From the NCBI GenBank assembly GCA_028293745.1, contig JAQGOF010000004.1, positions 1 through 64,000 of the forward strand: a stretch of DNA of 64,000 nt. Reading direction: 5' to 3'. This document shows positions 1 to 64,000 of the stretch, one piece after another. Below the pieces are notes generated by a model, which saw only the letters and a program-made list of their open reading frames with translations, ran no database searches and was not told the origin of the DNA. Positions within the stretch are counted from its first letter, which is position 1; each line of letters begins with the position of its first letter. This stretch comes from Gammaproteobacteria bacterium. GTDB taxonomy: Bacteria; Pseudomonadota; Gammaproteobacteria; Steroidobacterales; Steroidobacteraceae. Made by a program: the position numbers and the translations under genes.

Positions 1-82
1 GATGGCAACCGGGAAAAAATATTGCTAACGTCGCGTAGGGCGACTCGCGTCCCGGAACTTACGTAATATGTGGGAGTTTCGA

Positions 83-715
83 ATGGGCAGCAGTCACGCG
101 CAACAAACCGTGTCCAAGAATGAAGCACAAACCGGCGGCGGAACACCCAAGGGGGATGCTTTTCTATTCTTCCGCAATTTCTTTCGCCATCCGCGGATGC
201 TTGGCTCCATCATCCCCAGCTCGCGCTTCCTCATCAAGCAGCTGCTGCAGCCGATCGACTGGGACAAGGCCCGGGTGATCGTGGAGTATGGCCCGGGCGT
301 GGGTGGCATTACGGCCGAGATTCTGCGCCGCATGCGCCCCGATGCGCGGTTGATCGCGATCGAAATGAACCCGGAGTTCGTGAGCTTCCTGCGCAAGACG
401 CTGGTGGACGAACGCTTCCAGGTGGTAGAGGGCTCGGCCGCGGACGTGCGGGATATCATGCAGAAATCCGGGCATTCCAAGGCTGACTACATCATCTCCG
501 GAGTTCCCCTGGGCTCCATGCCGCAGGCGGTTCGCGAGGCGATTCTGCGCAATACCTGCGAGGCGCTGGCCACCGGCGGCTCGTTCCTGGTGTTTCAATT
601 CACCACCCGCGTGCTACCCGATCTGAACCGTTTCTTCCGGTATGTGCGCCGCAAGTTCGAGCCACTCAACATCCTGCCGGCGCACCTGTTCTTCTGCCAA
701 CCCGGTACGGCGTAA
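83..715 (+). CDS. SAM-dependent methyltransferase, phospholipid N-methyltransferase-like
   Basis: Class I methyltransferase of about 210 residues. The SAM-binding loop EYGPGVGG lies near residues 68-75 and is followed by the acidic strand end LIAIEMNPEF, the layout of PmtA/rRNA-dimethylase-like enzymes. The segment FFRHPRMLGSIIPSS before it is typical of bacterial phospholipid N-methyltransferases, which methylate phosphatidylethanolamine at the inner membrane. I chose the ATG at 83 because GGGAG sits 7 bases upstream; an in-frame ATG at 68 lacks a ribosome site. It lies 31 bases before the RDD gene and may be co-transcribed with it. The exact substrate is inferred; a small-molecule or rRNA methylase is possible. 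Confidence 0.7.
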   Translation: MGSSHAQQTVSKNEAQTGGGTPKGDAFLFFRNFFRHPRMLGSIIPSSRFLIKQLLQPIDWDKARVIVEYGPGVGGITAEILRRMRPDARLIAIEMNPEFVSFLRKTLVDERFQVVEGSAADVRDIMQKSGHSKADYIISGVPLGSMPQAVREAILRNTCEALATGGSFLVFQFTTRVLPDLNRFFRYVRRKFEPLNILPAHLFFCQPGTA

Positions 716-746
716 GTACCCCCACTTGTACTTTGTAGGATAGGCC

Positions 747-1259
747 GTGCCGCCCAGGTCCGCGCCGGGCAGCCTGGCCGAACGTGGGTCGCGGCTGCTG
801 GCAGCCACGCTCGATGAGCTGATCCTGTTGGCCGTCAGCCTGCCCATGATCATCGGAGCGATGCCGGCCATGGTGGCCCTGGTGGGCGGCGCGGTGGGCG
901 GCGAGGCGGACGTCGAGTCACTCGATACGATGAGTGTCCTGCGAGCCATGGTGGGCGGGCCCGGGACAACTATCACCGTTTTGGCGCTGATTGCCTGGTG
1001 CATCATCACGGCCTGGTTGGTCGCCACCAATGGCCAGTCCATCGGCAAACGACTCGTCGGTATCAAGGTTGTGCGCACGGATGGCTCGCGGGCCTCGTTT
1101 GCCAGGATTTTTCTGCTGCGGAACGTGGTCAACGGCCTGCCGAATCTGCTTCCCTACGTGGGCTGGCTATACCAACTCATCGATCCGCTGCTGATCTACC
1201 AGGAATCCCGTCAGTGTCTGCACGACAGGATCGCGGACACTATCGTCGTCCGCGCGTAG
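747..1259 (+). CDS. RDD family membrane protein
   Basis: A 170-residue integral membrane protein with the RDD-family signatures RGSRLLAATLDELILL near the N-terminus and SIGKRLVGIKVVRTDG in the middle, followed by a hydrophobic hairpin and a C-terminal DRIADTIVV. RDD proteins are poorly understood membrane proteins; some are linked to ion transport. It starts with GTG just after the methyltransferase gene. No partner suggests a specific substrate, so only the family assignment is supported. Confidence 0.75.
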   Translation: MPPRSAPGSLAERGSRLLAATLDELILLAVSLPMIIGAMPAMVALVGGAVGGEADVESLDTMSVLRAMVGGPGTTITVLALIAWCIITAWLVATNGQSIGKRLVGIKVVRTDGSRASFARIFLLRNVVNGLPNLLPYVGWLYQLIDPLLIYQESRQCLHDRIADTIVVRA

Positions 1260-1423
1260 TTGCGTTCCAGCTCAGCTGTCTTTCCGGCTTGGATCCGCTC
1301 AGGCTGAAGTCCCGGTCGGAACACTGTGTTCATTTGCCGACGTGTGTTCCTGATCAGCGGTTACTTTCCCGGGTGGCCTAGGTAGAATGAGGGGGAACAG
1401 AAGCAACCGCGGAAAATCTGTTC

Positions 1424-2398
1424 ATGGCCGAAACGACTGAATGGGCCTTCCCCGATCGCCTGCAGCCGCGGCAGGAGAATCTGCGCTTCAACCTCGAAGC
1501 TGCGCTCCAGTCAGTGGTGCAGGTGCACTCCGAGGTTCCCGACGAGGCCTTCACCGCCTCGGTACTGGGTACCGAGCGGATGGGACACGGCGTGGCCATT
1601 GGTTCCGATGGGCTCGTCCTTACAATCGGTTACCTCATCACCGAGGCCGAATCCATCTGGCTTACGACAAATGATGGAGCCGTCGTTCCCGGGCATGCCC
1701 TGGCCTACGATCAGGTGACGGGCTTCGGTCTCGTGTTACCCCTTGGACGTCTCGACGTGCCGAGCATGCAGCGCGGGTCGGCGTCGTCCGCGGCAGTGGG
1801 CGACAGCGTGACGGTGATCGGTCACGGCGGCCTCGAGCACGCGCTCGATGCCAGGATCATTGCCCGGCGGGAGTTTGCGGGCTACTGGGAGTATCTGCTC
1901 GAGGAAGCACTGTTTGCTGCACCTGCCCATCCGCAATGGGGCGGCACCGCGCTCGTGGGCGAGGACGGCAAGCTGCTGGGAGTTGGTTCATTGCTGGTCC
2001 AGGAGGCGGCCGGTCCCGACACAGTCGACGCGAACATGTTTGTGCCCATCGACCTGCTCGAGCCGATCCTGGAGGACATGCTCAAATTCGGACGGCCCTC
2101 CCGCGCCGCGCGCCCGTGGCTGGGACTTTATGCAACTCCACTGCAGGGCGTGTTGGTGGTTCGCGGCCTCACACAAGGGGGACCCGCGCAGCGGGCCGGT
2201 GTCAAGTTGGGCGACGTTCTGCTCGAGGTCGCCGGCGAGCCTGTGTCAGACCTCGCGGAGCTGTTCCGTAAAATCTGGCGCGTGGGGCCGGCGGGTTCGG
2301 AAATCGCGATGACCCTCGCCCGCGGACGTAACACATCCCAAGTACGTGTCACGTCCGCCGACCGCGAGGACTTCCTCAAGAAGCCAAGAAGGCACTGA
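1424..2398 (+). CDS. Catalytically dead trypsin-like (HtrA/DegP-type) protein with PDZ domain
   Basis: A 324-residue S1C-type fold: protease-like domain at about residues 30-215 and a C-terminal PDZ domain at about 225-315 (RPWLGLYATPLQGVLVVRGL, then GGPAQRAGVKLGDVLLEV). All three catalytic positions appear to be lost. The segment normally reading TNNHV is LTIGYLIT (His to Tyr), the DLA-type Asp segment reads TGFGLV, and the GNSGGP nucleophile loop reads PQWGGTAL (Ser to Trp). There is no obvious signal peptide, so it is probably cytoplasmic. A role as a binding or scaffold protein rather than a protease is inferred. It converges on the DUF885 gene across a short hairpin. Confidence 0.75.
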   Translation: MAETTEWAFPDRLQPRQENLRFNLEAALQSVVQVHSEVPDEAFTASVLGTERMGHGVAIGSDGLVLTIGYLITEAESIWLTTNDGAVVPGHALAYDQVTGFGLVLPLGRLDVPSMQRGSASSAAVGDSVTVIGHGGLEHALDARIIARREFAGYWEYLLEEALFAAPAHPQWGGTALVGEDGKLLGVGSLLVQEAAGPDTVDANMFVPIDLLEPILEDMLKFGRPSRAARPWLGLYATPLQGVLVVRGLTQGGPAQRAGVKLGDVLLEVAGEPVSDLAELFRKIWRVGPAGSEIAMTLARGRNTSQVRVTSADREDFLKKPRRH

Positions 2399-2401
2399 GC
2401 C

Positions 2402-2425
2402 CGCCTGCAGGTCTTCGTGCAGGCG
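2402..2425. terminator. Hairpin between convergent genes
   Basis: CGCCTGCA (2402-2409) pairs perfectly with TGCAGGCG (2418-2425) around an 8-base loop. It lies in the 61-base gap between two convergent genes and could terminate transcription from both sides. No T-run follows, so a purely intrinsic mechanism is uncertain. Confidence 0.4.
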
Positions 2426-2459
2426 TTGGAGCCCCTGGCTCCCGGCGCGCTTCAGCCGC

Positions 2460-4484
2460 TCACTTCTGCAGGCTCTGCAACAGCTCGTCCGCGAAATACG
2501 CGGCGGGAATCGTGCCCTGCTTCATGAATTCCAGGTGGAACTGCCGTGCCGAGAACTGCTCGCCCAGCTTCTGCTGCACCCGCTTGCGCAGCGCGAGAAT
2601 CTGGTCTTTCCCGAGCCTGTAGGTGATCGCCTGGGTCGGCCAGCGTGAATAGCGCGTGACTGCCCGGCGCGCGGAGTCGCAACTCGCCCGTTTGTCCGGG
2701 TCCTTCAGTACCCGCGGATCTCCACAGGATCCCGGAAGGAAGTCGACCATCTCCGAGAACAACGTAACAGCCTCCTCAAACTGCATACGCCCGGTGTGAA
2801 TGCCGGTATCGATGCGTACTCGCAAGTCCCGGTACAGCTTGCCGCGAAGCTGGTAAAGACGCTCTTCGGGGCTGTAGAAGCCCTGGGCGGCGGCAGGCTG
2901 CGGCTCACTCAGAAGCGCCTCGGAGTACAACGCCCAGCCCTCCGCGGCCATTGAGTCCTGCCACATGGATGAGGAATCCTCCACCGCTCCTGGGGTAATC
3001 CAGCGCAGCGCAGAAATGTCATCCTTGTACTGGGTCATGACCTTGTAGTGCCAGTCGTGCCCCGGGAATCCCTCGTGCGCTGCAAGATCGGGCATCGCTG
3101 CGCGATTGTGATCGTGACGCAGCACGACCGGATCGTTGCCGGTGGGCGTTACATAGAAGCGTCCCACGCCGGTCCTCTTGAACGGCGGGGCCGGATAGTA
3201 GGCGGCTCCGTCGAACCCGGAGCGTAGCGGTGGCGGAGTCACCGTGACATCGAGCTTGTATTCCGTCGGCACATCAAACAGGCCCGTCGCGCGGGCATAG
3301 GCTACGAGCCGCTCGCCGGTCTTGCGGTACCACTCAACCATCTCATCATCGTTTCGGGGAGCCGTATGGCTGAGCTGCTCGAATACGGCCCGCACGACAC
3401 CCGGGCCATCGACCGGCGTTTTCCATTTGTGAGTCTTCGCGAGCTCGCGCGCCAGCGAAATCATTTGCCCGCGCGAGTCCACGACGATGGGCTCCGCTTC
3501 GACGAACAGCTCGCCGGCGGTCGTGTCGAGGCGCAGGTTGTTATGTAGCGCCCAGTCATACTCCGCCTGCCCGAGTGCGAACCGGTCGGCGCGGTATTCT
3601 TCCTTGAGAGCGGATGCGTCCTTCCCATCGGGATTGTCGAAGAATGTTCCGGCGACGAACGTGCGCAAATGTCCATAGGCCGCCGCGGCATCATCGCCGG
3701 CCGTGCGCAGCTCGGCGAGCAATGCGTCCCGGTGTGCCGAGGCGATGTCAGTTTCCGCGAGCGCCGGCAGCGTCTTTGAAAAGTATTCGGCGTCCGCAAC
3801 GGGCGCCTGCACGCCATAGTCCCGCAACACGCGCCAGTCCGGTGTGTTCCTGGCAGCGACACCGGCGGCAAGCTGTTTCTCCGCCACGGCAAGATAGGCC
3901 GGTATCGCGCGGGTACGCGCAATGACTGCCTGCCATTCAGCCTCGGTACCGTAAGTGGCAGCACCGGTGGGCGTCATACCCTGGATCTGCCAGTCAACAC
4001 CGCGGAACGGCTCATCGACATAACTGTCCAGCGAGCGTTCCTGGTGACGCAGCACCTGGTGCTGATGCAGGAGGAATTCGATCTGCGCCAGCGCCACACT
4101 GCGGTCGATCCGGCGGCGCGCCGGCAGCGCGTTGGGCTCGAGGGCCGTGAATTGCTCACGGAACTCACCCAGTCGGACGTCCTCGTCCTTCAGCGCCTCC
4201 ACCGAGTAGTCGCGCAGTTTGCCGTCGTTGTCGGCGAGAGCCTGATCGAACTCGGAGCCGCCCAGGTAAGTGGACACCACCGGAAACCGTCCCAGCATGA
4301 AAATGACATAGCGGCGTTCCTGGGTAGCGAACCGCTGTTCCGGACTGGGCTCAGGGGTTGCAACCTGCGCGGCGGGCTGGGGACTGCAGGCGGCCAGCAT
4401 TGCTGTCCCAAGAGTGCCTGTCACAAGAAAGCCAAAGAAAACGCCGCGACCGGCAGCGCAACTGAATCCGCGATGCATGCGCAC
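2460..4484 (-). CDS. DUF885 family lipoprotein, putative metallo-hydrolase
   Basis: A 674-residue exported protein. The N-terminus ends in a lipobox-like LAACS, so it is probably a lipoprotein. The DUF885 signature HEGFPGHDWHY near residue 468 is a variant zinc-binding helix, and AAEGWALYSEALL near residue 513 supplies the second conserved motif. Members are thought to be peptidase-like metal hydrolases, but substrates are mostly unknown. I kept the GTG at 4484 because AAGGA lies 7 bases upstream; an ATG follows two codons later. A second, shorter DUF885 protein lies at 11675-13468. Confidence 0.8.
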   Translation of the reverse strand: MRMHRGFSCAAGRGVFFGFLVTGTLGTAMLAACSPQPAAQVATPEPSPEQRFATQERRYVIFMLGRFPVVSTYLGGSEFDQALADNDGKLRDYSVEALKDEDVRLGEFREQFTALEPNALPARRRIDRSVALAQIEFLLHQHQVLRHQERSLDSYVDEPFRGVDWQIQGMTPTGAATYGTEAEWQAVIARTRAIPAYLAVAEKQLAAGVAARNTPDWRVLRDYGVQAPVADAEYFSKTLPALAETDIASAHRDALLAELRTAGDDAAAAYGHLRTFVAGTFFDNPDGKDASALKEEYRADRFALGQAEYDWALHNNLRLDTTAGELFVEAEPIVVDSRGQMISLARELAKTHKWKTPVDGPGVVRAVFEQLSHTAPRNDDEMVEWYRKTGERLVAYARATGLFDVPTEYKLDVTVTPPPLRSGFDGAAYYPAPPFKRTGVGRFYVTPTGNDPVVLRHDHNRAAMPDLAAHEGFPGHDWHYKVMTQYKDDISALRWITPGAVEDSSSMWQDSMAAEGWALYSEALLSEPQPAAAQGFYSPEERLYQLRGKLYRDLRVRIDTGIHTGRMQFEEAVTLFSEMVDFLPGSCGDPRVLKDPDKRASCDSARRAVTRYSRWPTQAITYRLGKDQILALRKRVQQKLGEQFSARQFHLEFMKQGTIPAAYFADELLQSLQK

Positions 4485-4519
4485 AGGAAGTCCTTGTCGG
4501 AAGATCCAAGCCGGTCAGT

Positions 4520-5191
4520 TTATACGATCGGGCGGATCAGGCTGGGATCGTCGTATTCGAGAAAGTTGACGTGCGGTCCGACCGCGTGCGTGAGCATCCG
4601 CTCGGGAGGATACGAATGCAGCACACCGCGCGCTTGCGCCGGTCTGCCGTTCAGCCAGGTTTGATAGGCGTCCCGGTGCAGTATGGCGGGCATCTGGCCG
4701 CCGCTGTTGTCGATCTCTGCAAGCAGGCTGTTGGGAGGAACGGTGACGATCGCACAGCCTTCGATGACATCGTCCTCGTCAGTCACGAAGCGATCCCACA
4801 GTGCCGCAACTCCAAACACAGGCCGATTGACGAGCCGCACGTAAAACGGCTGCCGGTATCCCGCCTCGGTTCGTTGCCAGATATAGAACCCGGCGAGCGG
4901 CACGATGCACCGCTGGCCATACAGCCACACGCCTCGATAGTCTTCGGAGGATTCGATCGCGGCCGATCTGACGCTGGCGATTCCCGGGCCAAACTCCGGG
5001 CCCTTGGTGGTCGAGGGAACGAGCCCCCACCGCATCATCACACCCTCCGATTCCTTGTCGTGCATGCGGGCAGCCGGAACACTCTGGGTCGCTGCAACAT
5101 TGAACCGCGTGGAGAACGACCACCAGGGATTGTTGACGCTGAGCTCCTGCTCAACCTCCTGTCTGTCGGGAATTACAATTCGCTCGCACAT
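4520..5191 (-). CDS. Divergent SRAP/YedK (HMCES-type) protein
   Basis: A 223-residue SOS response-associated peptidase family protein. It starts MCERIV, keeping the Cys2 that in YedK crosslinks to abasic sites in single-stranded DNA once Met1 is removed. Family landmarks FNVAATQSVP, MMRWGLVPS, CIVPLAGFYIW and PVFGVAALW are present. Three other residues that act in E. coli YedK appear replaced: Asn75 by Ser (ASVRSAA for INARVET), Glu105 by Ile (FYIW for FEW) and His160 by Gly (SGGQMP for IHDRRP). Alignment was by eye. Crosslinking may persist without efficient release, or the protein may do something else. It is divergent from the LacI-type gene. Confidence 0.8.
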   Translation of the reverse strand: MCERIVIPDRQEVEQELSVNNPWWSFSTRFNVAATQSVPAARMHDKESEGVMMRWGLVPSTTKGPEFGPGIASVRSAAIESSEDYRGVWLYGQRCIVPLAGFYIWQRTEAGYRQPFYVRLVNRPVFGVAALWDRFVTDEDDVIEGCAIVTVPPNSLLAEIDNSGGQMPAILHRDAYQTWLNGRPAQARGVLHSYPPERMLTHAVGPHVNFLEYDDPSLIRPIV

Positions 5192-5296
5192 GCACCGAAG
5201 CGTACGTCCCTGGAGAGCGATTCGGAACTGTCAGCAGGGGGCGACAAAGCCACAGGCCCGACTTCTTGCGCCGCTCTCGGTGCCGGTCGGCGAAAC

Positions 5297-6379
5297 ATGG
5301 TGCACAATGGCGACATGCCATCACTGCGCAAACTTGGCCGCGGCAGTCGTCGTGGCACAACGATCCACGATGTCGCGCGCAAAGCGGGCGTGTCCCCAAT
5401 GACGGTCTCGCGGGTCGTGAACGGCGAGCGCAACGTGCGCGAAACCACCCGCGAAACGGTGCTTGCCGCGGTCAAGGACCTTCGGTACGCCCCAAACCCC
5501 GCGGCGCGCAGCCTGGCTGGCGCCCAGAGCGCCAGAATTGGCCTTCTCTACAGCAACCCGAGCGCGGCCTACTTGAGCGAATTCCTGCTCGGTGCGCTGG
5601 ACGAGAGCACTCGCAAGAGCGCCCAGCTGATGTTGGAGAAATGTGAAGTCAGCTCGGCGCCAGGCGAGCGCGCAGCCGTTCGGCGATTGCTCGACGCGGG
5701 TGTGGCCGGCGTCATCCTGCCACCGCCGGTCTGCGAATCGCACGTAATCCTCACCGAGCTGAGGAAAGCTGGCATACCCACGGTGGCTGTGGCTACGGGT
5801 CGATTCCGACCGGACGCATCGTGCGTCCGCATCGATGACTATAAAGCGGCCTACGAGATGACATGCTATTTGCTCACGCTGGGGCACCGGCACATCGGCT
5901 TCGTCAAGGGCCACCCCAACCAGACGGCCAGTGGCGAGCGTCTGCTCGGGTTCGAGGCAGCGCTGCGGGAAGCCGACTGCAAAACCGAGCCACCCAGCAT
6001 CGAGCAGGGTTTTTTCAGTTATCGCTCGGGGCTCGATGCGGCCGAGAAACTCCTCGCCCTCCAGCCGCGACCAACAGCCATCTTCGCTAGCAACGATGAC
6101 ATGGCGGCCGCCGTGGTGTCCGTTGCACACCGCCGGGGGCTCGATGTGCCGCGACACCTGTCAGTGGTCGGTTTCGATGACACGGCAACCGCCACTACGG
6201 TGTGGCCGGAATTGACCACGATTCGGCAGCCGATCGCCAAGATGGCGGAAGCCGCTCTGGATCTGCTCATTCGCAAGATACGCAAGCGCCGGGATGGGGA
6301 GGCGCAGCCTTCAGTCGATCGGCTGGTTGCGCACGAGTTGGTGGTGCGGCAGTCGGCAGCCGCAGCGCCTGCTGCTTAG
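5297..6379 (+). CDS. LacI family transcriptional regulator
   Basis: A 360-residue DNA-binding repressor-type protein. The helix-turn-helix TTIHDVARKAGVSPMTVSRV lies near residues 18-37, and the hinge region ends in RSLAGAQSARIGLLYSNP. A periplasmic-binding-protein-like effector domain follows, with VAGVILPPPV, FASNDDMAAAV and LSVVGFDDT. The frame is open much further upstream across the SRAP gene, but homology starts only here; ATGs at 5297 and 5315 are both possible. Sugar-type effectors are usual for the family. No sugar genes adjoin it, and a link to the neighbouring hydroxyproline genes is not supported by anything I see. Confidence 0.85.
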   Translation: MVHNGDMPSLRKLGRGSRRGTTIHDVARKAGVSPMTVSRVVNGERNVRETTRETVLAAVKDLRYAPNPAARSLAGAQSARIGLLYSNPSAAYLSEFLLGALDESTRKSAQLMLEKCEVSSAPGERAAVRRLLDAGVAGVILPPPVCESHVILTELRKAGIPTVAVATGRFRPDASCVRIDDYKAAYEMTCYLLTLGHRHIGFVKGHPNQTASGERLLGFEAALREADCKTEPPSIEQGFFSYRSGLDAAEKLLALQPRPTAIFASNDDMAAAVVSVAHRRGLDVPRHLSVVGFDDTATATTVWPELTTIRQPIAKMAEAALDLLIRKIRKRRDGEAQPSVDRLVAHELVVRQSAAAAPAA

Positions 6380-6402
6380 GCCAGTCCAATTTGGGCCGGT
6401 TC

Positions 6403-7059
6403 CTATTTGGGCGATTGCAGCAGCTGCGCGAGGTCGTCGCGCGTAGTCTCTATGTGCGAGTGTGTGAGTCGGATCGCCTCGTCGGTGTTGCCGCTGATCC
6501 AGGCTTCATACAAGTGGGTATGCTCCTGCGTGGCGCGTTTGACTCGCCCCGGCGGCAGAAGATGCATACGCACGTAACGCTGCGACAGCGTGTGCAGCCG
6601 GCTGAGTATTTCGGCCGTAACAGGTTGAAGACGCGGCACGATCAGTGCGATGTGAAAGGCCCGGTTCAGATCACCGGACTCGTACAATTCACCAGCCGCC
6701 AAGGCGTCGTTCAAATTGCCAAAGGCCAGCCGGGTGGCGTCGTGATCTTCCTGCTGGGCACGGCGCGCGCCCTCTGCGACGGCCGCAGGCTCGATCTGCG
6801 AGCGCAACCGGAATACCTCATCGACTTCCCGTGAGGACAGCGGGCGAACCTGGAAGCCGCGGTGTGCGAATACGTCTACCAGCCCTTCTGCACGAAGCTG
6901 CACCAGGGCTTCGCGCACAGGAATCTTGCTGACACCAAATTCAGCGGCGATCACATCCTGCAGGAGCGCGGACCCTGGCGGATATACGCCCGTCAGGATT
7001 TTCTCCCTGATACGGGCGGTGATCTGCCCGCTCATGGTGCGAATCAAGTTTTCCGACAT
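6403..7059 (-). CDS. GntR family (FCD/FadR-type) regulator of the hydroxyproline genes
   Basis: A 218-residue regulator with an N-terminal winged helix (GSALLQDVIAAEFGVSKIPVREAL) and a C-terminal FCD domain (RLRSQIEPAAVAEGA; later His residues in HIALIVPRL and HSHIETTRDD that would bind metal). I start at 7059, where AAAGGA precedes the ATG; the frame is open to 7194 inside the epimerase gene. It is the last gene of the deaminase-epimerase unit, so it probably senses hydroxyproline or a breakdown product. The palindrome at 9071-9091 is a candidate operator. Confidence 0.85.
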   Translation of the reverse strand: MSENLIRTMSGQITARIREKILTGVYPPGSALLQDVIAAEFGVSKIPVREALVQLRAEGLVDVFAHRGFQVRPLSSREVDEVFRLRSQIEPAAVAEGARRAQQEDHDATRLAFGNLNDALAAGELYESGDLNRAFHIALIVPRLQPVTAEILSRLHTLSQRYVRMHLLPPGRVKRATQEHTHLYEAWISGNTDEAIRLTHSHIETTRDDLAQLLQSPK

Positions 7060-7108
7060 ATCCTTTATGTCACATCGCCCACTGGCTACATTACCGGATG
7101 GCTCCAGG

Positions 7109-8107
7109 CTAGACGACTTGGAACCCGGAAGGAAACGGTTCCGACGGGTCGATCCACAATGTGTTGAATCCCGTCGCAAAAGCGGAGCCTTCAATCAAGG
7201 GAATAATAGCTGGCGTACCGCGGAGGTCTACTGTCTGCTGTACACGACCGATGAAGCGGCTGCAGATGATGCTTTCGTGGACGAACTGGGCGCCAACTTT
7301 CAGCTTTCCCTGGGCGGCCAGGTGGGCCAATCGGGCGGACGTGCCCGTCCCGCACGGTGAGCGGTCGATTGCACGATCGCCGTAAAACACAGCGTTACGT
7401 CCATCAGCGCCCTCCCCCTTCGGCTTGTCGGTCCACATCACGTGGCTCACTCCGCGTATCGTTGAATCGAGCGGATGCACAGGCTCCACTGCCTTGCGCA
7501 TGAGCGTGCGGACGACCGGACTGAAGGAGAGGATATTTGCGGCACCCAGCTGGTCGATGCCCTTGTAGGCCTCCTGTGGCTCGATGATTGCGTAGAAATT
7601 CCCGCCATACGCCACGTCGACGACGAGCGGCCCGAGCCCCGGCAGATCGATCCGGATGCCTGTCGCTGCCACGTACGAGGGCACGTTACGGATTGCAACG
7701 CTTGTGACCTTGTCCCCGCGGGTCGTGTAGTCGATCCCGATAACCCCTGCAGGTACTTCGATACTGAGCCGGCCGACCGTGCGGGGACGAATGAGGCCAT
7801 GCTCGAGTGCAAACGTAACCATGCCAATCGTCCCGTGGCCGCACATGGGCAGGCAGCCGCTGGTTTCGATGAACAGGATTGCAGCATCGTTGGCCGGGTC
7901 GATCGGAGGGAACACAAATCCACCCGACATCATGTCGTGGCCCCGGGGCTCGAACATCAGTCCGAGCCGTATCCAGTCGAAGCGGGTCAGAAAGTCCTGG
8001 CGGCGCTCACTCATGCTGGCGCCATTGAGAAACGGAGCGCCACCCGCCACGAGCCGCACAGGGTTGCCGGCAGTATGTCCATCGATGCAGAAAAAAACTG
8101 ATTTCAT
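7109..8107 (-). CDS. 4-hydroxyproline 2-epimerase (proline racemase family)
   Basis: A 332-residue proline racemase-family enzyme. Both catalytic cysteines are present: MCGHGTIG in the N-terminal half and DRSPCGTGTSA in the C-terminal half. Two cysteines argue for epimerase or racemase activity and against trans-3-hydroxyproline dehydratase, where one is replaced. The enzyme would convert trans-4-hydroxy-L-proline to cis-4-hydroxy-D-proline, the first step of bacterial hydroxyproline breakdown. The neighbouring deaminase and dehydrogenase support hydroxyproline over proline. A GTG at 8128 is an alternative start, 8 bases after the deaminase stop. Confidence 0.85.
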   Translation of the reverse strand: MKSVFFCIDGHTAGNPVRLVAGGAPFLNGASMSERRQDFLTRFDWIRLGLMFEPRGHDMMSGGFVFPPIDPANDAAILFIETSGCLPMCGHGTIGMVTFALEHGLIRPRTVGRLSIEVPAGVIGIDYTTRGDKVTSVAIRNVPSYVAATGIRIDLPGLGPLVVDVAYGGNFYAIIEPQEAYKGIDQLGAANILSFSPVVRTLMRKAVEPVHPLDSTIRGVSHVMWTDKPKGEGADGRNAVFYGDRAIDRSPCGTGTSARLAHLAAQGKLKVGAQFVHESIICSRFIGRVQQTVDLRGTPAIIPLIEGSAFATGFNTLWIDPSEPFPSGFQVV

Positions 8108-8136
8108 GACACTTTCGCGCAAGTCCACAAAGCGGC

Positions 8137-9045
8137 CTAGGCCGCCGGACGCGCCGCCGCCGCTTTGTTGACCAGGGCGGTCACTGCCCCGCGCCGTTCT
8201 GCAGTCAGGGGAAGGCGCGGCGGACGAACCCGTTCAGAGCCCCGCCCCATGATCTGCTCGGCAAGCTTGATGGTCTGTACCAGATCATGCTCCGCGTCGA
8301 GATGCAGCAGGGGCATGAACCACCGATAAATGTTCCGCGCCTTCTCGAGATCTCCCCTCTTCAGGGCCTCATATAACAGCAATGACTCTTTCGGAAACGC
8401 GTTGGTCAGACCGGAAACCCAACCTCTGGCACCGAGGCAGAATCCCTCGAACGCGACGTCGTCGAGACCCGCAAACAGCACGAACCGGTCACCCAGGGCG
8501 TTGAAGATATCAGTAAAGCGGCGCGAATCCGGTGCAGACTCTTTCAGCGCCACGATGTTGGGCTGCTCTGCGAGCCGCTGGAGCGTACCCAGGTCGATGT
8601 TGACCCGGTATGCGGGCGGGTTGTTGTACAACATGATCGGCAGGGAGGTCGATTGCGCGACCGTGCGGAAGTGGTGCTCCAGCTCCGCTGCAGTCGGCAC
8701 GTACACCATCGCCGGCAGAAGCATCAGGCCATCTACACCAATACGCTCGGCGTCCCGCGCATAGGCGACCGCGTTTGCCGTTGTCAATTCGGATACGCCG
8801 GTAATGATCGGCACCTTGCCGCCTGCGGTCTCGACCGCAGCTCTCAGCACTGCGCGCTTCTCTTCAGGGCTGAGCGAGTTGTTCTCGCCGACAGTCCCGA
8901 GGACGACGAGGCCGTGCACGCCGTCCTGGATGAGTGCCGCCTGGACAGCTCGTGTCGCAGGCAGATCGAGGTCGAGTGCTGCGTCGAATTGAGTGGTCGC
9001 GGCGGGGAAGACACCCGACCAGCTACAGGTCAAAGGGGTAGCCAT
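8137..9045 (-). CDS. DapA-family 1-pyrroline-4-hydroxy-2-carboxylate deaminase
   Basis: A 302-residue class I aldolase-fold enzyme. The family markers are GLVVLGTVGENNSLS near residue 45, the catalytic Tyr in LYNNPPAYRV, and the Schiff-base Lys in VALKESAPD. In this setting it would deaminate 1-pyrroline-4-hydroxy-2-carboxylate to 2-oxoglutarate semialdehyde, the third step of hydroxyproline catabolism. The final semialdehyde dehydrogenase is not in the window. It is first in a leftward unit with the epimerase and GntR genes, and divergent from the dehydrogenase gene. Confidence 0.8.
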   Translation of the reverse strand: MATPLTCSWSGVFPAATTQFDAALDLDLPATRAVQAALIQDGVHGLVVLGTVGENNSLSPEEKRAVLRAAVETAGGKVPIITGVSELTTANAVAYARDAERIGVDGLMLLPAMVYVPTAAELEHHFRTVAQSTSLPIMLYNNPPAYRVNIDLGTLQRLAEQPNIVALKESAPDSRRFTDIFNALGDRFVLFAGLDDVAFEGFCLGARGWVSGLTNAFPKESLLLYEALKRGDLEKARNIYRWFMPLLHLDAEHDLVQTIKLAEQIMGRGSERVRPPRLPLTAERRGAVTALVNKAAAARPAA

Positions 9046-9070
9046 CAGCTAGTCGCTCAAGTTGAGTGAA

Positions 9071-9091
9071 TAACGTAGATCGTATACGTTA
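9071..9091. promoter_or_regulatory. Candidate GntR operator in divergent promoter
   Basis: TAACGTA (9071-9077) and TACGTTA (9085-9091) form a perfect inverted repeat around a 7-base spacer, with CGTATACG nested at 9081-9088. FCD-type GntR proteins often bind short palindromes with a GTATAC-like core. It lies between the divergent deaminase and dehydrogenase genes, where one site could control both. The binding assignment is inferred. Confidence 0.5.
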
Positions 9092-9128
9092 CGAGGATAA
9101 GTTACGAGCCGCGATAGGCGAGTCGAAG

Positions 9129-10472
9129 ATGGGCCAGGACGAAGTCGCCGTGGTTGGCGTCCGCGGGCACGGCCTTACCGCCGCGCACGATGTTGCCGTC
9201 ATTGGCGCTGGCGTAGTGGGCTGTGCCGTTGCCTGGGCGCTGACCAAAGCCGGTAAACGCGTCCTCCTGATCGATCGCGCCGATCCGGCGACAGCCGGCG
9301 CGTCCTTCGGCAACGTTGGACATATTGCAACTGAGCAACTGCAGCCACTACCGTCTCCTCAACTGCTGCTGAGTTTTTGGCGTGAGTTGGTCGCCTTCGG
9401 CGGCCCGCTCGACATCCCGTTGCGGCGGGCCGCTGTGATGGCACCGTGGATTGCTCGCTTCGCCCGCGCTGCATTCCAACAGCGGCGGCACACCGAAGAC
9501 CTTGCACCGCTCGTCAGATCTGCCGCTGATGTGTTGGAGTCACAACTCAGTGAAGTTGGACGCCACGACCTATTGCGGCGCCATGGCCACTACGCTCTGT
9601 GGATCGGACCCAAGGCCTCCAAACGCGCCGCCGCCGAGCAGGCGCGTGCTACGGCGTTGGGGATACCCAACAGGGAGGCGCCCGCAGAGCTGCTTCGCGC
9701 GGCGGCAGCGCAGGCACGGCGGACGACAAGACGTACGCCAGTGCCCAACCCGCCTGGTAGCGCACCCGCGACCCCTGGCGCACTTGGTCTATCTGGCGTT
9801 TGGTTCCCCGACTCGGCACACGTGTTGGATCCAGCACTGGTCGCCCGCGCCTTTGCCGCCGCATCAACTCAAGCCGGCGCTTCCATATTGCGCACAACTG
9901 TTCGGCATATGCGCCCCCTGGGCAATCGCATTGAGATCGTGACCGACACCGACTCACTCTCCGTGCGCACCGCAGTAGTCTGCGCCGGCGCATGGTCCGC
10001 ACCGCTGTTGGCACCATTCGGAGTGCGTGCGCCGCTCGAAGCCGAGCGCGGCTATCACGTCGAGTTGTCTAACCACCCCCCCCTCACCGACGCGCCGATC
10101 CTGTATGCCGACCACAGTGTCGTCGTCACACCGATGGCCTCGCGCCTGCGCGCATCAAGTTACCTGGAGTTCGCTGGACTCGAAGCGCCCCCGGATCCTC
10201 GTAAGCCCATGCAGCTACGCGCGAAACTGCAACAGTTAGGCTACCAATGCGAAGTTGAGGGCCCGAGCTGGATGGGCCCTCGCCCCACTCTTCCCGACTA
10301 TCTGCCGGGAATAGGCAGAGCAAGCGGACCGCACGAATTGTTCTACGCCGTTGGACACCAACATCTGGGACTGACGCTCGCGGCAGTGACCGCGGATCTG
10401 ATTGCGGACCTGGTGGCCGGCCGCGCACCGCGTTTCGATATCAAAGCATTCGACTTGCGGAGATTCGGATAG
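9129..10472 (+). CDS. FAD-dependent D-amino acid dehydrogenase (cis-4-hydroxy-D-proline dehydrogenase candidate)
   Basis: A 447-residue DadA-like oxidoreductase. The FAD-binding motif AVIGAGVVGCAVAWAL lies near residues 23-38, and the C-terminal substrate/FAD segment includes YAVGHQHLGLTLAA. Beside the epimerase it would oxidise cis-4-hydroxy-D-proline to the pyrroline that the deaminase uses. Roughly 25 residues rich in Ala, Pro, Arg and Thr (about 192-218) look like an insertion compared with DadA. I chose the ATG at 9129; the frame is also open from a GTG at 9066, within the operator region. Confidence 0.8.
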   Translation: MGQDEVAVVGVRGHGLTAAHDVAVIGAGVVGCAVAWALTKAGKRVLLIDRADPATAGASFGNVGHIATEQLQPLPSPQLLLSFWRELVAFGGPLDIPLRRAAVMAPWIARFARAAFQQRRHTEDLAPLVRSAADVLESQLSEVGRHDLLRRHGHYALWIGPKASKRAAAEQARATALGIPNREAPAELLRAAAAQARRTTRRTPVPNPPGSAPATPGALGLSGVWFPDSAHVLDPALVARAFAAASTQAGASILRTTVRHMRPLGNRIEIVTDTDSLSVRTAVVCAGAWSAPLLAPFGVRAPLEAERGYHVELSNHPPLTDAPILYADHSVVVTPMASRLRASSYLEFAGLEAPPDPRKPMQLRAKLQQLGYQCEVEGPSWMGPRPTLPDYLPGIGRASGPHELFYAVGHQHLGLTLAAVTADLIADLVAGRAPRFDIKAFDLRRFG

Positions 10473-10504
10473 CTTGGACGCCTCGCGGGCTTCCTGCGGC
10501 AAGA

Positions 10505-10538
10505 CCCCTGAATATGGACCACCTGAATATCGGCCACC
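10505..10538. repeat. Short direct repeat, possible IS21-type end remnant
   Basis: CCTGAATATGGACCA (10507-10521) is followed directly by CCTGAATATCGGCCACC (10522-10538). Such tandem CTGAA..GGCCACC units resemble, from memory, the subterminal repeats of IS21-family elements. No transposase fragment is visible in the 206-base gap, so this could be chance. Confidence 0.25.
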
Positions 10539-10678
10539 CCGAGGTGGCGCCAGCCTCGCTCCGAGGCCGCTTCGCTCAAGCCCTGTGACCGCACACCTCA
10601 GAGATTTCTTTACATAGCGCGGTGAGCCCTGATTCTTGCTAGCTCAATGTGGTCTCCCTCGTCTATGCTGGGACCTCC

Positions 10679-11464
10679 ATGAGCGCTTCCAAACGGCTGC
10701 CGGCGTGGCTGCTCTCCCTATTTGTGACGGGCGTTTCCGCCCTACCCGCAGATAGCCTGAACCATCGCGTCAAGCTGCAAGGTACGGGAACGCCCACTGT
10801 CATCTTGGAATCGGGCCTCGGGGACACACTTGAAGTGTGGAACACCGTGCAGCCCCTGATCGCTGCAGGATGTGCGCGGACCTTGGCTTATAACCGCGCT
10901 GGATACCTGGGCAGCGACAACTCGAATTCCCCGCGTGATTCAGCAACGATCGTGGCCGAACTGCGCGCGGAACTCAGGCGTCAGAACATCAAACCGCCGT
11001 ATGTCCTCGTCGGTCACTCGCTTGGCGGTTTGTACATGCAATATTTCGCACGCAACTATCGTGAAGAGGTAGCAGGCCTCGTGCTTGTCGACTCGACGCA
11101 CTGGGAGCAGCACCTCGCGATGGGCAATCAAGCCAACACACCCTATAGCTCGCGCACTGCCGTCACGCTGTTCATGCCCTGGATCATGCGTCGCGAAATC
11201 AATGACAGCGTCGCTGCGGGCGAACAGGTGCACGAAAGTCCGATCGTGGCAGGTGTTCCAACTATCGTTCTGTCGAGCACACGTGGGCCGACAGGTGAAA
11301 CACCGGCCGCCCGGGCGTTGGCCGCGCGCCTCCAGGACGAAATAGCGGCCGACTTCCCCTCCGCAGATCACGTCCGCGTCAGTGACAGCGGACATTACAT
11401 ACAGCGTGATCACCCCGAAGTGGTAGTTGAAGCCGCGCGCAAGCTCGCGGGGTGTAAACCGTAG
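10679..11464 (+). CDS. Alpha/beta hydrolase
   Basis: A 261-residue alpha/beta hydrolase with an N-terminal hydrophobic segment (LPAWLLSLFVTGVSALPA) that may be a signal peptide. The nucleophile elbow is VLVGHSLGG, the oxyanion region lies near LESGLGD, and the catalytic His is in VSDSGHYIQRDHP near the C-terminus. Esterase or lipase-like activity is expected; the substrate is unknown. I start at 10679, where the signal-like sequence begins; the frame is open from 10649. It stands alone on the plus strand before the second DUF885 gene. Confidence 0.75.
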   Translation: MSASKRLPAWLLSLFVTGVSALPADSLNHRVKLQGTGTPTVILESGLGDTLEVWNTVQPLIAAGCARTLAYNRAGYLGSDNSNSPRDSATIVAELRAELRRQNIKPPYVLVGHSLGGLYMQYFARNYREEVAGLVLVDSTHWEQHLAMGNQANTPYSSRTAVTLFMPWIMRREINDSVAAGEQVHESPIVAGVPTIVLSSTRGPTGETPAARALAARLQDEIAADFPSADHVRVSDSGHYIQRDHPEVVVEAARKLAGCKP

Positions 11465-11674
11465 GGTGTTGAAGCGCTCGCCGTGCGGGCGGGCGCGCGG
11501 ACCGCCGGGCGCGGCGCCCATGCAGCGCCTCCCGTCGAGAATTGCGCACGTCCCACCGTATTTCGGGAGCACCGGTTCTCATGCCCGAACCGCTGGTGCT
11601 AGCATCCGCGGCCCTCGCGCCGTGCAACGCTCAAGACGAACCCAGCGGCAACGCGCGCACCACGATGGAGATCC

Positions 11675-13468
11675 ATGATGATTCGAGTCAAAGGAATTGC
11701 GCGCGCCGTCTCGGTTTTGATCGCTGCCTCGGCACTGGCCAGCGCATCAGCCGGCGCATCAGCCACCGCCACAACGCAGCCCGCATGGATCGTCGAGAGC
11801 AACAAGCAGGCCGCGGCGCTTCTGCAGGAATTTGCCAAATACAATCCTGAGCAAGCGGCTGCGATTGGCGTCGAGGGACACGATGCGGACGTTTTCGACG
11901 CCAAGCCACATAACGTGCAACGCCAAGAGGCCGACCTCGATGCCGTCGTTGCCGGTTATGAGCGCGCATTGGCAGCGGCGACTGAGCCGCGCGTAAAGCA
12001 GGACATCCAGATCCTTCTCAAGAGCGCACGAGATCAGCGTGTCACCCTCGAGTTAAACGACCGCCTGATGCTGCCGTACTTCGATCTGCCTCAAACCCTG
12101 TTCAACAGCTTCCATGGCTTGCTCGATCCTCGCGTCTCGAAGTCACGCCAGGGCGCGGCAGTCGCCCGCCTGAAGCGGTACGTTGGGGCAGAACACGGAT
12201 ATGAGCCAATTGCGATGCTCGTTCGCGCTCGCGTTGACGAGCGCCTGGGCGACAACTCTCTGACCGGCCCCTGGAATATCGAGGTTGAGCAGCATCTGAA
12301 GAACCAGGAGCAGTACCTCCAGGGCATAAAGGAGCTCTTTGAAAAGGCTGGGCTCAAGGGTTGGCAGAACGACTTAAAGACCCTGTCGAAGCAGCTCGAC
12401 GAGTACGCCAAATGGGTTCGCGCCTCTGTGGCACCGCGAGCGCGCAAAACCAATCGCCTGCCTCCTGAGATCTACGCCGACAACTTGAAGAACTACGGCG
12501 TGAACATGGAGCCTCATGAGCTTATCGACCGCGCGTTGTTTGTCTTCGCATCCACGCGCGACGAGATGCAGTCGATCGCGACCCAGATCGCGCAACAGCG
12601 TGGGATGAAGTCGTCCGACTATCACGATGTGCTTCGCGAGCTGAAAAAGGCGCAGATTCCGAACGACAAGCTGCTGGCGCTCTACGACGAACGTCTCGGC
12701 CGAATCGAGACAATCGCGCGCAACGAACACCTCATCAGTCTCCCAGAGCGCAAGGCGGTCATTCGATTGGCGACCCCCGCTGAGTCCGCTCAGCAGCCGG
12801 CACCGCATCTCGACATACCCCGGTTGATCGGCAATACCGGAGAGCCCGGAGAATTCATCCTGCCGACCTCGAACCCGAACGCGGAATCGAAGGCCGACAT
12901 GGATGACTTCAAGTACGACGCAATCAGTTGGGCCCTCACGTCGCATGAGGCGCGTCCCGGCCACGAATTGCAGTTCGCGGCCATGCTGGAGCATGGAGTC
13001 TCCACCGCGCGGGCCGTCTTCGCGTTCAACAGCGCGAACGTTGAGGGTTGGGCCCTCTACTCGGAAGCGTTCATGAAGCAATACATGCCGCTGGACGGGC
13101 AGCTCGCCGCGCTCCAGATGCGGCTGATGCGCGCTGCACGCGCCTTCCTCGATCCCATGCTGAACCTCGGGATGATTGAGCCGGCTGCGGCCAAGCGGCT
13201 CTTGATGGACGAGGTTCTCCTTTCGGAGCCCATGGCCAAGCAAGAGGTCGACCGCTACACGTTCAATTCACCTGGACAGGCAACGGCGTACTTCTTCGGG
13301 TACACGAAGCTGGAGGCCCTGCGAGCGAAGACGGAGCTGGCCCTTGGCAGTCAGTTCAAGTTACAGGCCTACCACGACTTCATTATCCACCAGGGCCTGC
13401 TCCCACCAGAGGTGCTCGAGAAAGCCGTGACCGAAGAATTCGTGCCCGCCCAGAGGACCGGGCCCTAG
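11675..13468 (+). CDS. Secreted DUF885 family protein
   Basis: A 597-residue exported protein with a clear signal peptide (VLIAASALASASAGASA). The DUF885 motifs SHEARPGHELQF near residue 425 and NVEGWALYSEAF near residue 457 mark the putative metal site. It is shorter than the DUF885 lipoprotein at 2460-4484 and shares mainly the motif regions with it. A ribosome site (GGAG) precedes the ATG. A periplasmic peptidase-like role is inferred from the family; the true substrate is unknown. Confidence 0.8.
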   Translation: MMIRVKGIARAVSVLIAASALASASAGASATATTQPAWIVESNKQAAALLQEFAKYNPEQAAAIGVEGHDADVFDAKPHNVQRQEADLDAVVAGYERALAAATEPRVKQDIQILLKSARDQRVTLELNDRLMLPYFDLPQTLFNSFHGLLDPRVSKSRQGAAVARLKRYVGAEHGYEPIAMLVRARVDERLGDNSLTGPWNIEVEQHLKNQEQYLQGIKELFEKAGLKGWQNDLKTLSKQLDEYAKWVRASVAPRARKTNRLPPEIYADNLKNYGVNMEPHELIDRALFVFASTRDEMQSIATQIAQQRGMKSSDYHDVLRELKKAQIPNDKLLALYDERLGRIETIARNEHLISLPERKAVIRLATPAESAQQPAPHLDIPRLIGNTGEPGEFILPTSNPNAESKADMDDFKYDAISWALTSHEARPGHELQFAAMLEHGVSTARAVFAFNSANVEGWALYSEAFMKQYMPLDGQLAALQMRLMRAARAFLDPMLNLGMIEPAAAKRLLMDEVLLSEPMAKQEVDRYTFNSPGQATAYFFGYTKLEALRAKTELALGSQFKLQAYHDFIIHQGLLPPEVLEKAVTEEFVPAQRTGP

Positions 13469-13557
13469 CTAGCCCCGATCGCACGGGGTTCCCCGCCACG
13501 CCCCACGTCTCCCTCGGCGCCATCCCTACGGCGCCAGCATACTTGCGACCGTATATT

Positions 13558-13593
13558 CGGCCACGTATATTCGTTACCGAATATACGTGGCCG
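13558..13593. promoter_or_regulatory. Perfect 16-bp inverted repeat, PadR operator
   Basis: CGGCCACGTATATTCG (13558-13573) and CGAATATACGTGGCCG (13578-13593) are exact inverted copies around TTAC. The repeat ends 4 bases before the PadR start codon. A near-palindromic half-like copy, CCGTATATTCGG, lies just upstream at 13549-13560. The position and ATAT-rich core fit autoregulation by a PadR protein, whose known operators are AT-rich dyads. Confidence 0.7.
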
Positions 13594-13597
13594 TTCC

Positions 13598-14218
13598 ATG
13601 AATTCACCGCGGAAACTCACCCATCCGCTCGCTTTGGCGGTGCTGGTGCTGCTCTTTGAGAAGCCCATGCACCCCTATGAGATGGCGGCAACCCTCAAGC
13701 AGCGAGGCAAGGAGCAGAGCATCAAGCTCCGGTACGGCTCGCTGTACACCGTCATCAGGCAGCTTGAACGGGAAGGGTTCGTTGAGGCAACGGGTACTGA
13801 ACGCGCTGGAGCCCGGCCTGAGAGGACCACCTACCGGCTGACCGAGACAGGCGAAGCCGAAATGAAGGGGTGGCTGAGCGCGCTTGTGAGCGAGCCAGTG
13901 AAGGAATACCGGCAGTTCGAGGCAGCTCTGTCCCTGTTGCCCGCGTTGCCTCCTAAGGAGGCGCAGGCGCTCCTGGCGCAGCGCCTGGGTCGCCTGGACG
14001 AGGGGCAGCGTAAGCTCCAATCGGAGCTCGCGGGAGCCGCCGCGATCAATCTACCGCCGCTATTCCTGATAGAGACCGAATACGCCCTCGCGCTTCTGCG
14101 AGCCGAGCGCACTTACGTAAAAGCCCTGATCGACGGCATCGAAACAGCCGAGCTCGGCGGCATGAAGCAATGGCACCAGTGGCACGCGGACCGGGCGGCC
14201 GCACGCGGCTCGCATTAA
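13598..14218 (+). CDS. PadR family transcriptional regulator
   Basis: A 206-residue PadR protein. The winged-helix domain occupies about residues 1-95 (LTHPLALAVLVLLFEKPMHPYEMAATL, YGSLYTVIRQLEREGFVEA, RTTYRLTETGEAEM). A C-terminal helical dimerisation domain follows. No Shine-Dalgarno sequence precedes the ATG, because the operator dyad occupies that space, so the mRNA may be leaderless or very short. No efflux or phenolic acid genes adjoin it on this strand, so its targets are unknown apart from likely autoregulation. Confidence 0.85.
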   Translation: MNSPRKLTHPLALAVLVLLFEKPMHPYEMAATLKQRGKEQSIKLRYGSLYTVIRQLEREGFVEATGTERAGARPERTTYRLTETGEAEMKGWLSALVSEPVKEYRQFEAALSLLPALPPKEAQALLAQRLGRLDEGQRKLQSELAGAAAINLPPLFLIETEYALALLRAERTYVKALIDGIETAELGGMKQWHQWHADRAAARGSH

Positions 14219-14379
14219 CCCAAGCGGCCCGGCTGTAGGCGCACGGCACCCCCATCAGCCGGCCAGGCCTCCGCTCGCGGCGCCCTCATGGGCCGCGCCC
14301 TTTACCCCGTCGTGCGCGGACCCCACTCCGCGATGCATTACACTCCGCGGCGCTTGCCGACACGAAGGACGCGCGCTAC

Positions 14380-15303
14380 TTGCGTTCACTGATTCTGCTC
14401 TTGATCTCAGCCTTCACCGCAGGCTACGTCGCGGGCGCCCCGAGCACGGGCACCGTGCCACCCAAACTAACCGCCCCCGCAGCGCTTCTCCCCATCAGCT
14501 CAGCCACCTCACTGCTCGTAGTCTCGCCTCACCCCGACGATGAGTCCCTGTGCTGCTCCGGTGCAATTCTACGCGTGCTGAAGGCCGGCGGCCGCGTCAG
14601 CATCGTGTGGCTCACCAGCGGTGATGGCTCGGAGCTCGATCTGCTGGTAGTCGAGAAGAGCCTGTTTATCAGGCCCGGTAAGCTGCGCGATCTGGCCATG
14701 CGCAGAATGGAAGAGTCGCGCGAAGCTGCCAGCATCCTCGGCGTTTCGCCGGACCACCTGTATTTTCTCGGTTACCCCGATCGCGGAATACTTTCGATCA
14801 TCACCGACAACTACATAACACCCTATCGCTCGAAGTTCACGGATGCGACAGCGGTTCCCTACGCGGCCGCCCTGTCTCCCGGCCACCCCTACACGGGGCA
14901 GAACCTCGAACGCGATTTCGAATCTGTACTCGATCGTGTTCATCCGACGCTCGTTCTGGCCCCCAGCCCGCGTGACTCGCATCCTGACCACCGTGCGACG
15001 GGCGTAGTGGCGATTCGTGCCATGGCACGGCGCAACGAGCTTTCCAAGATGCGCTATTGGATGGTGCACGGCGGTGAGCTCTGGCCAATGCCGCGCGGCT
15101 ACGAGCCGGATCTCGAGCTGAATCCGCCGCCGCTCGGGCACGGCCTGTCACAAACGCCGTTTAAGCTCGAGCCCGACGAAGAACAGCGCAAGCGCCTGGC
15201 CATCAGCGCTTACCGCACACAGATGGAGGTCATGTCATCATTCCTGCTTTCATTCGTGCGCACCAACGAGCTGTACTCGATCAATCCGATGCCCGGCCAC
15301 TGA
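14380..15303 (+). CDS. LmbE/PIG-L family deacetylase, exported
   Basis: A 307-residue protein with an N-terminal signal-like segment (SLILLLISAFTAGYVAGA). Zinc-binding motifs of LmbE/PIG-L N-deacetylases are present: SPHPDDESLCCSG near residue 50 and SPRDSHPDHRATG in the C-terminal half. The family removes acetyl groups from N-acetylglucosamine-like substrates. The start is a TTG at 14380, chosen because it gives a good signal peptide; no stronger start precedes it. The PRPP-synthase-like gene follows 19 bases later. Confidence 0.7.
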   Translation: MRSLILLLISAFTAGYVAGAPSTGTVPPKLTAPAALLPISSATSLLVVSPHPDDESLCCSGAILRVLKAGGRVSIVWLTSGDGSELDLLVVEKSLFIRPGKLRDLAMRRMEESREAASILGVSPDHLYFLGYPDRGILSIITDNYITPYRSKFTDATAVPYAAALSPGHPYTGQNLERDFESVLDRVHPTLVLAPSPRDSHPDHRATGVVAIRAMARRNELSKMRYWMVHGGELWPMPRGYEPDLELNPPPLGHGLSQTPFKLEPDEEQRKRLAISAYRTQMEVMSSFLLSFVRTNELYSINPMPGH

Positions 15304-15322
15304 TAAACCGCGGAAGAGCTGC

Positions 15323-16336
15323 ATGACCCGGCGAGCATCTCGAGAGCCATTGATATTCGCACCGAGCGAGAGTCGCGCGCTGGGACAAACCGCGAGTGAA
15401 AGAGCGGGCATCGAGCTCGCGGCGCTCGAGGAGCGTGAATACGAAGGTGGCGAGTTCAAGTTGCGGCCCCTGCAGTCGGTGCGCGACCGTATGGTCTTCG
15501 TCGTGCAATCACTTGCCGGGACGCAAGAGGCTCCGATCGCGCAGCGGCTCGTCAGGCTGCTGTTTCTGTTGCAAGGGTTGCGCGACGCCGGGGCAGATCG
15601 CGTAATTGCCGTGATTCCGTATCTCGCTTACGCGCGGAAAGATCGCCGCACCAAGCCTCGCGACCCCGTATACACGCGCTACGTGGCGCAGCTCATCGAA
15701 GCCGCGGGTACCGACAGGGTCGTTGCACTCGATGTTCACAATGCGTCCTCGATCGACAACGCATTTCGCATACCCGTGGATCACTTGTCGGCGCTGCCGA
15801 TGATGGCTGCACATTTCACCCAACATCTCCCGACAGGAAAGTTGGCAGTAGCGTCTCCTGACATTGGCGGGATCAAGCGCGCGCAGTTGTTTCGCGAGCT
15901 GCTGGAGCGGAAGACCGGCAGAGAGGCTGAGCTGGTATTTGTGGAGAAGCGCCGCGAAAGTGGAGTAGTGTCCGGCGGCGCGATCGTAGGTAATGCGACC
16001 GGGCACGCTGTCATTGTACTGGACGATCTGTGTGCAAGCGGCGCAACCTTGCTGCGAGCAGCAACGGCTCTGCGGTCGGCGGGCGCCACGTCCGTGCATG
16101 CCGCCGTAACGCACGCGCCAATAGCAACTGGCCTCGCTACACTGGCGGCTGCGGAAGATATTGCGCAGGTAGTCATTACCGACAGTGTCGGTTGTGTGCC
16201 GAACCTTGGTGCGGCAGCTCATCGAGCCAAGGTAAAATTGCTATCGGCAGGCGAGTTGCTCGGCTGCGCAATGGCGCGAATCGTGAGCGGCGACTCCCTG
16301 GCGCCCCTGGCTGAGCACTGGCCACCGCCGGGGTGA
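15323..16336 (+). CDS. Ribose-phosphate pyrophosphokinase-like protein
   Basis: A 337-residue PRPP synthase family protein. Recognisable parts are the PYLAYARKDRRTKPRDP ATP loop, the ALDVHN metal region and the PRPP-binding loop VLDDLCASGATLLRAA. It is divergent from standard bacterial Prs (DVHNAS for DLHAEQ), so it is probably a second, specialised copy rather than the housekeeping enzyme. A GGAAGAG ribosome site precedes the ATG. It could supply PRPP or act on a related pentose phosphate; the window does not decide. Confidence 0.7.
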   Translation: MTRRASREPLIFAPSESRALGQTASERAGIELAALEEREYEGGEFKLRPLQSVRDRMVFVVQSLAGTQEAPIAQRLVRLLFLLQGLRDAGADRVIAVIPYLAYARKDRRTKPRDPVYTRYVAQLIEAAGTDRVVALDVHNASSIDNAFRIPVDHLSALPMMAAHFTQHLPTGKLAVASPDIGGIKRAQLFRELLERKTGREAELVFVEKRRESGVVSGGAIVGNATGHAVIVLDDLCASGATLLRAATALRSAGATSVHAAVTHAPIATGLATLAAAEDIAQVVITDSVGCVPNLGAAAHRAKVKLLSAGELLGCAMARIVSGDSLAPLAEHWPPPG

Positions 16337-16340
16337 CCAG

Positions 16341-17507
16341 TTACAAATGCGGCCGCCGCCACCGGTCCAGCCACCGATCGAGCGTCCCCGCCAACCGCTC
16401 CTGCAAGCGGTCCACCCACGCCCGGCTTCGCCATCGGTGCCGATCCAACTCCATCGATTGGCCGCAATCCTTCTCAAACACCGCGGCCGCAATATCTGAA
16501 AACAGCGCGCTATCGATTTCCTGGTTGGCTTCCAGGTTCCACTTGAAGCTCCACCGGTCCAGGTTGCTCGAGCCAACCGAAACCCAGTCGTCACAGATCG
16601 ACATCTTGCCGTGCAGTACACGCGGCTGAAATTCGAAGATACGGACACCGTTGCGCAGGAGCTTGCCGTAGAACCGGCGCGCTGCATGCCGTACCCACGG
16701 ATGGTCGGTCAAAGGGCCGGGCACAACCAATCTCACGTCCACTCCGCGGCGCGCGGCCCGGCGAAGTGCTTTGCGAAAACGCCGCGAGGGAACGAAGTAC
16801 GCGCTCATGATCCACGCGCGTTTGTTTGCCCCGGCAATCCGGCGGGCTACGGCATTCGCGAGCTCCGAGCGATACCAGGCCTCACTCAACACAACGCGCC
16901 CCCGTGCCCCTTCGCCTGGAAGCGGATCAACCGGGGGCGGCGGAAGTGCCAACTCTCCCCCGCTGCGTCGCCATGTTCGAGCAAACGCCTGCTGCCAATC
17001 GGAGACGACCGGACCGTGTATTTCGACTACCAGGTCACGCCAGGGCCATCCAGGCGGACCCGTGACGCCGAACTCGTCAGTGATCCCGATGCCACCCACG
17101 AAGGCAACCTTGCCGTCGACGAGCATGAGCTTCCGATGATCACGGAGGAAGTTGTGCAAGCGCTTTCGCAAGTGCACGACGTTGTACACGCGAAGCTCGA
17201 CGCCAGCGTCGATCAACCGACGGCGATCCGCTTGTACGAGCCCGAGCGATCCAAAGCCGTCAACCACGAGACGTAAGCCGACCCCACGTTGGGCAGCCCG
17301 AATGAAAGCTTCGATGAACCGGCCCGCCACAATGCCGGACTCGACCAGGTACATCTCGAGCAGAATGTAGGATTGTGCGTCATCGACCGCCTGGATCATG
17401 CGTTCGAAATACTGCTCGCTGGCCTCGAGCAGCTGAAACTGATTCCCCTCACGCCAGGGCCAGTTGGCGATGGCAGAATCTGCGACTTCACGCGGCGGCG
17501 CTTGCAT
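16341..17507 (-). CDS. clsB: Cardiolipin synthase B-type phospholipase D
   Basis: A 388-residue phospholipase D superfamily enzyme with two HKD motifs: DHRKLMLVDGKVAFVGG near residue 125 and LHGKMSICDDWVSVGSSN near residue 300. No N-terminal membrane spans are visible, which fits ClsB rather than ClsA. It would condense phospholipids into cardiolipin at the membrane. It starts 49 bases from the start of the divergent CAP gene, so the two promoters must overlap or lie within genes. Confidence 0.8.
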   Translation of the reverse strand: MQAPPREVADSAIANWPWREGNQFQLLEASEQYFERMIQAVDDAQSYILLEMYLVESGIVAGRFIEAFIRAAQRGVGLRLVVDGFGSLGLVQADRRRLIDAGVELRVYNVVHLRKRLHNFLRDHRKLMLVDGKVAFVGGIGITDEFGVTGPPGWPWRDLVVEIHGPVVSDWQQAFARTWRRSGGELALPPPPVDPLPGEGARGRVVLSEAWYRSELANAVARRIAGANKRAWIMSAYFVPSRRFRKALRRAARRGVDVRLVVPGPLTDHPWVRHAARRFYGKLLRNGVRIFEFQPRVLHGKMSICDDWVSVGSSNLDRWSFKWNLEANQEIDSALFSDIAAAVFEKDCGQSMELDRHRWRSRAWVDRLQERLAGTLDRWLDRWRRPHL

Positions 17508-17556
17508 TCACCAACGATGACCGAGCGGCATGCCGGCGTCTATAGAGGAGCGAAGA

Positions 17557-18387
17557 TTGCTACGACTGATTGTGCTCGTCCTGTCACTTGCGACGATCCC
17601 ACTGACCGCCAAGGCTGACGTCGTGGGCGCAGTCAACGAGGCCCGAGTCCACGGCTGCCACGCGAACCCAGGGACCACTCCCAAGCTGCGCGAGAACGCA
17701 AGGCTGAATGAGGCGGCGCGCCGTCTCTCCCGCGGCGAGACATTGCAAGGTGCGTCCCAAAAGGCCGGCTATCGGTCAGTCACCTCCGCGTCCCTCCAGA
17801 TAACCAACGTGCCAGACGATCGCGATATAGAACAAATCGTCGCTCGACAGTTCTGCTCTCAGATCACTGGCCGCGATCTGCAGGACATCGGCACCTATCG
17901 CCGCGGGCCGGACGTGTGGCTGCTGGTCGCCGCGCCCTTCGTACCTCCAGCCCCGATGGACCGACAAGCGGTCAGTCGCCGTGTACTCGAGCTGACCAAC
18001 CAGGCACGCTCACATGCGCGCCGCTGCGGCGCCGAAGCGTTCCCTGCAGCGCCGCCTCTCACATTGGCCCCGCCTACCCTCGAGCGCGCCGCTCTCGAGC
18101 ATTCGCAGGATATGGCCAACCACAGTTACATGGACCATATCGGCCGCAATGGCAGTACGCCGGCGGACCGTGTCACCCGAGCCGGCTACAAGTGGAAAGC
18201 CATCGGTGAAAATCTGGCGAGCGGTGTGATGACACCCGAGAACGTCGTCAACGGCTGGGTGGGCAGCCCCCATCACTGCGAGAACCTGATGAGCTCACGG
18301 TTCACGCAGATGGCCGTCGCTTACGCGGTCAATCCGTCGAGCAGCGGTGGAATCTACTGGACCCAGCTGTTTGGCACGGCGCCGTAG
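17557..18387 (+). CDS. Exported CAP/SCP protein with degenerate second CAP-like half
   Basis: A 276-residue exported protein. I choose the TTG at 17557, which follows GAGGAG by 6 bases and gives a compact signal peptide (RLIVLVLSLATIPLTAKA); an ATG at 17530 is the alternative. Residues about 20-130 (VGAVNEARVHGC..., VARQFCSQI, VWLLVAAP) resemble a shortened CAP domain without its His/Glu site. Residues about 145-276 form a full CAP domain with LEHSQDMANHSYMDHIG, AIGENLASG and SPHHCENLMS. The CAP fold binds lipids or acts in the cell wall; its function here is unknown. Confidence 0.75.
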   Translation: MLRLIVLVLSLATIPLTAKADVVGAVNEARVHGCHANPGTTPKLRENARLNEAARRLSRGETLQGASQKAGYRSVTSASLQITNVPDDRDIEQIVARQFCSQITGRDLQDIGTYRRGPDVWLLVAAPFVPPAPMDRQAVSRRVLELTNQARSHARRCGAEAFPAAPPLTLAPPTLERAALEHSQDMANHSYMDHIGRNGSTPADRVTRAGYKWKAIGENLASGVMTPENVVNGWVGSPHHCENLMSSRFTQMAVAYAVNPSSSGGIYWTQLFGTAP

Positions 18388-18427
18388 GCGTGACACTCCG
18401 CACCAATGGTGGCGCCAGCCGCCAGCC

Positions 18428-20227
18428 TCAGCTCGACCCAACAGCAAACAACTTCATCTGCGACAACCCTGACACAGCAGGCGGCGACACCCAGCTCGAC
18501 AGGTCCGCGACCTTGTCGCCCACCGCCAGCATGCAGGAACAGCCGGCCTTCGCCTTCGCGGCACGCTTCGTCTCGCGAAGCGCGTCAGCAAGCCCCTCCG
18601 CCGTGACCTGGCGGAGCCCGTCAACCTCAACTGCTGCGATCGACGCACTCAGCAGCGGGAACCGCCGTTCCATGCCGTCACGGTCAATCCCATCGAGCCC
18701 GCCGGCCTGGCGGTGTTCGATGGAATGGAAATTCAACAGCGACGCCTCGAGCTCCTCCACGATTGCCATGAGGCGCAGCGACCAATCCTGGCTGCGCATG
18801 AGAAACACAAAGTCATCGCCGCCAACATGCCCGACGAAATCGACACGGGGCCTTGCCGCGTGCGTCACGACCTGTGCAACGTGCAGCAGCACCTGATCGC
18901 CGCGCGCGTACCCATATGCATCGTTGAATGCCTTGAAGTGATCGAGATCCAGATGGCATGCAACGAATGCGCGGCGGCCAGCCAGCCATTGCGCAATGTG
19001 TGTTTGAATCTCCCGGTTGCCTGGCAGCCCGGTAAGCGGATTCGAATGTTTGGCCGCCTGAATCTGCTGGACAGTGATGTGCCGGAGCAGATCGATCGTC
19101 CGCCCCATTCCAAGATAACGCCCGTTCCGGGTGACGATGAAATCGTCGCGAGGCCGGCCCGCAGTTCGAGCAGTTACGAGCCGGCTGACCTGATCGAGAC
19201 GGGCTCGTGCGTCAATCTGCACCGCCGCCCGATTCATCACGCTCGCAATGGGTTTGCGGTTGTAAACTTCCGGATGCAACGGCCGGCTCAGAAAGATGAG
19301 CAGGTCGTCGCGGTGAACCATCCCGACAGGGCGCTCGCCCTCGAGTACCGCCAACGCGGTCCACGAAGGCTGGTTTCGGAACAGCTCCACGACCTCGGCG
19401 ACGTGCACAGACGAATCAACGCCGGGAATCTGCAGCACGAGGTGCCCCGCGCAGTCGGCGTTCGCACCTGATTTGGCCGCTTCGAGGGAATTCAGCAGGA
19501 TCGTGTCCAATTTGGGGCTGCGCTCGGGATAACCCAACAGGTAGCCCTGCACGTAATCCACGCCAAGCTCGAGCGCGAGGGCGAACTGCTCGCGGTTCTC
19601 GACGCCCTCAGCGATGATCCGGCACCCCGTCACCCGCCCCATGTCCACGACGGACCGAAGGATCTCGCTACGCACTGCGTCCTTCTCGACGCCAGCGACG
19701 AAGTATCGATCGACCTTCGCGTAGTCCGGGCGGATCACCGACCAGGTCTTCAACCCCGACGAACCGGCCCCCAGGTCATCAATGGCGATATCGCAACCCA
19801 TCGCACGCAAAGGAGCAACAGCCGCCGCGAGCAGTGTTTCGTCCTCACTGAGCCCATGTTCGGTGAGCTCGATCACGACGTCGTGAGGATCGATCCGCGC
19901 CGCAGCGAGCTCATCCCCCAGCCAGTCGGAGAAGTCGTGCCAGTCGATCAGCGTCTGCGGCAGCACGTTCAGGAACAGCCGCCCCTGTAACCGCAGCTGC
20001 CGAAAGCTTCCCAAGGCAGAATGGATGCAGGCCCGCTCGAGCTCCACGCTCATTCCGCTTCGCGCGGCCGCCGCGATCAGGGCAAGCGGGGAATTCAGCT
20101 CATGCCCCTGCGGGCCCCGGGTCAATGCCTCGTAGCCAATGGCCTCCCGGGTCGCGCCATCGAGAATGGGCTGAAAGAGAGTGTGCAAGCCCCCGCTTAT
20201 AAGCAGCGTTCTTATTGCGTCTGCCAT
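18428..20227 (-). CDS. EAL-CBS-GGDEF protein, likely c-di-GMP phosphodiesterase
   Basis: A protein of about 600 residues with an unusual order: EAL domain first (about 10-245), then a CBS pair (about 275-390), then GGDEF (about 420-570). The EAL catalytic set looks intact: YEALTRG, FLNVLP, IELTEH, AIDDLGAG, KVDRYF, AEGVE and VQGYLLG. The GGDEF site reads VGGDDF, a Glu to Asp change that may weaken cyclase activity. CBS pairs usually bind adenine nucleotides, so energy-dependent control of c-di-GMP hydrolysis is a reasonable inference. The start could be 20227 or 20281. Confidence 0.8.
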   Translation of the reverse strand: MADAIRTLLISGGLHTLFQPILDGATREAIGYEALTRGPQGHELNSPLALIAAAARSGMSVELERACIHSALGSFRQLRLQGRLFLNVLPQTLIDWHDFSDWLGDELAAARIDPHDVVIELTEHGLSEDETLLAAAVAPLRAMGCDIAIDDLGAGSSGLKTWSVIRPDYAKVDRYFVAGVEKDAVRSEILRSVVDMGRVTGCRIIAEGVENREQFALALELGVDYVQGYLLGYPERSPKLDTILLNSLEAAKSGANADCAGHLVLQIPGVDSSVHVAEVVELFRNQPSWTALAVLEGERPVGMVHRDDLLIFLSRPLHPEVYNRKPIASVMNRAAVQIDARARLDQVSRLVTARTAGRPRDDFIVTRNGRYLGMGRTIDLLRHITVQQIQAAKHSNPLTGLPGNREIQTHIAQWLAGRRAFVACHLDLDHFKAFNDAYGYARGDQVLLHVAQVVTHAARPRVDFVGHVGGDDFVFLMRSQDWSLRLMAIVEELEASLLNFHSIEHRQAGGLDGIDRDGMERRFPLLSASIAAVEVDGLRQVTAEGLADALRETKRAAKAKAGCSCMLAVGDKVADLSSWVSPPAVSGLSQMKLFAVGSS

Positions 20228-20453
20228 TTCACGTAAAGGTACCGTCGCCGCGAATGGCCTTGTGTGACCTACTCGCCACACCGGCGCGCAGCATGCATGA
20301 AAATTTAATTACAGCAGATGACCGCATGGCCAGAGGGGTCATAACGGTCCAACAGCATTACCTTTTTGGTTGGATTCCGTTCACTGTCCAACGAGCGCAT
20401 CCGGGCGGGCATCGCTACAGTCCGAGCCTTTCCAAGAGACTGGGGACCGCACG

Positions 20454-21356
20454 ATGGACAACGTCGACGGCAAGGTCGCCTTCATCACCGGCGGCGCAAG
20501 CGGCATTGGCCTCGGGTTGGCAAAGGTCCTGGTGAAGGCGGGCGCAAAGGTGGTCATGGCTGACGTCCGCCAGGATCACCTGGATGAAGCCGGAGAATGG
20601 TTCGCCGGAAATGGCCAAAAGGACAGTGTCTTAGGTCTCCGCCTGGACGTGACCGACCGCACCGCCTACGCAGACGCCGCCGAACAGTCGCTGCGTACCT
20701 TCGGGAAGATGCACATCCTCGTGAACAATGCCGGGATGGGAATCAGCGGCTCCGTCAAGCAAGCCAGGTTCGACGACTGGGACTGGGGCCTCGGTGTGAT
20801 GATCGGTGGTGTCATCAACGGCATCACGACCTTCCTGCCCCACCTGCTCGCGCACGGCGAAGGTGGCCACATAGTCAACACGTCGTCCATGGCGGCGGTC
20901 ATTCCGGTCAAGAACTTCTCAATCTACGGCACCGCAAAAATGGCCATGATCGGTCTGTCAGAGTGCCTGCGCGCAGACCTGGCCGAGGACAACATCGGCG
21001 CCTCGGCTTTCTGCCCCGGCCCGGTGCAGTCGAACATCCGCGAAAGCGGCCAGACCCGCCCGGAAAAGTATCGGCGCAACAGCGGGCTTGCAGTGCAGGA
21101 ACAGCAGTTGGCGGCGCGGTCGAACAGCCCGCTGTGGATGGATCCCGTCGAGTGCGGCGAGCGGATCCTGCGGGGCATCCGCCGCAACGATCTCTACATT
21201 TTCACGCATCCCGAATTCAAGGACGGCACGGCCGAGCACTTCGCAGCCATGCTGGCCGCATTCCCCGACGAGCCGATCAACACGGAACGCGCCAACGCCA
21301 TCCGCTATCTGCTGAGCAACCCGATCTTCAAAGAGGAACTGGCCAAGAAACGCTAA
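20454..21356 (+). CDS. SDR dehydrogenase, LigD-like (C-alpha dehydrogenase type)
   Basis: A 300-residue short-chain dehydrogenase. It has the NAD(P) motif TGGASGIGLG, NNAG, the catalytic Ser in VNTSS, and YGTAK carrying Tyr and Lys. Remembered Sphingobium LigD shares several family-specific stretches: FDDWDWGLGV and GVINGITTFLP, NIRESGQTRPEKY, and LYIFTHPEFKDGTAEHF. LigD oxidises the benzylic alcohol of lignin beta-O-4 ethers. Two LigF-like GST genes converge on it, supporting that role, but these SDRs also act on other substrates. Starts at 20454, where homology begins. Confidence 0.75.
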   Translation: MDNVDGKVAFITGGASGIGLGLAKVLVKAGAKVVMADVRQDHLDEAGEWFAGNGQKDSVLGLRLDVTDRTAYADAAEQSLRTFGKMHILVNNAGMGISGSVKQARFDDWDWGLGVMIGGVINGITTFLPHLLAHGEGGHIVNTSSMAAVIPVKNFSIYGTAKMAMIGLSECLRADLAEDNIGASAFCPGPVQSNIRESGQTRPEKYRRNSGLAVQEQQLAARSNSPLWMDPVECGERILRGIRRNDLYIFTHPEFKDGTAEHFAAMLAAFPDEPINTERANAIRYLLSNPIFKEELAKKR

Positions 21357-22135
21357 CCCCAGCGCGACGGTTCCGCTCCAGGCACGAATGCCTCGTGCGG
21401 CCTGCCAGTTCGACTCAGCGCGAGTGCCTTCCTGACCGCCGGCCGCTCGTGCATCCTCGCGAGGAAGTCAACGATCCGGGGCGTCGCCCGCGCGTTCACG
21501 AGATCGGGCGTGAGTGTTGGAAGAGACCGCAGCAGCGCGAACGCGTCGATGTCCGCGATGGAGTAGGCAGAGCCGGCGAGCCAGGGCGAGCTGCTCAGGG
21601 TCTGCTCGACCCCGCCGAGCGGAAACTGCAGGCGGCTCGCCACCAACTTCTCATCATAGGCGCCGTCGATCAACGCCATCCAGGCGTTGCGCCGCTCCTG
21701 TGGCTCGAGCGCCTCGAGCCGCAACTTCAAGGTCCGCGGGTCCCGGCTCTTCAACATGGGAACCAGATACCTGTAACATCCAAGCACGCTCACATCCGCA
21801 CCCAGGCCACCCAGGAATTGCGCCGACGCGCGCGCCCGGTAGTGTGCGAACGCATCCCCGGGACGCAGGTCCATTCCCGGCAGCGCCTCGGCGATGTACT
21901 CCAACATGAAGAACGAGCTGCTGATGATCGTGTCGCCGTGCACGAGGACCGGTCCCTCGCGCTCCAGCTGCAGATCACTTTCCGTGTTGCGCGGAAAGTC
22001 CGGCGCAAATTGTTCGAACTGCGTTGGATCGAACCAGCGGCTGGTGAAGCGTGCCGCCTTCTCCTCGAGCGCAATCAGCGGCTTCAGGAAGTACGTGTTG
22101 GGCTCCCAGTGACACAACTCCAGCCGGTCGCTCAT
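21353..22135 (-). CDS. Glutathione S-transferase family protein, partner GST
   Basis: A 260-residue thioredoxin-fold GST: N-terminal domain RLELCHWEPNTYFLKPLIAL to GPVLVHGDTIISSSFFMLEY, and an all-helical C-terminal domain. It shares the HWEPN and KP..AL pattern with the upstream GST but is divergent in the middle. Its ATG overlaps the stop of that gene as ATGA, so the two are translationally coupled and may form a heterodimer. Its own stop overlaps the SDR stop by 4 bases. The frame runs open upstream to 22603, but only this part shows GST features. Confidence 0.75.
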   Translation of the reverse strand: MSDRLELCHWEPNTYFLKPLIALEEKAARFTSRWFDPTQFEQFAPDFPRNTESDLQLEREGPVLVHGDTIISSSFFMLEYIAEALPGMDLRPGDAFAHYRARASAQFLGGLGADVSVLGCYRYLVPMLKSRDPRTLKLRLEALEPQERRNAWMALIDGAYDEKLVASRLQFPLGGVEQTLSSSPWLAGSAYSIADIDAFALLRSLPTLTPDLVNARATPRIVDFLARMHERPAVRKALALSRTGRPHEAFVPGAEPSRWG

Positions 22136-22887
22136 GTGCGCTCCAACATCTTGATGCGCGATGCCATCTGGGTGCGCCCCTTTGCCCAGGTCTGCTTCGC
22201 GGCGGGCCGCTCGTAGATCCGGCGCAACCACTCCATGATGCGCGGCGTGCACTCGTCGTTGCAGCGTTCGGGCTGGGACAGCGGCAGCGCGTAGCCGAGA
22301 TTGAATCCGTTGATGTCGCCCAGCGAATAGGTCTCGCCGGCAATCCAGGTATGCCCGGTGAGATGCCGCTCGAGAACGCCGACCGCGAAAGCAACCCGGC
22401 GGCGCGATTCCGCCAGCTCCGCCGCGGTGAATTCGTTGAACAGCGCCTTGCGCCACGCAACGCGCCGCGATTCGAGCGGGATCCGGTCGATCGCCTCCCG
22501 CAACTCCTGCGGATCCCGCTGCCGCGCGGCGGGACCCACGAACACGGACCAGCCGATCATGCTCAGCGAAGGCGCGAAGTAGGAATCGAAAAAACGCATC
22601 CACCAGCGCATGCGCCAGCGCTCGACGGGATCCGCGGGTCGCAACGGCGGACCGTCGAACTGCTCGTCGATGTATTCCATCATCGGCGTGGATTCGGTGA
22701 GAACGCGGCCGTCGTGCACCAGCGCCGGTATGGTGCCATCCGGATTGACCTCGAGGTACTCGGGCTGGTGCTGGTCGAACTTGAGCAGATCCAGGTAGTG
22801 GCTGCGATATTCGACGCCCTTCTCGGCAAGGGTCAGCATGGGTTTGCCGGAATTTGCATTCGGCTCCCAGTGATACAGGGTCAACAT
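22132..22887 (-). CDS. Glutathione S-transferase, LigF-like beta-etherase family
   Basis: A 251-residue GST starting at 22887, with GGAG 6 bases upstream. The pattern LYHWEPNANSGKPMLTLAEKG, LLKFDQHQPEYLEVNPDG, VPALVHDG-type IPALVHDGRVLTEST, LRPADPVERWRMR and SMIGW closely follows remembered LigF, the glutathione-dependent beta-etherase that cleaves lignin beta-O-4 ethers. The C-terminal domain carries the ETYSLGDINGFNLG motif expected of GSTs. Together with the LigD-like SDR it suggests aryl-ether catabolism; plain detoxification is the alternative. Confidence 0.75.
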   Translation of the reverse strand: MLTLYHWEPNANSGKPMLTLAEKGVEYRSHYLDLLKFDQHQPEYLEVNPDGTIPALVHDGRVLTESTPMMEYIDEQFDGPPLRPADPVERWRMRWWMRFFDSYFAPSLSMIGWSVFVGPAARQRDPQELREAIDRIPLESRRVAWRKALFNEFTAAELAESRRRVAFAVGVLERHLTGHTWIAGETYSLGDINGFNLGYALPLSQPERCNDECTPRIMEWLRRIYERPAAKQTWAKGRTQMASRIKMLERT

Positions 22888-23085
22888 TCCGCTCTCCAAG
22901 GCGGTGTGCGTGACACGGAAGCTTGCCCGCGTGGCGATCGCCTTACTCGACGGATGGCGAAATGCAACGCGACGCCCAGGGAACGTCTGCGACCTTCATC
23001 GCGGTATCCGCTTCAGGTTTCGCTTCGCTAGACTGTGACACTTGCTGCAGGACGGCAGACAACCCTTTGGAGCGCGCTGGTCATT

Positions 23086-24744
23086 ATGTCCACAACGGAT
23101 GTCTTTCCCATACCCGCCACACCCTCCTTCCTTTCCCGGGAACGAACCATTGCGAGCCCCGGATTCAGCCGCTGGCTGGTACCCCCCGCCGCGCTGGCCA
23201 TTCACCTGTGTATCGGCATGGCCTACGGGTTTTCCGTCTTCTGGCTGCCGCTGTCCAAGGCCATCGGCATCACCGAATCCGTCGAGTGCCCGAAGGAGAT
23301 CACCTTTCTCGCGCGCGTGTTCTCCGCGACGTGCGACTGGAAGTTGTACATGCTCGGGTGGACATACACGCTCTTCTTCGTGTTCCTGGGATCGGCCGCG
23401 GCCATCTGGGGCGGTTGGCTCGAGCGTGCAGGACCGCGCAAGGCAGGCGTCGTAGCAGCCGTTTGCTGGTGCGGCGGACTCGTCATCTCCGCCGGCGGCA
23501 TCATGCTGCACCAGTTGTGGATGTTGTGGCTGGGTTCCGGTGTCATTGGCGGAATTGGCCTGGGATTGGGCTATATCTCGCCCGTATCCACGCTCATCAA
23601 GTGGTTTCCCGACCGCCGGGGCATGGCGACCGGTTTGGCGATCATGGGCTTCGGCGGCGGAGCCATGATCGGTGCGCCGCTCGCCGACCGATTGATGAAG
23701 CTCTATGCCACACCCGCCTCGGTGGGCGTGTGGGAAACCTTCCTGACACTCGCGGCCATCTACTTCGTCTTCATGATGGCAGGCGCGCTCAGCTATCGTG
23801 TTCCGCCGGATGGCTGGCGCCCATCTACTTGGGATCCCTCCAAGGCCACCAGCAAGAAGCTGGTCACCGACAGGAATGTGCATCTGAGTGTGGCCTGGCG
23901 CACACCGCAGTTCTGGTTGTTGTGGGGCGTGCTGTGCCTCAACGTCAGTGCCGGAATCGGCATTCTCGGCATGGCCTCGCCGTTGCTGCAGGAAGTCTTT
24001 GGCGGTCGGCTGATCGGCGTCTCGGCCACCATCGATGAGTTGACCGCGGCCCAGAAGACGCAGATCGCTGCAATCGCCGCTGGCTTCACCGGCCTGCTGT
24101 CGCTTTTCAACATCGCCGGCAGAATCTTCTGGGCTTCGTTGTCCGACCGTCTCGGCCGCAAGATGACCTATGCCGTGTTCTTCGTGCTGGGAATTGCTCT
24201 GTACAGCTCGATCCCATGGACCGCGGCAACCGTTAACCTCGCGTTGTTCGTCGCGTTCTTCTGCGTGGCGTTGTCGATGTACGGTGGAGGCTTCGCCACT
24301 GTGCCCGCGTACCTCGCGGACCTGTTCGGTACCCGGATGGTTGGTGCCATACACGGGCGGCTGCTGACGGCTTGGTCTACCGCGGGAGTGCTGGGCCCGG
24401 TGCTCGTGAACTACATCCGGGACTACCAGATCGATCACGGCGTGGCGCGGGCTCAGGCCTACAGCCTCACTATGTTCATCCTGGCAGCCCTGCTGGCAGC
24501 GGGATTCATCTGTAACCTTCTGATCAAGCCCGTCGATCCGAAAAACTACATGACGCCCGAGCAGATCGCGGCGGCTGATGCGGCTGAGAAGGCGAAGAAC
24601 GTTGCCCTGCCTCCACCGGCCGCCTCGGCCGCCGGTGAAGCGCGGCCGACCTGGCTCATCCCCGCAGCCTGGCTGGCAGTGTGGGTGCCTCTGGGTTGGG
24701 GAATCTGGGTCACTCTGCAGAAGGCCGTACTGCTGTTCAAGTAG
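23086..24744 (+). CDS. OFA-type MFS transporter with fused C-terminal small-subunit segment
   Basis: A 552-residue major facilitator of the oxalate/formate antiporter-like family. It has 12 predicted membrane spans, the loop KWFPDRRGMATGLAIMGFGGG, and a large loop after span 6. After the last transporter helix and an Ala/Pro-rich linker, the final 30 residues (WLIPAAWLAVWVPLGWGIW and onward) form one more hydrophobic segment. That resembles the tiny separate small subunit often encoded next to OFA transporters. Substrate is unknown; the adjacent LigF/LigD-like genes make an aromatic or carboxylate plausible. Start at 23086. Confidence 0.75.
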   Translation: MSTTDVFPIPATPSFLSRERTIASPGFSRWLVPPAALAIHLCIGMAYGFSVFWLPLSKAIGITESVECPKEITFLARVFSATCDWKLYMLGWTYTLFFVFLGSAAAIWGGWLERAGPRKAGVVAAVCWCGGLVISAGGIMLHQLWMLWLGSGVIGGIGLGLGYISPVSTLIKWFPDRRGMATGLAIMGFGGGAMIGAPLADRLMKLYATPASVGVWETFLTLAAIYFVFMMAGALSYRVPPDGWRPSTWDPSKATSKKLVTDRNVHLSVAWRTPQFWLLWGVLCLNVSAGIGILGMASPLLQEVFGGRLIGVSATIDELTAAQKTQIAAIAAGFTGLLSLFNIAGRIFWASLSDRLGRKMTYAVFFVLGIALYSSIPWTAATVNLALFVAFFCVALSMYGGGFATVPAYLADLFGTRMVGAIHGRLLTAWSTAGVLGPVLVNYIRDYQIDHGVARAQAYSLTMFILAALLAAGFICNLLIKPVDPKNYMTPEQIAAADAAEKAKNVALPPPAASAAGEARPTWLIPAAWLAVWVPLGWGIWVTLQKAVLLFK

Positions 24745-24782
24745 AATCCGCGACGCAAAATCCAAGCGTTGCGGAGTCTGTG

Positions 24783-25310
24783 ATGGCAGAGGTCGAAATT
24801 CATACCGGGCACGATCACCCGGGAGATCACTTTGCGCAGAGAGTCGGCGTGGCGATCGGCGTGATCGGCATCATTCTCGCCATTGTCACGATCGGCTCTC
24901 ACCGTGCCCATACCCAGGCCGTCATCAACCGCACCGAGGAGAACGACCAGTGGTCCTTCTATCAGGCGAAGAAAATCCGCCAGCAGATACTCGACGTCGG
25001 CGTTGACCTCGCCCGCACGCTGACTTCCGACGAGAGCAGGGTCCAGGGCGTCGTCGACAAGTACTCCAAGCAGAGCGCCCGCTATGCCGACGAGACCAAG
25101 GACATCGAAAAAGAAGCGCACGCCAAGCATGACGAGACTGCTCGCGAGGAAGGACGCGCAATCCGCCTGGACATCGGAGAAGGATTCCTGGAGCTCGGGC
25201 TGGTGCTGTCGTCGCTTTACTTCCTGTCCAAGCGCAAGTTCTTCCCGGTGCTCGGCATCACCGCGGCCGTGATTGGAACCGCGCTGGGCGTGGCAGGCTT
25301 CCTCGCCTAG
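24783..25310 (+). CDS. DUF4337 family membrane protein
   Basis: A 175-residue protein with a hydrophobic span at about residues 20-40 (VGVAIGVIGIILAIVTIGS), a charged helical middle (EENDQWSFYQAKKIRQQ..., ADETKDIEKEAHAKHDE) and two C-terminal hydrophobic segments. This matches the DUF4337 layout; function is unknown. A CGGAG ribosome site precedes the ATG. It follows the transporter by 38 bases and overlaps the convergent DUF4184 gene by 4 bases. Confidence 0.75.
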   Translation: MAEVEIHTGHDHPGDHFAQRVGVAIGVIGIILAIVTIGSHRAHTQAVINRTEENDQWSFYQAKKIRQQILDVGVDLARTLTSDESRVQGVVDKYSKQSARYADETKDIEKEAHAKHDETAREEGRAIRLDIGEGFLELGLVLSSLYFLSKRKFFPVLGITAAVIGTALGVAGFLA

Positions 25311-26083
25311 CGGGCCGGCTCGGGCTCCAGGCGGCGGCTGAGCAGGGTCACGACCCCTGCGGCGAGGTACAGCACCGCAAACCAGCCGATCGTGCGAGTG
25401 AGCAATAAGTAGCCCAGGTGGTAATAGCTGCTGGCGTTCCAGGCAAGGTACGCCCGCGAGACGCCGATCGACAGCGAGACGAACGCAATGACCGCCAGCA
25501 CGAGCCAGCTGGCTCGTGGCCGCGGCTGATTCTCCATGACCCCCGCTGGCACCCGCATCACGAGGCCTCGAAGCCAGATGGCCATCACGGCCAGTCCGAA
25601 CACGGAGCTCACGTACTGCAGCAGGTGACTGGTTGCAGTGTCCCATCCGAACACGGAGATGGGCGCGCTGAGAGCCGCAACACGCGTGGCCGTCCAGCCT
25701 GTCTGATGCGTGAACGAATCCCAGGCGATGTGCGTCCACGAGCCGATCAGAATCGATAACAGCGCTACCGGCCAGTGCAGTGGCCGCGCAGTGAAGCGCT
25801 CGATGGATCGCAGACATATCCACCGTACACGGGCACCGAGCAATACTGTGAGCGGCTCCCGCAAGAGCACGGTCAGTATCAGCAGGGCCATGCCCATCGG
25901 CAGACATATGAAAATGGACCCATACAGCGAATGAGTATCCGGAAATAATGCCCGACCGAACCGTGTGGGAAGAAAATACGGTACGTCAGGCACGAGGCTG
26001 CCGATGATCAGGGGAACCGTCTGCAGGAATCTGGAGCGGCGCAGCGGCAGAATGGCTGCCGGGTGCGCGAAGGTGAATGGCAT
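25307..26083 (-). CDS. DUF4184 family membrane protein
   Basis: A 258-residue multi-span membrane protein beginning MPFTFAHPAAILPL, the N-terminal signature of DUF4184. The conserved SLVPDVPYF and SWTHIAWDSFTH segments place His and Asp near the membrane face, reminiscent of metal-dependent membrane hydrolases such as YdjM. Function is not established. The start at 26083 is set by the signature. It overlaps the DUF4337 stop by 4 bases. Confidence 0.75.
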   Translation of the reverse strand: MPFTFAHPAAILPLRRSRFLQTVPLIIGSLVPDVPYFLPTRFGRALFPDTHSLYGSIFICLPMGMALLILTVLLREPLTVLLGARVRWICLRSIERFTARPLHWPVALLSILIGSWTHIAWDSFTHQTGWTATRVAALSAPISVFGWDTATSHLLQYVSSVFGLAVMAIWLRGLVMRVPAGVMENQPRPRASWLVLAVIAFVSLSIGVSRAYLAWNASSYYHLGYLLLTRTIGWFAVLYLAAGVVTLLSRRLEPEPAR

Positions 26084-26180
26084 AACGGGGAAAGGGTCGC
26101 AGATATCGCCCGCCACCTGCAAGTTTTTGAGCCCGGGACCCGCCCGTTGCGGGGTTGTTTGGGGGCCGGGGCCTTCCCGA

Positions 26181-26210
26181 CGGTGGGACGGGGCGCACCC
26201 CGCCCCACCG
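26181..26210 (-). terminator. GC-rich hairpin after gene remnant
   Basis: CGGTGGGACGGGG (26181-26193) pairs with CCCCGCCCCACCG (26198-26210) around a CGCA loop, with one mismatch. It lies just beyond the stop of the leftward remnant and glucokinase genes, where a terminator is expected. No T-run follows on either strand. Confidence 0.4.
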
Positions 26211-26220
26211 CGGCAGCGAA

Positions 26221-26460
26221 CTACTTCTCCCGTGCGTTGTGCTTCTTGCGGTACACCCGCGCGCTCTGCCGATTTTCAGACCGCTGCACACTGCGCTGCT
26301 CAGCAGCACCGATCCGTCCATTGGCTGCCGCGTTGGCCTCCTTGCGATCGACGTGGGCCTGTCCACGCTCCAGTGAACCAACTTCGTGGTTGGTCAGGGC
26401 GCCACTGTTGACACCGTTCGCGATCCGCTCCTGTGTTTCGGATAGACCCGCAGCGGATGC
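26221..26460 (-). pseudogene. Start-less C-terminal remnant of a small exported helical protein
   Basis: An open frame of 79 codons with no ATG, GTG or TTG near its front and an in-frame stop at 26461-26463. It reads ETQERIANGVNSGALTNHEV, then SLERGQAHVDRKEANAAANG and RVYRKKHNAREK. This matches a family of small secreted proteins in which a signal peptide normally precedes two such charged helical units. The signal peptide and start are missing. The frame overlaps the 3' end of the glucokinase gene by 67 bases, as if a deletion joined the two genes. Family recognition is from memory. Confidence 0.55.
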
Positions 26461-27146
26461 TCATCGCACTCCCATAACCGCAGTCCGCCAGTGAACGCGT
26501 TATTGTTGTCGCCGAGGCGCTCATTGTCTGCAAGACGCTTCAGACGCTTGGCATTACCGCCACCCAGTACCATGTAGTCAACTTCGAGAGCATGGCGCAA
26601 CTGATCCACGACTTCGCGCACAACCCTGCGCCACTTCCTGGTACCCATACGCACACGGCCGCGCTCCCCCACGTAGTCCTCGTACGTGCGTCCGTTCTTG
26701 TACGGCATGTGTCCGAGCTCCATTGGTTCAACATAACCCTCGATGATGAGAGTTGCGCCGAGACCGGTACCGAGTCCCAGGAACAACATCCGGCCGCCCT
26801 CGTAACTGCCAATGGCCTGCATGGCGGCATCGTTGATCAGGCGGACCGGTTTGCCGAAGGCCTTCGCGAAATCGAAATGCACCCAGCCTTGGCCGAGATT
26901 GTGCGGCTCAGCCGCGATCCGTCCGTGAAATACCAATCCCGGGTAACCGATGGACACGGCATCGTAGGACGATGGTGGGACAACCGCGGTAACCCCCGTC
27001 ACCATCTGCTGCGGCGTCAGCTGGGGCCCGGAATCGAACCTGTAGATCTTGCCGCGCGGGCCGATCCGGAATTTCACGTGCGAGCCGCCGATATCGATGA
27101 CCAGTCTCCGCCGGGGAACCTTGGCCTGCGAAGTTCTTGCTTTCAT
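26394..27146 (-). CDS. ppgK: Polyphosphate glucokinase (ROK-type)
   Basis: A 250-residue sugar kinase. The phosphate loop LVIDIGGSHVKF starts near residue 15. NLGQGWVHFDFAKAFGKPVRLINDAAMQAIGSY and LFLGLGTGLGATLI supply the glucose and phosphate sites, and VLGGGNAKRLKRL near the C-terminus is typical of polyphosphate-using members. It would phosphorylate glucose with polyphosphate or ATP. The last 20 or so residues (HPLRVYPKHRSGSRTVSTVAP) run into the neighbouring gene remnant and look non-native. Starts at 27146. Confidence 0.8.
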   Translation of the reverse strand: MKARTSQAKVPRRRLVIDIGGSHVKFRIGPRGKIYRFDSGPQLTPQQMVTGVTAVVPPSSYDAVSIGYPGLVFHGRIAAEPHNLGQGWVHFDFAKAFGKPVRLINDAAMQAIGSYEGGRMLFLGLGTGLGATLIIEGYVEPMELGHMPYKNGRTYEDYVGERGRVRMGTRKWRRVVREVVDQLRHALEVDYMVLGGGNAKRLKRLADNERLGDNNNAFTGGLRLWECDEHPLRVYPKHRSGSRTVSTVAP

Positions 27147-27263
27147 GCGCGGAGTATAACGACAGTCCGTTGGGCGCACGGTCAGGTCGCCCTGCCGACC
27201 GGGGGCTTTGCTTCAGGCGCGCCCGGTATCAATATCGCCGCAGGACAGTCTGGGAGGACGGCG

Positions 27264-27956
27264 ATGATCGGAGCATTGCATCTACGGACGGCGCTTATTT
27301 TCGCCGCGGCGGTTGTTGCGACCCTCGCGTCCACCGCGGTTCCAGTGTCTGCGGCCGATGACGATCACTCCAAGGTGATGGGCTCGGTTCACGTCGAGCC
27401 GGGCCAACATACGGACGACGCGTCGACTGTGAATGGCTCGGTTGAAATTGGCGCCAATGCAGTCGTCAAGAAGGCCACGACCGTGAATGGCAATGTCACC
27501 CTGCGCGAGCACTCCGCGGCCGCGGAGGTGGACACCGTCAATGGAGCGGCGGAGCTCGAAAAGGGCGCGCGCGTCGCCGGCAACGTCTCGCTGGTCAACG
27601 GCCACATCTCGCTGGACGAGGGAGCCGATGTGTTGGGCCGCCTGACCAACGTCAATGGCGCAATTCAGCTCAGGGCCGCCCACGTGGGAGGCGGAATTGA
27701 GACGACGACGGGCGAAGTCGACATCGGGCCGAACTCGCGCGTCGAGGGCGGCATCCTGGTGAGGGAAGACAAAAGCTGGTTCAGCTGGTTCAGCTTCGGC
27801 AGCCCGACGATTCCGCGGGTGGTGATCGGACCCGGCGCCGTCGTCAAAGGTACTCTCAGGTTCGAGCGCGAAGTCAAACTATATGTCAGCGACCGCGCGA
27901 CCATCGGCCCGGTGGAAGGCGCGACCGTCAACAAGTTCAGCGGCGAGCATCCTTAA
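27264..27956 (+). CDS. Exported polymer-forming (bactofilin-like) beta-helix protein
   Basis: A 230-residue exported protein with signal peptide ([21 protein letters not shown]) and a repeating pattern of about 18 residues: [45 protein letters not shown]. Such repeats fold into a beta-helix like bactofilins. The C-terminal part ([13 protein letters not shown]...ATIGPVEGA) continues the pattern. GGGAGG precedes the ATG. The upstream open frame across the glucokinase gene is a shadow. A surface or periplasmic scaffold role is inferred. Confidence 0.75.
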
Positions 27957-29641
27957 AACAACCCCACAATCTTCCCGTTCTCATCCACATCGATCGAATT
28001 GGCGGCCGGAACTGCGGGAAGCCCGGGCATCGTCATGATGTCCCCGCAGATCACCACGATGAACTCCGCGCCCGCGTTCAGGCGCACCTCGCGTATGTGC
28101 ACGATGTGGTGCGAAGGTGCGCCGCGTAACTTCGGGTCCGTCGTGAAGGAATACTGAGTCTTGGCGATGCAGACCGGATAGTGGCCATATCCGGAATGCT
28201 GCAGCTCATTGATCTGCGCCCGCACCTTGGCGTCCGCATCGATGTCGGCAGCGTGATAGATCCGGGTGGCGACCGCCTTGACCTTGTCCCACAAGGTCGC
28301 GTTATCGTCATAAACGAATTTGAATCCACCCGGCTGCTCGCACAGCCGCACGACCTCCTTCGCAACATCCACCGCCCCCTTCCCGCCCTCGGCAAAATGG
28401 CGAGCCAGGATGACCTTGACTCCCATGGGCGATACCAGGTCCATCAACTTCCGAAGCTCGTCCGGCGTGTCTTCCACACGCTGATTGATGGCAACCGTGC
28501 AAGGCAAACCGTACTGGTGCCGCACGTTGTCGATGTGGCGGCCAAGATTCGCGACACCGCTCTCGAGCGCCGCGAGATTCTCCTGACCCAGATTGGCAAC
28601 CTCCACTCCACCGTGATACTTCAGAGCGCGCACGGTTGCCACGATGACCGCGGCAGAGGGCTTCAGATGCGCCTTGCGGCACTTGATGTCCACGAACTTC
28701 TCCGCCCCCAGGTCCGCGCCAAATCCCGCTTCCGTCACCACATAGTCAGCAAGCTTCAAAGCCGTGCGCGTGGCCATGACAGAATTGCAGCCGTGCGCAA
28801 TGTTGGCGAAGGGCCCGCCATGGATGAAGGCCGGATTGTTCTCCAGCGTCTGGACGAGATTGGGAGCGAACGCGTCCTTCAACAAAACCGTCAGGGCGCC
28901 GTGCGCCTTCAGGTCCCGCGCCAGGATGGGTTTGTGACCGGACGTGTAGCCCACGACCATCATCCCCAGGCGCTCCCTGAGATCCGCCAGGCTGTTGGCC
29001 AGGCAGAAGATCGCCATCACCTCGGAGGCGACCACGATGTCGAAACCATCCTGCCGCGGAAAGCCGTTGGAAGGACCGCCAAGGCCTGCCACGGTCTCGC
29101 GCAACGCCCGGTCGTTGACATCGAGCACGCGGCGCACGGCGATGCGCCGCAGATCGAATCCCAGCTCGTTGCCGTGATGGATGTGATTGTCCACGAGCGC
29201 GGCGAGCAGATTGTTGGCCAGCGCAATGGCGCTGAAATCGCCGGTGAAGTGCAGGTTGATGTCCTCCATCGGGACCACCTGGGCGTAGCCGCCGCCGGCC
29301 GCCCCACCCTTCATGCCAAACACGGGTCCCAGTGCCGGCTCGCGCAGACAGATGACCGTTTTCCTGCCGATGAGATTCAGAGCATCCCCCAGACCCACCG
29401 TCATGGTGGTCTTACCCTCGCCGGCGGGCGTGGGGGAAATGGCCGTCACCAGGACGAGCTTGCCGTCCGCCCGGTCAGCCAGCTGGCGGATATAATCGAG
29501 CGAGACTTTGGCTTTGAAGCGTCCGTAAGGCTCCAGGCTCTCCTCGGGTATTCCCAGCCGTTCGCGCGCGACCCGCACGATGGGCTGCATATGGGCCTTC
29601 TGGGCAATGTCGATGTTTCGCAGTGACATCAGCTTGCTCAT
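27953..29641 (-). CDS. fhs: Formate--tetrahydrofolate ligase
   Basis: A 562-residue enzyme of usual family length. It makes 10-formyl-THF from formate, ATP and THF in the cytoplasm. The ATP loop [18 protein letters not shown] lies near residue 70, [23 protein letters not shown] near 100, and the [14 protein letters not shown] and C-terminal [12 protein letters not shown] segments are all present. The stop overlaps the convergent bactofilin-like gene by 4 bases. No other folate-cycle gene adjoins it. Confidence 0.95.
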
Positions 29642-29750
29642 CCCTTTAGTCGCAAAGCGGCTACCTTAGCCGGCCTGCCACAATTCATCCAGAAGTCGGG
29701 TCCTGCCGGCACACAGTCCTGCCGCGGCAATGCTGGTAACCTAGCGTGGC

Positions 29751-30167
29751 ATGCTCTGGCTCAAAGCCTTCCACATCATTTTCGTCGTAACCTGGTTCGC
29801 GGGACTTTTCTATCTGCCGCGCCTGTTCGTCTACCACGCTGTCACGACTGATGCAGTCAGCCTCGAACGCTTCGCCGTCATGGAGCGCCGGCTGTTTTCG
29901 ATCATGACTCTCGGGGCAAGCCTGGCGGTTATATTCGGCCTGTCAATGATTGTCGTGGCCCCCGCGTACCTTCATTTCGGCTGGTTGCACCTCAAACTAA
30001 CGCTCGTGGCAGCGCTGATCGGTTATCACGTCTGGTGTCGCGTACTGATGGCGGCGCTGCAGTCAGGGCGCGATACTCGCTCGCAGCGCTGGTACCGCTT
30101 TTTCAATGAACTGCCCGCGTTGCTGCTGATTGCAATAGTGATACTGGCGGTCGTCAAACCCTTCTGA
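29751..30167 (+). CDS. hemJ: Protoporphyrinogen IX oxidase HemJ
   Basis: A 138-residue membrane protein with four predicted spans. It starts LWLKAFHIIFVVTWFAGLFYLPRLFVYH, the HemJ signature with its conserved His near residue 8. LKLTLVAALIGYHVWC carries the conserved Lys region, and FFNELPALLLIAIVILAVVKPF closes the protein. HemJ oxidises protoporphyrinogen IX in haem synthesis. The transporter gene follows 8 bases after the stop, so they may be co-transcribed. Confidence 0.9.
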   Translation: MLWLKAFHIIFVVTWFAGLFYLPRLFVYHAVTTDAVSLERFAVMERRLFSIMTLGASLAVIFGLSMIVVAPAYLHFGWLHLKLTLVAALIGYHVWCRVLMAALQSGRDTRSQRWYRFFNELPALLLIAIVILAVVKPF

Positions 30168-30175
30168 GGCGCCGT

Positions 30176-31873
30176 TTGCTCCCTTTGCTCCCCAGGTCCT
30201 GGCGCGATTCACCCACGCTCGCGCCGTTTCAGTCGCGCATTTTCGCGATGATCTGGAGCGCGAGTCTGATCTCGAACTTCGGCACCCTCATCCAGGCCGT
30301 GGGTGCCTCGTGGATGATGACGTCGATCGCGCCTTCGGCGGACATGGTCGCCCTCGTCCAGGCTTCGACCACCTTGCCCATCATGCTGCTCTCGCTCGTG
30401 TCAGGCGCCACCGCCGATATCTGGGACCGGCGTCTCGTGATGCTCATGGCCCAGGGACTGATGTTGGTGGTCGCGGCGGTGCTGACTGTCATCGCCTACC
30501 TGGGCTTGATCACACCCTGGACGTTGCTGGCGCTGACATTCCTCCTGGGCTGCGGAATAGCGCTCTACGGACCGGCATGGCAATCCTCGGTAGGTGAGCA
30601 GGTTCCCCGTGCCGATCTGCCTTCCGCGGTAGCGCTCAACAGCCTCGCATTCAACATTGCGCGTACCGCGGGACCCGCGATCGGGGGTGTCATCGTGGCC
30701 AAGGCGGGACCGCCCGCCGCATTCCTGATCAATGGCCTGTCGTACCTGGGCTTGATCATAGTCCTGGCGCTGTGGCGCCGGCCGAGGCCCGCCCCCTTCC
30801 TGCCGCCAGAAAACATGTTCATGGCAATGGGAGCCGGCGTGCGGTATGCGCGGCTGTCACCTGACATTCGCACCGTGCTGATACGGGGCGCGGTCTTTGG
30901 TGTTCTGGGCAGCAGTATCTGGGCGTTGATGCCCCTGATCGCCCGCGATCTCATCGGCGGAGATGCGGTGACGTATGGTGTGCTGCTCGGTGCTTTCGGC
31001 AGTGGCGCGGTGTTAGGCGCGCTCGGCAGCACATCACTGCGCAAGCGGTACACCAACGAGGTCATCGTCCGGGCCTCGACGGCGGCTTTTGGGATCGGGA
31101 CCGTCCTGACAGCCGTCAGCTCCTGGCATGCATTGAGCATGGTGGCGCTGATGATGGGAGGTGCCTCCTGGGTGCTGGCGCTCTCGACGTTCAATGTCAC
31201 TGTGCAAGTGTCCTCGCCGCGCTGGGTTGTCGGCCGCACGGTCGCGATCTACCAGATGGTGACCTTCGGCGGGCTCTCGATCGGTAGTTGGCTCTCGGGT
31301 ATCGTCGCAAGCCATCTTGGCCTCGTGATCTGCCTGGTCTCATCCGGCACGCTGATGGCGATCTCGGCGCTGCTCGGACGCAAGCTGCCCTTGCGCCAGC
31401 CAGAAGGACTCAACCTCGATCCTTCCCGCACGTGGTCGAGCGAGAACCGGGCGCAACTGGACCGGCTCATCGATACCGGGCCGGTGGTCGTCACCGTGGA
31501 ATATCGGATCGCGGCCGAAGATGCGGAAGCGTTCAGACTGGCCATGCGCGAGTTGCGGCGCATCCGGCGGCGTGACGGCGCGAAGCGCTGGTCACTCATG
31601 CAGGATATGGCCACCCCCGAAATCTGGATCGAGCGGTATCACAGTCCCAACTGGATTGAGCACCTGAGGCGCCATCACCGGTTCACGGTTTCGGACCGCG
31701 AGATAGAGCGCAAGGTGCTCGACCTCCACCAGGCAGATGAACCGCCTCATGTCCGCCACCTGATCGAGCGGCGAACCGATGAGCCTGTTGGCGAGCGAAC
31801 CGCCACCACCGATCCTCATCTGCCGTCGGGGTCCGTGTCCCTGGCCACCGGGACCGAAGCAGAACCTGGATAG
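30176..31873 (+). CDS. MFS transporter with C-terminal soluble domain
   Basis: A 565-residue protein. The first 400 residues are a major facilitator of the EntS/DUF894 type (FGTLIQAVGASWMMTS, SGATADIWDRRLVMLMAQG, NSLAFNIARTAGPAIGGVIV). The last 120 residues (TGPVVVTVEYRIAAEDAEAF, RLAMRELRRIRRRDGA, WSLMQDMATPEIWIERYHS) form a ferredoxin-like domain resembling antibiotic-biosynthesis monooxygenase folds. This fusion recurs in proteobacteria. The start is a TTG at 30176; other starts cannot be excluded. Substrate unknown. Confidence 0.75.
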   Translation: MLPLLPRSWRDSPTLAPFQSRIFAMIWSASLISNFGTLIQAVGASWMMTSIAPSADMVALVQASTTLPIMLLSLVSGATADIWDRRLVMLMAQGLMLVVAAVLTVIAYLGLITPWTLLALTFLLGCGIALYGPAWQSSVGEQVPRADLPSAVALNSLAFNIARTAGPAIGGVIVAKAGPPAAFLINGLSYLGLIIVLALWRRPRPAPFLPPENMFMAMGAGVRYARLSPDIRTVLIRGAVFGVLGSSIWALMPLIARDLIGGDAVTYGVLLGAFGSGAVLGALGSTSLRKRYTNEVIVRASTAAFGIGTVLTAVSSWHALSMVALMMGGASWVLALSTFNVTVQVSSPRWVVGRTVAIYQMVTFGGLSIGSWLSGIVASHLGLVICLVSSGTLMAISALLGRKLPLRQPEGLNLDPSRTWSSENRAQLDRLIDTGPVVVTVEYRIAAEDAEAFRLAMRELRRIRRRDGAKRWSLMQDMATPEIWIERYHSPNWIEHLRRHHRFTVSDREIERKVLDLHQADEPPHVRHLIERRTDEPVGERTATTDPHLPSGSVSLATGTEAEPG

Positions 31874-32011
31874 GACCGACCGCCGCGCGGACAGCGTGGG
31901 ACCGCTCGAGCGCACCATTCAGGGGCAACAGGCCCTTTCGCCATATTCTGTGACGAGCCGCTGACCGCAGCAACTGCGCGAATTGCTACGGTTCGCATTC
32001 TTCCGATCGCG

Positions 32012-34159
32012 GTGCCCATGACTACAGCTCTCTCAGTGATGCCGCTCCCTGCGGTGTCCGGGACTGACAGTTCCCAGGACAACGCAAGGATGCTCAAGAC
32101 TTTGCTCGCTACCGTGGACGGCATGGTCTACAGGCGGCGGCTCGATCCCGACTGGACGATGGAGTTCGTCAGCAGCGGCTGTCTGCGAGTTACGGGCCAT
32201 CACCCCGGCGACCTCCTCTTCAACAACCGCATCGCCTATGGCGATCTCGTCATCTGCGAGGACCGGCTGTGGGTGCGCGAGGCGATCACCTGTGCCGTGG
32301 AAGAGGCTCGGTCCTTCGATCTCGAATACCGGATCGTGCATGCCGATGGCAGCACCCGCTGGGTCTGGGAACGGGGTACCGGTGTTATCGACGATCACGG
32401 CAAACCCATAGCACTCGAAGGCCTGGTGCAGGACATCACAAAGCGCAAGAGCGCCGAGCAAGCCCTCCGTGAGGCCGAGCGGCGTTATCACGGTTTGTTC
32501 GACAACGCGATTGAAGGCATCTTCCGCACGACGGTGGACGGACACTATCTCGATGCGAATCCGGCGCTGGCGCACATCTACGGTTTTGACTCGCCGGAAG
32601 AGTTGATGAAGTCACTGCGCAACATCGGCGCCCAGCTCTATGTCGACAAGCAGCGGCGCGACGAATTCATGCACATCATGAAGGCGCGCGGCTCGGTCAC
32701 GGGCTTCGAATCACAGGTGTATCGCAAGAGCGGCGACATCATCTGGATCTCGGAGAATGCGCGTGCCATTTTCGCAGAAGACGGCAGCCCGGTCGCCTAT
32801 GAGGGAACCGTAGAAGACATCACCGAACGGCGTCTCTACCAGGTCAGGATCGAGCACCAGGCCAACTACGACACCCTCACGGGACTTGCCAACCGCTCGT
32901 TGCTGCAGGACAGACTGCAACAGGCCCTGCTCACCGCCGCAAGCTCCGGCCGGCGGATCGCGGTGGCGTTCGTCGACCTCGACCGCTTCAAGTTCATCAA
33001 CGACAGTCTCGGCCACCATGTCGGCGACGAATTGTTGAAAGCGGTCGCGGCCCGGTTGAAGGCGTGCGTGCGTGACTGCGACACCGTCGCGCGTCTCGGC
33101 GGCGATGAATTCGTGTTGCTCATCAACGGTCACACGGGCCCGGAGTACGTGCGGCAGTTGATGGACAAGATGCTCGCCTCGGTGGCGCAACCGTGGATCA
33201 TCGAGCAGGGCGATTTCCTGGTCAGTTGCAGCATCGGTGTTGCGCTTCATCCGGATGATGGCGAGGAGGCGCTGACCCTGCTGAAACACGCCGACTCGGC
33301 GATGTACCGGGCAAAGGACAGCGGCCGGAACAATTTTCAGTTCTTCACGCGCGAGCTGAATGCCCTGATGACGGAGCAGCTCGAGTTGGAAACGCACCTG
33401 CGCCGCGCACTCGAGCGCAATCAGTTCGTGCTTCGCTACCAGCCGCGCGTAAGCCTCGTCACCGGCCAGATCGTGGGCGCGGAAGCGCTGCTGCGCTGGA
33501 GGATTCCGCAGCGCGGGACGGTTCCCCCGCTGCGCTTCATAACTCTGGCGGAGGAAACCGGGCTCATCGTGCCGATCGGCAAATGGGTGCTGCAGACGGC
33601 CTGCGCACAGAACAAGGCGTGGCAGGACGCGGGGCTCGCTCCGATCGTCGTGTCGGTGAATGTTTCGCCGCGCCAGTTCAGGCACGAGAGCCTGGTCCAG
33701 ACAGTGGGCGAGGCACTGCGGTCAACCAGGCTCGAGGCGCGGTATCTCGAGTTGGAGCTGACCGAAAGCATGGTGATGCACGATGCGCCGCAACTCGTGG
33801 CCATGCTCGATGAGTTGAAGGAGCTGGGCGTGAAAATCGCGGTGGACGATTTCGGCACCGGCTACTCGAGCCTGTCCTATCTCAAGCGCTTCCCCGTGGA
33901 CCGCCTGAAGGTCGACCGCTCCTTCGTCGAGCACATGACCACCGAAGCGGACGACGCAACCATCGTGCGGGCGATCATCGCCCTCGGCCACAACCTGGGA
34001 CTCAAGGTCGTGGCCGAGGGAGTCGAGACCGCTCAACAGGCGCGCGCCCTGCGCGCCTATCAATGCGACGAGGCCCAGGGTTTCCTGTTCGCCCGTGCCG
34101 TATCCGCGCGCGCCCTACCGCGCCTGGTCACCAGATCGAGACCCGATCAGCGGGGTTGA
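32012..34159 (+). CDS. PAS-PAS-GGDEF-EAL sensor protein
   Basis: A 715-residue cytoplasmic c-di-GMP enzyme. Two PAS domains (about 30-155 and 160-280) end in LEGLVQDITKRKSAE and YEGTVEDITERR. The GGDEF domain (about 285-440) has an intact RLGGDEF. The EAL domain (about 455-710) has AEALLRW, VDDFGTGYSSL, LKVDRSF, VAEGVE and QGFLF, so both activities are possible. It has no membrane span, so it senses a cytoplasmic signal. The last 32 bases overlap the convergent M13 peptidase gene. Confidence 0.9.
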   Translation: MPMTTALSVMPLPAVSGTDSSQDNARMLKTLLATVDGMVYRRRLDPDWTMEFVSSGCLRVTGHHPGDLLFNNRIAYGDLVICEDRLWVREAITCAVEEARSFDLEYRIVHADGSTRWVWERGTGVIDDHGKPIALEGLVQDITKRKSAEQALREAERRYHGLFDNAIEGIFRTTVDGHYLDANPALAHIYGFDSPEELMKSLRNIGAQLYVDKQRRDEFMHIMKARGSVTGFESQVYRKSGDIIWISENARAIFAEDGSPVAYEGTVEDITERRLYQVRIEHQANYDTLTGLANRSLLQDRLQQALLTAASSGRRIAVAFVDLDRFKFINDSLGHHVGDELLKAVAARLKACVRDCDTVARLGGDEFVLLINGHTGPEYVRQLMDKMLASVAQPWIIEQGDFLVSCSIGVALHPDDGEEALTLLKHADSAMYRAKDSGRNNFQFFTRELNALMTEQLELETHLRRALERNQFVLRYQPRVSLVTGQIVGAEALLRWRIPQRGTVPPLRFITLAEETGLIVPIGKWVLQTACAQNKAWQDAGLAPIVVSVNVSPRQFRHESLVQTVGEALRSTRLEARYLELELTESMVMHDAPQLVAMLDELKELGVKIAVDDFGTGYSSLSYLKRFPVDRLKVDRSFVEHMTTEADDATIVRAIIALGHNLGLKVVAEGVETAQQARALRAYQCDEAQGFLFARAVSARALPRLVTRSRPDQRG

Positions 34160-36236
34160 TATACAGCTTGTCGCCGGGCTGGACGTTGAACGCCTTGTAC
34201 CAGGCGTCCATGTTGGGTAACGGCCCGTTTACACGGAAGTATGCGGGGCTGTGCACGTCAGACATGACGAGCTCCCGCAGCGCTCCCTCGCGGTACTTGG
34301 CGCGCCACACCTGGGCCCATGACAGAAAGAAGCGCTGATCCCCGGTCAACCCACCGATGAGCGGCGCAGGCTGGCCCTGCAACGAGAGCTGGTAGGCGTG
34401 ATAGGCCATGTTGAGGCCGCCCAGATCGCCGATGTTCTCACCGATCGTGTTGGCCCCGTTGACCTTCAACCCCGGTAGTGCCTCGAATGCCGAGAACTGA
34501 TCCACGAGCCGCGTGACCCGGCCCTTGAACACGTCGGCATCCTTCTGCGTCCACCAATCCTTGAGACTGCCGTCGGGTCCGAACTTGCGCCCCTGGTCAT
34601 CGAAGCCGTGGCCGATCTCGTGGCCGATCACGGCCCCAATCGCCCCGTAGTTCACGGCTGGATCGGCATTGGGATCGAAGAACGGCGGCTGCAGGATGGC
34701 GGCGGGGAACACGATCTCGTTGTTGAGCGGGTTGTAGTAGGCATTGATTTCCTGCGGCGTCATCTGCCACTCGTCGCGATCGACCGGCTTGTCGAGCCGC
34801 GCAACCTGGTAACGCCAGTGCCACAAGGCGGCGCGCCGGGCGTTGCCCACGGGATCGGTACGCCGCACCTCGAGCCCGGAGTAATCCTTCCACCGGTCCG
34901 GGTAGCCGATCTTCGGAGTGAAGGTCGCGAGCTTCTCGTGTGCGCGTGACTTCGTATCCGCAGTCATCCAATCCAACTCGTCGATGCGCTCGCTCAGCGC
35001 GGCGCGCAGGTTGCCAACCAACTCCTGCATTTTCGCCTTGGAGTCGGCCGGAAAGTACTTCGCAACGTACAGCTGGCCAACCTGCTCGCCGAGCGAATCG
35101 TTCACTTCGCCAACCGCGCGCTTCCAGCGTTCGCGCTGCTGCGGCTGGCCGCGAAGCGTGCGTCCGTAGAAGTCGAAACGCGCATCATCGAAGCGCTTCG
35201 GCAGGTACGGCGCATGGTCGCTCAGGTAGTGGAAAGTCAGGTACGCCTTCAGTGTGGGCAGCGGCGTGCGGTTCAACAGCGCCGCGAGGTCCTTGATGGC
35301 CGTGAGCTCGCCCAGGATCAGATCCTGCCGGGAGCCGATCTCGGAAGCATCCAGAAACGCCTGCCAGGCAAAGCCCGGAGCGTAGGCCACGAGCTGCGCC
35401 TTGGTGCGCGGATTGTAGGTTGCATCCACGTCGCGGCGCTTCTCGATCGGCCACTGCAACTTTGCAGCCTCCGTCTCGAATGCCATGATGTCGCGCGCCT
35501 TGGCGGGTACGTCCGGCACTCCGCCCAGTGTCAACATCTGCTCGATGTACTGCGTGTACTTGGCGCGGAACTCCTTGAGCTTCGGGTCATCCTTCAGGTA
35601 GTAGTCGCGGTCCGGCAGCCCGAGGTGCGACTGCGTGATCACCACCGAATACTGGTCCGGGTTCTTCAGATCCGGCGGCAGGTCCAGATCAAACAGCGAG
35701 GTGAACCCCGCTGAGCCGAACAGAGTTGCAATGTCCTGCTTCGAGTTCGCAGCCGAAATGCGCTTCAGGTCATCCTGCACCGGCGCAAGCCCGTTCGACT
35801 CGATGGCCGCCTCGTCCATGAAGGCTGCGTAATAATCGCCGATCTTCTGCGCCGGGCTGCCGGGAGCGGGCTGGTCCGACGCATGCGTCGGACCGGCCGC
35901 GGACTCGATGATCTCGCGCACGCGCGTCTTCGACAGCTCATCCAACTGGTTGAACACATCGAAACGCGACCGGTCCGGCGGAATCTCGAATTTGTCGTAC
36001 CAGGTGCCGCTGGCATAGGCGAAGAAATCGTCCCCGGGCCTGACCTGCGGCTTCCCCGCGCCAAGGTCCAGGCCGAAATCACCGATGGAGGCCTTGGGCC
36101 CCGGCGGGGGAGCGGGAACGGGAGTGGACGGCGGAGCAACGGCGGCCAACGGCTTCTCCTGGACTGGCTTGGATGTGCAGGCGGCTGCCAGAAGCACCGC
36201 TGCAATCCCGACGATAGTCGTCGAACTGACCCTCAT
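34128..36236 (-). CDS. M13 (neprilysin/PepO) metallopeptidase lipoprotein
   Basis: A 702-residue exported peptidase. The N-terminus (TTIVGIAAVLLAAACTSKP) is a lipoprotein signal with lipobox AAAC. The zinc site is VIGHEIGHGFDDQGRKFGPDG, with the downstream conserved Glu in NTIGENIGDLGGLNMAY. The C-terminus DRVSIW resembles the family's CRVW ending. It would cleave peptides in the periplasm. The start at 36236 follows GGAGGG; a longer frame reaches 36338. It overlaps the upstream PAS-GGDEF-EAL gene tail to tail. Confidence 0.9.
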   Translation of the reverse strand: MRVSSTTIVGIAAVLLAAACTSKPVQEKPLAAVAPPSTPVPAPPPGPKASIGDFGLDLGAGKPQVRPGDDFFAYASGTWYDKFEIPPDRSRFDVFNQLDELSKTRVREIIESAAGPTHASDQPAPGSPAQKIGDYYAAFMDEAAIESNGLAPVQDDLKRISAANSKQDIATLFGSAGFTSLFDLDLPPDLKNPDQYSVVITQSHLGLPDRDYYLKDDPKLKEFRAKYTQYIEQMLTLGGVPDVPAKARDIMAFETEAAKLQWPIEKRRDVDATYNPRTKAQLVAYAPGFAWQAFLDASEIGSRQDLILGELTAIKDLAALLNRTPLPTLKAYLTFHYLSDHAPYLPKRFDDARFDFYGRTLRGQPQQRERWKRAVGEVNDSLGEQVGQLYVAKYFPADSKAKMQELVGNLRAALSERIDELDWMTADTKSRAHEKLATFTPKIGYPDRWKDYSGLEVRRTDPVGNARRAALWHWRYQVARLDKPVDRDEWQMTPQEINAYYNPLNNEIVFPAAILQPPFFDPNADPAVNYGAIGAVIGHEIGHGFDDQGRKFGPDGSLKDWWTQKDADVFKGRVTRLVDQFSAFEALPGLKVNGANTIGENIGDLGGLNMAYHAYQLSLQGQPAPLIGGLTGDQRFFLSWAQVWRAKYREGALRELVMSDVHSPAYFRVNGPLPNMDAWYKAFNVQPGDKLYINPADRVSIW

Positions 36237-36334
36237 GATAGAAAAAACCCTCCAAAATGTTCGTAGGCGGGAAGCTGAATCAGACGTTTGTCTGTCCGGG
36301 TACCGGGTTCGTTCCGTCGTGGGCACACATCTGT

Positions 36335-36901
36335 TCATCGAGTGGGGCGCCAGTATTGGACGAACTTGCGCCAGTCGGGCCGGGGCAGCGAGCCTGGTCC
36401 GTCCTCCTCCGTTCCCATGTACAGGAAGCCGACGATGGCATCTTTCGATTCGAGGCCCAGCGCCGTCTTCACGTGCTCGTCGTATGCAGCACCGCCAGTC
36501 TTCCAGACACCGTTGAAGCCAAGCGCCAGGGCAGCATGCAACATGTTTTGTGCCGCAGCCCCTGCGGACAGAATCTGCTCGATCGCAGGGATTTTTCCAT
36601 CGGGCGTGACGATGGCCGCGACTGCGACGATGAGCGGAGCACGGAATGCCTTGAGCCGCTCACGTTCCAGGGCTTCATCGGAGACCGAACCTTTTGTCCG
36701 GCGCAGATGATCCGCCAGCAGCTCGCCGAACTGCGCACGATCTTCGCTCTTGATCACTACGAACCGCCACGGCCGCAGTCTTCCATGGTCGGGAGCGCGG
36801 GTAGCGCTCTTCAGTATGAGCTCCAGCGCGGCATCGTCCGGCGCAGGCTCCTTCAATGCTCGCGCGGAATAACGCCGCAGCAGGGCTTCGATCGCTTGCA
36901 T
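36335..36901 (-). CDS. Nitroreductase family protein (YdjA-like)
   Basis: A 188-residue flavoprotein close in length to E. coli YdjA. The FMN-binding segments RYSARALKEPAPDD, ATRAPDHGRLRPWRFVVIK, SAGAAAQNMLHAALALGFNGVWKTG and FLYMGTEE are in the expected order. Such enzymes reduce nitro compounds or quinones with NAD(P)H. It lies head to head with the EgtB-like gene. The physiological substrate is unknown. Confidence 0.8.
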   Translation of the reverse strand: MQAIEALLRRYSARALKEPAPDDAALELILKSATRAPDHGRLRPWRFVVIKSEDRAQFGELLADHLRRTKGSVSDEALERERLKAFRAPLIVAVAAIVTPDGKIPAIEQILSAGAAAQNMLHAALALGFNGVWKTGGAAYDEHVKTALGLESKDAIVGFLYMGTEEDGPGSLPRPDWRKFVQYWRPTR

Positions 36902-36980
36902 GAAGATCAGTACCTTCTTTTGGGAGAGGGAAGTGCGGGGTATTGTCGCGCAGAATCATGCCTTGCTCCCAGTTGATGGC

Positions 36981-38231
36981 ATGCAGCTTGCGGACCGGAT
37001 TTCCATGATTCAAGACAACCGCTTCCGCCTCGTGCGTGCCGCCACACTGGCACTGTCCGAGCCCCTGTCTCCAGAAGACTACGTCGTGCAGTCAATGCCC
37101 GATGCGAGCCCCACGAAATGGCACCTGGCGCATACGACCTGGTTTTTCGAGGAGTTCGTCCTGCAGCACGCGGTGCCGGGCTACAAATTCCACGACGATC
37201 AGTTTCGGTACCTGTTCAATTCGTATTACAACACCGTAGGGCCGATGCACAGCCGCCCTCATCGCGGGCTCCTGTCGCGACCGACAGTCGAACAGGTGCT
37301 GGCCTACCGCGCTCGCATCGATGAGCGCATGAAGGTGCTGCTACAACGCGAGGATCTTTCACCTGAGATCCTGGACGTCATCACTCTCGGGCTGAATCAC
37401 GAGCAACAGCATCAGGAGCTGCTGCTCACGGACCTGAAGCATCTTTTCTCGTGCAATCCGCTGTTGCCGGCGTATGTGCGTGAGAGCGCGACGCCTTTGC
37501 GCAGCTCGCCCGCTTTGTCCTTCAAGTCTTTCGACGGCGGGCTCATTGAGATCGGCCACGAGGGAGATGAATTCAGCTTCGATAACGAGCGGCCCCGGCA
37601 TCGCACGTACACCACTGCATTTCATCTCGCGAATCGCGCGATCACGAACGGCGAATACCTCGAATTCGTGCGCGCCGGAGGCTACGAGAATCCCGTGCAC
37701 TGGCTCTCTGATGGGTGGGCAACCGTACAACGCGAAGGCTGGAAGCGTCCGATCTATTGGTCCGCGTCCCTGGACGCGGAGTTCACGCTGACTGGCCTTC
37801 GAGGATTGAACCCGCACTCGCCTGTTTGCCACCTGAGCTACTACGAAGCCGATGCCTTCGCCCACTGGGCCGGTGCGCGACTCCCCTCGGAAGCCGAGTG
37901 GGAACTGGCCGCGAATGAGGCGCCAGTACGCGGCAATTTCGTCGAAAATCGCCGCTGGCACCCGGAACCGGCGTCTTCAGACAATTCCTTGCTCCAGATG
38001 TTCGGGGACGTGTGGGAATGGACTCAATCAGCCTACGCGCCTTATCCCGGCTTCAAGCCGGCCAAGGGCGCTCTTGGCGAGTACAACGGCAAGTTCATGG
38101 TGAATCAGCTCGTGCTGCGGGGCGGCTCCTGCGCGACACCGGCCAGTCACATCCGCGCCAGCTACCGGAACTTCTTCAGCCCCGCCGCCCGGTGGCAGTT
38201 CACCGGCCTGCGGCTCGCCCGAGACGTTTAA
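36981..38231 (+). CDS. egtB: EgtB-like non-haem iron sulfoxide synthase
   Basis: A 416-residue protein with an N-terminal DinB-like domain holding the iron ligands HLAHTTWFFEEF and NHEQQHQEL (the HX3HXE pattern). The C-terminal domain is of the formylglycine-generating type (GGYENPVHWLSDGW, RLPSEAEWELAANEA, FGDVWEW, LRGGSCATP, YRNFFSPAARW). EgtB joins cysteine or gamma-glutamylcysteine to hercynine during ergothioneine synthesis. The partner methyltransferase EgtD is not nearby, so an OvoA- or SenA-like role is possible. I start at 36981; an ATG at 37005 also fits. Confidence 0.75.
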   Translation: MQLADRISMIQDNRFRLVRAATLALSEPLSPEDYVVQSMPDASPTKWHLAHTTWFFEEFVLQHAVPGYKFHDDQFRYLFNSYYNTVGPMHSRPHRGLLSRPTVEQVLAYRARIDERMKVLLQREDLSPEILDVITLGLNHEQQHQELLLTDLKHLFSCNPLLPAYVRESATPLRSSPALSFKSFDGGLIEIGHEGDEFSFDNERPRHRTYTTAFHLANRAITNGEYLEFVRAGGYENPVHWLSDGWATVQREGWKRPIYWSASLDAEFTLTGLRGLNPHSPVCHLSYYEADAFAHWAGARLPSEAEWELAANEAPVRGNFVENRRWHPEPASSDNSLLQMFGDVWEWTQSAYAPYPGFKPAKGALGEYNGKFMVNQLVLRGGSCATPASHIRASYRNFFSPAARWQFTGLRLARDV

Positions 38232-38268
38232 CGGGACAGCCCAGGTGCAGCCGGAGTAAAGTGCCCGC

Positions 38269-38814
38269 GTGGACTCAGGTACATTGCGGGAAATCAGAGA
38301 ATCGATTCGCACGATCGCGGACTATCCAAGGCCCGGCGTGCAGTTTCGCGATATCACGACCTTGCTCGGGAACGCGCGCACCTTCCGCCGCGTAGTGGAC
38401 GAGCTGGTCGAGCCTTGGACCGTCGCCAAGGTCAACCGCGTCGCGGGTATCGAAGCGCGCGGTTTCATTCTGGGCGGCGCCGTGGCGCACCAGCTCGCAG
38501 CCGGTTTCGTGCCGATCCGCAAGAAGGGCAAGCTTCCTCATACCACCGTGCGGGTCGCCTACTCGCTTGAGTACGGCCTGGACGAGATGGAGATGCACGA
38601 AGATGCTGTCTCCCGCGGCGAGCGCATCATCCTGGTGGATGACCTCGTAGCCACGGGTGGCACGGCCGAAGCCGCCGTCAAGTTACTGCGCAAACTGGGC
38701 GCCGAAATTCTAGGAGCCTGCTTCGTCATCAACCTGCCGGAGCTGGGTGGGGCGGCGAGACTCGAGGCACTCGGCGTGCCGGTCAGAACTCTCGTCTCCT
38801 TCGATGGTCAGTAG
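38269..38814 (+). CDS. apt: Adenine phosphoribosyltransferase
   Basis: A 181-residue purine salvage enzyme converting adenine and PRPP to AMP. The sequence shows the family's N-terminal [19 protein letters not shown], the substrate region [26 protein letters not shown], and the PRPP loop [17 protein letters not shown]. The start is GTG. It follows the EgtB-like gene by 37 bases. Confidence 0.95.
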
Positions 38815-38874
38815 TTTTTCCGTCATAATGCGCACGCCTTTTGCGAACCTCTTATCCTCTTTCGGAGACCTTCG

Positions 38875-39057
38875 ATGTTCAAGCAAGTCGTCCCCGTTCT
38901 TAGTCTGATCCTGCTCGCAGGCCCGGTGTTCGCTGCTGACACCACGCCCCCGGCGGACACGTCAGCTTCTGCGCCGGCAGGCAAGAGCACAAAGAAGCAC
39001 CACGCCAAGAAGCACCACAAAGCCGCTACCGGCACTGATGCGGCCGCGCCCAAGTAA
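38875..39057 (+). CDS. Small exported His/Lys-rich protein
   Basis: A 60-residue protein with a signal peptide (VVPVLSLILLAGPVFAAD), a Thr/Pro/Ala-rich mature start, and a strongly basic cluster KKHHAKKHHK before TGTDAAAPK. The layout resembles small periplasmic acid-shock-type proteins, but I do not recognise a named family. A GGAGA ribosome site precedes the ATG and a strong intrinsic terminator follows 54 bases after the stop, which supports it as a real, separately transcribed gene. Confidence 0.65.
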   Translation: MFKQVVPVLSLILLAGPVFAADTTPPADTSASAPAGKSTKKHHAKKHHKAATGTDAAAPK

Positions 39058-39110
39058 GACCGTTCGAGCAAGACAACACTAGCATTTCGTAACAGCGAAA
39101 ACTTATGTTG

Positions 39111-39139
39111 AAGAGGCCCGCCTCCCGGCGGGTCTCTTT
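39111..39139 (+). terminator. Intrinsic terminator
   Basis: AAGAGGCCCGCC (39111-39122) pairs with GGCGGGTCTCTT (39127-39138) around a TCCC loop. The 12-bp stem has one G-U pair and is followed by T residues. It ends the transcript of the small His/Lys-rich protein gene. Confidence 0.8.
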
Positions 39140-39170
39140 GTCGGCCCTCTCCTACATCCGAAGGCCGCGA

Positions 39171-39206
39171 CCCTGCAACACATGCAGGGGTTTCAACTGA
39201 CGTCAG
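39171..39206. promoter_or_regulatory. Two dyads upstream of small lipoprotein gene
   Basis: CCCTGCA (39171-39177) and TGCAGGG (39183-39189) form a perfect 7-bp inverted repeat around ACACA. Eight bases on, CTGACGTCAG (39197-39206) is a perfect 10-bp palindrome. Both lie 70-100 bases upstream of the lipoprotein start, a plausible operator position. No regulator can be assigned. Confidence 0.35.
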
Positions 39207-39274
39207 CGGACTTTCTGCTACGGTACCTTGCGTCCAAGCTCCTCTTTTCCAAATGTCCGAGTATGGAGTTGACC

Positions 39275-39484
39275 ATGAAGATGATTGTGGCTGTCCCCTT
39301 TGCTCTGCTCACAGTCGGCATGCTGGGCTGTTCCCAGCATGCGAGCACCGCTCCGGTGGTGGAACGTCCCGCCCCGGCCGCGAGCGACACAAACACTTTC
39401 GGCGAGAGCAAGGACAACGCCGCCGGCAGCGCCGCGAGCGCGCGTGCCGCGAACTACGGTGCAGAGTCGACGGCTCCCAAGTAA
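39275..39484 (+). CDS. Small lipoprotein
   Basis: A 69-residue lipoprotein. The signal MIVAVPFALLTVGMLGCSQ ends in a clear lipobox LGC. The mature part is low-complexity (PAPAASDTNTFGESKDNAAG and Ala-rich). The ATG at 39275 is chosen because GGAG lies 7 bases upstream, formed by ATGGAG of an earlier in-frame ATG at 39263. Function unknown. It heads the stress-type island. Confidence 0.65.
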   Translation: MKMIVAVPFALLTVGMLGCSQHASTAPVVERPAPAASDTNTFGESKDNAAGSAASARAANYGAESTAPK

Positions 39485-39618
39485 ACTTCAGGCAACGTTG
39501 TAGGAGGATTCCGACAAGCTTTTCGGACCTTTGCTCGAACCGGGTAGCGCTGCGGCGGCTGGCCGACGCAGCCTACCCGGTTCACGCTGACACTCCATCC
39601 GTGACCGTCGATACGAAC

Positions 39619-39687
39619 ATGACGATTCGCGACCTGTCATCCCTGCTGGCCCTGGTTCTGGGCATGCTGCTGGTACTCGCAGCCTGA
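39619..39687 (+). CDS. Possible 22-residue membrane peptide
   Basis: An ORF of 22 codons encoding DLSSLLALVLGMLLVLAA, a single hydrophobic helix with a short charged start. It could also begin at GTG 39601. No good ribosome site precedes either start. Its hydrophobic, stop-delimited shape between two small stress-type genes is suggestive but not proof. Confidence 0.3.
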   Translation: MTIRDLSSLLALVLGMLLVLAA

Positions 39688-39728
39688 CCGGGCGGCTGAG
39701 CGGGCACGTTAGACCGTAGGAGGCGGAT

Positions 39729-40052
39729 ATGCTGGAGCGCACAGCTGCGCAGAGCGCAGCCCTGGCCGAGGAACTCCGCAATGTCGTACGGCAGGCAGAG
39801 AAGCTCCTCATTGCGCTCGGCGAAGACCGTGAAGAGGCCCTGGTGGAGCTTCGTCAGCACGTCACTGTTGCGGTCGCCGAAGCCAAGAAGCGCCTGGCGG
39901 ACTTCGAAGAGCAAGCCCGGCGCTTCAAGGACACCGCCGGAGCGGCCATGGACGTGTACGTGCGGGAAAACCCCTGGACGGCGGTAGGTATCGGCGCGGC
40001 ATTCGGATTGCTTCTGGGCGCCTGGCTCGCCTCTGAAGGCGGCAGTGAGTAA
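39729..40052 (+). CDS. DUF883 (ElaB/YqjD-type) tail-anchored protein
   Basis: A 107-residue protein with a long amphipathic, charged helix (EELRNVVRQAEKLL, ALVELRQHVTVAVAEAKKRL) followed by a C-terminal anchor VRENPWTAVGIGAAFGLLLGAWLA. This is the ElaB/YqjD/DUF883 plan; E. coli members are stationary-phase proteins tied to ribosomes at the membrane. A strong ribosome site (GTAGGAGG) precedes the ATG. Its end overlaps the histidine kinase start by 8 bases. Confidence 0.85.
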   Translation: MLERTAAQSAALAEELRNVVRQAEKLLIALGEDREEALVELRQHVTVAVAEAKKRLADFEEQARRFKDTAGAAMDVYVRENPWTAVGIGAAFGLLLGAWLASEGGSE

Positions 40053-40731
40053 GGTCGTGGAAGATCGGACGCGGGAGCTGTCCGCGCTTTCCAACCATCT
40101 GCAGGCTTTGTCAGAACGGGAGAAGTCGGAGCTTGCGCGCAAGCTGCACGATGAGCTCGGCGGCCTGTTGACCGCGGCCAAGATGGACCTGTCATGGCTG
40201 CAGTCGCGCCTTGAGGGTGCGGCCATCCAGGAGCGCCTGGCGCAGCTGGGTAGCGTTCTTGACGAAGCCATGGATTTGAAACGTAGTGTGGTCGAGGCGC
40301 TGCGTCCCTCGCTGCTCGATCATTTCGGCCTGCCCACGGCCCTGCGTGCCTACGTCGAGTCCACCTGTGCCAAGGCGGGTCTGGCCTCGCAGATCGTGAT
40401 CGAGCATGCGTGCGAGTCAATGTCGAAAGACACCACCATCGCGCTGTTTCGTGTAGTGCAGGAAGGCCTGTCCAACATCATCCGCCATGCACAGGCGAAG
40501 ACGGTGAAGTTGGAATTGATCGGCGACGACGGCCACTGCATCGTGACACTGACCGACGACGGGCACGGCTTCGATGCTCGCAGCCCGCAATTCCGCTGGT
40601 CGCACGGGCTGATGGGAATGCGCCAGCGCGCGGAAGCCCTCGGCGGGCGACTCGAAGTCGAGTCGCGGGTCGGCGCCGGCACGCGCGTGCGTGTGGAGAT
40701 TCCCGTCGAGATTCCCGTCTCGCGTCAGTGA
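40045..40731 (+). CDS. Soluble NarX-type sensor histidine kinase
   Basis: A 228-residue kinase with no sensor or membrane part. The HisKA_3 phosphoacceptor region is RKLHDELGGLLTAAKMDLSWL near residues 32-52. The ATPase domain has RVVQEGLSNIIRHAQA, TDDGHGFDA and GLMGMRQRAEALGG. Such kinases pair with NarL-type regulators, and one is encoded about 450 bases away on the other strand. The GTG start lies inside the DUF883 gene, implying translational coupling, so the DUF883 membrane protein could supply its input. Confidence 0.85.
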   Translation: MSKVVEDRTRELSALSNHLQALSEREKSELARKLHDELGGLLTAAKMDLSWLQSRLEGAAIQERLAQLGSVLDEAMDLKRSVVEALRPSLLDHFGLPTALRAYVESTCAKAGLASQIVIEHACESMSKDTTIALFRVVQEGLSNIIRHAQAKTVKLELIGDDGHCIVTLTDDGHGFDARSPQFRWSHGLMGMRQRAEALGGRLEVESRVGAGTRVRVEIPVEIPVSRQ

Positions 40732-41174
40732 CTCGAGTGTGGCGGCGTCCACTTGGAGTGTCCGTCCACCACCACGGCCTTGAGCAACGCGATGTCGCGC
40801 ATCTTGTCCAAAAAATAATCGGCCCCGGCCGCGAAACAATGGTCCCGGACGAAGTCCGAAGCGTAGTTGGTGAGTACCACGACGAGCGGCTGCGCATCGG
40901 GTGGGTAAAGCTGACGGGCATGGCGGATCACAGCGACGCCGTTGCCTTCCGCAAGCTCGATGTCGACAACGAGCACGTCAAATGCCCCTTCCTGGAGGCG
41001 CATCACGGCTTCTGACTGAGTTGACGCCTGCGCAGCTACCTCGACCCGTCCAGGTTCTGACAGCAGATCTATCAGCCTGCGAGTGAGGACGGCGGAATCC
41101 TCGATGAGGAGAACTCTTCGCTGCGTGCCCGGGCTGCTGCGCATATCCGAGTGCTGCACTTCCGCAGTGCTCAT
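40725..41174 (-). CDS. Single-domain response regulator (CheY-like)
   Basis: A 149-residue receiver domain only. VLLIEDSAV carries the acidic pair, VLVVDIELAEGNG the phosphoacceptor Asp, VVVLTNYAS the Thr, and FLDKMRDI the conserved Lys. No output domain follows, so it probably acts by phosphotransfer or protein contact. It is downstream of the NarL-type gene by 4 bases and converges on the kinase gene with a 7-base overlap. Confidence 0.8.
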   Translation of the reverse strand: MSTAEVQHSDMRSSPGTQRRVLLIEDSAVLTRRLIDLLSEPGRVEVAAQASTQSEAVMRLQEGAFDVLVVDIELAEGNGVAVIRHARQLYPPDAQPLVVVLTNYASDFVRDHCFAAGADYFLDKMRDIALLKAVVVDGHSKWTPPHSSH

Positions 41175-41178
41175 CGCC

Positions 41179-41817
41179 CTACTGCAGGAGGTTGTTCTTG
41201 ATGGCGTAATACGTGATGTCCGCGTTGGTTTTCATGCTCATCTTCTCCAGTATCCGGGTGCGGTAAGTGCTGACGGTCTTCACGCTCAGAAACAGCTTGG
41301 CTGCGATTTCCGAAACACTCTTACCTTCGGCGAGCTTGCAGAAGATCTGAAACTCGCGTTCCGACAACACGCTGTGCCGCGGCTCGCCGGGCGCACCCTG
41401 CATGCCGCTGACGAGCATCTCCGCCAACTCCGGACTCACATAGCGCCCGCCGCGCACCGCAGCTCGTATCGCCCTGCAGAGCTCGCCATCGTCAGCGGCT
41501 TTACTGACGAAGCCACTCGCTCCGGCGCGCAGCACGTTGAGGCCGTACTGGTTCTCGGGGTAGGAGCTGAGTACGAGGGTGGCAACCGAGTCGTGATGAG
41601 CCTTGATCTGGCGCAGGACGTCCAGGCCGGACATGTCGGGGAGGGACAAATCCAGCAACAGCACGTCGCATTCTGCGTTGCGCAGGAGCGCAAGGGCCTC
41701 CCGGCCCGACTTGGCCTCTCCGGCCCAAGCGAAGTCCGACTGGCTCTCGATGATCTGCTTCAGCCCGATTCGCACGAGCTGATGATCGTCTACGACTGCG
41801 ACTCGTGTAGCGGGCAT
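41179..41817 (-). CDS. NarL/LuxR-type response regulator
   Basis: A 212-residue regulator. The receiver domain has AVVDDHQLVRIGL, the Asp in LLLDLSLPDMSG, and FVSKAADDGEL. The C-terminal LuxR helix-turn-helix is LSEREFQIFCKLAEGKSVSEIA followed by KTVSTYRTRILEKM. Overall it looks UvrY/GacA-like. The start at 41817 is fixed by the receiver domain. It is the likely partner of the soluble HisKA_3 kinase at 40045-40731. Confidence 0.85.
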   Translation of the reverse strand: MPATRVAVVDDHQLVRIGLKQIIESQSDFAWAGEAKSGREALALLRNAECDVLLLDLSLPDMSGLDVLRQIKAHHDSVATLVLSSYPENQYGLNVLRAGASGFVSKAADDGELCRAIRAAVRGGRYVSPELAEMLVSGMQGAPGEPRHSVLSEREFQIFCKLAEGKSVSEIAAKLFLSVKTVSTYRTRILEKMSMKTNADITYYAIKNNLLQ

Positions 41818-41951
41818 GGCAACCGTTTCTGCACTTCTGAGGACCAGAGTACGCCACCGTGCGCGCTCCGGACTAGCTGTCGCCTGTGGGAGCTGGAGAG
41901 ACCCCCTCGGCAACCCGGCCCAATGTCTCGTAGGACTCGTCCGACAGAATA

Positions 41952-43349
41952 CTATCGCGCCGAGTCCTGCGCTCGCACTGCCTCATCCTTGCCTTCCGGG
42001 CCGGGGGGCGATTCCTTGCCGGTGTATGTCTCGAGACGGTTGTACAGTGTCTTGAGACTGACGCCCAGGATCTCGGCGGCCTTGCGTTTCACGTGACCGC
42101 AGTACGCAAGCGTGGCCATAGTCACGCGCCGCTCCACTTCCTCCAGCGGAGTACCTACCCGGATGGTAATCGTCGTGCCGTCGTCCGGCTTGGGAGCCGT
42201 GTCGGTTACAGCAACGTCGAACTCGATAACGTCGTCGGCCATGATGTATGTGCGCTGCACATAGTTCTTCAACTCGCGCACGTTGCCGGGCCAGGGATGT
42301 TGATACAACCGGACCAGCGCATCGCGCGAGAAGGTTTTGTTCGTACTTTCGGCGCGGTTGAGGTCGTCGAGGAAGAACTGTGCCAGTTGCTCGATGTCCG
42401 TACCCCGCTCGCGCAGGGGCGGCAACCGGATCGGAAACACGTTCAGGCGGTGGTACAGGTCTTCACGTAGCTTGCCATCTGCAACCGCCTTCTCGGGCTC
42501 GCGGTTCGTGGCACAGATGACGCGGATGTCGCTAGCGACCGTCTGAGTGCCGCCAACTCGCATTACGGTGCCGGTCTCCAGGACGCGCAGAAGCTTTACC
42601 TGCAGCTCCATGGGCATCTCGGTGATTTCATCGAGGAAGATGGTTCCGCCATTGGAACGCTCGAAAAATCCCTTGTGCTGCCGATCGGCCCCGGTAAAGC
42701 TGCCCCGCTCGTGGCCGAACAGCTCGCTTTCGATCAGCTGCGGTGCTACCGCGCCGCAGTTCAGCGGCAGAAAGGCCGAATCTCTGCGCCGCGACAGCTC
42801 GTGTACCGTGGCCGCGGCAAGCTCTTTGCCTGTACCGCTCTCACCTATGAGCATGACGGTAGCCGAGGTCGGCGCCACGCGGCTGAGCTGGTCGTACAGG
42901 ACCTGCATGCGAGGCGAGCTGCCCAGAATCCGGCCGAAACGGCCCAGCTTACGCAGCTCCTCGCGCAGCTCCCCGATCTCGTGTTGCAGCGCGGAGGTCT
43001 TCTTCGCGTGCCTCAGCACCGCTTGAACGCGGTCGAGATCCGCCGGTTTGACGAGATAGTCGCTCGCCCCTGCGCGCAGGGCAGCAACGGCACTGTCTAC
43101 GGTGGCATGACCTGTGACGATAATGACTTCTGTGGCCTCAGGCTTCTCGAGCTCGCGCATGAGCTCGATGCCTTCGCCATCGGGCAGGCGAAGGTCGGTA
43201 AGCAGCACATCCGGGCGCTGCCGCCCGAGCTCAATCCGCGCGTCGCGGATGCTGTGCGCCCTGGCAACAGTAAACCCTTCCATTCGGGCGACTTCCTGCA
43301 GCCAGTCCACGACATCCGGGTCATCGTCGACGATCAGAGCATGTGCCAT
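41952..43349 (-). CDS. Sigma-54-dependent response regulator (NtrC family)
   Basis: A 465-residue activator: receiver domain (1-120, Asp in VLLTDLRLPDGEG, Lys in YLVKPADL), AAA+ domain (about 140-375, Walker A GESGTGKE, Walker B GGTIFLDEI), and a Fis-type helix-turn-helix at the end (MATLAYCGHVKRKAAEILGV...LYNRL). The sigma-54 contact loop reads GSFTGA instead of the common GAFTGA, a tolerated variant in some activators. It is the only sigma-54 activator in the window and the obvious candidate to drive the sigma-54 promoters near 45.7 and 47.7 kb. No cognate kinase adjoins directly. Confidence 0.9.
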   Translation of the reverse strand: MAHALIVDDDPDVVDWLQEVARMEGFTVARAHSIRDARIELGRQRPDVLLTDLRLPDGEGIELMRELEKPEATEVIIVTGHATVDSAVAALRAGASDYLVKPADLDRVQAVLRHAKKTSALQHEIGELREELRKLGRFGRILGSSPRMQVLYDQLSRVAPTSATVMLIGESGTGKELAAATVHELSRRRDSAFLPLNCGAVAPQLIESELFGHERGSFTGADRQHKGFFERSNGGTIFLDEITEMPMELQVKLLRVLETGTVMRVGGTQTVASDIRVICATNREPEKAVADGKLREDLYHRLNVFPIRLPPLRERGTDIEQLAQFFLDDLNRAESTNKTFSRDALVRLYQHPWPGNVRELKNYVQRTYIMADDVIEFDVAVTDTAPKPDDGTTITIRVGTPLEEVERRVTMATLAYCGHVKRKAAEILGVSLKTLYNRLETYTGKESPPGPEGKDEAVRAQDSAR

Positions 43350-43529
43350 TTATCCCTCGTAAGACCTCTTGTTCATCGGTATTGCAATGTGGGGCGCGAT
43401 TCTATGATTGCAAAAGCGGGTCGGGCGGTCCCGTAGGTGCGGGGGTCCGGGGCGCGTAACCTGCGGCATCTGTGGGAACAATAGATGCGTATCTCCTGGT
43501 AACGAAATGCTGGCGGGGAGGTTAGCCGG

Positions 43530-43724
43530 ATGGCTTGGTTTATCGGCTTTCTAGCTATCGGCGTAGTCGCCCTGGGTGCCGGGTATGATCGACGGCGCCA
43601 GCGGGAGCGTTCAAGGGTAGCACGGCCCGAGATCCACCGCTGGGAAGAGGAAGGCGGCGCCGTTTCAGAGGGCCCGGCGGAGTCGCCGGATGGCAAGCCC
43701 GCCGCCGAGACGACAACACACTAA
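43530..43724 (+). CDS. Small single-span membrane protein
   Basis: A 64-residue protein with an N-terminal span WFIGFLAIGVVALGAGYD followed by a charged cytoplasmic tail (RRRQRERSRVARPEIHRWEEE) and a Pro/Thr-rich end. GGGGAGG lies 8 bases before the ATG, a strong ribosome site. I do not recognise the family. It lies between the divergent NtrC-type gene and the convergent antiporter gene. Confidence 0.55.
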   Translation: MAWFIGFLAIGVVALGAGYDRRRQRERSRVARPEIHRWEEEGGAVSEGPAESPDGKPAAETTTH

Positions 43725-43727
43725 GGA

Positions 43728-44918
43728 TTAAAGATCGACCGTTCCGGGTGACGGGCGGCTCAGGGGCAGGCCCGAAATCGTACTGGCAATGATCGAGGTC
43801 ACCACGACGACGAGCGTGACCCCCGCCAACAGCCGGGCGTATGGAGCGCCAAGCCCGTGGTTGATCGAGAAAGCCAGGCAGTACAGTGAAGCGATGCCCC
43901 GGGCCGTGAAGCCCGCGACACTGCGCCATTGCGCCTCGGGCATGGCCATCCCACCCAGCGCAAGGCGGACCGCGAGCGGCCTGATGATGAGTATCAGAAT
44001 CCCCGCGAACACCAGCATCCACCACTTGTATTCGATGCTGGCGACCAATGCTCCCACGAGCACGACGATCACGAGCCAGCAATAGCGCTCTATCCGGCCT
44101 GCGATTTTCAACACCCGCGGCATGAGTGGCCGATTGCGCAACGGCCGACGCAATCGGCCGCCATGTGACAGCGCGACCCCGGCAGTGAAAACGGCGAGGA
44201 AGCCGTCTGTGTGAATAGCCAGGGCCGCGCCATAGGCCAAGGCGGCAGTCGCAAACACCATCGCCTCTTCCAGGAAGTCCGCCTGGCGCTCCGGATCCAG
44301 GAGCTTTATCCAGCGCGCCATGCCTGCGCCGATCACAGAGCCCACCACGAAGCCGCCGGCGACAGCCCACAGCGCCACGGGCGCGATCGAGCCCAGCGCG
44401 GCGGAATCCGAATCGCTCAAGCCCATCATCCCGAGTACCAACAGTACGAGAGCTGCGGCCAGTCCGTTGTTGATACCGCTTTCCGCGCAGAGGATGAACG
44501 ACGGCGCGTCCTGCTCGGCGTCGGACTGCGAAGGCACGTCCGAGGCCAGCACAGAATCGGTCGGGGCGATGATGGCCCCGAGAAGCAGGGACTCCGCCAG
44601 ACTCAGGTCGAACATTAGATGGGCGGCCGCGGCGGCCAGCGCTATGGTCGCAAGAGTGGCGAGAGTGGACAGCCGCAGAGGTATCCGCCACGTACGCCAC
44701 TCGATCGGCATTCGCAGCCGCAGCCCGAGACAGAACAGGCATGTCAGCAAGGCGATCTCGCTGACCGTTTCGATCAGCGCGCCGTCTTCCATTAGTTGAG
44801 GCCGCAGAAGCCGCAGTCCCAGGGGTCCCAGCAGAACGCCAACTCCGAGTGCGACGACGGCCGCGTGAGCGGGACGCCGCGTCAATGCGAAATCAATTCT
44901 ATGGCCGGGCGTCGCCAC
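43728..44918 (-). CDS. CPA1-type cation/proton antiporter
   Basis: A 396-residue membrane protein with about 11-12 spans. The core transport motif LLGAIIAPTDSVLASDV and the following ESGINNGLAAALVL are the Na+/H+ exchanger signatures, and GGMAMPEAQWRSVAGFTARGIASLYCL is the late conserved helix. It would exchange Na+ or K+ for H+ at the inner membrane. Its start overlaps the end of the DUF2383 gene by 20 bases, so they form one unit. Confidence 0.85.
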   Translation of the reverse strand: MATPGHRIDFALTRRPAHAAVVALGVGVLLGPLGLRLLRPQLMEDGALIETVSEIALLTCLFCLGLRLRMPIEWRTWRIPLRLSTLATLATIALAAAAAHLMFDLSLAESLLLGAIIAPTDSVLASDVPSQSDAEQDAPSFILCAESGINNGLAAALVLLVLGMMGLSDSDSAALGSIAPVALWAVAGGFVVGSVIGAGMARWIKLLDPERQADFLEEAMVFATAALAYGAALAIHTDGFLAVFTAGVALSHGGRLRRPLRNRPLMPRVLKIAGRIERYCWLVIVVLVGALVASIEYKWWMLVFAGILILIIRPLAVRLALGGMAMPEAQWRSVAGFTARGIASLYCLAFSINHGLGAPYARLLAGVTLVVVVTSIIASTISGLPLSRPSPGTVDL

Positions 44919-45387
44919 CGGTGCTCGCGGCCATCAGGCCGCCCTGACGTTGATCGGTGTGAAGGAAGCGAATCTGATCGTGATCGCTCATCATGCCCTC
45001 GAACTGGCGCAGGATCACCTGCCGCACGAACTCCGGCAGATGATCATCCAATGCATTCCGGTATACCTCAAGAGCGTGGTCTTCGCCATGCTCGCACTCG
45101 TCGATGAGCGCCTGGTCGGTATTCTGGGTCAGGGCGGTTTGCAGATTGACCCAACCCCGGCGGGCCGCGCCGCGGATCTTGCCGCAGGCGGCCGGATCTG
45201 CCCCGAGCTGTGCGAGCAATTCGCACAGCTCCCCGGCAGCGGCGGTGTGCCGGCTGGCACGGCTCACAAACAACTTCTTCAGTCCATCGGCGTGGGCGTG
45301 CTCCGCGCACGCCATGAAACCATGTTCACCGCTCTTAGCAACCGCCAACAGCTCGCTCAGGGTTGGGATGGTGTAACGATAATTCAT
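44899..45387 (-). CDS. PA2169/DUF2383 family four-helix-bundle protein
   Basis: A 162-residue ferritin-like helical protein. The family pattern has Glu/His pairs in SGEHGFMACAEHAHADGLKK and LIDECEHGEDHALEVYRNAL, which could bind metal. The frame is open to 45627, but the ATG at 45387 follows GGGGGAAG and starts the homology. DUF2383 proteins are often part of stress regulons. It overlaps the antiporter start, so the two are probably co-expressed. Confidence 0.8.
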   Translation of the reverse strand: MNYRYTIPTLSELLAVAKSGEHGFMACAEHAHADGLKKLFVSRASRHTAAAGELCELLAQLGADPAACGKIRGAARRGWVNLQTALTQNTDQALIDECEHGEDHALEVYRNALDDHLPEFVRQVILRQFEGMMSDHDQIRFLHTDQRQGGLMAASTGGDARP

Positions 45388-45745
45388 ACTTCCCCCTCGG
45401 AGGCCGCGGGCCTGCGTTACAGCATGCACCGTACCCGGCAAGGCACCTTCGACGCCCTTGGGAGGTGCATCGAACATGAAAAACCGCTTGCAGGAGATAC
45501 GGCCCGCGCACGCAGGAATTTTTTTCACGCCATTGCTGAGCGCGCGGGTACGAATTACATCAAGGGAGCCGCGGAATGCACTCCCATTCCAACGAGCGGG
45601 TCCCTTCGCGTCGAAATTTGTTGGCATCGCTGGCGCCCAATCGGCGTCGTAAAAGGTCTATCGTAGACATCCAGGCCCTACCTGCCGACACTCTCCCTCG
45701 CCAGCTCGCAACAGCGAGCAGGAAGTGTTCCCGCGGCCCGTTGCT
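45388..45745. other. Intergenic region with dyads upstream of sigma-54 promoters
   Basis: No convincing gene is present; plus-strand frames here lack family features or ribosome sites. Two dyads stand out: GGAATG (45571-45576) with CATTCC (45583-45588), and GCTCGC (45704-45709) with GCGAGC (45714-45719). They lie about 160-175 and 30-40 bases upstream of the first sigma-54 promoter. The distal one is at a usual distance for an NtrC-type activator site. The region also holds the promoter of the leftward DUF2383 gene. Confidence 0.4.
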
Positions 45746-45761
45746 TGGCATAACGGTTGCA
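45746..45761 (+). promoter_or_regulatory. Sigma-54 promoter P1 of candidate small RNA
   Basis: TGGCATAACGGTTGCA matches the sigma-54 consensus TGGCAC-R-N4-TTGCW at every defined base except the C at position 6. The essential GG (45747-45748) and GC (45759-45760) are exactly 10 bases apart. Transcription would run rightward from about 45772. No protein gene follows, but an intrinsic terminator does. Confidence 0.6.
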
Positions 45762-45769
45762 TGTTGGAT

Positions 45770-45785
45770 GGGCACGCGGGTTGCG
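45770..45785 (+). promoter_or_regulatory. Second overlapping sigma-54-type promoter P2
   Basis: GGGCACGCGGGTTGCG differs from the sigma-54 consensus only at its first and last bases and keeps GG-N10-GC. It lies 24 bases downstream of P1 in the same direction. Its start site would be near 45796, giving an RNA of about 98 nt. It could be a true tandem promoter or a chance match inside the P1 transcript. Confidence 0.4.
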
Positions 45786-45893
45786 ACCCTCCTGCGTAAA
45801 CCAGTTTTGAGCTACCGCCTTTGTCGAGGCGGCAGCACTTGCCGAAGACCCCCCGTTTGGCGGGCTGTGGTGCGAACAGCCCGCTCCTTTTTT
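45772..45893 (+). ncRNA. Candidate sigma-54-dependent small RNA
   Basis: A stretch of about 122 nt between two sigma-54-type promoters and a perfect intrinsic terminator. Internal structure includes the hairpin CCGCCT/AGGCGG (45815-45820 with 45827-45832) and the terminator stem at 45860-45884. A C-run (GACCCCCCG, 45848-45856) just before the terminator may be single-stranded and could pair with G-rich ribosome sites. Plus-strand open frames crossing it show no family features. It converges on the 3' end of the hybrid kinase gene. Existence and boundaries are inferred. Confidence 0.5.
45860..45893 (+). terminator. Perfect intrinsic terminator on plus strand
   Basis: GCGGGCTGT (45860-45868) pairs without mismatch with ACAGCCCGC (45876-45884), followed by TCC and six T residues (45888-45893). 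The T-run is on the plus strand only, so it ends rightward transcription. It cannot serve the leftward kinase gene, whose stop is at 45896-45898, in the same way. No plus-strand protein gene is available to need it. Confidence 0.85.
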
Positions 45894-45895
45894 GC

Positions 45896-47557
45896 CTATC
45901 GTCCGTGGTCGGCCAAACGGCGCACCAGCGGCACGAACGTATTGAAGTCAACTGGCTTCGGCACGTGTAGATCGAACCCCGCATCCATAGCCGCTTCCAC
46001 ATCGCGGGTCGAGGCATAGCCGGTCACCGCTATGGCCAACATCTGCCGCCCCGACTGCAAGGCGCGCAGCCGCCGGACCAGGGAGTAGCCATCCACCTCC
46101 GGCATTCCAATGTCTGTCACGATGATGTCGAAATGGGCGCCCGCTTCCTGGAGCTTCTCGAATGCCGACATGGCGGAATCCGTGACGGTGACGTTGGCCC
46201 CCTCGAGCTTCAACGTTTCCGCAACAATGGTGCGGGCGTCGGGCTCGTCGTCTACCACGAGGATGGACAGGCCGCCGAGACTGGCGTGACCCGCCCCGGA
46301 GTCCGAGTCGCCGGTACCGTGCGCCTCGGCCGATCTCCAAGGCTGGCGGACTGGAAAGCTGGCAACGAACTTTGCGCCACGGCCAACACCGGCACTGCTG
46401 GCCGAGATGGTGCCGCCATGCAGCGTCACGATCTCGCGCACGAGTGCCAGTCCCAAACCCAGCCCGCCGGAGTGACGGGTGATCGAACTGTCTGCCTGCC
46501 GAAACCGGTCAAACACGTGGGGAAGCGACTCGGGCGCAATGCCCAGCCCCGTGTCTTCGACACCGAGCTCCGCGAACCCTTCCGCGTTACGCAGGGTGAC
46601 GCAGATCCGACCGCCGGAGCTGGTGAACTTCAGCGCGTTCGACAGCAAGTTGGTCACCACCTGCTGCAATCGGTCCGGATCGCCGCGTAACTGGCCGGCA
46701 CCCGGCTCGAAATCCGCTTGCAATGCTATTGCCTTCGCGGCGGCCGTCGGCCGCGCCAGGTCCAACGCCGCGGAAACAACTTTCGCGAGCTGCATGGGAC
46801 GGGCTTCGATACGCAGCTTGCCCGTCTCGATACGCCCGAGATCCAGGAGATCGTTGACCATCTTCAGTTGCGCGCGGGCGCTGTGCTCGATTCGAGTCGT
46901 AATCGAGGCAACTTCGGGATCATCCGGGCGCTTGAGCGCCAGGATGCGGTTCCAGCCGAGGATCGCGTTCAAGGGCGAGCGCAACTCGTGCGAGAACACG
47001 GACAGGAATTGGTCCTTGCCGCGATTCGCGGCTTGCGCTTCCGAGCGCAGGCGCCGCTCGGTGTCCAGAACCGCTGCGCGCTCGACCGCCTGACTGGCCG
47101 TCGCTTTTTTCTCGGCGCTGACGTTCCGCGACGTCAGGATCAGAGTGCGATGATTGTTGCCGTCATTGGTGGCTCGGCCATGCAACGCTATCCATTGTGC
47201 GCTCCGGTCGGGCCATGTTGCCTGCACCACCAAGTCGAAATCCACGCTGCTTGCGATAGCTGCGCGCGCCGCATCGGCAAGCGTGAGTCGACTCTCCGCA
47301 GCCACGCGTTCCAGCAGGCTCGGCCAATCGAGCTGCGCATCCGGGGCCCAGCCAAATTCCGCCTTGAATTGTGAATTCGCGCGCAGCTCGCGGGTCTCAC
47401 TGTCGAGCACGCAGAAACCCAGGTGCGAAGCTGCGACGACGGCTTCCAGCTCGTCGTTGCGGCGTGCGAGGGCGGCGCACTGCGCCTGCGCGCGTTCGAG
47501 CTCGCCCGACAGGTCGGGTATGAGGGAACTCAGCCCCGGTTCATGAATTGAAGTCAT
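45896..47557 (-). CDS. Hybrid sensor histidine kinase (PAS-HisKA-ATPase-receiver)
   Basis: A 553-residue soluble hybrid kinase. An N-terminal coiled coil (LERAQAQCAALARRNDELEAVV) leads to a PAS domain (about 45-160). The phosphoacceptor is FSHELRSPLNAILGW near residue 192. ATPase motifs are NLLSNALKFT, GVEDTGLGIA and GGLGLGLALV. The C-terminal receiver (about 430-550) has ILVVDDEPDA and the Asp in IIVTDIGMPEVDG. No membrane span, so the signal is cytoplasmic or protein-borne. A weak sigma-54-type site lies upstream. Phosphorelay to the single-domain regulator at 40.7 kb is possible. Confidence 0.9.
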   Translation of the reverse strand: MTSIHEPGLSSLIPDLSGELERAQAQCAALARRNDELEAVVAASHLGFCVLDSETRELRANSQFKAEFGWAPDAQLDWPSLLERVAAESRLTLADAARAAIASSVDFDLVVQATWPDRSAQWIALHGRATNDGNNHRTLILTSRNVSAEKKATASQAVERAAVLDTERRLRSEAQAANRGKDQFLSVFSHELRSPLNAILGWNRILALKRPDDPEVASITTRIEHSARAQLKMVNDLLDLGRIETGKLRIEARPMQLAKVVSAALDLARPTAAAKAIALQADFEPGAGQLRGDPDRLQQVVTNLLSNALKFTSSGGRICVTLRNAEGFAELGVEDTGLGIAPESLPHVFDRFRQADSSITRHSGGLGLGLALVREIVTLHGGTISASSAGVGRGAKFVASFPVRQPWRSAEAHGTGDSDSGAGHASLGGLSILVVDDEPDARTIVAETLKLEGANVTVTDSAMSAFEKLQEAGAHFDIIVTDIGMPEVDGYSLVRRLRALQSGRQMLAIAVTGYASTRDVEAAMDAGFDLHVPKPVDFNTFVPLVRRLADHGR

Positions 47558-47611
47558 GTCGTTCGCACTAGATCAGCTGCGACAGCTGAAGCGGCGGTTC
47601 TTACACACCGT

Positions 47612-47627
47612 TGCAAGTTCTCCGCCC
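47612..47627 (-). promoter_or_regulatory. Weak sigma-54-type site upstream of hybrid kinase
   Basis: On the minus strand the site reads GGGCGGAGAACTTGCA, with GG and GC 10 bases apart and an intact TTGCA, but a poor match between. The start site would be near 47601, leaving a 44-base leader before the kinase ATG. Confidence 0.3.
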
Positions 47628-47700
47628 GAGGAAGCGCCCGAAGGCGCGGGAACGGCCGGTAGTAGGAGCCCTTAGGCCCAAGCGGCGCGTCCAGTAGCTT

Positions 47701-47716
47701 TGGCATGGCTGTTGCT
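47701..47716 (+). promoter_or_regulatory. Sigma-54 promoter upstream of rpoN
   Basis: TGGCATGGCTGTTGCT matches the sigma-54 consensus at all defined bases but one (C to T at position 6), with GG (47702-47703) and GC (47714-47715) exactly 10 apart. The predicted start near 47727 gives a 25-base leader before the rpoN ATG. This implies that sigma-54 drives its own gene. Confidence 0.65.
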
Positions 47717-47751
47717 GTAGTTCCAGTCGATCGCTTTCGAGGATTCCCGGA

Positions 47752-49116
47752 ATGTCCAATGCCGTAATGGGACTGCGCCTGAAGCAGCAGCTCACCCTCA
47801 CACCGAGACTGCAGCAGTCCGTGAAGCTTTTGCAGTTATCGGCCCTGGAGTGTGTGCAAGAACTGCACCAGGCAATCGCCCAGAACCCATTCCTCGAAGA
47901 AGCCACGGAGAACGCGGAGACACGCTCCGAGGCCGAAGATGGCTCGTCCGAAGACACGTCGCGCAGCGACCTCGATTTTTCCGGCAACGGATCGAGCAGC
48001 AGCGGCGGTGATGACACCCCGGATTGGACAGAGTGGACCGCCTCGCCGGCCACATTGCATGACTCGCTCCACGAGCAGCTGTTACTTCTCGGCCTGAGCG
48101 AGCGCGACTACGCGCTTGCGAATCTCGTCGTCGACGCGCTCGACGAAGACGGCTTCCTCCGCCAGCCGCTCGAGGAGATTCAAGCGTTTGCGCCTGGTGC
48201 CGAACCTGGGGAAATCGAGACGGCCCTACGGATCGTACAGACGCTCGAGCCGAGCGGAATTGCGGCACGCAACCTGGGCGAATGCCTCGCGCTTCAATTA
48301 CACGGGCTTGATCAAGGCACGCCGGGGCGGGACGTCGCGCTCGACCTCGTTCAAAACGCCTTGAGCCTGATGGCTGCACGCGACAACACGCGCCTGGTGG
48401 AAACGCTGGGCTGTTCTGAGGACGAGCTGCGCGTTGCGATGGAGTTGATTCGCAGCCTGGACCCGCGTCCGGGCTCCAAGGTCGGAACGTTCGAACCGCG
48501 CGCAATCGTTCCGGATGTCGTCGTACGGAAGGAAAAGAAGCGCTGGGTCGTCAGCATCAATGCGGCAATCTATCCGCGCATTCGTGTAAACCAACAGTAC
48601 GCGGACTACTTCCGCCAGGCACGCGACGGTGAGACTGCGTTGCTCGCGCAGCATCTGCAGGAAGCACGTTGGTTGGTCCGCAATCTCGAACAGCGTTTTC
48701 TCACCATACAGCGCGTGGCCGAGGCGGTCGTCGCACGCCAGCGTAATTTCTTCGAGTACGGTGATCTCGCGATGCGTCCGTTGACGCTTCGGGAGATCGC
48801 AGATGAGCTCGGTTTGCACGAGTCGACCGTATCGCGTGCGACGAGCCACAAATATATGGCCACACCGCGGGGTGTGGTTGCATTCAAGCGCTTCTTCTCG
48901 CGACAGCTGGCGACAACCAGTGGTGGCTCGTGTTCAGCCACCGCAATACGAGCACTGCTGCGCGAGTTCATCGCAGCGGAAGATCGCCGCAATCCGCTGT
49001 CGGATGTCCAGTTGACTGAGCTGCTCGCCGATCGGGGAGTCAAGGTGGCCCGCCGGACTGTAACGAAGTACCGGCGGTCGATGCTGTTGCCAGCCGTGGA
49101 TTTCCGCCGCGCCTGA
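47752..49116 (+). CDS. rpoN: RNA polymerase sigma-54 factor
   Basis: A 454-residue sigma-54. Region I is QQLTLTPRLQQSVKLLQLSA (residues 12-31), followed by a short acidic Ser/Asp/Gly region (about 45-90). The core-binding part follows, then the helix-turn-helix LTLREIADELGLHESTVSRA near 345-365. The RpoN box ARRTVTKYRR near 433 differs at one position from the usual ARRTVAKYRE region. The usual neighbours (lptB, hpf, ptsN) are absent; instead it lies among kinases and stress genes, which suggests an accessory second copy. A sigma-54 promoter precedes it. Confidence 0.92.
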   Translation: MSNAVMGLRLKQQLTLTPRLQQSVKLLQLSALECVQELHQAIAQNPFLEEATENAETRSEAEDGSSEDTSRSDLDFSGNGSSSSGGDDTPDWTEWTASPATLHDSLHEQLLLLGLSERDYALANLVVDALDEDGFLRQPLEEIQAFAPGAEPGEIETALRIVQTLEPSGIAARNLGECLALQLHGLDQGTPGRDVALDLVQNALSLMAARDNTRLVETLGCSEDELRVAMELIRSLDPRPGSKVGTFEPRAIVPDVVVRKEKKRWVVSINAAIYPRIRVNQQYADYFRQARDGETALLAQHLQEARWLVRNLEQRFLTIQRVAEAVVARQRNFFEYGDLAMRPLTLREIADELGLHESTVSRATSHKYMATPRGVVAFKRFFSRQLATTSGGSCSATAIRALLREFIAAEDRRNPLSDVQLTELLADRGVKVARRTVTKYRRSMLLPAVDFRRA

Positions 49117-49127
49117 AGGCGCGGCGG
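49104..49127 (+). terminator. Hairpin spanning the rpoN stop codon
   Basis: CCGCCGCGCC (49104-49113) and GGCGCGGCGG (49118-49127) are a perfect 10-bp inverted repeat; the loop TGAA contains the rpoN stop codon. No T-run follows, so it may slow ribosomes or protect the 3' end rather than terminate alone. Confidence 0.45.
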
Positions 49128-49410
49128 ATTCCCGTTGCGCCCTCGGCAGCCTCTCCGTCCGCCCTCGGCGCTTCCTGTCCGCCCCCTCCGCTCGGCCGCG
49201 GCTTCCGTCTCCCTAAATCCGCTTCCTGCGCCGATGGCCTCGTCGATAGCCTCCGAGCGGCGGAAGTCGCAAGGCGCGACGTTGATCATGCAAGCGAGCG
49301 GGGTCCCGGCGCGTGCGTCCGTGCCGGACCCGCCGCTTGCATGGTCAGCGGCGCGCGTCACCAGCGGGCACCTGATTCCGACCGGTCAACCACGACTCGG
49401 TCTCCAGCCG

Positions 49411-50631
49411 CTAAGAGTCTCGTCGCTTGGAGCCGCTGCTTGCGTTGCCCGTGGACCCCGTGCTCCCGCTGCCCGCGGACCCCGACGCCCCGCCCCCAGC
49501 AGATCCCGACCCCGTAGTCCCGCTCGCCGCGGACCCGCTCCCCGGGGATTCGGTGCTCGCGCCACCTGACGATCCCGTGCTCGCATTCGCCGATGAGCCC
49601 GTACTCCCGCTTCCCAGGGACCCACTGCCGGCGCTCCCTAGAGACCCCGCGTCCGCACCGGCGGACCGGCTTCCCAACGGTTGCGCCGTGTCCCTCGTAT
49701 CCCAACCAACACGGTCGCGGCCGACAACGACCCGAATGCGATTGTCGACATCCTGAACACCGGGCGCCGCGTCTGCCAAGTCCTCTATGGCGTGCTTCAT
49801 ACGGCGATCAGGCACTGTCCCGTCGAGCACCACCCTGGCACCCAACACCTGTACGGTTACGTCGCTGGAATCAATATGGTATGCCTCCATGAGACGCTCG
49901 GAGATTTCCTCACGCAGCCGCTCGTCCGATCGTTGGTAGCCTTTAGGTCCCATTGGATATCGGCGTCGCTGCGGTCTTGCAGCTGGTGTACCCACCGCTC
50001 GCGCGTACGGATAAGACTGACGGGGGTACGATTCGCGCCGGTATGCGTCCTGTGGAGGAAACTCGCGTCCGAGTGGATCCTCGTAGTAACCGCGGTTGAA
50101 ACCAGCCTCTTGGAAGTACGGCGAATCTGATCGCTCGTCCGCATATCCGTACGTCCCGCCGGTAAAGGACGGACCCCCGCCGTAGCCCTGAGAGCCCGTT
50201 CCGAAGTAGCGAGGCTCGTTGGTCTCTCCGAACGCAGCGTGACCGAATGGCCCGTGCCCGGAAGGCTGCTGCGCAAATGGCGATTGGCTGAATTGACTAT
50301 AACCCCGCGAGCCGTAACCCTCCGGGCGTTGAGCATACTGCCCCTGGCCACGCGGATCCTGGCCGTATCTCTGGCCCTGGCCATACTGCCCCTGACCGTA
50401 TTGGTCTCGCATATGTTGGCCCTGTCCATACGCCCCTTGGCCGGACTGACCCTGCCGGTACCGCTGCTCCTCGTGTCGCTCCTGCTCGTGTTGGCTATGC
50501 TCGGGCTGGGACTGAGGCGAGCTATATTGCCCGCGCCCGTCATGCTCCTGACCGTATTGATCCGGATTCGATTCCTGGAAGCCCGGGTTTCCGGGATGAA
50601 ACTCCCCCGGTGAGTTGTCGCGTCGATTCAT
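49411..50631 (-). CDS. BON domain protein with Gln/Gly/Tyr-rich repeats
   Basis: A 406-residue protein. Residues about 20-220 are low complexity: GQG-Y repeats (GQGQYGQGQR), then Gly/Phe/Tyr-rich and Arg/Tyr/Pro-rich parts. A single BON domain lies at about 230-297 (LREEISERLMEAYHIDSSDV, VVLDGTVPDRRMKHAIEDL, VQDVDNRI). The last 90 residues are Ser/Gly/Ala repeats. No signal peptide is visible. BON domains usually bind membranes or phospholipids. The disordered arms resemble other SWFGRD-type stress proteins. AGGGG precedes the ATG by 8 bases. Confidence 0.75.
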   Translation of the reverse strand: MNRRDNSPGEFHPGNPGFQESNPDQYGQEHDGRGQYSSPQSQPEHSQHEQERHEEQRYRQGQSGQGAYGQGQHMRDQYGQGQYGQGQRYGQDPRGQGQYAQRPEGYGSRGYSQFSQSPFAQQPSGHGPFGHAAFGETNEPRYFGTGSQGYGGGPSFTGGTYGYADERSDSPYFQEAGFNRGYYEDPLGREFPPQDAYRRESYPRQSYPYARAVGTPAARPQRRRYPMGPKGYQRSDERLREEISERLMEAYHIDSSDVTVQVLGARVVLDGTVPDRRMKHAIEDLADAAPGVQDVDNRIRVVVGRDRVGWDTRDTAQPLGSRSAGADAGSLGSAGSGSLGSGSTGSSANASTGSSGGASTESPGSGSAASGTTGSGSAGGGASGSAGSGSTGSTGNASSGSKRRDS

Positions 50632-50702
50632 GATCAGCACCCCTCGTTATCCGCACCCCTCGATATCGCGGGCAACAGCCATCCGCCCCGCCCGCCACAA
50701 AC

Positions 50703-50718
50703 AGCAACCGATGTACCC
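50703..50718 (-). promoter_or_regulatory. Sigma-54-type site upstream of BON gene
   Basis: On the minus strand the site reads GGGTACATCGGTTGCT: GG-N10-GC spacing is exact, TTGCT is intact, and two of sixteen positions deviate from consensus. The start site would be near 50692, 60 bases before the BON gene ATG. Confidence 0.4.
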
Positions 50719-50770
50719 ATCACGCAGCAGGCAGCCGTGGCTGACCACAGCTGCCTGCGAAGGCACCGCC

Positions 50771-50826
50771 TTGTTCAACACCGCCTCTTCAACACAGTCT
50801 CTTCAACACAGCGTCTTCAACGCTGC
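50771..50826. repeat. Four imperfect 14-bp tandem repeats
   Basis: Four units of 14 bp run from 50771 to 50826 around the core CTTCAACACAG: units at 50771, 50785, 50799 and 50813. The middle two are identical at 13 of 14 bases. The last unit contains the stop codon of the OmpA-like gene (50817-50819), so the array lies at that gene's 3' end and just beyond. The 14-bp period is not a codon multiple. Confidence 0.65.
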
Positions 50827-51653
50827 AGTGGCCGCGCACCCTGCGCAAACCGACCTGAGTCGTCGCTGAACACAATCTCCACGCGACGGTTCTGCTGCCG
50901 ACCTTCCGGCGTGTCGTTGCTCGCAACCGGGTAGCCCTTACCGCGGCCCACTGTCTGCACCTGATCAGCCGGGATGCCCCGCGACTCCAACGCAACCGCA
51001 ACCGCGTGTGCACGTCGGTCCGAGAGCGCCTCGTTGTACTGATCCGAGCCACGACTGTCGGTGTGCCCCTCGATCAAAACCTTTGTGTGCGGATTGGAGC
51101 TCAGGTACGTCGCCAGGCGATTGAGCGCAAGGTCAGCCCCCGGTTTCAGCGTGGCTTGGCCGGTATCAAACAACACATCACCCAGTGTCACGACGACACC
51201 GCGATCCGTCTGCTTGGCCTGCAGGTCGGCGAGCTGTTGCTGAGCGTGGGCGAGCTGAGCCTGAGTCGCCGCCGTCTGGGCCTGCGCATTCTGGGCCTCG
51301 CGGGAGCGGCTCTCCATGAGAATCTTGTTCCGATCCTCCTGCGCACGCGCAACTTCCTGCCGCGAATGAGCTTCCGACACCCGCGCCTCGCCCGCCTCTG
51401 CATGACGCCGTGCCAGATATGCGTAGTGATCCACGACTCCCGGCGGTTTCTTCTGCCGAAGCGCCTCTTCCGCGTCCTGAAGCGCCTTGCGTGCCGCATC
51501 GAGGTCCTTACCGGCGGCCTCTTGTGCCAGTGGGTCCTGGGACAGCGTCTGAACTTCCGTACGTGCCTGTTCGACTTGTTCACTACGCTGCGGAGCAGAA
51601 GCGCAAGCCGCTATCGCAGCCGCCACCGCTCCAGCAATTATCAACTTTCTCAT
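50817..51653 (-). CDS. OmpA-family lipoprotein with DUF4398-like N-terminal helices
   Basis: A 278-residue outer-membrane lipoprotein: signal LIIAGAVAAAIAACAS with lipobox AAC, a DUF4398-like helical region (EQARTEVQTL, LDAARKALQDAEEALRQK), a long coiled coil (RAQEDRNKILMESRSREAQ, Gln/Ala-rich), then an OmpA domain (GDVLFDTGQATLKPGA, EGHTDSRGSDQYNEALSDRRA, QQNRRVEIVF) that binds peptidoglycan. It starts at 51653, with GAGAACGAG upstream, and follows the DUF4398 lipoprotein gene by 22 bases. Confidence 0.85.
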   Translation of the reverse strand: MRKLIIAGAVAAAIAACASAPQRSEQVEQARTEVQTLSQDPLAQEAAGKDLDAARKALQDAEEALRQKKPPGVVDHYAYLARRHAEAGEARVSEAHSRQEVARAQEDRNKILMESRSREAQNAQAQTAATQAQLAHAQQQLADLQAKQTDRGVVVTLGDVLFDTGQATLKPGADLALNRLATYLSSNPHTKVLIEGHTDSRGSDQYNEALSDRRAHAVAVALESRGIPADQVQTVGRGKGYPVASNDTPEGRQQNRRVEIVFSDDSGRFAQGARPLQR

Positions 51654-51675
51654 CTCGTTCTCCTTCTCCCAGGTG

Positions 51676-52068
51676 TCAGTTCGGGTTGGGGGTGCCCGTA
51701 GGCGCGCCGCGAGCGGATTCCTGACGGAGGGTTTCGTTGCTCTGCGCAACTTCCTGTGCAGCATGCTGTGCATCGCCAGCCGCGGAACGCGCAGCTGCCA
51801 CGTCGGCATCCGCAGCTGCGGACTCAGCATAACGACGAGCGTCGTCATACTTCTTCTCAGCGTTAGCCTTGTCAGCGTTACTCAGCTCGTCATGCGCGCG
51901 CTGCAGATCGGCGGCCGCATAGCGCTGCCCACCCGCCCTGTCAGCCTGCTCGATCAGCGTGCGCGCACGAGTCATCTCTTCCGTCGGCTGAGGCCCTTGT
52001 GTGGCGCAACCACCGGCAAATCCGGATAGAAATACGGCTGCCGTGATCAATCCCGGTCGTAATAGCAT
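51676..52068 (-). CDS. DUF4398 lipoprotein
   Basis: A 130-residue lipoprotein: signal LITAAVFLSGFAGGCATQ with lipobox GGC, then a helical DUF4398 domain (MTRARTLIEQADRAGGQRYA, DLQRAHDELSNADKANAEKK, Ala/Asp-rich to the end). The ATG at 52068 follows AGGGGGA. It is first in a leftward pair with the OmpA-like lipoprotein; both share the DUF4398 helices and probably act together at the envelope. Confidence 0.8.
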   Translation of the reverse strand: MLLRPGLITAAVFLSGFAGGCATQGPQPTEEMTRARTLIEQADRAGGQRYAAADLQRAHDELSNADKANAEKKYDDARRYAESAAADADVAAARSAAGDAQHAAQEVAQSNETLRQESARGAPTGTPNPN

Positions 52069-52181
52069 GGGTCCCCCTAGCGATGTGCGTAACGATTTGG
52101 ATACACAACTCAGGTTCTTATCATTGCGCGAACGCGACAAGCTCACTGTCGGCCGGGAACGGCTTCACAGTGCCGATCGGC

Positions 52182-53264
52182 TCATCGCGCCGTAGGACTC
52201 TTCCGACCTGTCTGATTGTGCAGCGGCCGCGCGCGAACCGACTTCAGGGACGCCTTCAGGCCCGCCGCGAGACTCTGGCGCCGCAACAACCCGCGGAGGG
52301 CAACGGCAGGCTGCGCGCCGTTCAAGCGCGCCAGCCGCCCGTCAGCGTAGGCAGTCAGTATCTCCGGATGGATATAACACTTGCGGCAGATGGTTGGCGT
52401 ATTGCCAAGCCGCCTGGCGACAGCGGCTATCGTAGTGGCCAACTCGCGCTTTACCTCGCTTTGATTGCGAGCGGGTCTTTTACGCAACGACTGCAGGGCT
52501 TCGACTGTTGCAAACCAGGTACGAAAGTCCTTGGCGGTAAACGGCCCCCCACTGGCGTCCCGCAGGTAGTCATTGACGTCGGCCGAGTCGATCCGGTGCC
52601 GCTTGCCCTCGCGGTCTATCCATTGAAACAGCTCCTGGCCCGGGATATCGGCGCAGCGCCGCACGATCCGGGCCAGTGCCGGATCACTGACACGCACACA
52701 GTGGGCAATGCCACTCTTGCCTCGAAACTCAAAAGTCAGCTCGTCTCCGCGGACACTCACGTGTCGGTCACGCAGCGTGGTGAGGCCGAACGAGCCGTTG
52801 GAGCGCGCGTACTCCTCGTTACCAACTCGAACCAGCGTAAATTCCAGCAGCCTGACTACGGTCGCCAGCACTCGCGCGCGGGGCAACCCCGACTTGCGCA
52901 GGTCCTGGGCAACTCGCCGGCGGATGCGCGGAAGAATGCGCCCGAACTCCAGCATGCGGTCAAACTTCGCCGCGTCGCGGTGGGTACGCCAACTGGCGTG
53001 ATAGCGATACTGCTTGCGCCCGCGCGCGTCGCGCCCAGTGGCCTGCAGGTGGCCGCGAGGATTGCAGCAGATCCAAACGTCCTGGTACGCGGGCGGTATT
53101 GCCAGACTACGGATGCGCGCCAGCTGCGCAGGATCCGACACTTTTGTGCCATCAGGATGGAAATAGATGAAGTTGCGTCCGCGGCGCACCCGGCCGATAC
53201 CGGGTCTGCAATCGCTCGTGAATGCGAGATTGATCGACGATTCTCCCCCGTTCCGTGAGTCCAC
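52182..53264 (-). CDS. DNA topoisomerase IB (poxvirus-type)
   Basis: A 360-residue type IB topoisomerase. N-terminal GIGRVRRGRNFIYFHPDG and IPPAYQDVWICCNPRGHLQA match the bacterial family. The catalytic domain has RLLEFTLVRVGNEEYA, KSGIAHCVR, the Arg in DFRTWFATVEAL, and the nucleophilic Tyr in CRKCYIHPEI near residue 295. It relaxes supercoils by 3'-phosphotyrosine cleavage. Bacterial copies are often accessory and stress-linked, which fits the surroundings. A sigma-54-type site lies 155 bases upstream. Confidence 0.9.
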   Translation of the reverse strand: MDSRNGGESSINLAFTSDCRPGIGRVRRGRNFIYFHPDGTKVSDPAQLARIRSLAIPPAYQDVWICCNPRGHLQATGRDARGRKQYRYHASWRTHRDAAKFDRMLEFGRILPRIRRRVAQDLRKSGLPRARVLATVVRLLEFTLVRVGNEEYARSNGSFGLTTLRDRHVSVRGDELTFEFRGKSGIAHCVRVSDPALARIVRRCADIPGQELFQWIDREGKRHRIDSADVNDYLRDASGGPFTAKDFRTWFATVEALQSLRKRPARNQSEVKRELATTIAAVARRLGNTPTICRKCYIHPEILTAYADGRLARLNGAQPAVALRGLLRRQSLAAGLKASLKSVRARPLHNQTGRKSPTAR

Positions 53265-53419
53265 CTGCCGTGGTTAACCTGCGTTAACGGCCCGGCAAGC
53301 CCTGGCCGGCCCTGGGACTCTCTGGGTGGCTTTGAGGGTCTGTAGGACTGCTCTGACAGCACCTAGAGAAGCTTCCGGCCCCCTTCAGTCGTCCCCTTCC
53401 GACTTTGGCGAGCAGGCGC

Positions 53420-53435
53420 AGCAAGTACCTTGCCT
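53420..53435 (-). promoter_or_regulatory. Sigma-54-type site upstream of topoisomerase IB gene
   Basis: On the minus strand the site reads AGGCAAGGTACTTGCT, deviating from the consensus at two of sixteen positions, with exact GG-N10-GC spacing. The start site would be near 53409, giving a 145-base leader. The site lies within the leader of the divergent ECF sigma gene. Confidence 0.35.
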
Positions 53436-53487
53436 ACCAATCAACGGCATTGTCCGGGGTAGCCCGGGTAAAAAGGGTAGCAAGCAA

Positions 53488-54099
53488 ATGGTGACTGACG
53501 ACATGGTGGCCCTCGTGCCCCAACTGCATACCTTCGCACGCTCTCTCACCCGCGACGGCGTACGCGCAGACGACCTGGTACAGGAGGCGCTGATGCGCGC
53601 CTTCAACAACATTGACCGCTTCAGGCCAGGTACGAATCTGAAGGCCTGGCTGTTCACGATCGTACGCAACGAGCACTACTCGCAGCTGCGCCGCCGGAAG
53701 TTCGAGGCGCATGGAGTGGATACGGATCTTCTGCCGGAACCCAGTGTCCCGCCCGACCACGACGGTAAGCTGGAATTGCGCGATCTCAACCGGGCCCTGG
53801 CCTCACTTTCCCCAGGGCAGCGAACCGCGCTGATACTGGTCAGTGTCAGTGGCTTCTCGTACGAGGAAGCGGCAGCCATTTGCGGCTGCGCGGTCGGGAC
53901 CATCAAGAGCCGTGTGGCGCGCGCTCGCGAGACCTTGTTGCAAATGCTGGATGGCACGCTGCCGATCCCAGCCAGTGAGGTGGAGGAAGAGATCTCAGTT
54001 CTAACGCCGGTTGCGACACGGGGTACACCTCAGCGCGCTCCCGCGCCACGGATGGGCGTGCGGGCTCCCGTGAGAATCGCCGCCGCGGCAGTATCGTAG
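53488..54099 (+). CDS. ECF RNA polymerase sigma factor, EcfG-like
   Basis: A 203-residue group IV sigma factor. Region 2 is LTRDGVRADDLVQEALMRAF and FRPGTNLKAWLFTIVRNEHYSQLRRRK, a pattern recalling EcfG-type general stress sigmas. Region 4 is LSPGQRTALILVSVSGFSYEEAAAICGCAVGTIKSRVARARE. A tail of about 45 residues rich in Pro, Arg and Ala follows. The ATG at 53488 is set by region 2. No anti-sigma or PhyR-type gene adjoins it. It may control the surrounding stress genes. Confidence 0.85.
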   Translation: MVTDDMVALVPQLHTFARSLTRDGVRADDLVQEALMRAFNNIDRFRPGTNLKAWLFTIVRNEHYSQLRRRKFEAHGVDTDLLPEPSVPPDHDGKLELRDLNRALASLSPGQRTALILVSVSGFSYEEAAAICGCAVGTIKSRVARARETLLQMLDGTLPIPASEVEEEISVLTPVATRGTPQRAPAPRMGVRAPVRIAAAAVS

Positions 54100-54136
54100 C
54101 GGCCGTGAGGTAGCGGCCGCGAGTCCGGCGTTGATC

Positions 54137-54625
54137 TCAGCTCGCTCCGGCGAGCTGGGACAGCGCCGGGCCGGTGACGCGGTACGTCGTCCAGTCATCC
54201 AGCGGCACCGCACCGAGGTTGCGATAGAAGCGGATGGAGGGCTCATTCCAATCCAACACCGCCCACTCCAGCCGCCCACACCCCCTGCTGACGGCCGTCG
54301 CGGCGAGCCAGGTGAGCAGGCAGCGCCCTACTCCATGGCCACGCGCTTCGGGACGGACGTACAGATCCTCGAGATAGATTCCAGCCCGGCCCAGGAAAGT
54401 CGAGAAGTTGTGGAAGAACAGCGCGAACCCAACCGGTTCGCCGTTCAAACACGCGAGTACGACCTCGGCGTAGGGACGGCCACCGAATAGAGCCTCGCGC
54501 AGCATTCCCTCGGTAGCGACAACCTCATGCTCCAGATGCTCGTACTTCGCAAGGTCGCGGATGAACTGCAGGATGACGCCGACGTCGCCTTCATCCGCGG
54601 GACGGATTGTGATCGCTTCGCTCAT
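54137..54625 (-). CDS. GNAT family N-acetyltransferase
   Basis: A 162-residue acetyltransferase. ITIRPADEGDVGVILQFIRDLA starts the fold, and the acetyl-CoA loop is LYVRPEARGHGVGRCLLTWLA. GRLEWAVLDWNEPSIRFYRNLGA is typical of diamine acetyltransferase-like members. Substrate could be a polyamine or amino acid; not determinable. ACGAGAG precedes the ATG at 54625; a TTG at 54649 overlaps the ppc stop. Confidence 0.8.
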   Translation of the reverse strand: MSEAITIRPADEGDVGVILQFIRDLAKYEHLEHEVVATEGMLREALFGGRPYAEVVLACLNGEPVGFALFFHNFSTFLGRAGIYLEDLYVRPEARGHGVGRCLLTWLAATAVSRGCGRLEWAVLDWNEPSIRFYRNLGAVPLDDWTTYRVTGPALSQLAGAS

Positions 54626-54645
54626 TGCGCTCTCGTTATTCAGCC

Positions 54646-57375
54646 TCAACCCGTGCTCTGCAGGCCCTGCGCGATACCACTGATACTGGCGAGCAATGCT
54701 TCGAACAGATCACGGTCGCGCCGCCCATCCGCGCGCCAGCGCTGCAACAGGTCAACCTGCATCAGGTTCATGGGATCCACATAAGGATTTCGCAGCCGGA
54801 TGGAGCGCTGCAGGGTCGGTTCCGAATCCAACAATGCGCCCGATGTCTTGATGGCCAGCACGTGCTCGCACGCCGCCGCGTATTCGCTGCGGATCCGCGG
54901 GAAGAAGCGGCGCAGCGATGCGGGAGCCAGTATTTCGTAGACCAGCGCAATCTCCAGATCGGTGCGGGCCAGCATGGTCTCGATATCGTCGATGAGATTG
55001 CGCAGAAAGAACCAGTTTGCGTAGGCATCGCGAAGCTGCCCTATGCCCCACTCGGCAATCGCCGCGGCGAGACCTGTGCCGGCACCGTACCAGCCTGGAA
55101 TCATATGCCGCGTTTGTGTCCACGCGAACACCCAGGGCACTGGCATCAGTCCTTCCAGGCCCTCCGCCTCGGTGCGATGGACCGGACGCGAGCCGATCTG
55201 CATACGCTCAATGACATCGATGGGTGTCACGGCACGGAAGTAGTCGTAGAAGTCACTCTCGGCGTACACCAGCGCCCGATATGCCTCACGGCTTGCAGCG
55301 GCGACAGTTCCGGCACACTTCAGGTGCGCCGGGGCATCGAGAGCCAGCATTCCACGCTGAGCAGACGAAGTGGCCAGAGCAAGGGCGCTGAAAGCGCGCT
55401 CCAAAGTCCTCATCGCAATGGGCCGCAACCCATAACTCTGTTGAACCGCCTCCCCCTGCTCCGTCAGCCGCAACACGCCGTTGATGGCACCCGCAGGCGC
55501 CGCTTTCACAAGCGCATCTATGCGGCCTCCGCCGCGTGCAATGCTTCCACCCCGAGCATGAAACACGACGTGACGCTCATCGGCAGCAGCGAGTGTCTGG
55601 GCAAGTGCCCGCTGCGCCTGGTGCGTCGCGAACCGGGACGCAAACAGGCCACCTTCCTTGTTGCCGTCGGAGTATCCGATCAGCACGCACTGAGTGCGCC
55701 CATGCGCTTCCAGGTGTCGCCGATACAAGGGATCCGCCAACAGCTCCTGCATCGTCTCGCCACACCGTTCGAGAGCACTAAGCGACTCAAACTGCGGAGC
55801 AATATCGAGCGCAACCTCACCTGTATGCTTGTCATACGCCTCCGCCCACCGTGCGAGCAGAAGTGCAGCAAGCACATCGTCCGCCGCCGTCGCGCCACTG
55901 ACTACGAAATACCCCACGGCGGCCGGCCCATAGCGATGCCTGCCTTGCATGATCGCGTCGAACACCGCGAGATTGCGTTTACCCAGCGCATCGAGCTCGA
56001 CCCTGGGGCCCAGATCCTTTTCCAGGGCATTGGCCAACAATTGCCGACGTTCCGCGCTCGAGCGCCGAAGCCAATCCGGGTCATCCAGACCACGGGCGAC
56101 CACCTCGTGCAGCACGGAGGCATGTTGACGGATATCCAGCGTCGCCAGGTGAAAGCCGAAAGTATCAATCCGGCGCAGCAGGCGCTGAACGTAGAACAGC
56201 CCCGCGCTCGTTCCTTTGTTGGCCTGCAGACTCGTAGCTACGAGTCGCACATCCGCACGAAACTGCCTCAGGTGCTGATAGCCGTTGGGCCTGCCGTCAT
56301 AGGTGTGACGCAGCCGCTCGCCGATCTGAGCGAAGAACACTCGATACGGCATGCGGTCGTGGCGAGCCGGTGTAGTAGCCCGGGCACCGGGCAGCAACAC
56401 CATGTATTCCTCAATTCGCTTCGACAGCTCGGGGGAAACGCTCGTGCGGCTTGCACTCTGTGAGAGGCGTTGCGCCAGCGTCTGGCAATCCTTGAAGTAG
56501 GCGTTGACTATGACGCGCTGCTGGCGGGCGAGCGTCTCGCGAATCGTCTTCGCGTGAACGTCGGGATTACCATCCATGTCACCCCCGACCCACGATCCGA
56601 AATGCAACAGCGCGGGAAATTCGAGCGAATCCACTGGCGCCCCATAGACCTTCTCCAGCGCCTGCGCAATCTCCTCATAGAACGCCGGGACCACACGGTA
56701 GAGAATCTCAACGAGATAGAAAAGTACGTGCTCCCGCTCATCTGCGACCGTCAGCTTTTCCCGTGGATGGTCCTCCGTCTGCCACCCTGCGGTCAGCTCG
56801 ATACGAATGCTGTTCCACAACCGCCGCACCTCGTTCGGTGTCAGGGTTGGATCGAGCCGGTCCAGCAGGTGCTCGGCAATACGCTGCTGTTTCGTCAGGA
56901 TGGTCTGCCGGGTCGATTCGGTGGGATGCGCCATGAACACCGGCTCGATGCGCAGCGTGCCCAGCAGATCCATCACTTGCTTGAGCGTGAGCCCACGAGC
57001 CTTGAGCGCCGCGATGGCGTCCTCCACTCCGCCGGGCTGCGGCCGCTGACTGTCCTTGAGGAAGTATTGGCGCCGCCGCCGGATGCGATGGACCTTCTCC
57101 GCCAGATTGACCGCCTGGAACCACGTCAGGAAAGCGCGGACCAGATCTCGTGCCAATGCAGGCGGACGACCCCGTACGCGGGCCGCCAGCTCGAGCGCGG
57201 CCTTCTCGTCTCCATCGCGACGTTGGATGGCGGCTACGCGGTCGTGCTCGACCAGCTCGAACAGCTCAGGTCCGCCCTGCTCCAGGAGGATGTCGCCCAC
57301 GAGCGCACCGAGCGCATGCACATCGTCACGCAGCGCCTCATGCTTCGGCGGAAAATGTATCTCTGACCTATTCAT
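54646..57375 (-). CDS. ppc: Phosphoenolpyruvate carboxylase
   Basis: A 909-residue enzyme making oxaloacetate from PEP and bicarbonate. Catalytic His lies in VFMAHPTESTRQ near residue 148. GSWVGGDMDGNPDV and LDIRQHASVLHE are present. The mobile loop reads FHARGGSIARGGG near 605, where most enzymes have FHGRGG. The C-terminus QSTG stands in for the usual QNTG, with key residues kept. The start at 57375 overlaps the VOC gene stop by 8 bases; a longer frame begins at 57399. Confidence 0.95.
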   Translation of the reverse strand: MNRSEIHFPPKHEALRDDVHALGALVGDILLEQGGPELFELVEHDRVAAIQRRDGDEKAALELAARVRGRPPALARDLVRAFLTWFQAVNLAEKVHRIRRRRQYFLKDSQRPQPGGVEDAIAALKARGLTLKQVMDLLGTLRIEPVFMAHPTESTRQTILTKQQRIAEHLLDRLDPTLTPNEVRRLWNSIRIELTAGWQTEDHPREKLTVADEREHVLFYLVEILYRVVPAFYEEIAQALEKVYGAPVDSLEFPALLHFGSWVGGDMDGNPDVHAKTIRETLARQQRVIVNAYFKDCQTLAQRLSQSASRTSVSPELSKRIEEYMVLLPGARATTPARHDRMPYRVFFAQIGERLRHTYDGRPNGYQHLRQFRADVRLVATSLQANKGTSAGLFYVQRLLRRIDTFGFHLATLDIRQHASVLHEVVARGLDDPDWLRRSSAERRQLLANALEKDLGPRVELDALGKRNLAVFDAIMQGRHRYGPAAVGYFVVSGATAADDVLAALLLARWAEAYDKHTGEVALDIAPQFESLSALERCGETMQELLADPLYRRHLEAHGRTQCVLIGYSDGNKEGGLFASRFATHQAQRALAQTLAAADERHVVFHARGGSIARGGGRIDALVKAAPAGAINGVLRLTEQGEAVQQSYGLRPIAMRTLERAFSALALATSSAQRGMLALDAPAHLKCAGTVAAASREAYRALVYAESDFYDYFRAVTPIDVIERMQIGSRPVHRTEAEGLEGLMPVPWVFAWTQTRHMIPGWYGAGTGLAAAIAEWGIGQLRDAYANWFFLRNLIDDIETMLARTDLEIALVYEILAPASLRRFFPRIRSEYAAACEHVLAIKTSGALLDSEPTLQRSIRLRNPYVDPMNLMQVDLLQRWRADGRRDRDLFEALLASISGIAQGLQSTG

Positions 57376-57751
57376 GCCACTTATTGGCGTTCTCAGCAAA
57401 ATCTGACCGCTGCACTCGCACGACGCAAAAGCGCTGGCCCGTAGGCGCCTCCATGACCCACCACGTGCGAACCTGCCCGACGCGCTTCGCGCCCAGCTTT
57501 TCCAGGCGTTTCACTTCAGCCTCAATGTCATCGGCCTCAATGTCCAGGTGCACGCGGCTGGGGTGCTCGACCTTCTGCACTTCTATGTGCAGATCGTCGG
57601 ATGGCGTGTCGAACAGCCGGTAACCGGTGTCCTCGGCACTGGCGGATTTCTTCAGCGAGTAGCCCAGCGCCTGGCTCCAGAAGCGCGCGGCCTGATCGAC
57701 GTCGTCGGTGCGGCAGTCGATGATGAATCCTGCGAGTCGGCTCTTGTGCAC
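57368..57751 (-). CDS. VOC family (glyoxalase-like) protein
   Basis: A 127-residue single-module vicinal oxygen chelate protein. The pattern FIIDCRTDDVDQAARFWSQALGYS, LHIEVQKVEHPSRVHLDIEADDIEAEVKRLEKLGA and APTGQRFCVVRVQ is typical. It could bind a metal or act in resistance; no substrate can be assigned. The first strand FIIDC and VHLDIE supply candidate ligands. It overlaps the ppc start by 8 bases. Confidence 0.8.
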   Translation of the reverse strand: MHKSRLAGFIIDCRTDDVDQAARFWSQALGYSLKKSASAEDTGYRLFDTPSDDLHIEVQKVEHPSRVHLDIEADDIEAEVKRLEKLGAKRVGQVRTWWVMEAPTGQRFCVVRVQRSDFAENANKWHE

Positions 57752-57801
57752 AATATTTCTCCGTTGTACCCGGGGACGCCATTCTAGCGGACCGGGCAGG
57801 C

Positions 57802-59778
57802 TCAGCCCGCCAGCAGGACCGATTCCGCCCGTGCGAGATCTTCGGGTTGGCCGTAAATCACGACGATGTCGCCATCGCGCAGTATGGTATCGCCGGCCGG
57901 CTCACGGCCCATGATTCCCTGGCGCCTCACGCCCGTGAAGGTGACTTCCATGCCCCGGCTGCGCACATCGTGCAGGGTGCGGCCGACCGCCCATGCCCCG
58001 GGCGGAATCACGACCGACCTCAGCTCTTCCCGGTGATCGAGAGACTCGTCAAAGGGACGTGGATCACCGCGCGGCACGATGTTCCGCAGGACAGAGTATC
58101 GGTTGTTACGGATTTCTCCGATGGCGCGCACGACGCGTGTCACCGGGACATGCAACAACATCAACACGTGCGAAACCAGCATCAGGCTCGCCTCGAACGT
58201 CTCAGGTACGACATCCGTGGCGCCTGCATCCTGTAGCTCCTTGAGGCGGCCGTCATCCTGAGTGCGCACCAGCACGGGTACCTTCGGGCGGAGGCGGCGG
58301 ATGCTATGAAGAATTCCTATCGATGTGCGTGGATCCGAGAAGCTGATGACGACGGCGCTCGCGTGTTCGAGACCCGCTTTCGCGAGCATCTCCTCATCGG
58401 ATGAATCGCCGTACAACACCGGGTCGCCGGCCTGGCGGGCCGCGCGGATTCGAGCGGGGTCGAGATCGACTGCGATGTACTCGAAGCCCTGTGACTCGAG
58501 CACCCGCCCGATGTTCTGCCCGACACGGCCAAACCCGCACAGGATGACGTGCTCGCGGTGCGCGATCTCGCTCGTCGCCGCGTCCTCGCGCTCGATTGCA
58601 GTTCCGGGCGGCCCCTTCTCTCCCAGCAGAAAGCGTGCGATCCGCTTGTTGTTATTGAGGACGAACGGACTCAAGACCATCGACAGGACCAGCGCCACCA
58701 GCAACGGCTCGCCGAGCGTGGCCGGTATCACGCGGGACTGCAGACCGATGGTGCACAGAGCGATGCCAAATTCGCCACCGATCGAGATCACGATACCTGT
58801 GCGCAACGCCTTGAATCTCGTCGTCGTAAACGGCCGTGCCACGAGTGCGGCGATGGCCGCCTTCAACATGTACATGCCCACCAGAATGGTGGATACCAGG
58901 CCGATCCCTGCAATCAGCAAGTGCACATCCAGCAGCATTCCCACCGAGATGAAGAACATACCGAGCAGGATGTCGCGGAACGGGCGGATGGCCGCTTCGA
59001 TCTGATGGCGGTATTCCGTCTCCGCCAGCATCATTCCCGATAGGAAGGCGCCCAGGGCCAGGGACAGGCCGGAGACGCTGGATATCCAGGCGGAGGCCAG
59101 CACGACGAGGAGCACGGTGAGCGTGAACAGTTCGCGCAGCCGGCTATGTGCAATCTCATGAAACAGCGGCCGCATCAGCCAGCGGCCGGCCGCGAGCACC
59201 ACGACGACGGAGAGTGCACCGCCGATCACAGCCAGGCCGCTTTCGCGCAGGTCGAAGTGGCCTTTGCCGCTTGCAAGTGCGGCGACGAGCGCCAGGAGTG
59301 GCACGAATGCCAGGTCCTGGAAGAGCAGCATGCTGAAGGCGAGACGCCCGTGAGTACGATTGAGCTCGGCCCGCTCAGTGAGCTGTTGCAGGAGAATTGC
59401 GGTCGAGCTCATCGCAATCGCGCCACCCACCACGATCGCCGTCAGCCATTCCAGGCCGAGCAGCCAGGCAATGAGCGCGAAAACGGCCGTGGTGGCCACG
59501 ACTTGCGCCGCGCCCAGACCGAAGACCTCCCGCCGCATGGCGACCATGCGCGGCAGCGAAAACTCGAGACCCAGCGTGAAGAGCAGAAAGGCAACGCCTA
59601 ACTCGCCCAGCAACGCCGTGGTCTGGGATTCGGACACAACCCCGAACGCGTGCGGACCCAATGTGAGACCGACAGCGAGATACGCCAACGTCGCAGGCAG
59701 TCCCATCCGCCGCACGACGGTCACCGCGAATACCGCGGCGGCAAGGAGAATGAGTACTTGTGAAAGCGGCTCGGTCAT
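57802..59778 (-). CDS. KefB/YbaL-type cation:proton antiporter with RCK domains
   Basis: A 658-residue protein. The first 380 residues are a CPA2 antiporter (LAYLAVGLTLGPHAFGVV, LGVAFLLFTLGLEFSLPR, GGAIAMSSTAILLQQLTERAELN, LLFQDLAFVPLLAL). A TrkA-N Rossmann domain follows (VILCGFGRVGQNIGRVLE, VALYGDSSDEEML-like region) and a TrkA-C domain ends the chain (VTFTGVRRQG, DIVVIYGQPEDLARAE). It probably exports K+ for H+ under control of a bound nucleotide or glutathione-type ligand. Start at 59778. Confidence 0.9.
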   Translation of the reverse strand: MTEPLSQVLILLAAAVFAVTVVRRMGLPATLAYLAVGLTLGPHAFGVVSESQTTALLGELGVAFLLFTLGLEFSLPRMVAMRREVFGLGAAQVVATTAVFALIAWLLGLEWLTAIVVGGAIAMSSTAILLQQLTERAELNRTHGRLAFSMLLFQDLAFVPLLALVAALASGKGHFDLRESGLAVIGGALSVVVVLAAGRWLMRPLFHEIAHSRLRELFTLTVLLVVLASAWISSVSGLSLALGAFLSGMMLAETEYRHQIEAAIRPFRDILLGMFFISVGMLLDVHLLIAGIGLVSTILVGMYMLKAAIAALVARPFTTTRFKALRTGIVISIGGEFGIALCTIGLQSRVIPATLGEPLLVALVLSMVLSPFVLNNNKRIARFLLGEKGPPGTAIEREDAATSEIAHREHVILCGFGRVGQNIGRVLESQGFEYIAVDLDPARIRAARQAGDPVLYGDSSDEEMLAKAGLEHASAVVISFSDPRTSIGILHSIRRLRPKVPVLVRTQDDGRLKELQDAGATDVVPETFEASLMLVSHVLMLLHVPVTRVVRAIGEIRNNRYSVLRNIVPRGDPRPFDESLDHREELRSVVIPPGAWAVGRTLHDVRSRGMEVTFTGVRRQGIMGREPAGDTILRDGDIVVIYGQPEDLARAESVLLAG

Positions 59779-59836
59779 CGCGGCCAGTTTCACGGAATTC
59801 TGGCAGCCTGTCAGCTACCAGGTGGGACGATGACTG

Positions 59837-60196
59837 TCAGCCACCCATCAGGACGGTGGTGTCGTAACTCTCGAAGCCGTTGATGGCGCGTCCATACGCA
59901 TTGTAGACCAGACGCTCCGCGACCTTGTCGGCGCGAGGCGAGAGAAGCATGCGCAACACGACATCATCCGCAGGCCGCGTTGCATCCTCTGCCAGGAGCT
60001 GTTCGATCACGCGTGTCAGCCGGTGAGTCAGTTCGTTTACGAAGCGCAGGTGAGCCGTATCGTGTACGTCTTCGACGGTCGGTCCGTAGGTGCCGCGGGC
60101 TTCCTGGGAGAGCTCGTGAAGAAACATGTTCAGCAGCCGCGCCTTGTCGAGCAGCCGCATCTCCGTAAAGTACTCGATTTCGGACTTCAGGTTCAT
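59837..60196 (-). CDS. Hypothetical helical protein of the TolQ/ExbD operon
   Basis: A 119-residue protein I do not recognise. It is soluble and mostly helical (EIEYFTEMRLLDKARLLNMF, LRFVNELTHRLTRVIEQLLAED, ADKVAERLVYNAYGRAI) with no signal peptide. Its ATG overlaps the stop of the TonB-like gene as ATGA, so it is translated with it. A cytoplasmic accessory role in the TolQ-ExbD-TonB-like system is inferred from position only. Confidence 0.65.
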   Translation of the reverse strand: MNLKSEIEYFTEMRLLDKARLLNMFLHELSQEARGTYGPTVEDVHDTAHLRFVNELTHRLTRVIEQLLAEDATRPADDVVLRMLLSPRADKVAERLVYNAYGRAINGFESYDTTVLMGG

Positions 60197-61122
60197 GACG
60201 GGAAGAAGTCGATCGGCTTGGTCGTCGTGATGCTCTCGACGTCCTTGGGGTCGAAATGGAACAGACGTACGCGGGCTACGATCTTGCCTTCCAGATCCGG
60301 GTCATTCAATTCGCTGGAGACCACACGGCACATCGTGATCTCGCCGGTAGGCGCGATGGTGAATTCCAGTACGAGCTTGCCCTGCAACTCCGCTCTATCG
60401 CGCAAGGCGCGGTTATAGAGGCCATAGATGGCGCCCTTGTTGCGATCGAATACCAGCTCGATCTCCTCACGCGAGCGGGCGGCCTTGCCACTCGTGCCGG
60501 TCCGGGTCGGGCCGCGGCTGTCGAGACCGCTGCGCGCAATCGTCGAGGTGACGGCGGTCGTGTCGTGTCCGGTCAGCGAGCCTGCGCCCGTACCGAATCC
60601 GCGGCTGCTGTTCGAGGAGGTGATCCCTCCGCTTCCCGCGCCGACCTTGGAAGTGATCATGGAGCGCTCGGCATGCGAATCCGCACCCACGGCGCCCGAC
60701 AGGTTCTTCGTCTGTGTCAGCGGAGTCAGATCCATCTGCTCGCGCAGGTCAGCGAGCTCGTCCTTCACACGGTTGAGCGACTTCTGCGCCTTCTCGTGCG
60801 CGAGCTGCTTACGATCCACCGGAGGTGGAATCGGAATGGGCTTCTTCTCCACCTCCAGCGGCTTCGGCTTCTCCTTGACCACCGGCGGCGGCGGCGGTGG
60901 CGGCTTCGGCTTCTCCTCGATCATGACGCGCGCCAGGCGCTGCGGCACTTCGGTTTCGGCCGCAGTCGGCTTCGGGCTGGGCAGCAGCGGAAACAGGATG
61001 CCCAATATCAGGAACAGGATCAGCAGTACGCGCAGGATTTTGCGGAAACGCGAGCTCGACTCGGCATCGCCTTCCCAAGGCAGCTCGTATTCGCGGTAAA
61101 AAGGGGTAATGACGCTGGCCAT
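60193..61122 (-). CDS. TonB-like energy transducer (AgmX/PglI C-terminal type)
   Basis: A 309-residue bitopic protein: cytoplasmic start, one membrane span (ILRVLLILFLILGILFPLLP), a Pro/Lys-rich periplasmic stalk (EEKPKPPPPPPPVVKEKPKP), a Ser/Gly-rich linker, and a C-terminal domain (EIELVFDRNKGAIYGLYNRAL, LQGKLVLEFTIAPTGEITMC) like AgmX/PglI of gliding Myxococcus and TonB. With TolQ and two ExbD proteins it would couple proton motive force to an outer-membrane process. The gene lies 12 bases after the second ExbD gene. Confidence 0.85.
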   Translation of the reverse strand: MASVITPFYREYELPWEGDAESSSRFRKILRVLLILFLILGILFPLLPSPKPTAAETEVPQRLARVMIEEKPKPPPPPPPVVKEKPKPLEVEKKPIPIPPPVDRKQLAHEKAQKSLNRVKDELADLREQMDLTPLTQTKNLSGAVGADSHAERSMITSKVGAGSGGITSSNSSRGFGTGAGSLTGHDTTAVTSTIARSGLDSRGPTRTGTSGKAARSREEIELVFDRNKGAIYGLYNRALRDRAELQGKLVLEFTIAPTGEITMCRVVSSELNDPDLEGKIVARVRLFHFDPKDVESITTTKPIDFFPS

Positions 61123-61134
61123 GTTGCTTCGCTA

Positions 61135-61659
61135 TCAACCGGGCCGGAACTGGCCGGCCACCACGGGTTTTTCCTTCTGGATCACGGCCAGGGACAGCTT
61201 TCCGTAGTCCGCGTCCGTGCAGGTGCTCATCACCTTCTTCAGCACTTCGTAAGGCAGCGCCTTGTCGGCCATGATGGTGATCTCCCGCTGCGCCAGGTCT
61301 TTCTCGGTCATGTCCTTCCCGACCAGCAGCGGCCGCTTGAGAGCATCACGCAAGGCAGTGACGACCGTTTCTTTGCTGTCCCGTACGTCCTGTACGGTCG
61401 CAATGTGCTCGCCCTGCACGAACAGGTCGGTCTTGGTGATCATCACCACCACCGACTGTTTGGGAGACACCTCGGCAATGGACTGCGGAATCTCGATGCC
61501 TTTGCTGTTCTGAATGACCTCGACTTCGGTCGAGTAGACGAGCAGGAAGGCAACCATCACCGACAGGATGTCGATCAGCGGAATCAGGTTCAGCTCGGCA
61601 TCAGCCTTGTGGCGCAGGTGGTGCTGCGCCATGCGCCGCGCCCGACTGGATGTACTCAT
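61135..61659 (-). CDS. ExbD/TolR family protein (second copy)
   Basis: A 174-residue ExbD-type protein. The single span LNLIPLIDILSVMVAFLLVY contains the essential membrane Asp. The periplasmic part (TKTDLFVQGEHI, REITIMADKALPYEVLKKVM) is the ExbD fold. Its start overlaps the first ExbD stop as ATGA, so both are made together and may form a heterodimer in one motor complex with the TolQ-like protein. Confidence 0.9.
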   Translation of the reverse strand: MSTSSRARRMAQHHLRHKADAELNLIPLIDILSVMVAFLLVYSTEVEVIQNSKGIEIPQSIAEVSPKQSVVVMITKTDLFVQGEHIATVQDVRDSKETVVTALRDALKRPLLVGKDMTEKDLAQREITIMADKALPYEVLKKVMSTCTDADYGKLSLAVIQKEKPVVAGQFRPG

Positions 61660-62225
61660 GAGTGCGGAACTCCTGCAGCCGGCGCCGCAGCGGGAGCTGC
61701 CGTGGCGCCGGTCGTAGTGCTGTCGATTGCGGGCGCGTCACCCATCGAAATGTCGGGAAACAGCTCCGCCTGCACGGTGTTGAGGCCTTGCTTGACCTCA
61801 AATACACGGACCCTGTCCATCACCTGCACGACCGTGTCATAGGTCGTGTCAGGCTCCAGAAGAATCGACGCATCGGTCTTCTCGGGAAACTTCGCCTTGA
61901 CACGCTTCAGGTAGTCCGTGAGGCCGTCATAGTTGTAGCCGGCCGCGGTGTTGGGCAGCGTGGCCAGCGGCCCCGTGTTGCGATCGGCGACCTGCAGCAG
62001 GTTCTTGCGCACCATCACCTCGATCTGCAATCCCGGCGGCGGTTCGCGGAACTCCGTCTGCGAGGCCGGAAGATTCAACTGCAGGATCACGGTGCGCGAG
62101 AACACCGCGGTCATGAGCAGAAATGTCACGAGCACCGTAAAGATGTCGATCATCGGCACGAGCAGCAGCTCTGCCGGCCGTCGCGCGTGACGCGCGAGCT
62201 TCTTGTTGGCGTAGGACCTACGCAT
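61656..62225 (-). CDS. ExbD/TolR family protein (first copy)
   Basis: A 189-residue ExbD-type protein, longer than usual. The span LLLVPMIDIFTVLVTFLLM carries the conserved Asp. The periplasmic domain (GLQIEVMVRKNLLQVADR, DASILLEPDTTYDTVVQVMD) is typical, and a C-terminal extension of about 30 residues is rich in Ala, Thr and Pro. It lies 39 bases after the TolQ-like gene. Confidence 0.9.
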   Translation of the reverse strand: MRRSYANKKLARHARRPAELLLVPMIDIFTVLVTFLLMTAVFSRTVILQLNLPASQTEFREPPPGLQIEVMVRKNLLQVADRNTGPLATLPNTAAGYNYDGLTDYLKRVKAKFPEKTDASILLEPDTTYDTVVQVMDRVRVFEVKQGLNTVQAELFPDISMGDAPAIDSTTTGATAAPAAAPAAGVPHS

Positions 62226-62264
62226 GCGAAACGTTCACCCGTGGAAAGAGCGCGGGCGAGCGGC

Positions 62265-62912
62265 TTACGCCGCCTGCGCCGGTTGCCGCTCGGTAATGGC
62301 GTTCAGGAACTTGACGGAGGCCATCTCGAGGCTGTCGATCAGCTCGGTGGTCTTCGTCTGCAGGAACGCATGTACGAACAGCAGCGGCACGGCGGTCATC
62401 AGACCAAATGCCGTACAGTTCATCGCCACCGAGATGCTCGCCGACAGCAGGTTCGCCTTCTCGGCCGGGTTGATGGTGGCGACCGCGGCAAAAGCGCGGA
62501 TCAGGCCCATCACGGTGCCCAGCAGGCCGAGCAGGGTTGCGAGGTTGGCGAAGGTGGCCAGGTAGTGCGTGCGCTTCTCCAGGCGCGGCACGACCTCCAT
62601 CAGGCTTTCCTCCATCGCCTTCTCGATGTCGTCGCGGCGCCGCGCGGACTGAATTCGCGCCAGGCCGTAGTTGAGAATGTGCCCGATCGCCGAATCCGAC
62701 TTCGACGTCACCTGCACGACCTGGCGGAAGTTGCCCTGCGCAAGCATGGGGACGACTTCGTTCCAGAGACTGCGGTTACGCACGGCCGTGTGCGTCAGGT
62801 AGATGTACCGCTCGATCGCGATCGAGAGGCCCACCACGAACACGATGGCAATGGGGTACATGAAGTCCCCGCCACCTTGAAAGAACCGAACGATCACGCT
62901 CCACAGATCCAT
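62265..62912 (-). CDS. MotA/TolQ/ExbB proton channel protein
   Basis: A 215-residue membrane protein. Span 1 is MYPIAIVFVVGLSIAIERYIYL. The cytoplasmic loop follows, and the conserved late region YLATFANLATLLGLLGTVMGLI with VAMNCTAFGLMTAVPLLFVHAFL forms the proton path together with ExbD. It is the first gene of the motor operon. An intrinsic-terminator-like hairpin lies about 100 bases upstream. Confidence 0.92.
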   Translation of the reverse strand: MDLWSVIVRFFQGGGDFMYPIAIVFVVGLSIAIERYIYLTHTAVRNRSLWNEVVPMLAQGNFRQVVQVTSKSDSAIGHILNYGLARIQSARRRDDIEKAMEESLMEVVPRLEKRTHYLATFANLATLLGLLGTVMGLIRAFAAVATINPAEKANLLSASISVAMNCTAFGLMTAVPLLFVHAFLQTKTTELIDSLEMASVKFLNAITERQPAQAA

Positions 62913-63003
62913 CGAAGTCTCCAGGTCAGTTCAGGCCACACACGACCAAGCTATGTCCCGTCAGCGGGGCCTCGGGGTCCCGCCAAACTGAATGACATAA
63001 GCC

Positions 63004-63039
63004 AAAAAAGCTGCGATCCAGCTCTCATCCGCAGCAGCT
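63004..63039 (-). terminator. Terminator-like hairpin between Ala/Pro-rich gene and TolQ gene
   Basis: On the minus strand AGCTGC (63039-63034) pairs with GCAGCT (63014-63009), with a possible inner GAT/ATC pairing, followed by a run of six T residues ending at 63004. It would end the upstream Ala/Pro-rich gene's transcript or act as a partial stop before the motor operon. Confidence 0.5.
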
Positions 63040-63046
63040 CGGCCCA

Positions 63047-63062
63047 AGCAATAAGGCCGCCT
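63047..63062 (-). promoter_or_regulatory. Weak sigma-54-type spacing match upstream of TolQ gene
   Basis: On the minus strand the site reads AGGCGGCCTTATTGCT. GG-N10-GC and TTGCT are kept, but the -24 element is poor. The predicted start falls within the terminator hairpin, which argues against function. Confidence 0.15.
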
Positions 63063-63074
63063 GCAGCATTAACG

Positions 63075-63770
63075 CTAGTGCTTCACATCCGCCCCTGCTG
63101 CCGCGCCCGCTGCATCCTTGGCGGCGTCTGGCTTCAGGGCATCGTAGTAGCGGTTCTGGCGTTTGAATACGTCACGATCAACCGGTGTGAGCACCTCGTC
63201 CAGGAGGCTGTTCACGGGTTTACCAACGAGATCGCCCAGGTCCGAACGTTTCCAAGGCACGATGTATAGCACCTTCGGCAGTTCCCGGTTGCCTGTGATC
63301 TGCGTTGTATCGAGTTGGAGACTATCGTGAGCTTTCCCGGCAGGCGCACCGGGTGCACCGCCTTTGGGCACCGCGGCTGCGCGCGCCGTTCCTGCAGCTC
63401 CGCCTGCTGGCGCGGCCGCGGGCGCATTTCCCGAGGGGCCTGCGAGCGCGCCCGGCGCGGGAGATGGCGTGCTCGTTGCACCTGCGCTCGAGGAGCGTGC
63501 TGCTCCACCCGCAGCCGTAGCGGGCTTCGTCGGTGTTTGCACGGGTGGAGCAGTAGTCGGCTCCGGAGATGACGTTTGTGTTGCAGACGTGTTGACACCC
63601 GGTTCCAGGTCGCTGGGCGGCGGCGCAACTGCCGGGCGGGCAGCCCGAGTTGGGGCCGCATTGCTCTGGTCGCCGGTCTGTGCACCAGCCACCGCACTGA
63701 AAGCCGCGATCGCGGCGACGAGAATTCCTCGCGCCAGCCACCGTGCCTCGAGTTGCCGTACCGTGATCAT
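63075..63770 (-). CDS. Exported Ala/Pro-rich hypothetical protein
   Basis: A 231-residue protein with a signal peptide (WLARGILVAAIAAFSAVAGA), then about 115 residues of low-complexity Ala/Pro/Thr/Ser/Gly. A compact C-terminal domain follows: ITGNRELPKVLYIVPWKRSD, LGDLVGKPVNSLLDEVLTPVDRDVF. I do not recognise the family. The ATG at 63770 follows GGGAGG; a TTG at 63776 overlaps the upstream stop. Position suggests a periplasmic partner of the TolQ-ExbD-TonB-like system. Confidence 0.65.
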   Translation of the reverse strand: MITVRQLEARWLARGILVAAIAAFSAVAGAQTGDQSNAAPTRAARPAVAPPPSDLEPGVNTSATQTSSPEPTTAPPVQTPTKPATAAGGAARSSSAGATSTPSPAPGALAGPSGNAPAAAPAGGAAGTARAAAVPKGGAPGAPAGKAHDSLQLDTTQITGNRELPKVLYIVPWKRSDLGDLVGKPVNSLLDEVLTPVDRDVFKRQNRYYDALKPDAAKDAAGAAAGADVKH

Positions 63771-63772
63771 CG

Positions 63773-64000
63773 TCAACCTCCCGCCTTTGGGGCTGGCTTG
63801 GTTGCGGGCGCCGGCGCTGTTGAAGGAGCGGCTCCCGTGGCGCCTGCGGATTCAGCTCCGGCAGGTTTGGCTCCCGGTGCTGCGCCTCCTGCAGCTCCCG
63901 TGGGCGCTGCACCCGTGGCAGCTGCCGCTCCGGGCGCAGGTGCGCTCCCTGCACCGTCGGCGGGCCCACCGTTCGCACCCGCGGCAGGAGGCGCCCCAGG
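63773..64000 (-). CDS. 3' end of an Ala/Gly/Pro-rich protein gene (partial)
   Basis: The last 75 codons of a leftward gene whose start lies beyond the window. The visible part is low complexity (ATGAAPTGAAGGAAPGAKP..., ending PATKPAPKAGG) with no recognisable domain. Its stop is 2 bases before the next gene's ATG, so the two are in one unit. Composition matches the neighbour's linker. It may be the tail of a larger periplasmic or TPR-type protein. Confidence 0.55.
   Translation of the reverse strand, partial: PGAPPAAGANGGPADGAGSAPAPGAAAATGAAPTGAAGGAAPGAKPAGAESAGATGAAPSTAPAPATKPAPKAGG

Follow-up and report, generated by a model that had tools for sequence, protein, structure and literature searches.

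A predicted sigma-54-dependent, C-rich small RNA encoded beside an NtrC-type activator and a second rpoN gene in Steroidobacteraceae

The locus and its predicted transcript

The window, by which we mean the whole 64,000-nucleotide stretch of Steroidobacteraceae DNA analysed here, carries at positions 45746-45893 an interval surrounded by regulatory and transport genes. On its 5' side, all on the reverse strand, lie genes for an NtrC-type sigma-54 activator with receiver, AAA+ and Fis-type HTH domains (41952-43349; Pfam), a cation/proton antiporter (PF00999; 43728-44918) and a DUF2383/PA2169-family four-helix-bundle protein (44899-45387; domain searches). On its 3' side a reverse-strand hybrid histidine kinase gene (45896-47557) converges with the interval, and a forward-strand rpoN gene follows at 47752-49116 (domain searches). 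This is the second sigma-54 gene of the genome, another rpoN being present elsewhere. The initial annotation had placed rpoN about 2 kb and an NtrC-type regulator about 2.4 kb from the interval, and both are found there. A perfect sigma-54 site on the forward strand precedes this rpoN (47701-47716) and may point to its autoregulation; such a site also precedes rpoN in five of ten other loci examined, all five of the long form described below, and in none of the five short-form loci.

The interval opens with a forward-strand -24/-12 promoter, P1 (TGGCATAACGGTTGCA, 45746-45761). The initial annotation described a sigma-54 promoter with one consensus base changed; the promoter stands, with no mismatch to TGGCAYRNNNNTTGCW, while the altered base depends on the consensus used. 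Only P1 and the site before rpoN match this pattern perfectly in the 64-kb window. With the start placed 12 nt after the C of the GC element, transcription from P1 is predicted to begin at 45772. A start at 45796, also proposed earlier, corresponds to the weaker site P2 (GGGCACGCGGGTTGCG, 45770-45785, forward strand), which has two mismatches. Second sigma-54-like sites with one to three mismatches occur in six of the ten long-form loci, the window included, and three of these have three mismatches; P2 is therefore retained as a possible site.

At its other end the interval is closed by its own intrinsic terminator, a hairpin with a conserved loop followed by a T-run (45859-45893, forward strand). 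The stem, at 45859-45885, consists of nine Watson-Crick pairs and one G-U pair around a loop of seven nucleotides, and is followed by CC and six T residues, in agreement with the nine-pair stem and T6 reported before. Under a loose rule it is the sole terminator-like site within 2 kb, against 1.4 expected in shuffled sequences. The RNA predicted from the P1 start to the end of the T-run (45772-45893, forward strand) measures 122 nt, close to the 120 nt previously described as lacking a credible gene. A scan for AUG and GUG found no AUG and two GUGs, both in the terminator loop.

The folding energy of the full-length RNA is unremarkable (z -1.14), and the case is carried by conservation. The minimum-free-energy fold contains a 5' hairpin at 45811-45836 (forward strand), directly before the conserved part of the RNA, and the other long forms have hairpins of differing sequence near the same place. 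The 48 nt preceding GACCCCCCG yield z-scores from -0.77 to -4.55, at or below -1.5 in eight of the ten long forms. Downstream of the hairpin, an ACCCCCC motif (45848-45854, forward strand) forms the candidate pairing region; in the window RNA it is predicted to be unpaired with a probability of 0.70-0.98. For the second to sixth C residues the value is at least 0.97 in every one of the seven short forms, so that the single-stranded C-run characteristic of C-rich pairing sRNAs is predicted for the window and for each short form. Among the long forms, L031 and L040 are predicted to have the C-run paired, and L018 and L025 give a mixed picture.

Conservation of the core, the promoter and the activator

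Sequence conservation is concentrated in a 48-nt core at the 3' end (45846-45893, forward strand), which comprises AGACCCCCCGUUUGG, the terminator hairpin and the U-run and was traced by blastn, an exact scan and a covariance model. A search of 60 relatives with positions 45730-45900 matched eight genomes at E <=0.01, the genome of origin included, two of which (G040 and G001) gave only short, weak matches outside the core. A blastn search with the 3' part, which demands no exact match, gave 11 of 58 genus genomes, again including the genome of origin. An exact 20-base scan with ACCCCCCGTTTGGCGGGCTG over a collection of 84,980 species genomes found 15 contigs, all from metagenome-assembled genomes. 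Their titles read Proteobacteria, Gammaproteobacteria or, for two contigs, Steroidobacteraceae, the family to which these titles suggest that the group belongs. The covariance model, run over 396 genomes of the order under stricter filters that lose weak matches, matched 15 genomes, of which 11 were accepted: ten strong matches and one diverged homologue (L044 in genome G386) that adjoins the same kinase and activator. The remaining four (G382, G388, G043 and G285) were dropped, having no sigma-54 site with up to two mismatches in the upstream stretch examined and no activator at E 1e-170; L042 and L046, from among these genomes, look on reading like terminators behind an ammonium-transporter gene. 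No Rfam family matched the window at gathering scores or positions 45650-45950 at E up to 5, and a plasmid collection contained no DNA match to 45820-45897. The window, the 15 contigs and L044 make up 17 distinct loci, all from bacteria related to one another, most of them represented by metagenome-assembled genomes.

Across 16 loci, L044 being left out, only two positions differ in the 38-base stretch that runs from GACCCCCCG to CAGCCCGC, one variant occurring in the window and the other in L024. Twenty of these bases were set in advance by the exact scan to which 15 of the loci are owed, which for those loci leaves the other 18 as free evidence. The ACCCCCC motif is present in all 17 loci, the diverged L044 included. 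A sigma-54 promoter with GG and GC at fixed spacing lies 5' of the core in every one of the 17, perfect in 16 and with one mismatch in L031; it was visible in the fetched stretch of 14 of the 15 contigs, and for L017 was read from L040, which has the same sequence around the core. The four spacer bases of the promoter and its flanks vary widely across loci, and the core is nearly invariant. The conservation that the initial annotation proposed to check is found, in the form of a 3' core accompanied each time by a -24/-12 promoter.

The distance between promoter and core separates two architectures. In the ten long-form loci ACCCCCC lies 78-132 nt beyond the start of the promoter and the predicted RNA is 98-151 nt long. 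In the seven short-form loci the promoter starts only 25-28 nt before this motif and the predicted RNA is 44-50 nt long and contains no AUG; six of them have one or two GUGs inside the terminator, and L044 has neither AUG nor GUG. In each of these seven loci transcription is predicted to start within the first bases of the core, which then makes up the whole of the predicted RNA; this arrangement suggests that the core is the important part. In a tree of the adjacent activators, six closely related short forms make up one fully supported clade nested within the long forms, and G386 is placed elsewhere. The tree requires two changes between long and short forms, only one of which is forced by well-supported branches, and a repeated origin of the short form is therefore not shown.

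The locus is largely syntenic across relatives, the common order being a LuxR-type regulator, the NtrC-type activator, the antiporter, the DUF2383 protein, the sRNA, the hybrid kinase and rpoN. The activator is found 5' of the sRNA in every locus, at about 3.5 kb in L017/L040 (G246). The other neighbours vary: no antiporter lies between activator and sRNA in L025, L026, L029 and L044, no DUF2383 match was found in L025, L026, L029, L031 and L040, and the kinase is missing in L026, where 585 nt separate the core from the start of rpoN, and was not found in the 781 nt read of L031. We found rpoN in ten loci; in the others the stretch read ends at most 1.6 kb from the core. The activators of the 16 other loci are 80-95% identical to that of the window, above the antiporter (40-79%) and the kinase (51-80%); RpoN is 67-88% identical.

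In the two sets of genomes compared, the activator and the sRNA are distributed alike. Among the 58 genus genomes, 11 have an activator match at E 1e-100, and these are the 11 that carry the sRNA; among the 396 order genomes a cut-off of E 1e-170 likewise leaves 11, identical to those with a checked sRNA locus. Eight genomes are common to the two sets. Among 369 genomes of the class, a search at E 1e-150 found it in the genome of origin and in one other, at 53% identity. As the loci come from related bacteria, this co-occurrence is not independent of linkage and common descent, which explain part of it, and regulation of the sRNA by the activator is supported but unproven. The activator scores 371.8 bits against the NCBIfam ntrC model, below its cut-off of 558.6. 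Homologues are present on 70 records of the plasmid collection, mainly from Burkholderia, with 54-60% identity among the matches listed (10 of 70). Three of the 70 plasmid loci were scanned for sigma-54 sites with at most one mismatch: L081 has two, with no C5 run or T5 in the 284 nt beyond either, and L082 and L083 have none. On the Paraburkholderia sabiae plasmid represented by L082, a 59% identical homologue lies about 4 kb from the BREX defence gene brxC.

Upstream of the sRNA promoter, possible activator binding sites recur. A strict TGTA-N5..7-TACA dyad is present within 330 bp of the promoter in 10 of the 17 loci (mean of 0.02 and maximum of 1 in 300 shuffles), and a relaxed version in 12 (mean 0.44, maximum 3). 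The 330 bp scanned before P1 in the window lack the strict dyad and hold the relaxed one, a GTA-N5-TAC sequence at 45548-45558, 198 bp 5' of P1, which is a candidate binding site. Divergent sigma-54-like sites with up to two mismatches, facing the activator side, are likewise found in 12 of the 17 loci (L018, L019, L021-L025, L027-L029, L040 and L044; shuffle mean 0.73, maximum 4), 13-294 bp before the sRNA promoter, and the window is not among these loci. For dyads and divergent sites alike, the shuffles leave the shared descent of the loci in place.

Other sigma-54 sites in the genome

The genome (6.9 Mb, 91% complete) contains 18 perfect TGGCAYRNNNNTTGCW sites, against 10 for a reversed-pattern control, so that one such site taken alone means little. 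Further perfect sites do head sRNA-like stretches. A strict terminator rule, demanding a stem of at least seven pairs and T5 within two bases, was passed by 5 of the 18 sites, that of the window included, by none of the 10 control sites and, among 2000 stretches of 230 nt drawn at random from the window, by 7; it missed L057 and L064, which by eye look terminated. The sequence GACCCCC follows 4 of the 18 sites and none of the 10 controls (background 0.8%, binomial P 1.2e-5), two of the four being paralogous and one being that of the window. A looser C5 run shows no clear difference, following 5 of 18 sites against 2 of 10 controls.

The two paralogues, L052 and L057, each carry two GUGACCCCCUC motifs behind a sigma-54 site; their relatives in G078 and G077, also under sigma-54 promoters, have two motifs and one motif respectively. 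Together with L085 and L086 they are sRNA-like genes with one or two such motifs. L050, which passes the strict terminator test, carries GACCCCCUC, and L064 combines a sigma-54 site with a C-rich motif. L049 (C24:31611-31827) and L053 (C58:3220-3432), both of the genome of origin, belong to a separate and wider family of sRNA-like genes under sigma-54 sites, about 190 nt in length, which share a conserved CUCCUCCACACAAGCAAGCGACC stretch and a terminator. This family was matched in 23 of the 58 genus genomes (25 matches; other loci L104-L123), and a TGG[CT]A-N6-[TC]TGC[AT] site lies upstream in all 20 loci fetched. L049, L050, L052, L053, L057 and L064 gave no Rfam match at E 0.5. Elsewhere, in L060 (1500-1675), a c-di-GMP-I-GGC riboswitch (62.6 bits, above gathering) stands between a perfect sigma-54 site and an open reading frame, and L065 (107-396) matches the Rfam family 5_ureB_sRNA strongly (97.1 bits), which is unexpected here.

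Interpretation and relation to known small RNAs

We consider it fairly probable that 45746-45893 is the gene of a C-rich regulatory sRNA that depends on sigma-54 and an NtrC-type activator. The promoter, the terminator, the conservation, the lack of a coding frame and the linkage to the activator and rpoN are each well supported by sequence. The initial proposal of a sigma-54-dependent sRNA gains from the promoters of all 17 loci, the core, the activator in the same genomes and the short forms. Sigma-54 holoenzyme, with RpoN2 from 47752-49116 or the other RpoN of the genome, would bind P1, and an NtrC-type activator, most likely the product of 41952-43349, would open the complex from the upstream dyad. 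The transcript would begin at 45772, perhaps also at 45796, and stop at the terminator at 45893. Its working part would be the 48-nt core, with AGACCCCCCGUUUGG largely single-stranded in the window and the short forms and followed by the terminator hairpin, and the CCCCCC run would pair with G-rich sequence in or near the ribosome-binding sites of targets and block their translation.

A chance pairing of a sigma-54-like sequence with an unrelated terminator would draw on the roughly 10 perfect sites per genome expected from the reversed control, compared with 18 found; the joint presence of promoter and core in 17 of 17 loci, despite diverged spacers and flanks, leaves it hardly credible. We also regard it as very unlikely that the stretch is the leader or gene of a tiny protein, or an antisense tail of the kinase gene. 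Two open reading frames, 45576-46019 on the forward and 45658-46017 on the reverse strand, do cross the interval, parts of them give tblastn matches in other loci, and 2 nt lie between the end of the T-run and the kinase frame at 45896. On reading, however, those matches are short pieces lying on the core or on the kinase antisense with no common frame, which also answers the initial annotation's suggestion that conservation might reveal a coding frame, and in the window RNA the terminator follows directly on a sequence free of AUG.

Two further alternatives accept the RNA and differ over its control or its action. Sigma-54 sites do not name their activator, and another one, for instance a true NtrC, might control the sRNA while the neighbour serves only the divergent DUF2383-antiporter genes, as the divergent sites facing that side in 12 of 17 loci would allow. 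The joint occurrence of neighbour and sRNA in the sets of 58 and 396 genomes, which holds also for L025, L026, L029 and L044 with no intervening antiporter, makes this unlikely, and control of the sRNA by the adjacent NtrC-type activator appears quite likely. The RNA might instead bind a protein or act as a sponge for another RNA. Decoy RNAs usually repeat their motif, and the predicted window RNA has a single CCCCCC run; moreover, L044 keeps CCCCCC while its loop differs. Yet only two positions of the terminator loop UGUGGUGCGACC differ among 16 loci, more constancy than a terminator needs, no enrichment of targets was found (see below), and a protein decoy is known among sigma-54 RNAs in CrcZ (PMC8395346). 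We rate such a mode of action as rather improbable.

The preferred reading, a trans-acting C-rich sRNA that probably pairs with G-rich translation-initiation regions, is modelled on sX13: the C-rich loops of that RNA repress, independently of Hfq, mRNAs in which G-rich motifs lie close to the start codon (PMC3771888). Base-pairing with targets is somewhat more likely than not as its mode of action, and repression of G-rich targets has about an even chance of being correct. Target sites are not enriched: over 13 genomes the one pattern used, CGGGGGGTC-N2..14-ATG, matched 46 times and its reversed control 37 times. Some of the matches overlap one another, and at least three (G065:C115, G079:C147 and G080:C298) lie on the opposite strand of the sRNA gene itself. 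Comparison of 30 loci by eye found no candidate target gene in two genomes, L129 and L141 being the same place. The sequence CGGGGGGTCAGCGATG recurs in G035 (L150, the copy read), G065 and G079. Open reading frames in L148 and L130 show good complementarity, each in one genome, and are not counted as evidence.

Qrr sRNAs depend on sigma-54 and Hfq, and Qrr, CrcZ and sX13 each have an Rfam covariance model; none of these models found a match in the Rfam scans described above (the window at gathering, 45650-45950 at E up to 5). Among the closest known systems, two come from Pseudomonas. NrsZ is driven by RpoN and an NtrC-type regulator, NtrB/C, and is encoded beside the regulator gene; its most abundant species are of about 40 and 140 nt, and its first 60 nt are functional (PMC8395346). 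In the present locus, by contrast, the NtrC-type neighbour falls below the NCBIfam ntrC cut-off, so that a position beside ntrC as such is not found, conservation lies at the 3' end, and the locus includes a second rpoN; likeness to NrsZ in sequence was judged from the Rfam scans alone. CrcZ, named with CrcY as a CbrA/B and RpoN system, is RpoN-dependent and lies in the cbrB-pcnB interval beside its activator gene (PMC8395346), but is an Hfq decoy of 407 nt. The Qrr RNAs of Vibrio are sibling sRNAs under one response regulator (PMC7602753), LuxO, a homologue of NtrC (PMC11407668), and differ from the present RNA in locus and in bacteria. sX13 of Xanthomonas shares the unpaired C-rich motifs, and most mRNAs under its repression have G-rich motifs close to the start codon (PMC3771888), but it is 115 nt long with three stem-loops. 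GlmY of enterobacteria has a sigma-54 promoter under GlrR (PMC7602753) and acts through GlmZ and RapZ (PMC7073468); here again there is no Rfam match. A literature search, its Steroidobacter matches judged by title, gave among the matches listed no paper on sRNAs of this bacterial group's own or on this RNA, and a phrase search for sigma54- or RpoN-dependent small RNA found none; Steroidobacter denitrificans does appear in a conservation table of Paracoccus RNAs (PMC5107571). Judged by the Rfam scans, the sRNA is most likely a new family of a known kind, the sigma-54-dependent sRNAs.

More tentatively, the second sigma-54 and the linked activator may form a module with RNA as its main output, in which this sRNA and the GACCCCC-bearing siblings L050, L052 and L057 would act as a Qrr-like battery silencing mRNAs with G-rich starts in envelope or ion stress. 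The RNA of such a module would be a minimal C-rich sRNA of 44-50 nt or a longer one carrying the core. Taken as a whole, this picture is possible but doubtful.

If the main reading is true, these mostly uncultured bacteria would possess a new family of sRNAs that goes together with a linked activator and a second rpoN. Its short form would be a very small sigma-54-dependent sRNA and points to the likely functional part of the molecule. The five of 18 perfect sites that pass the strict terminator test suggest that in this genome a considerable part of what sigma-54 drives may be sRNAs.
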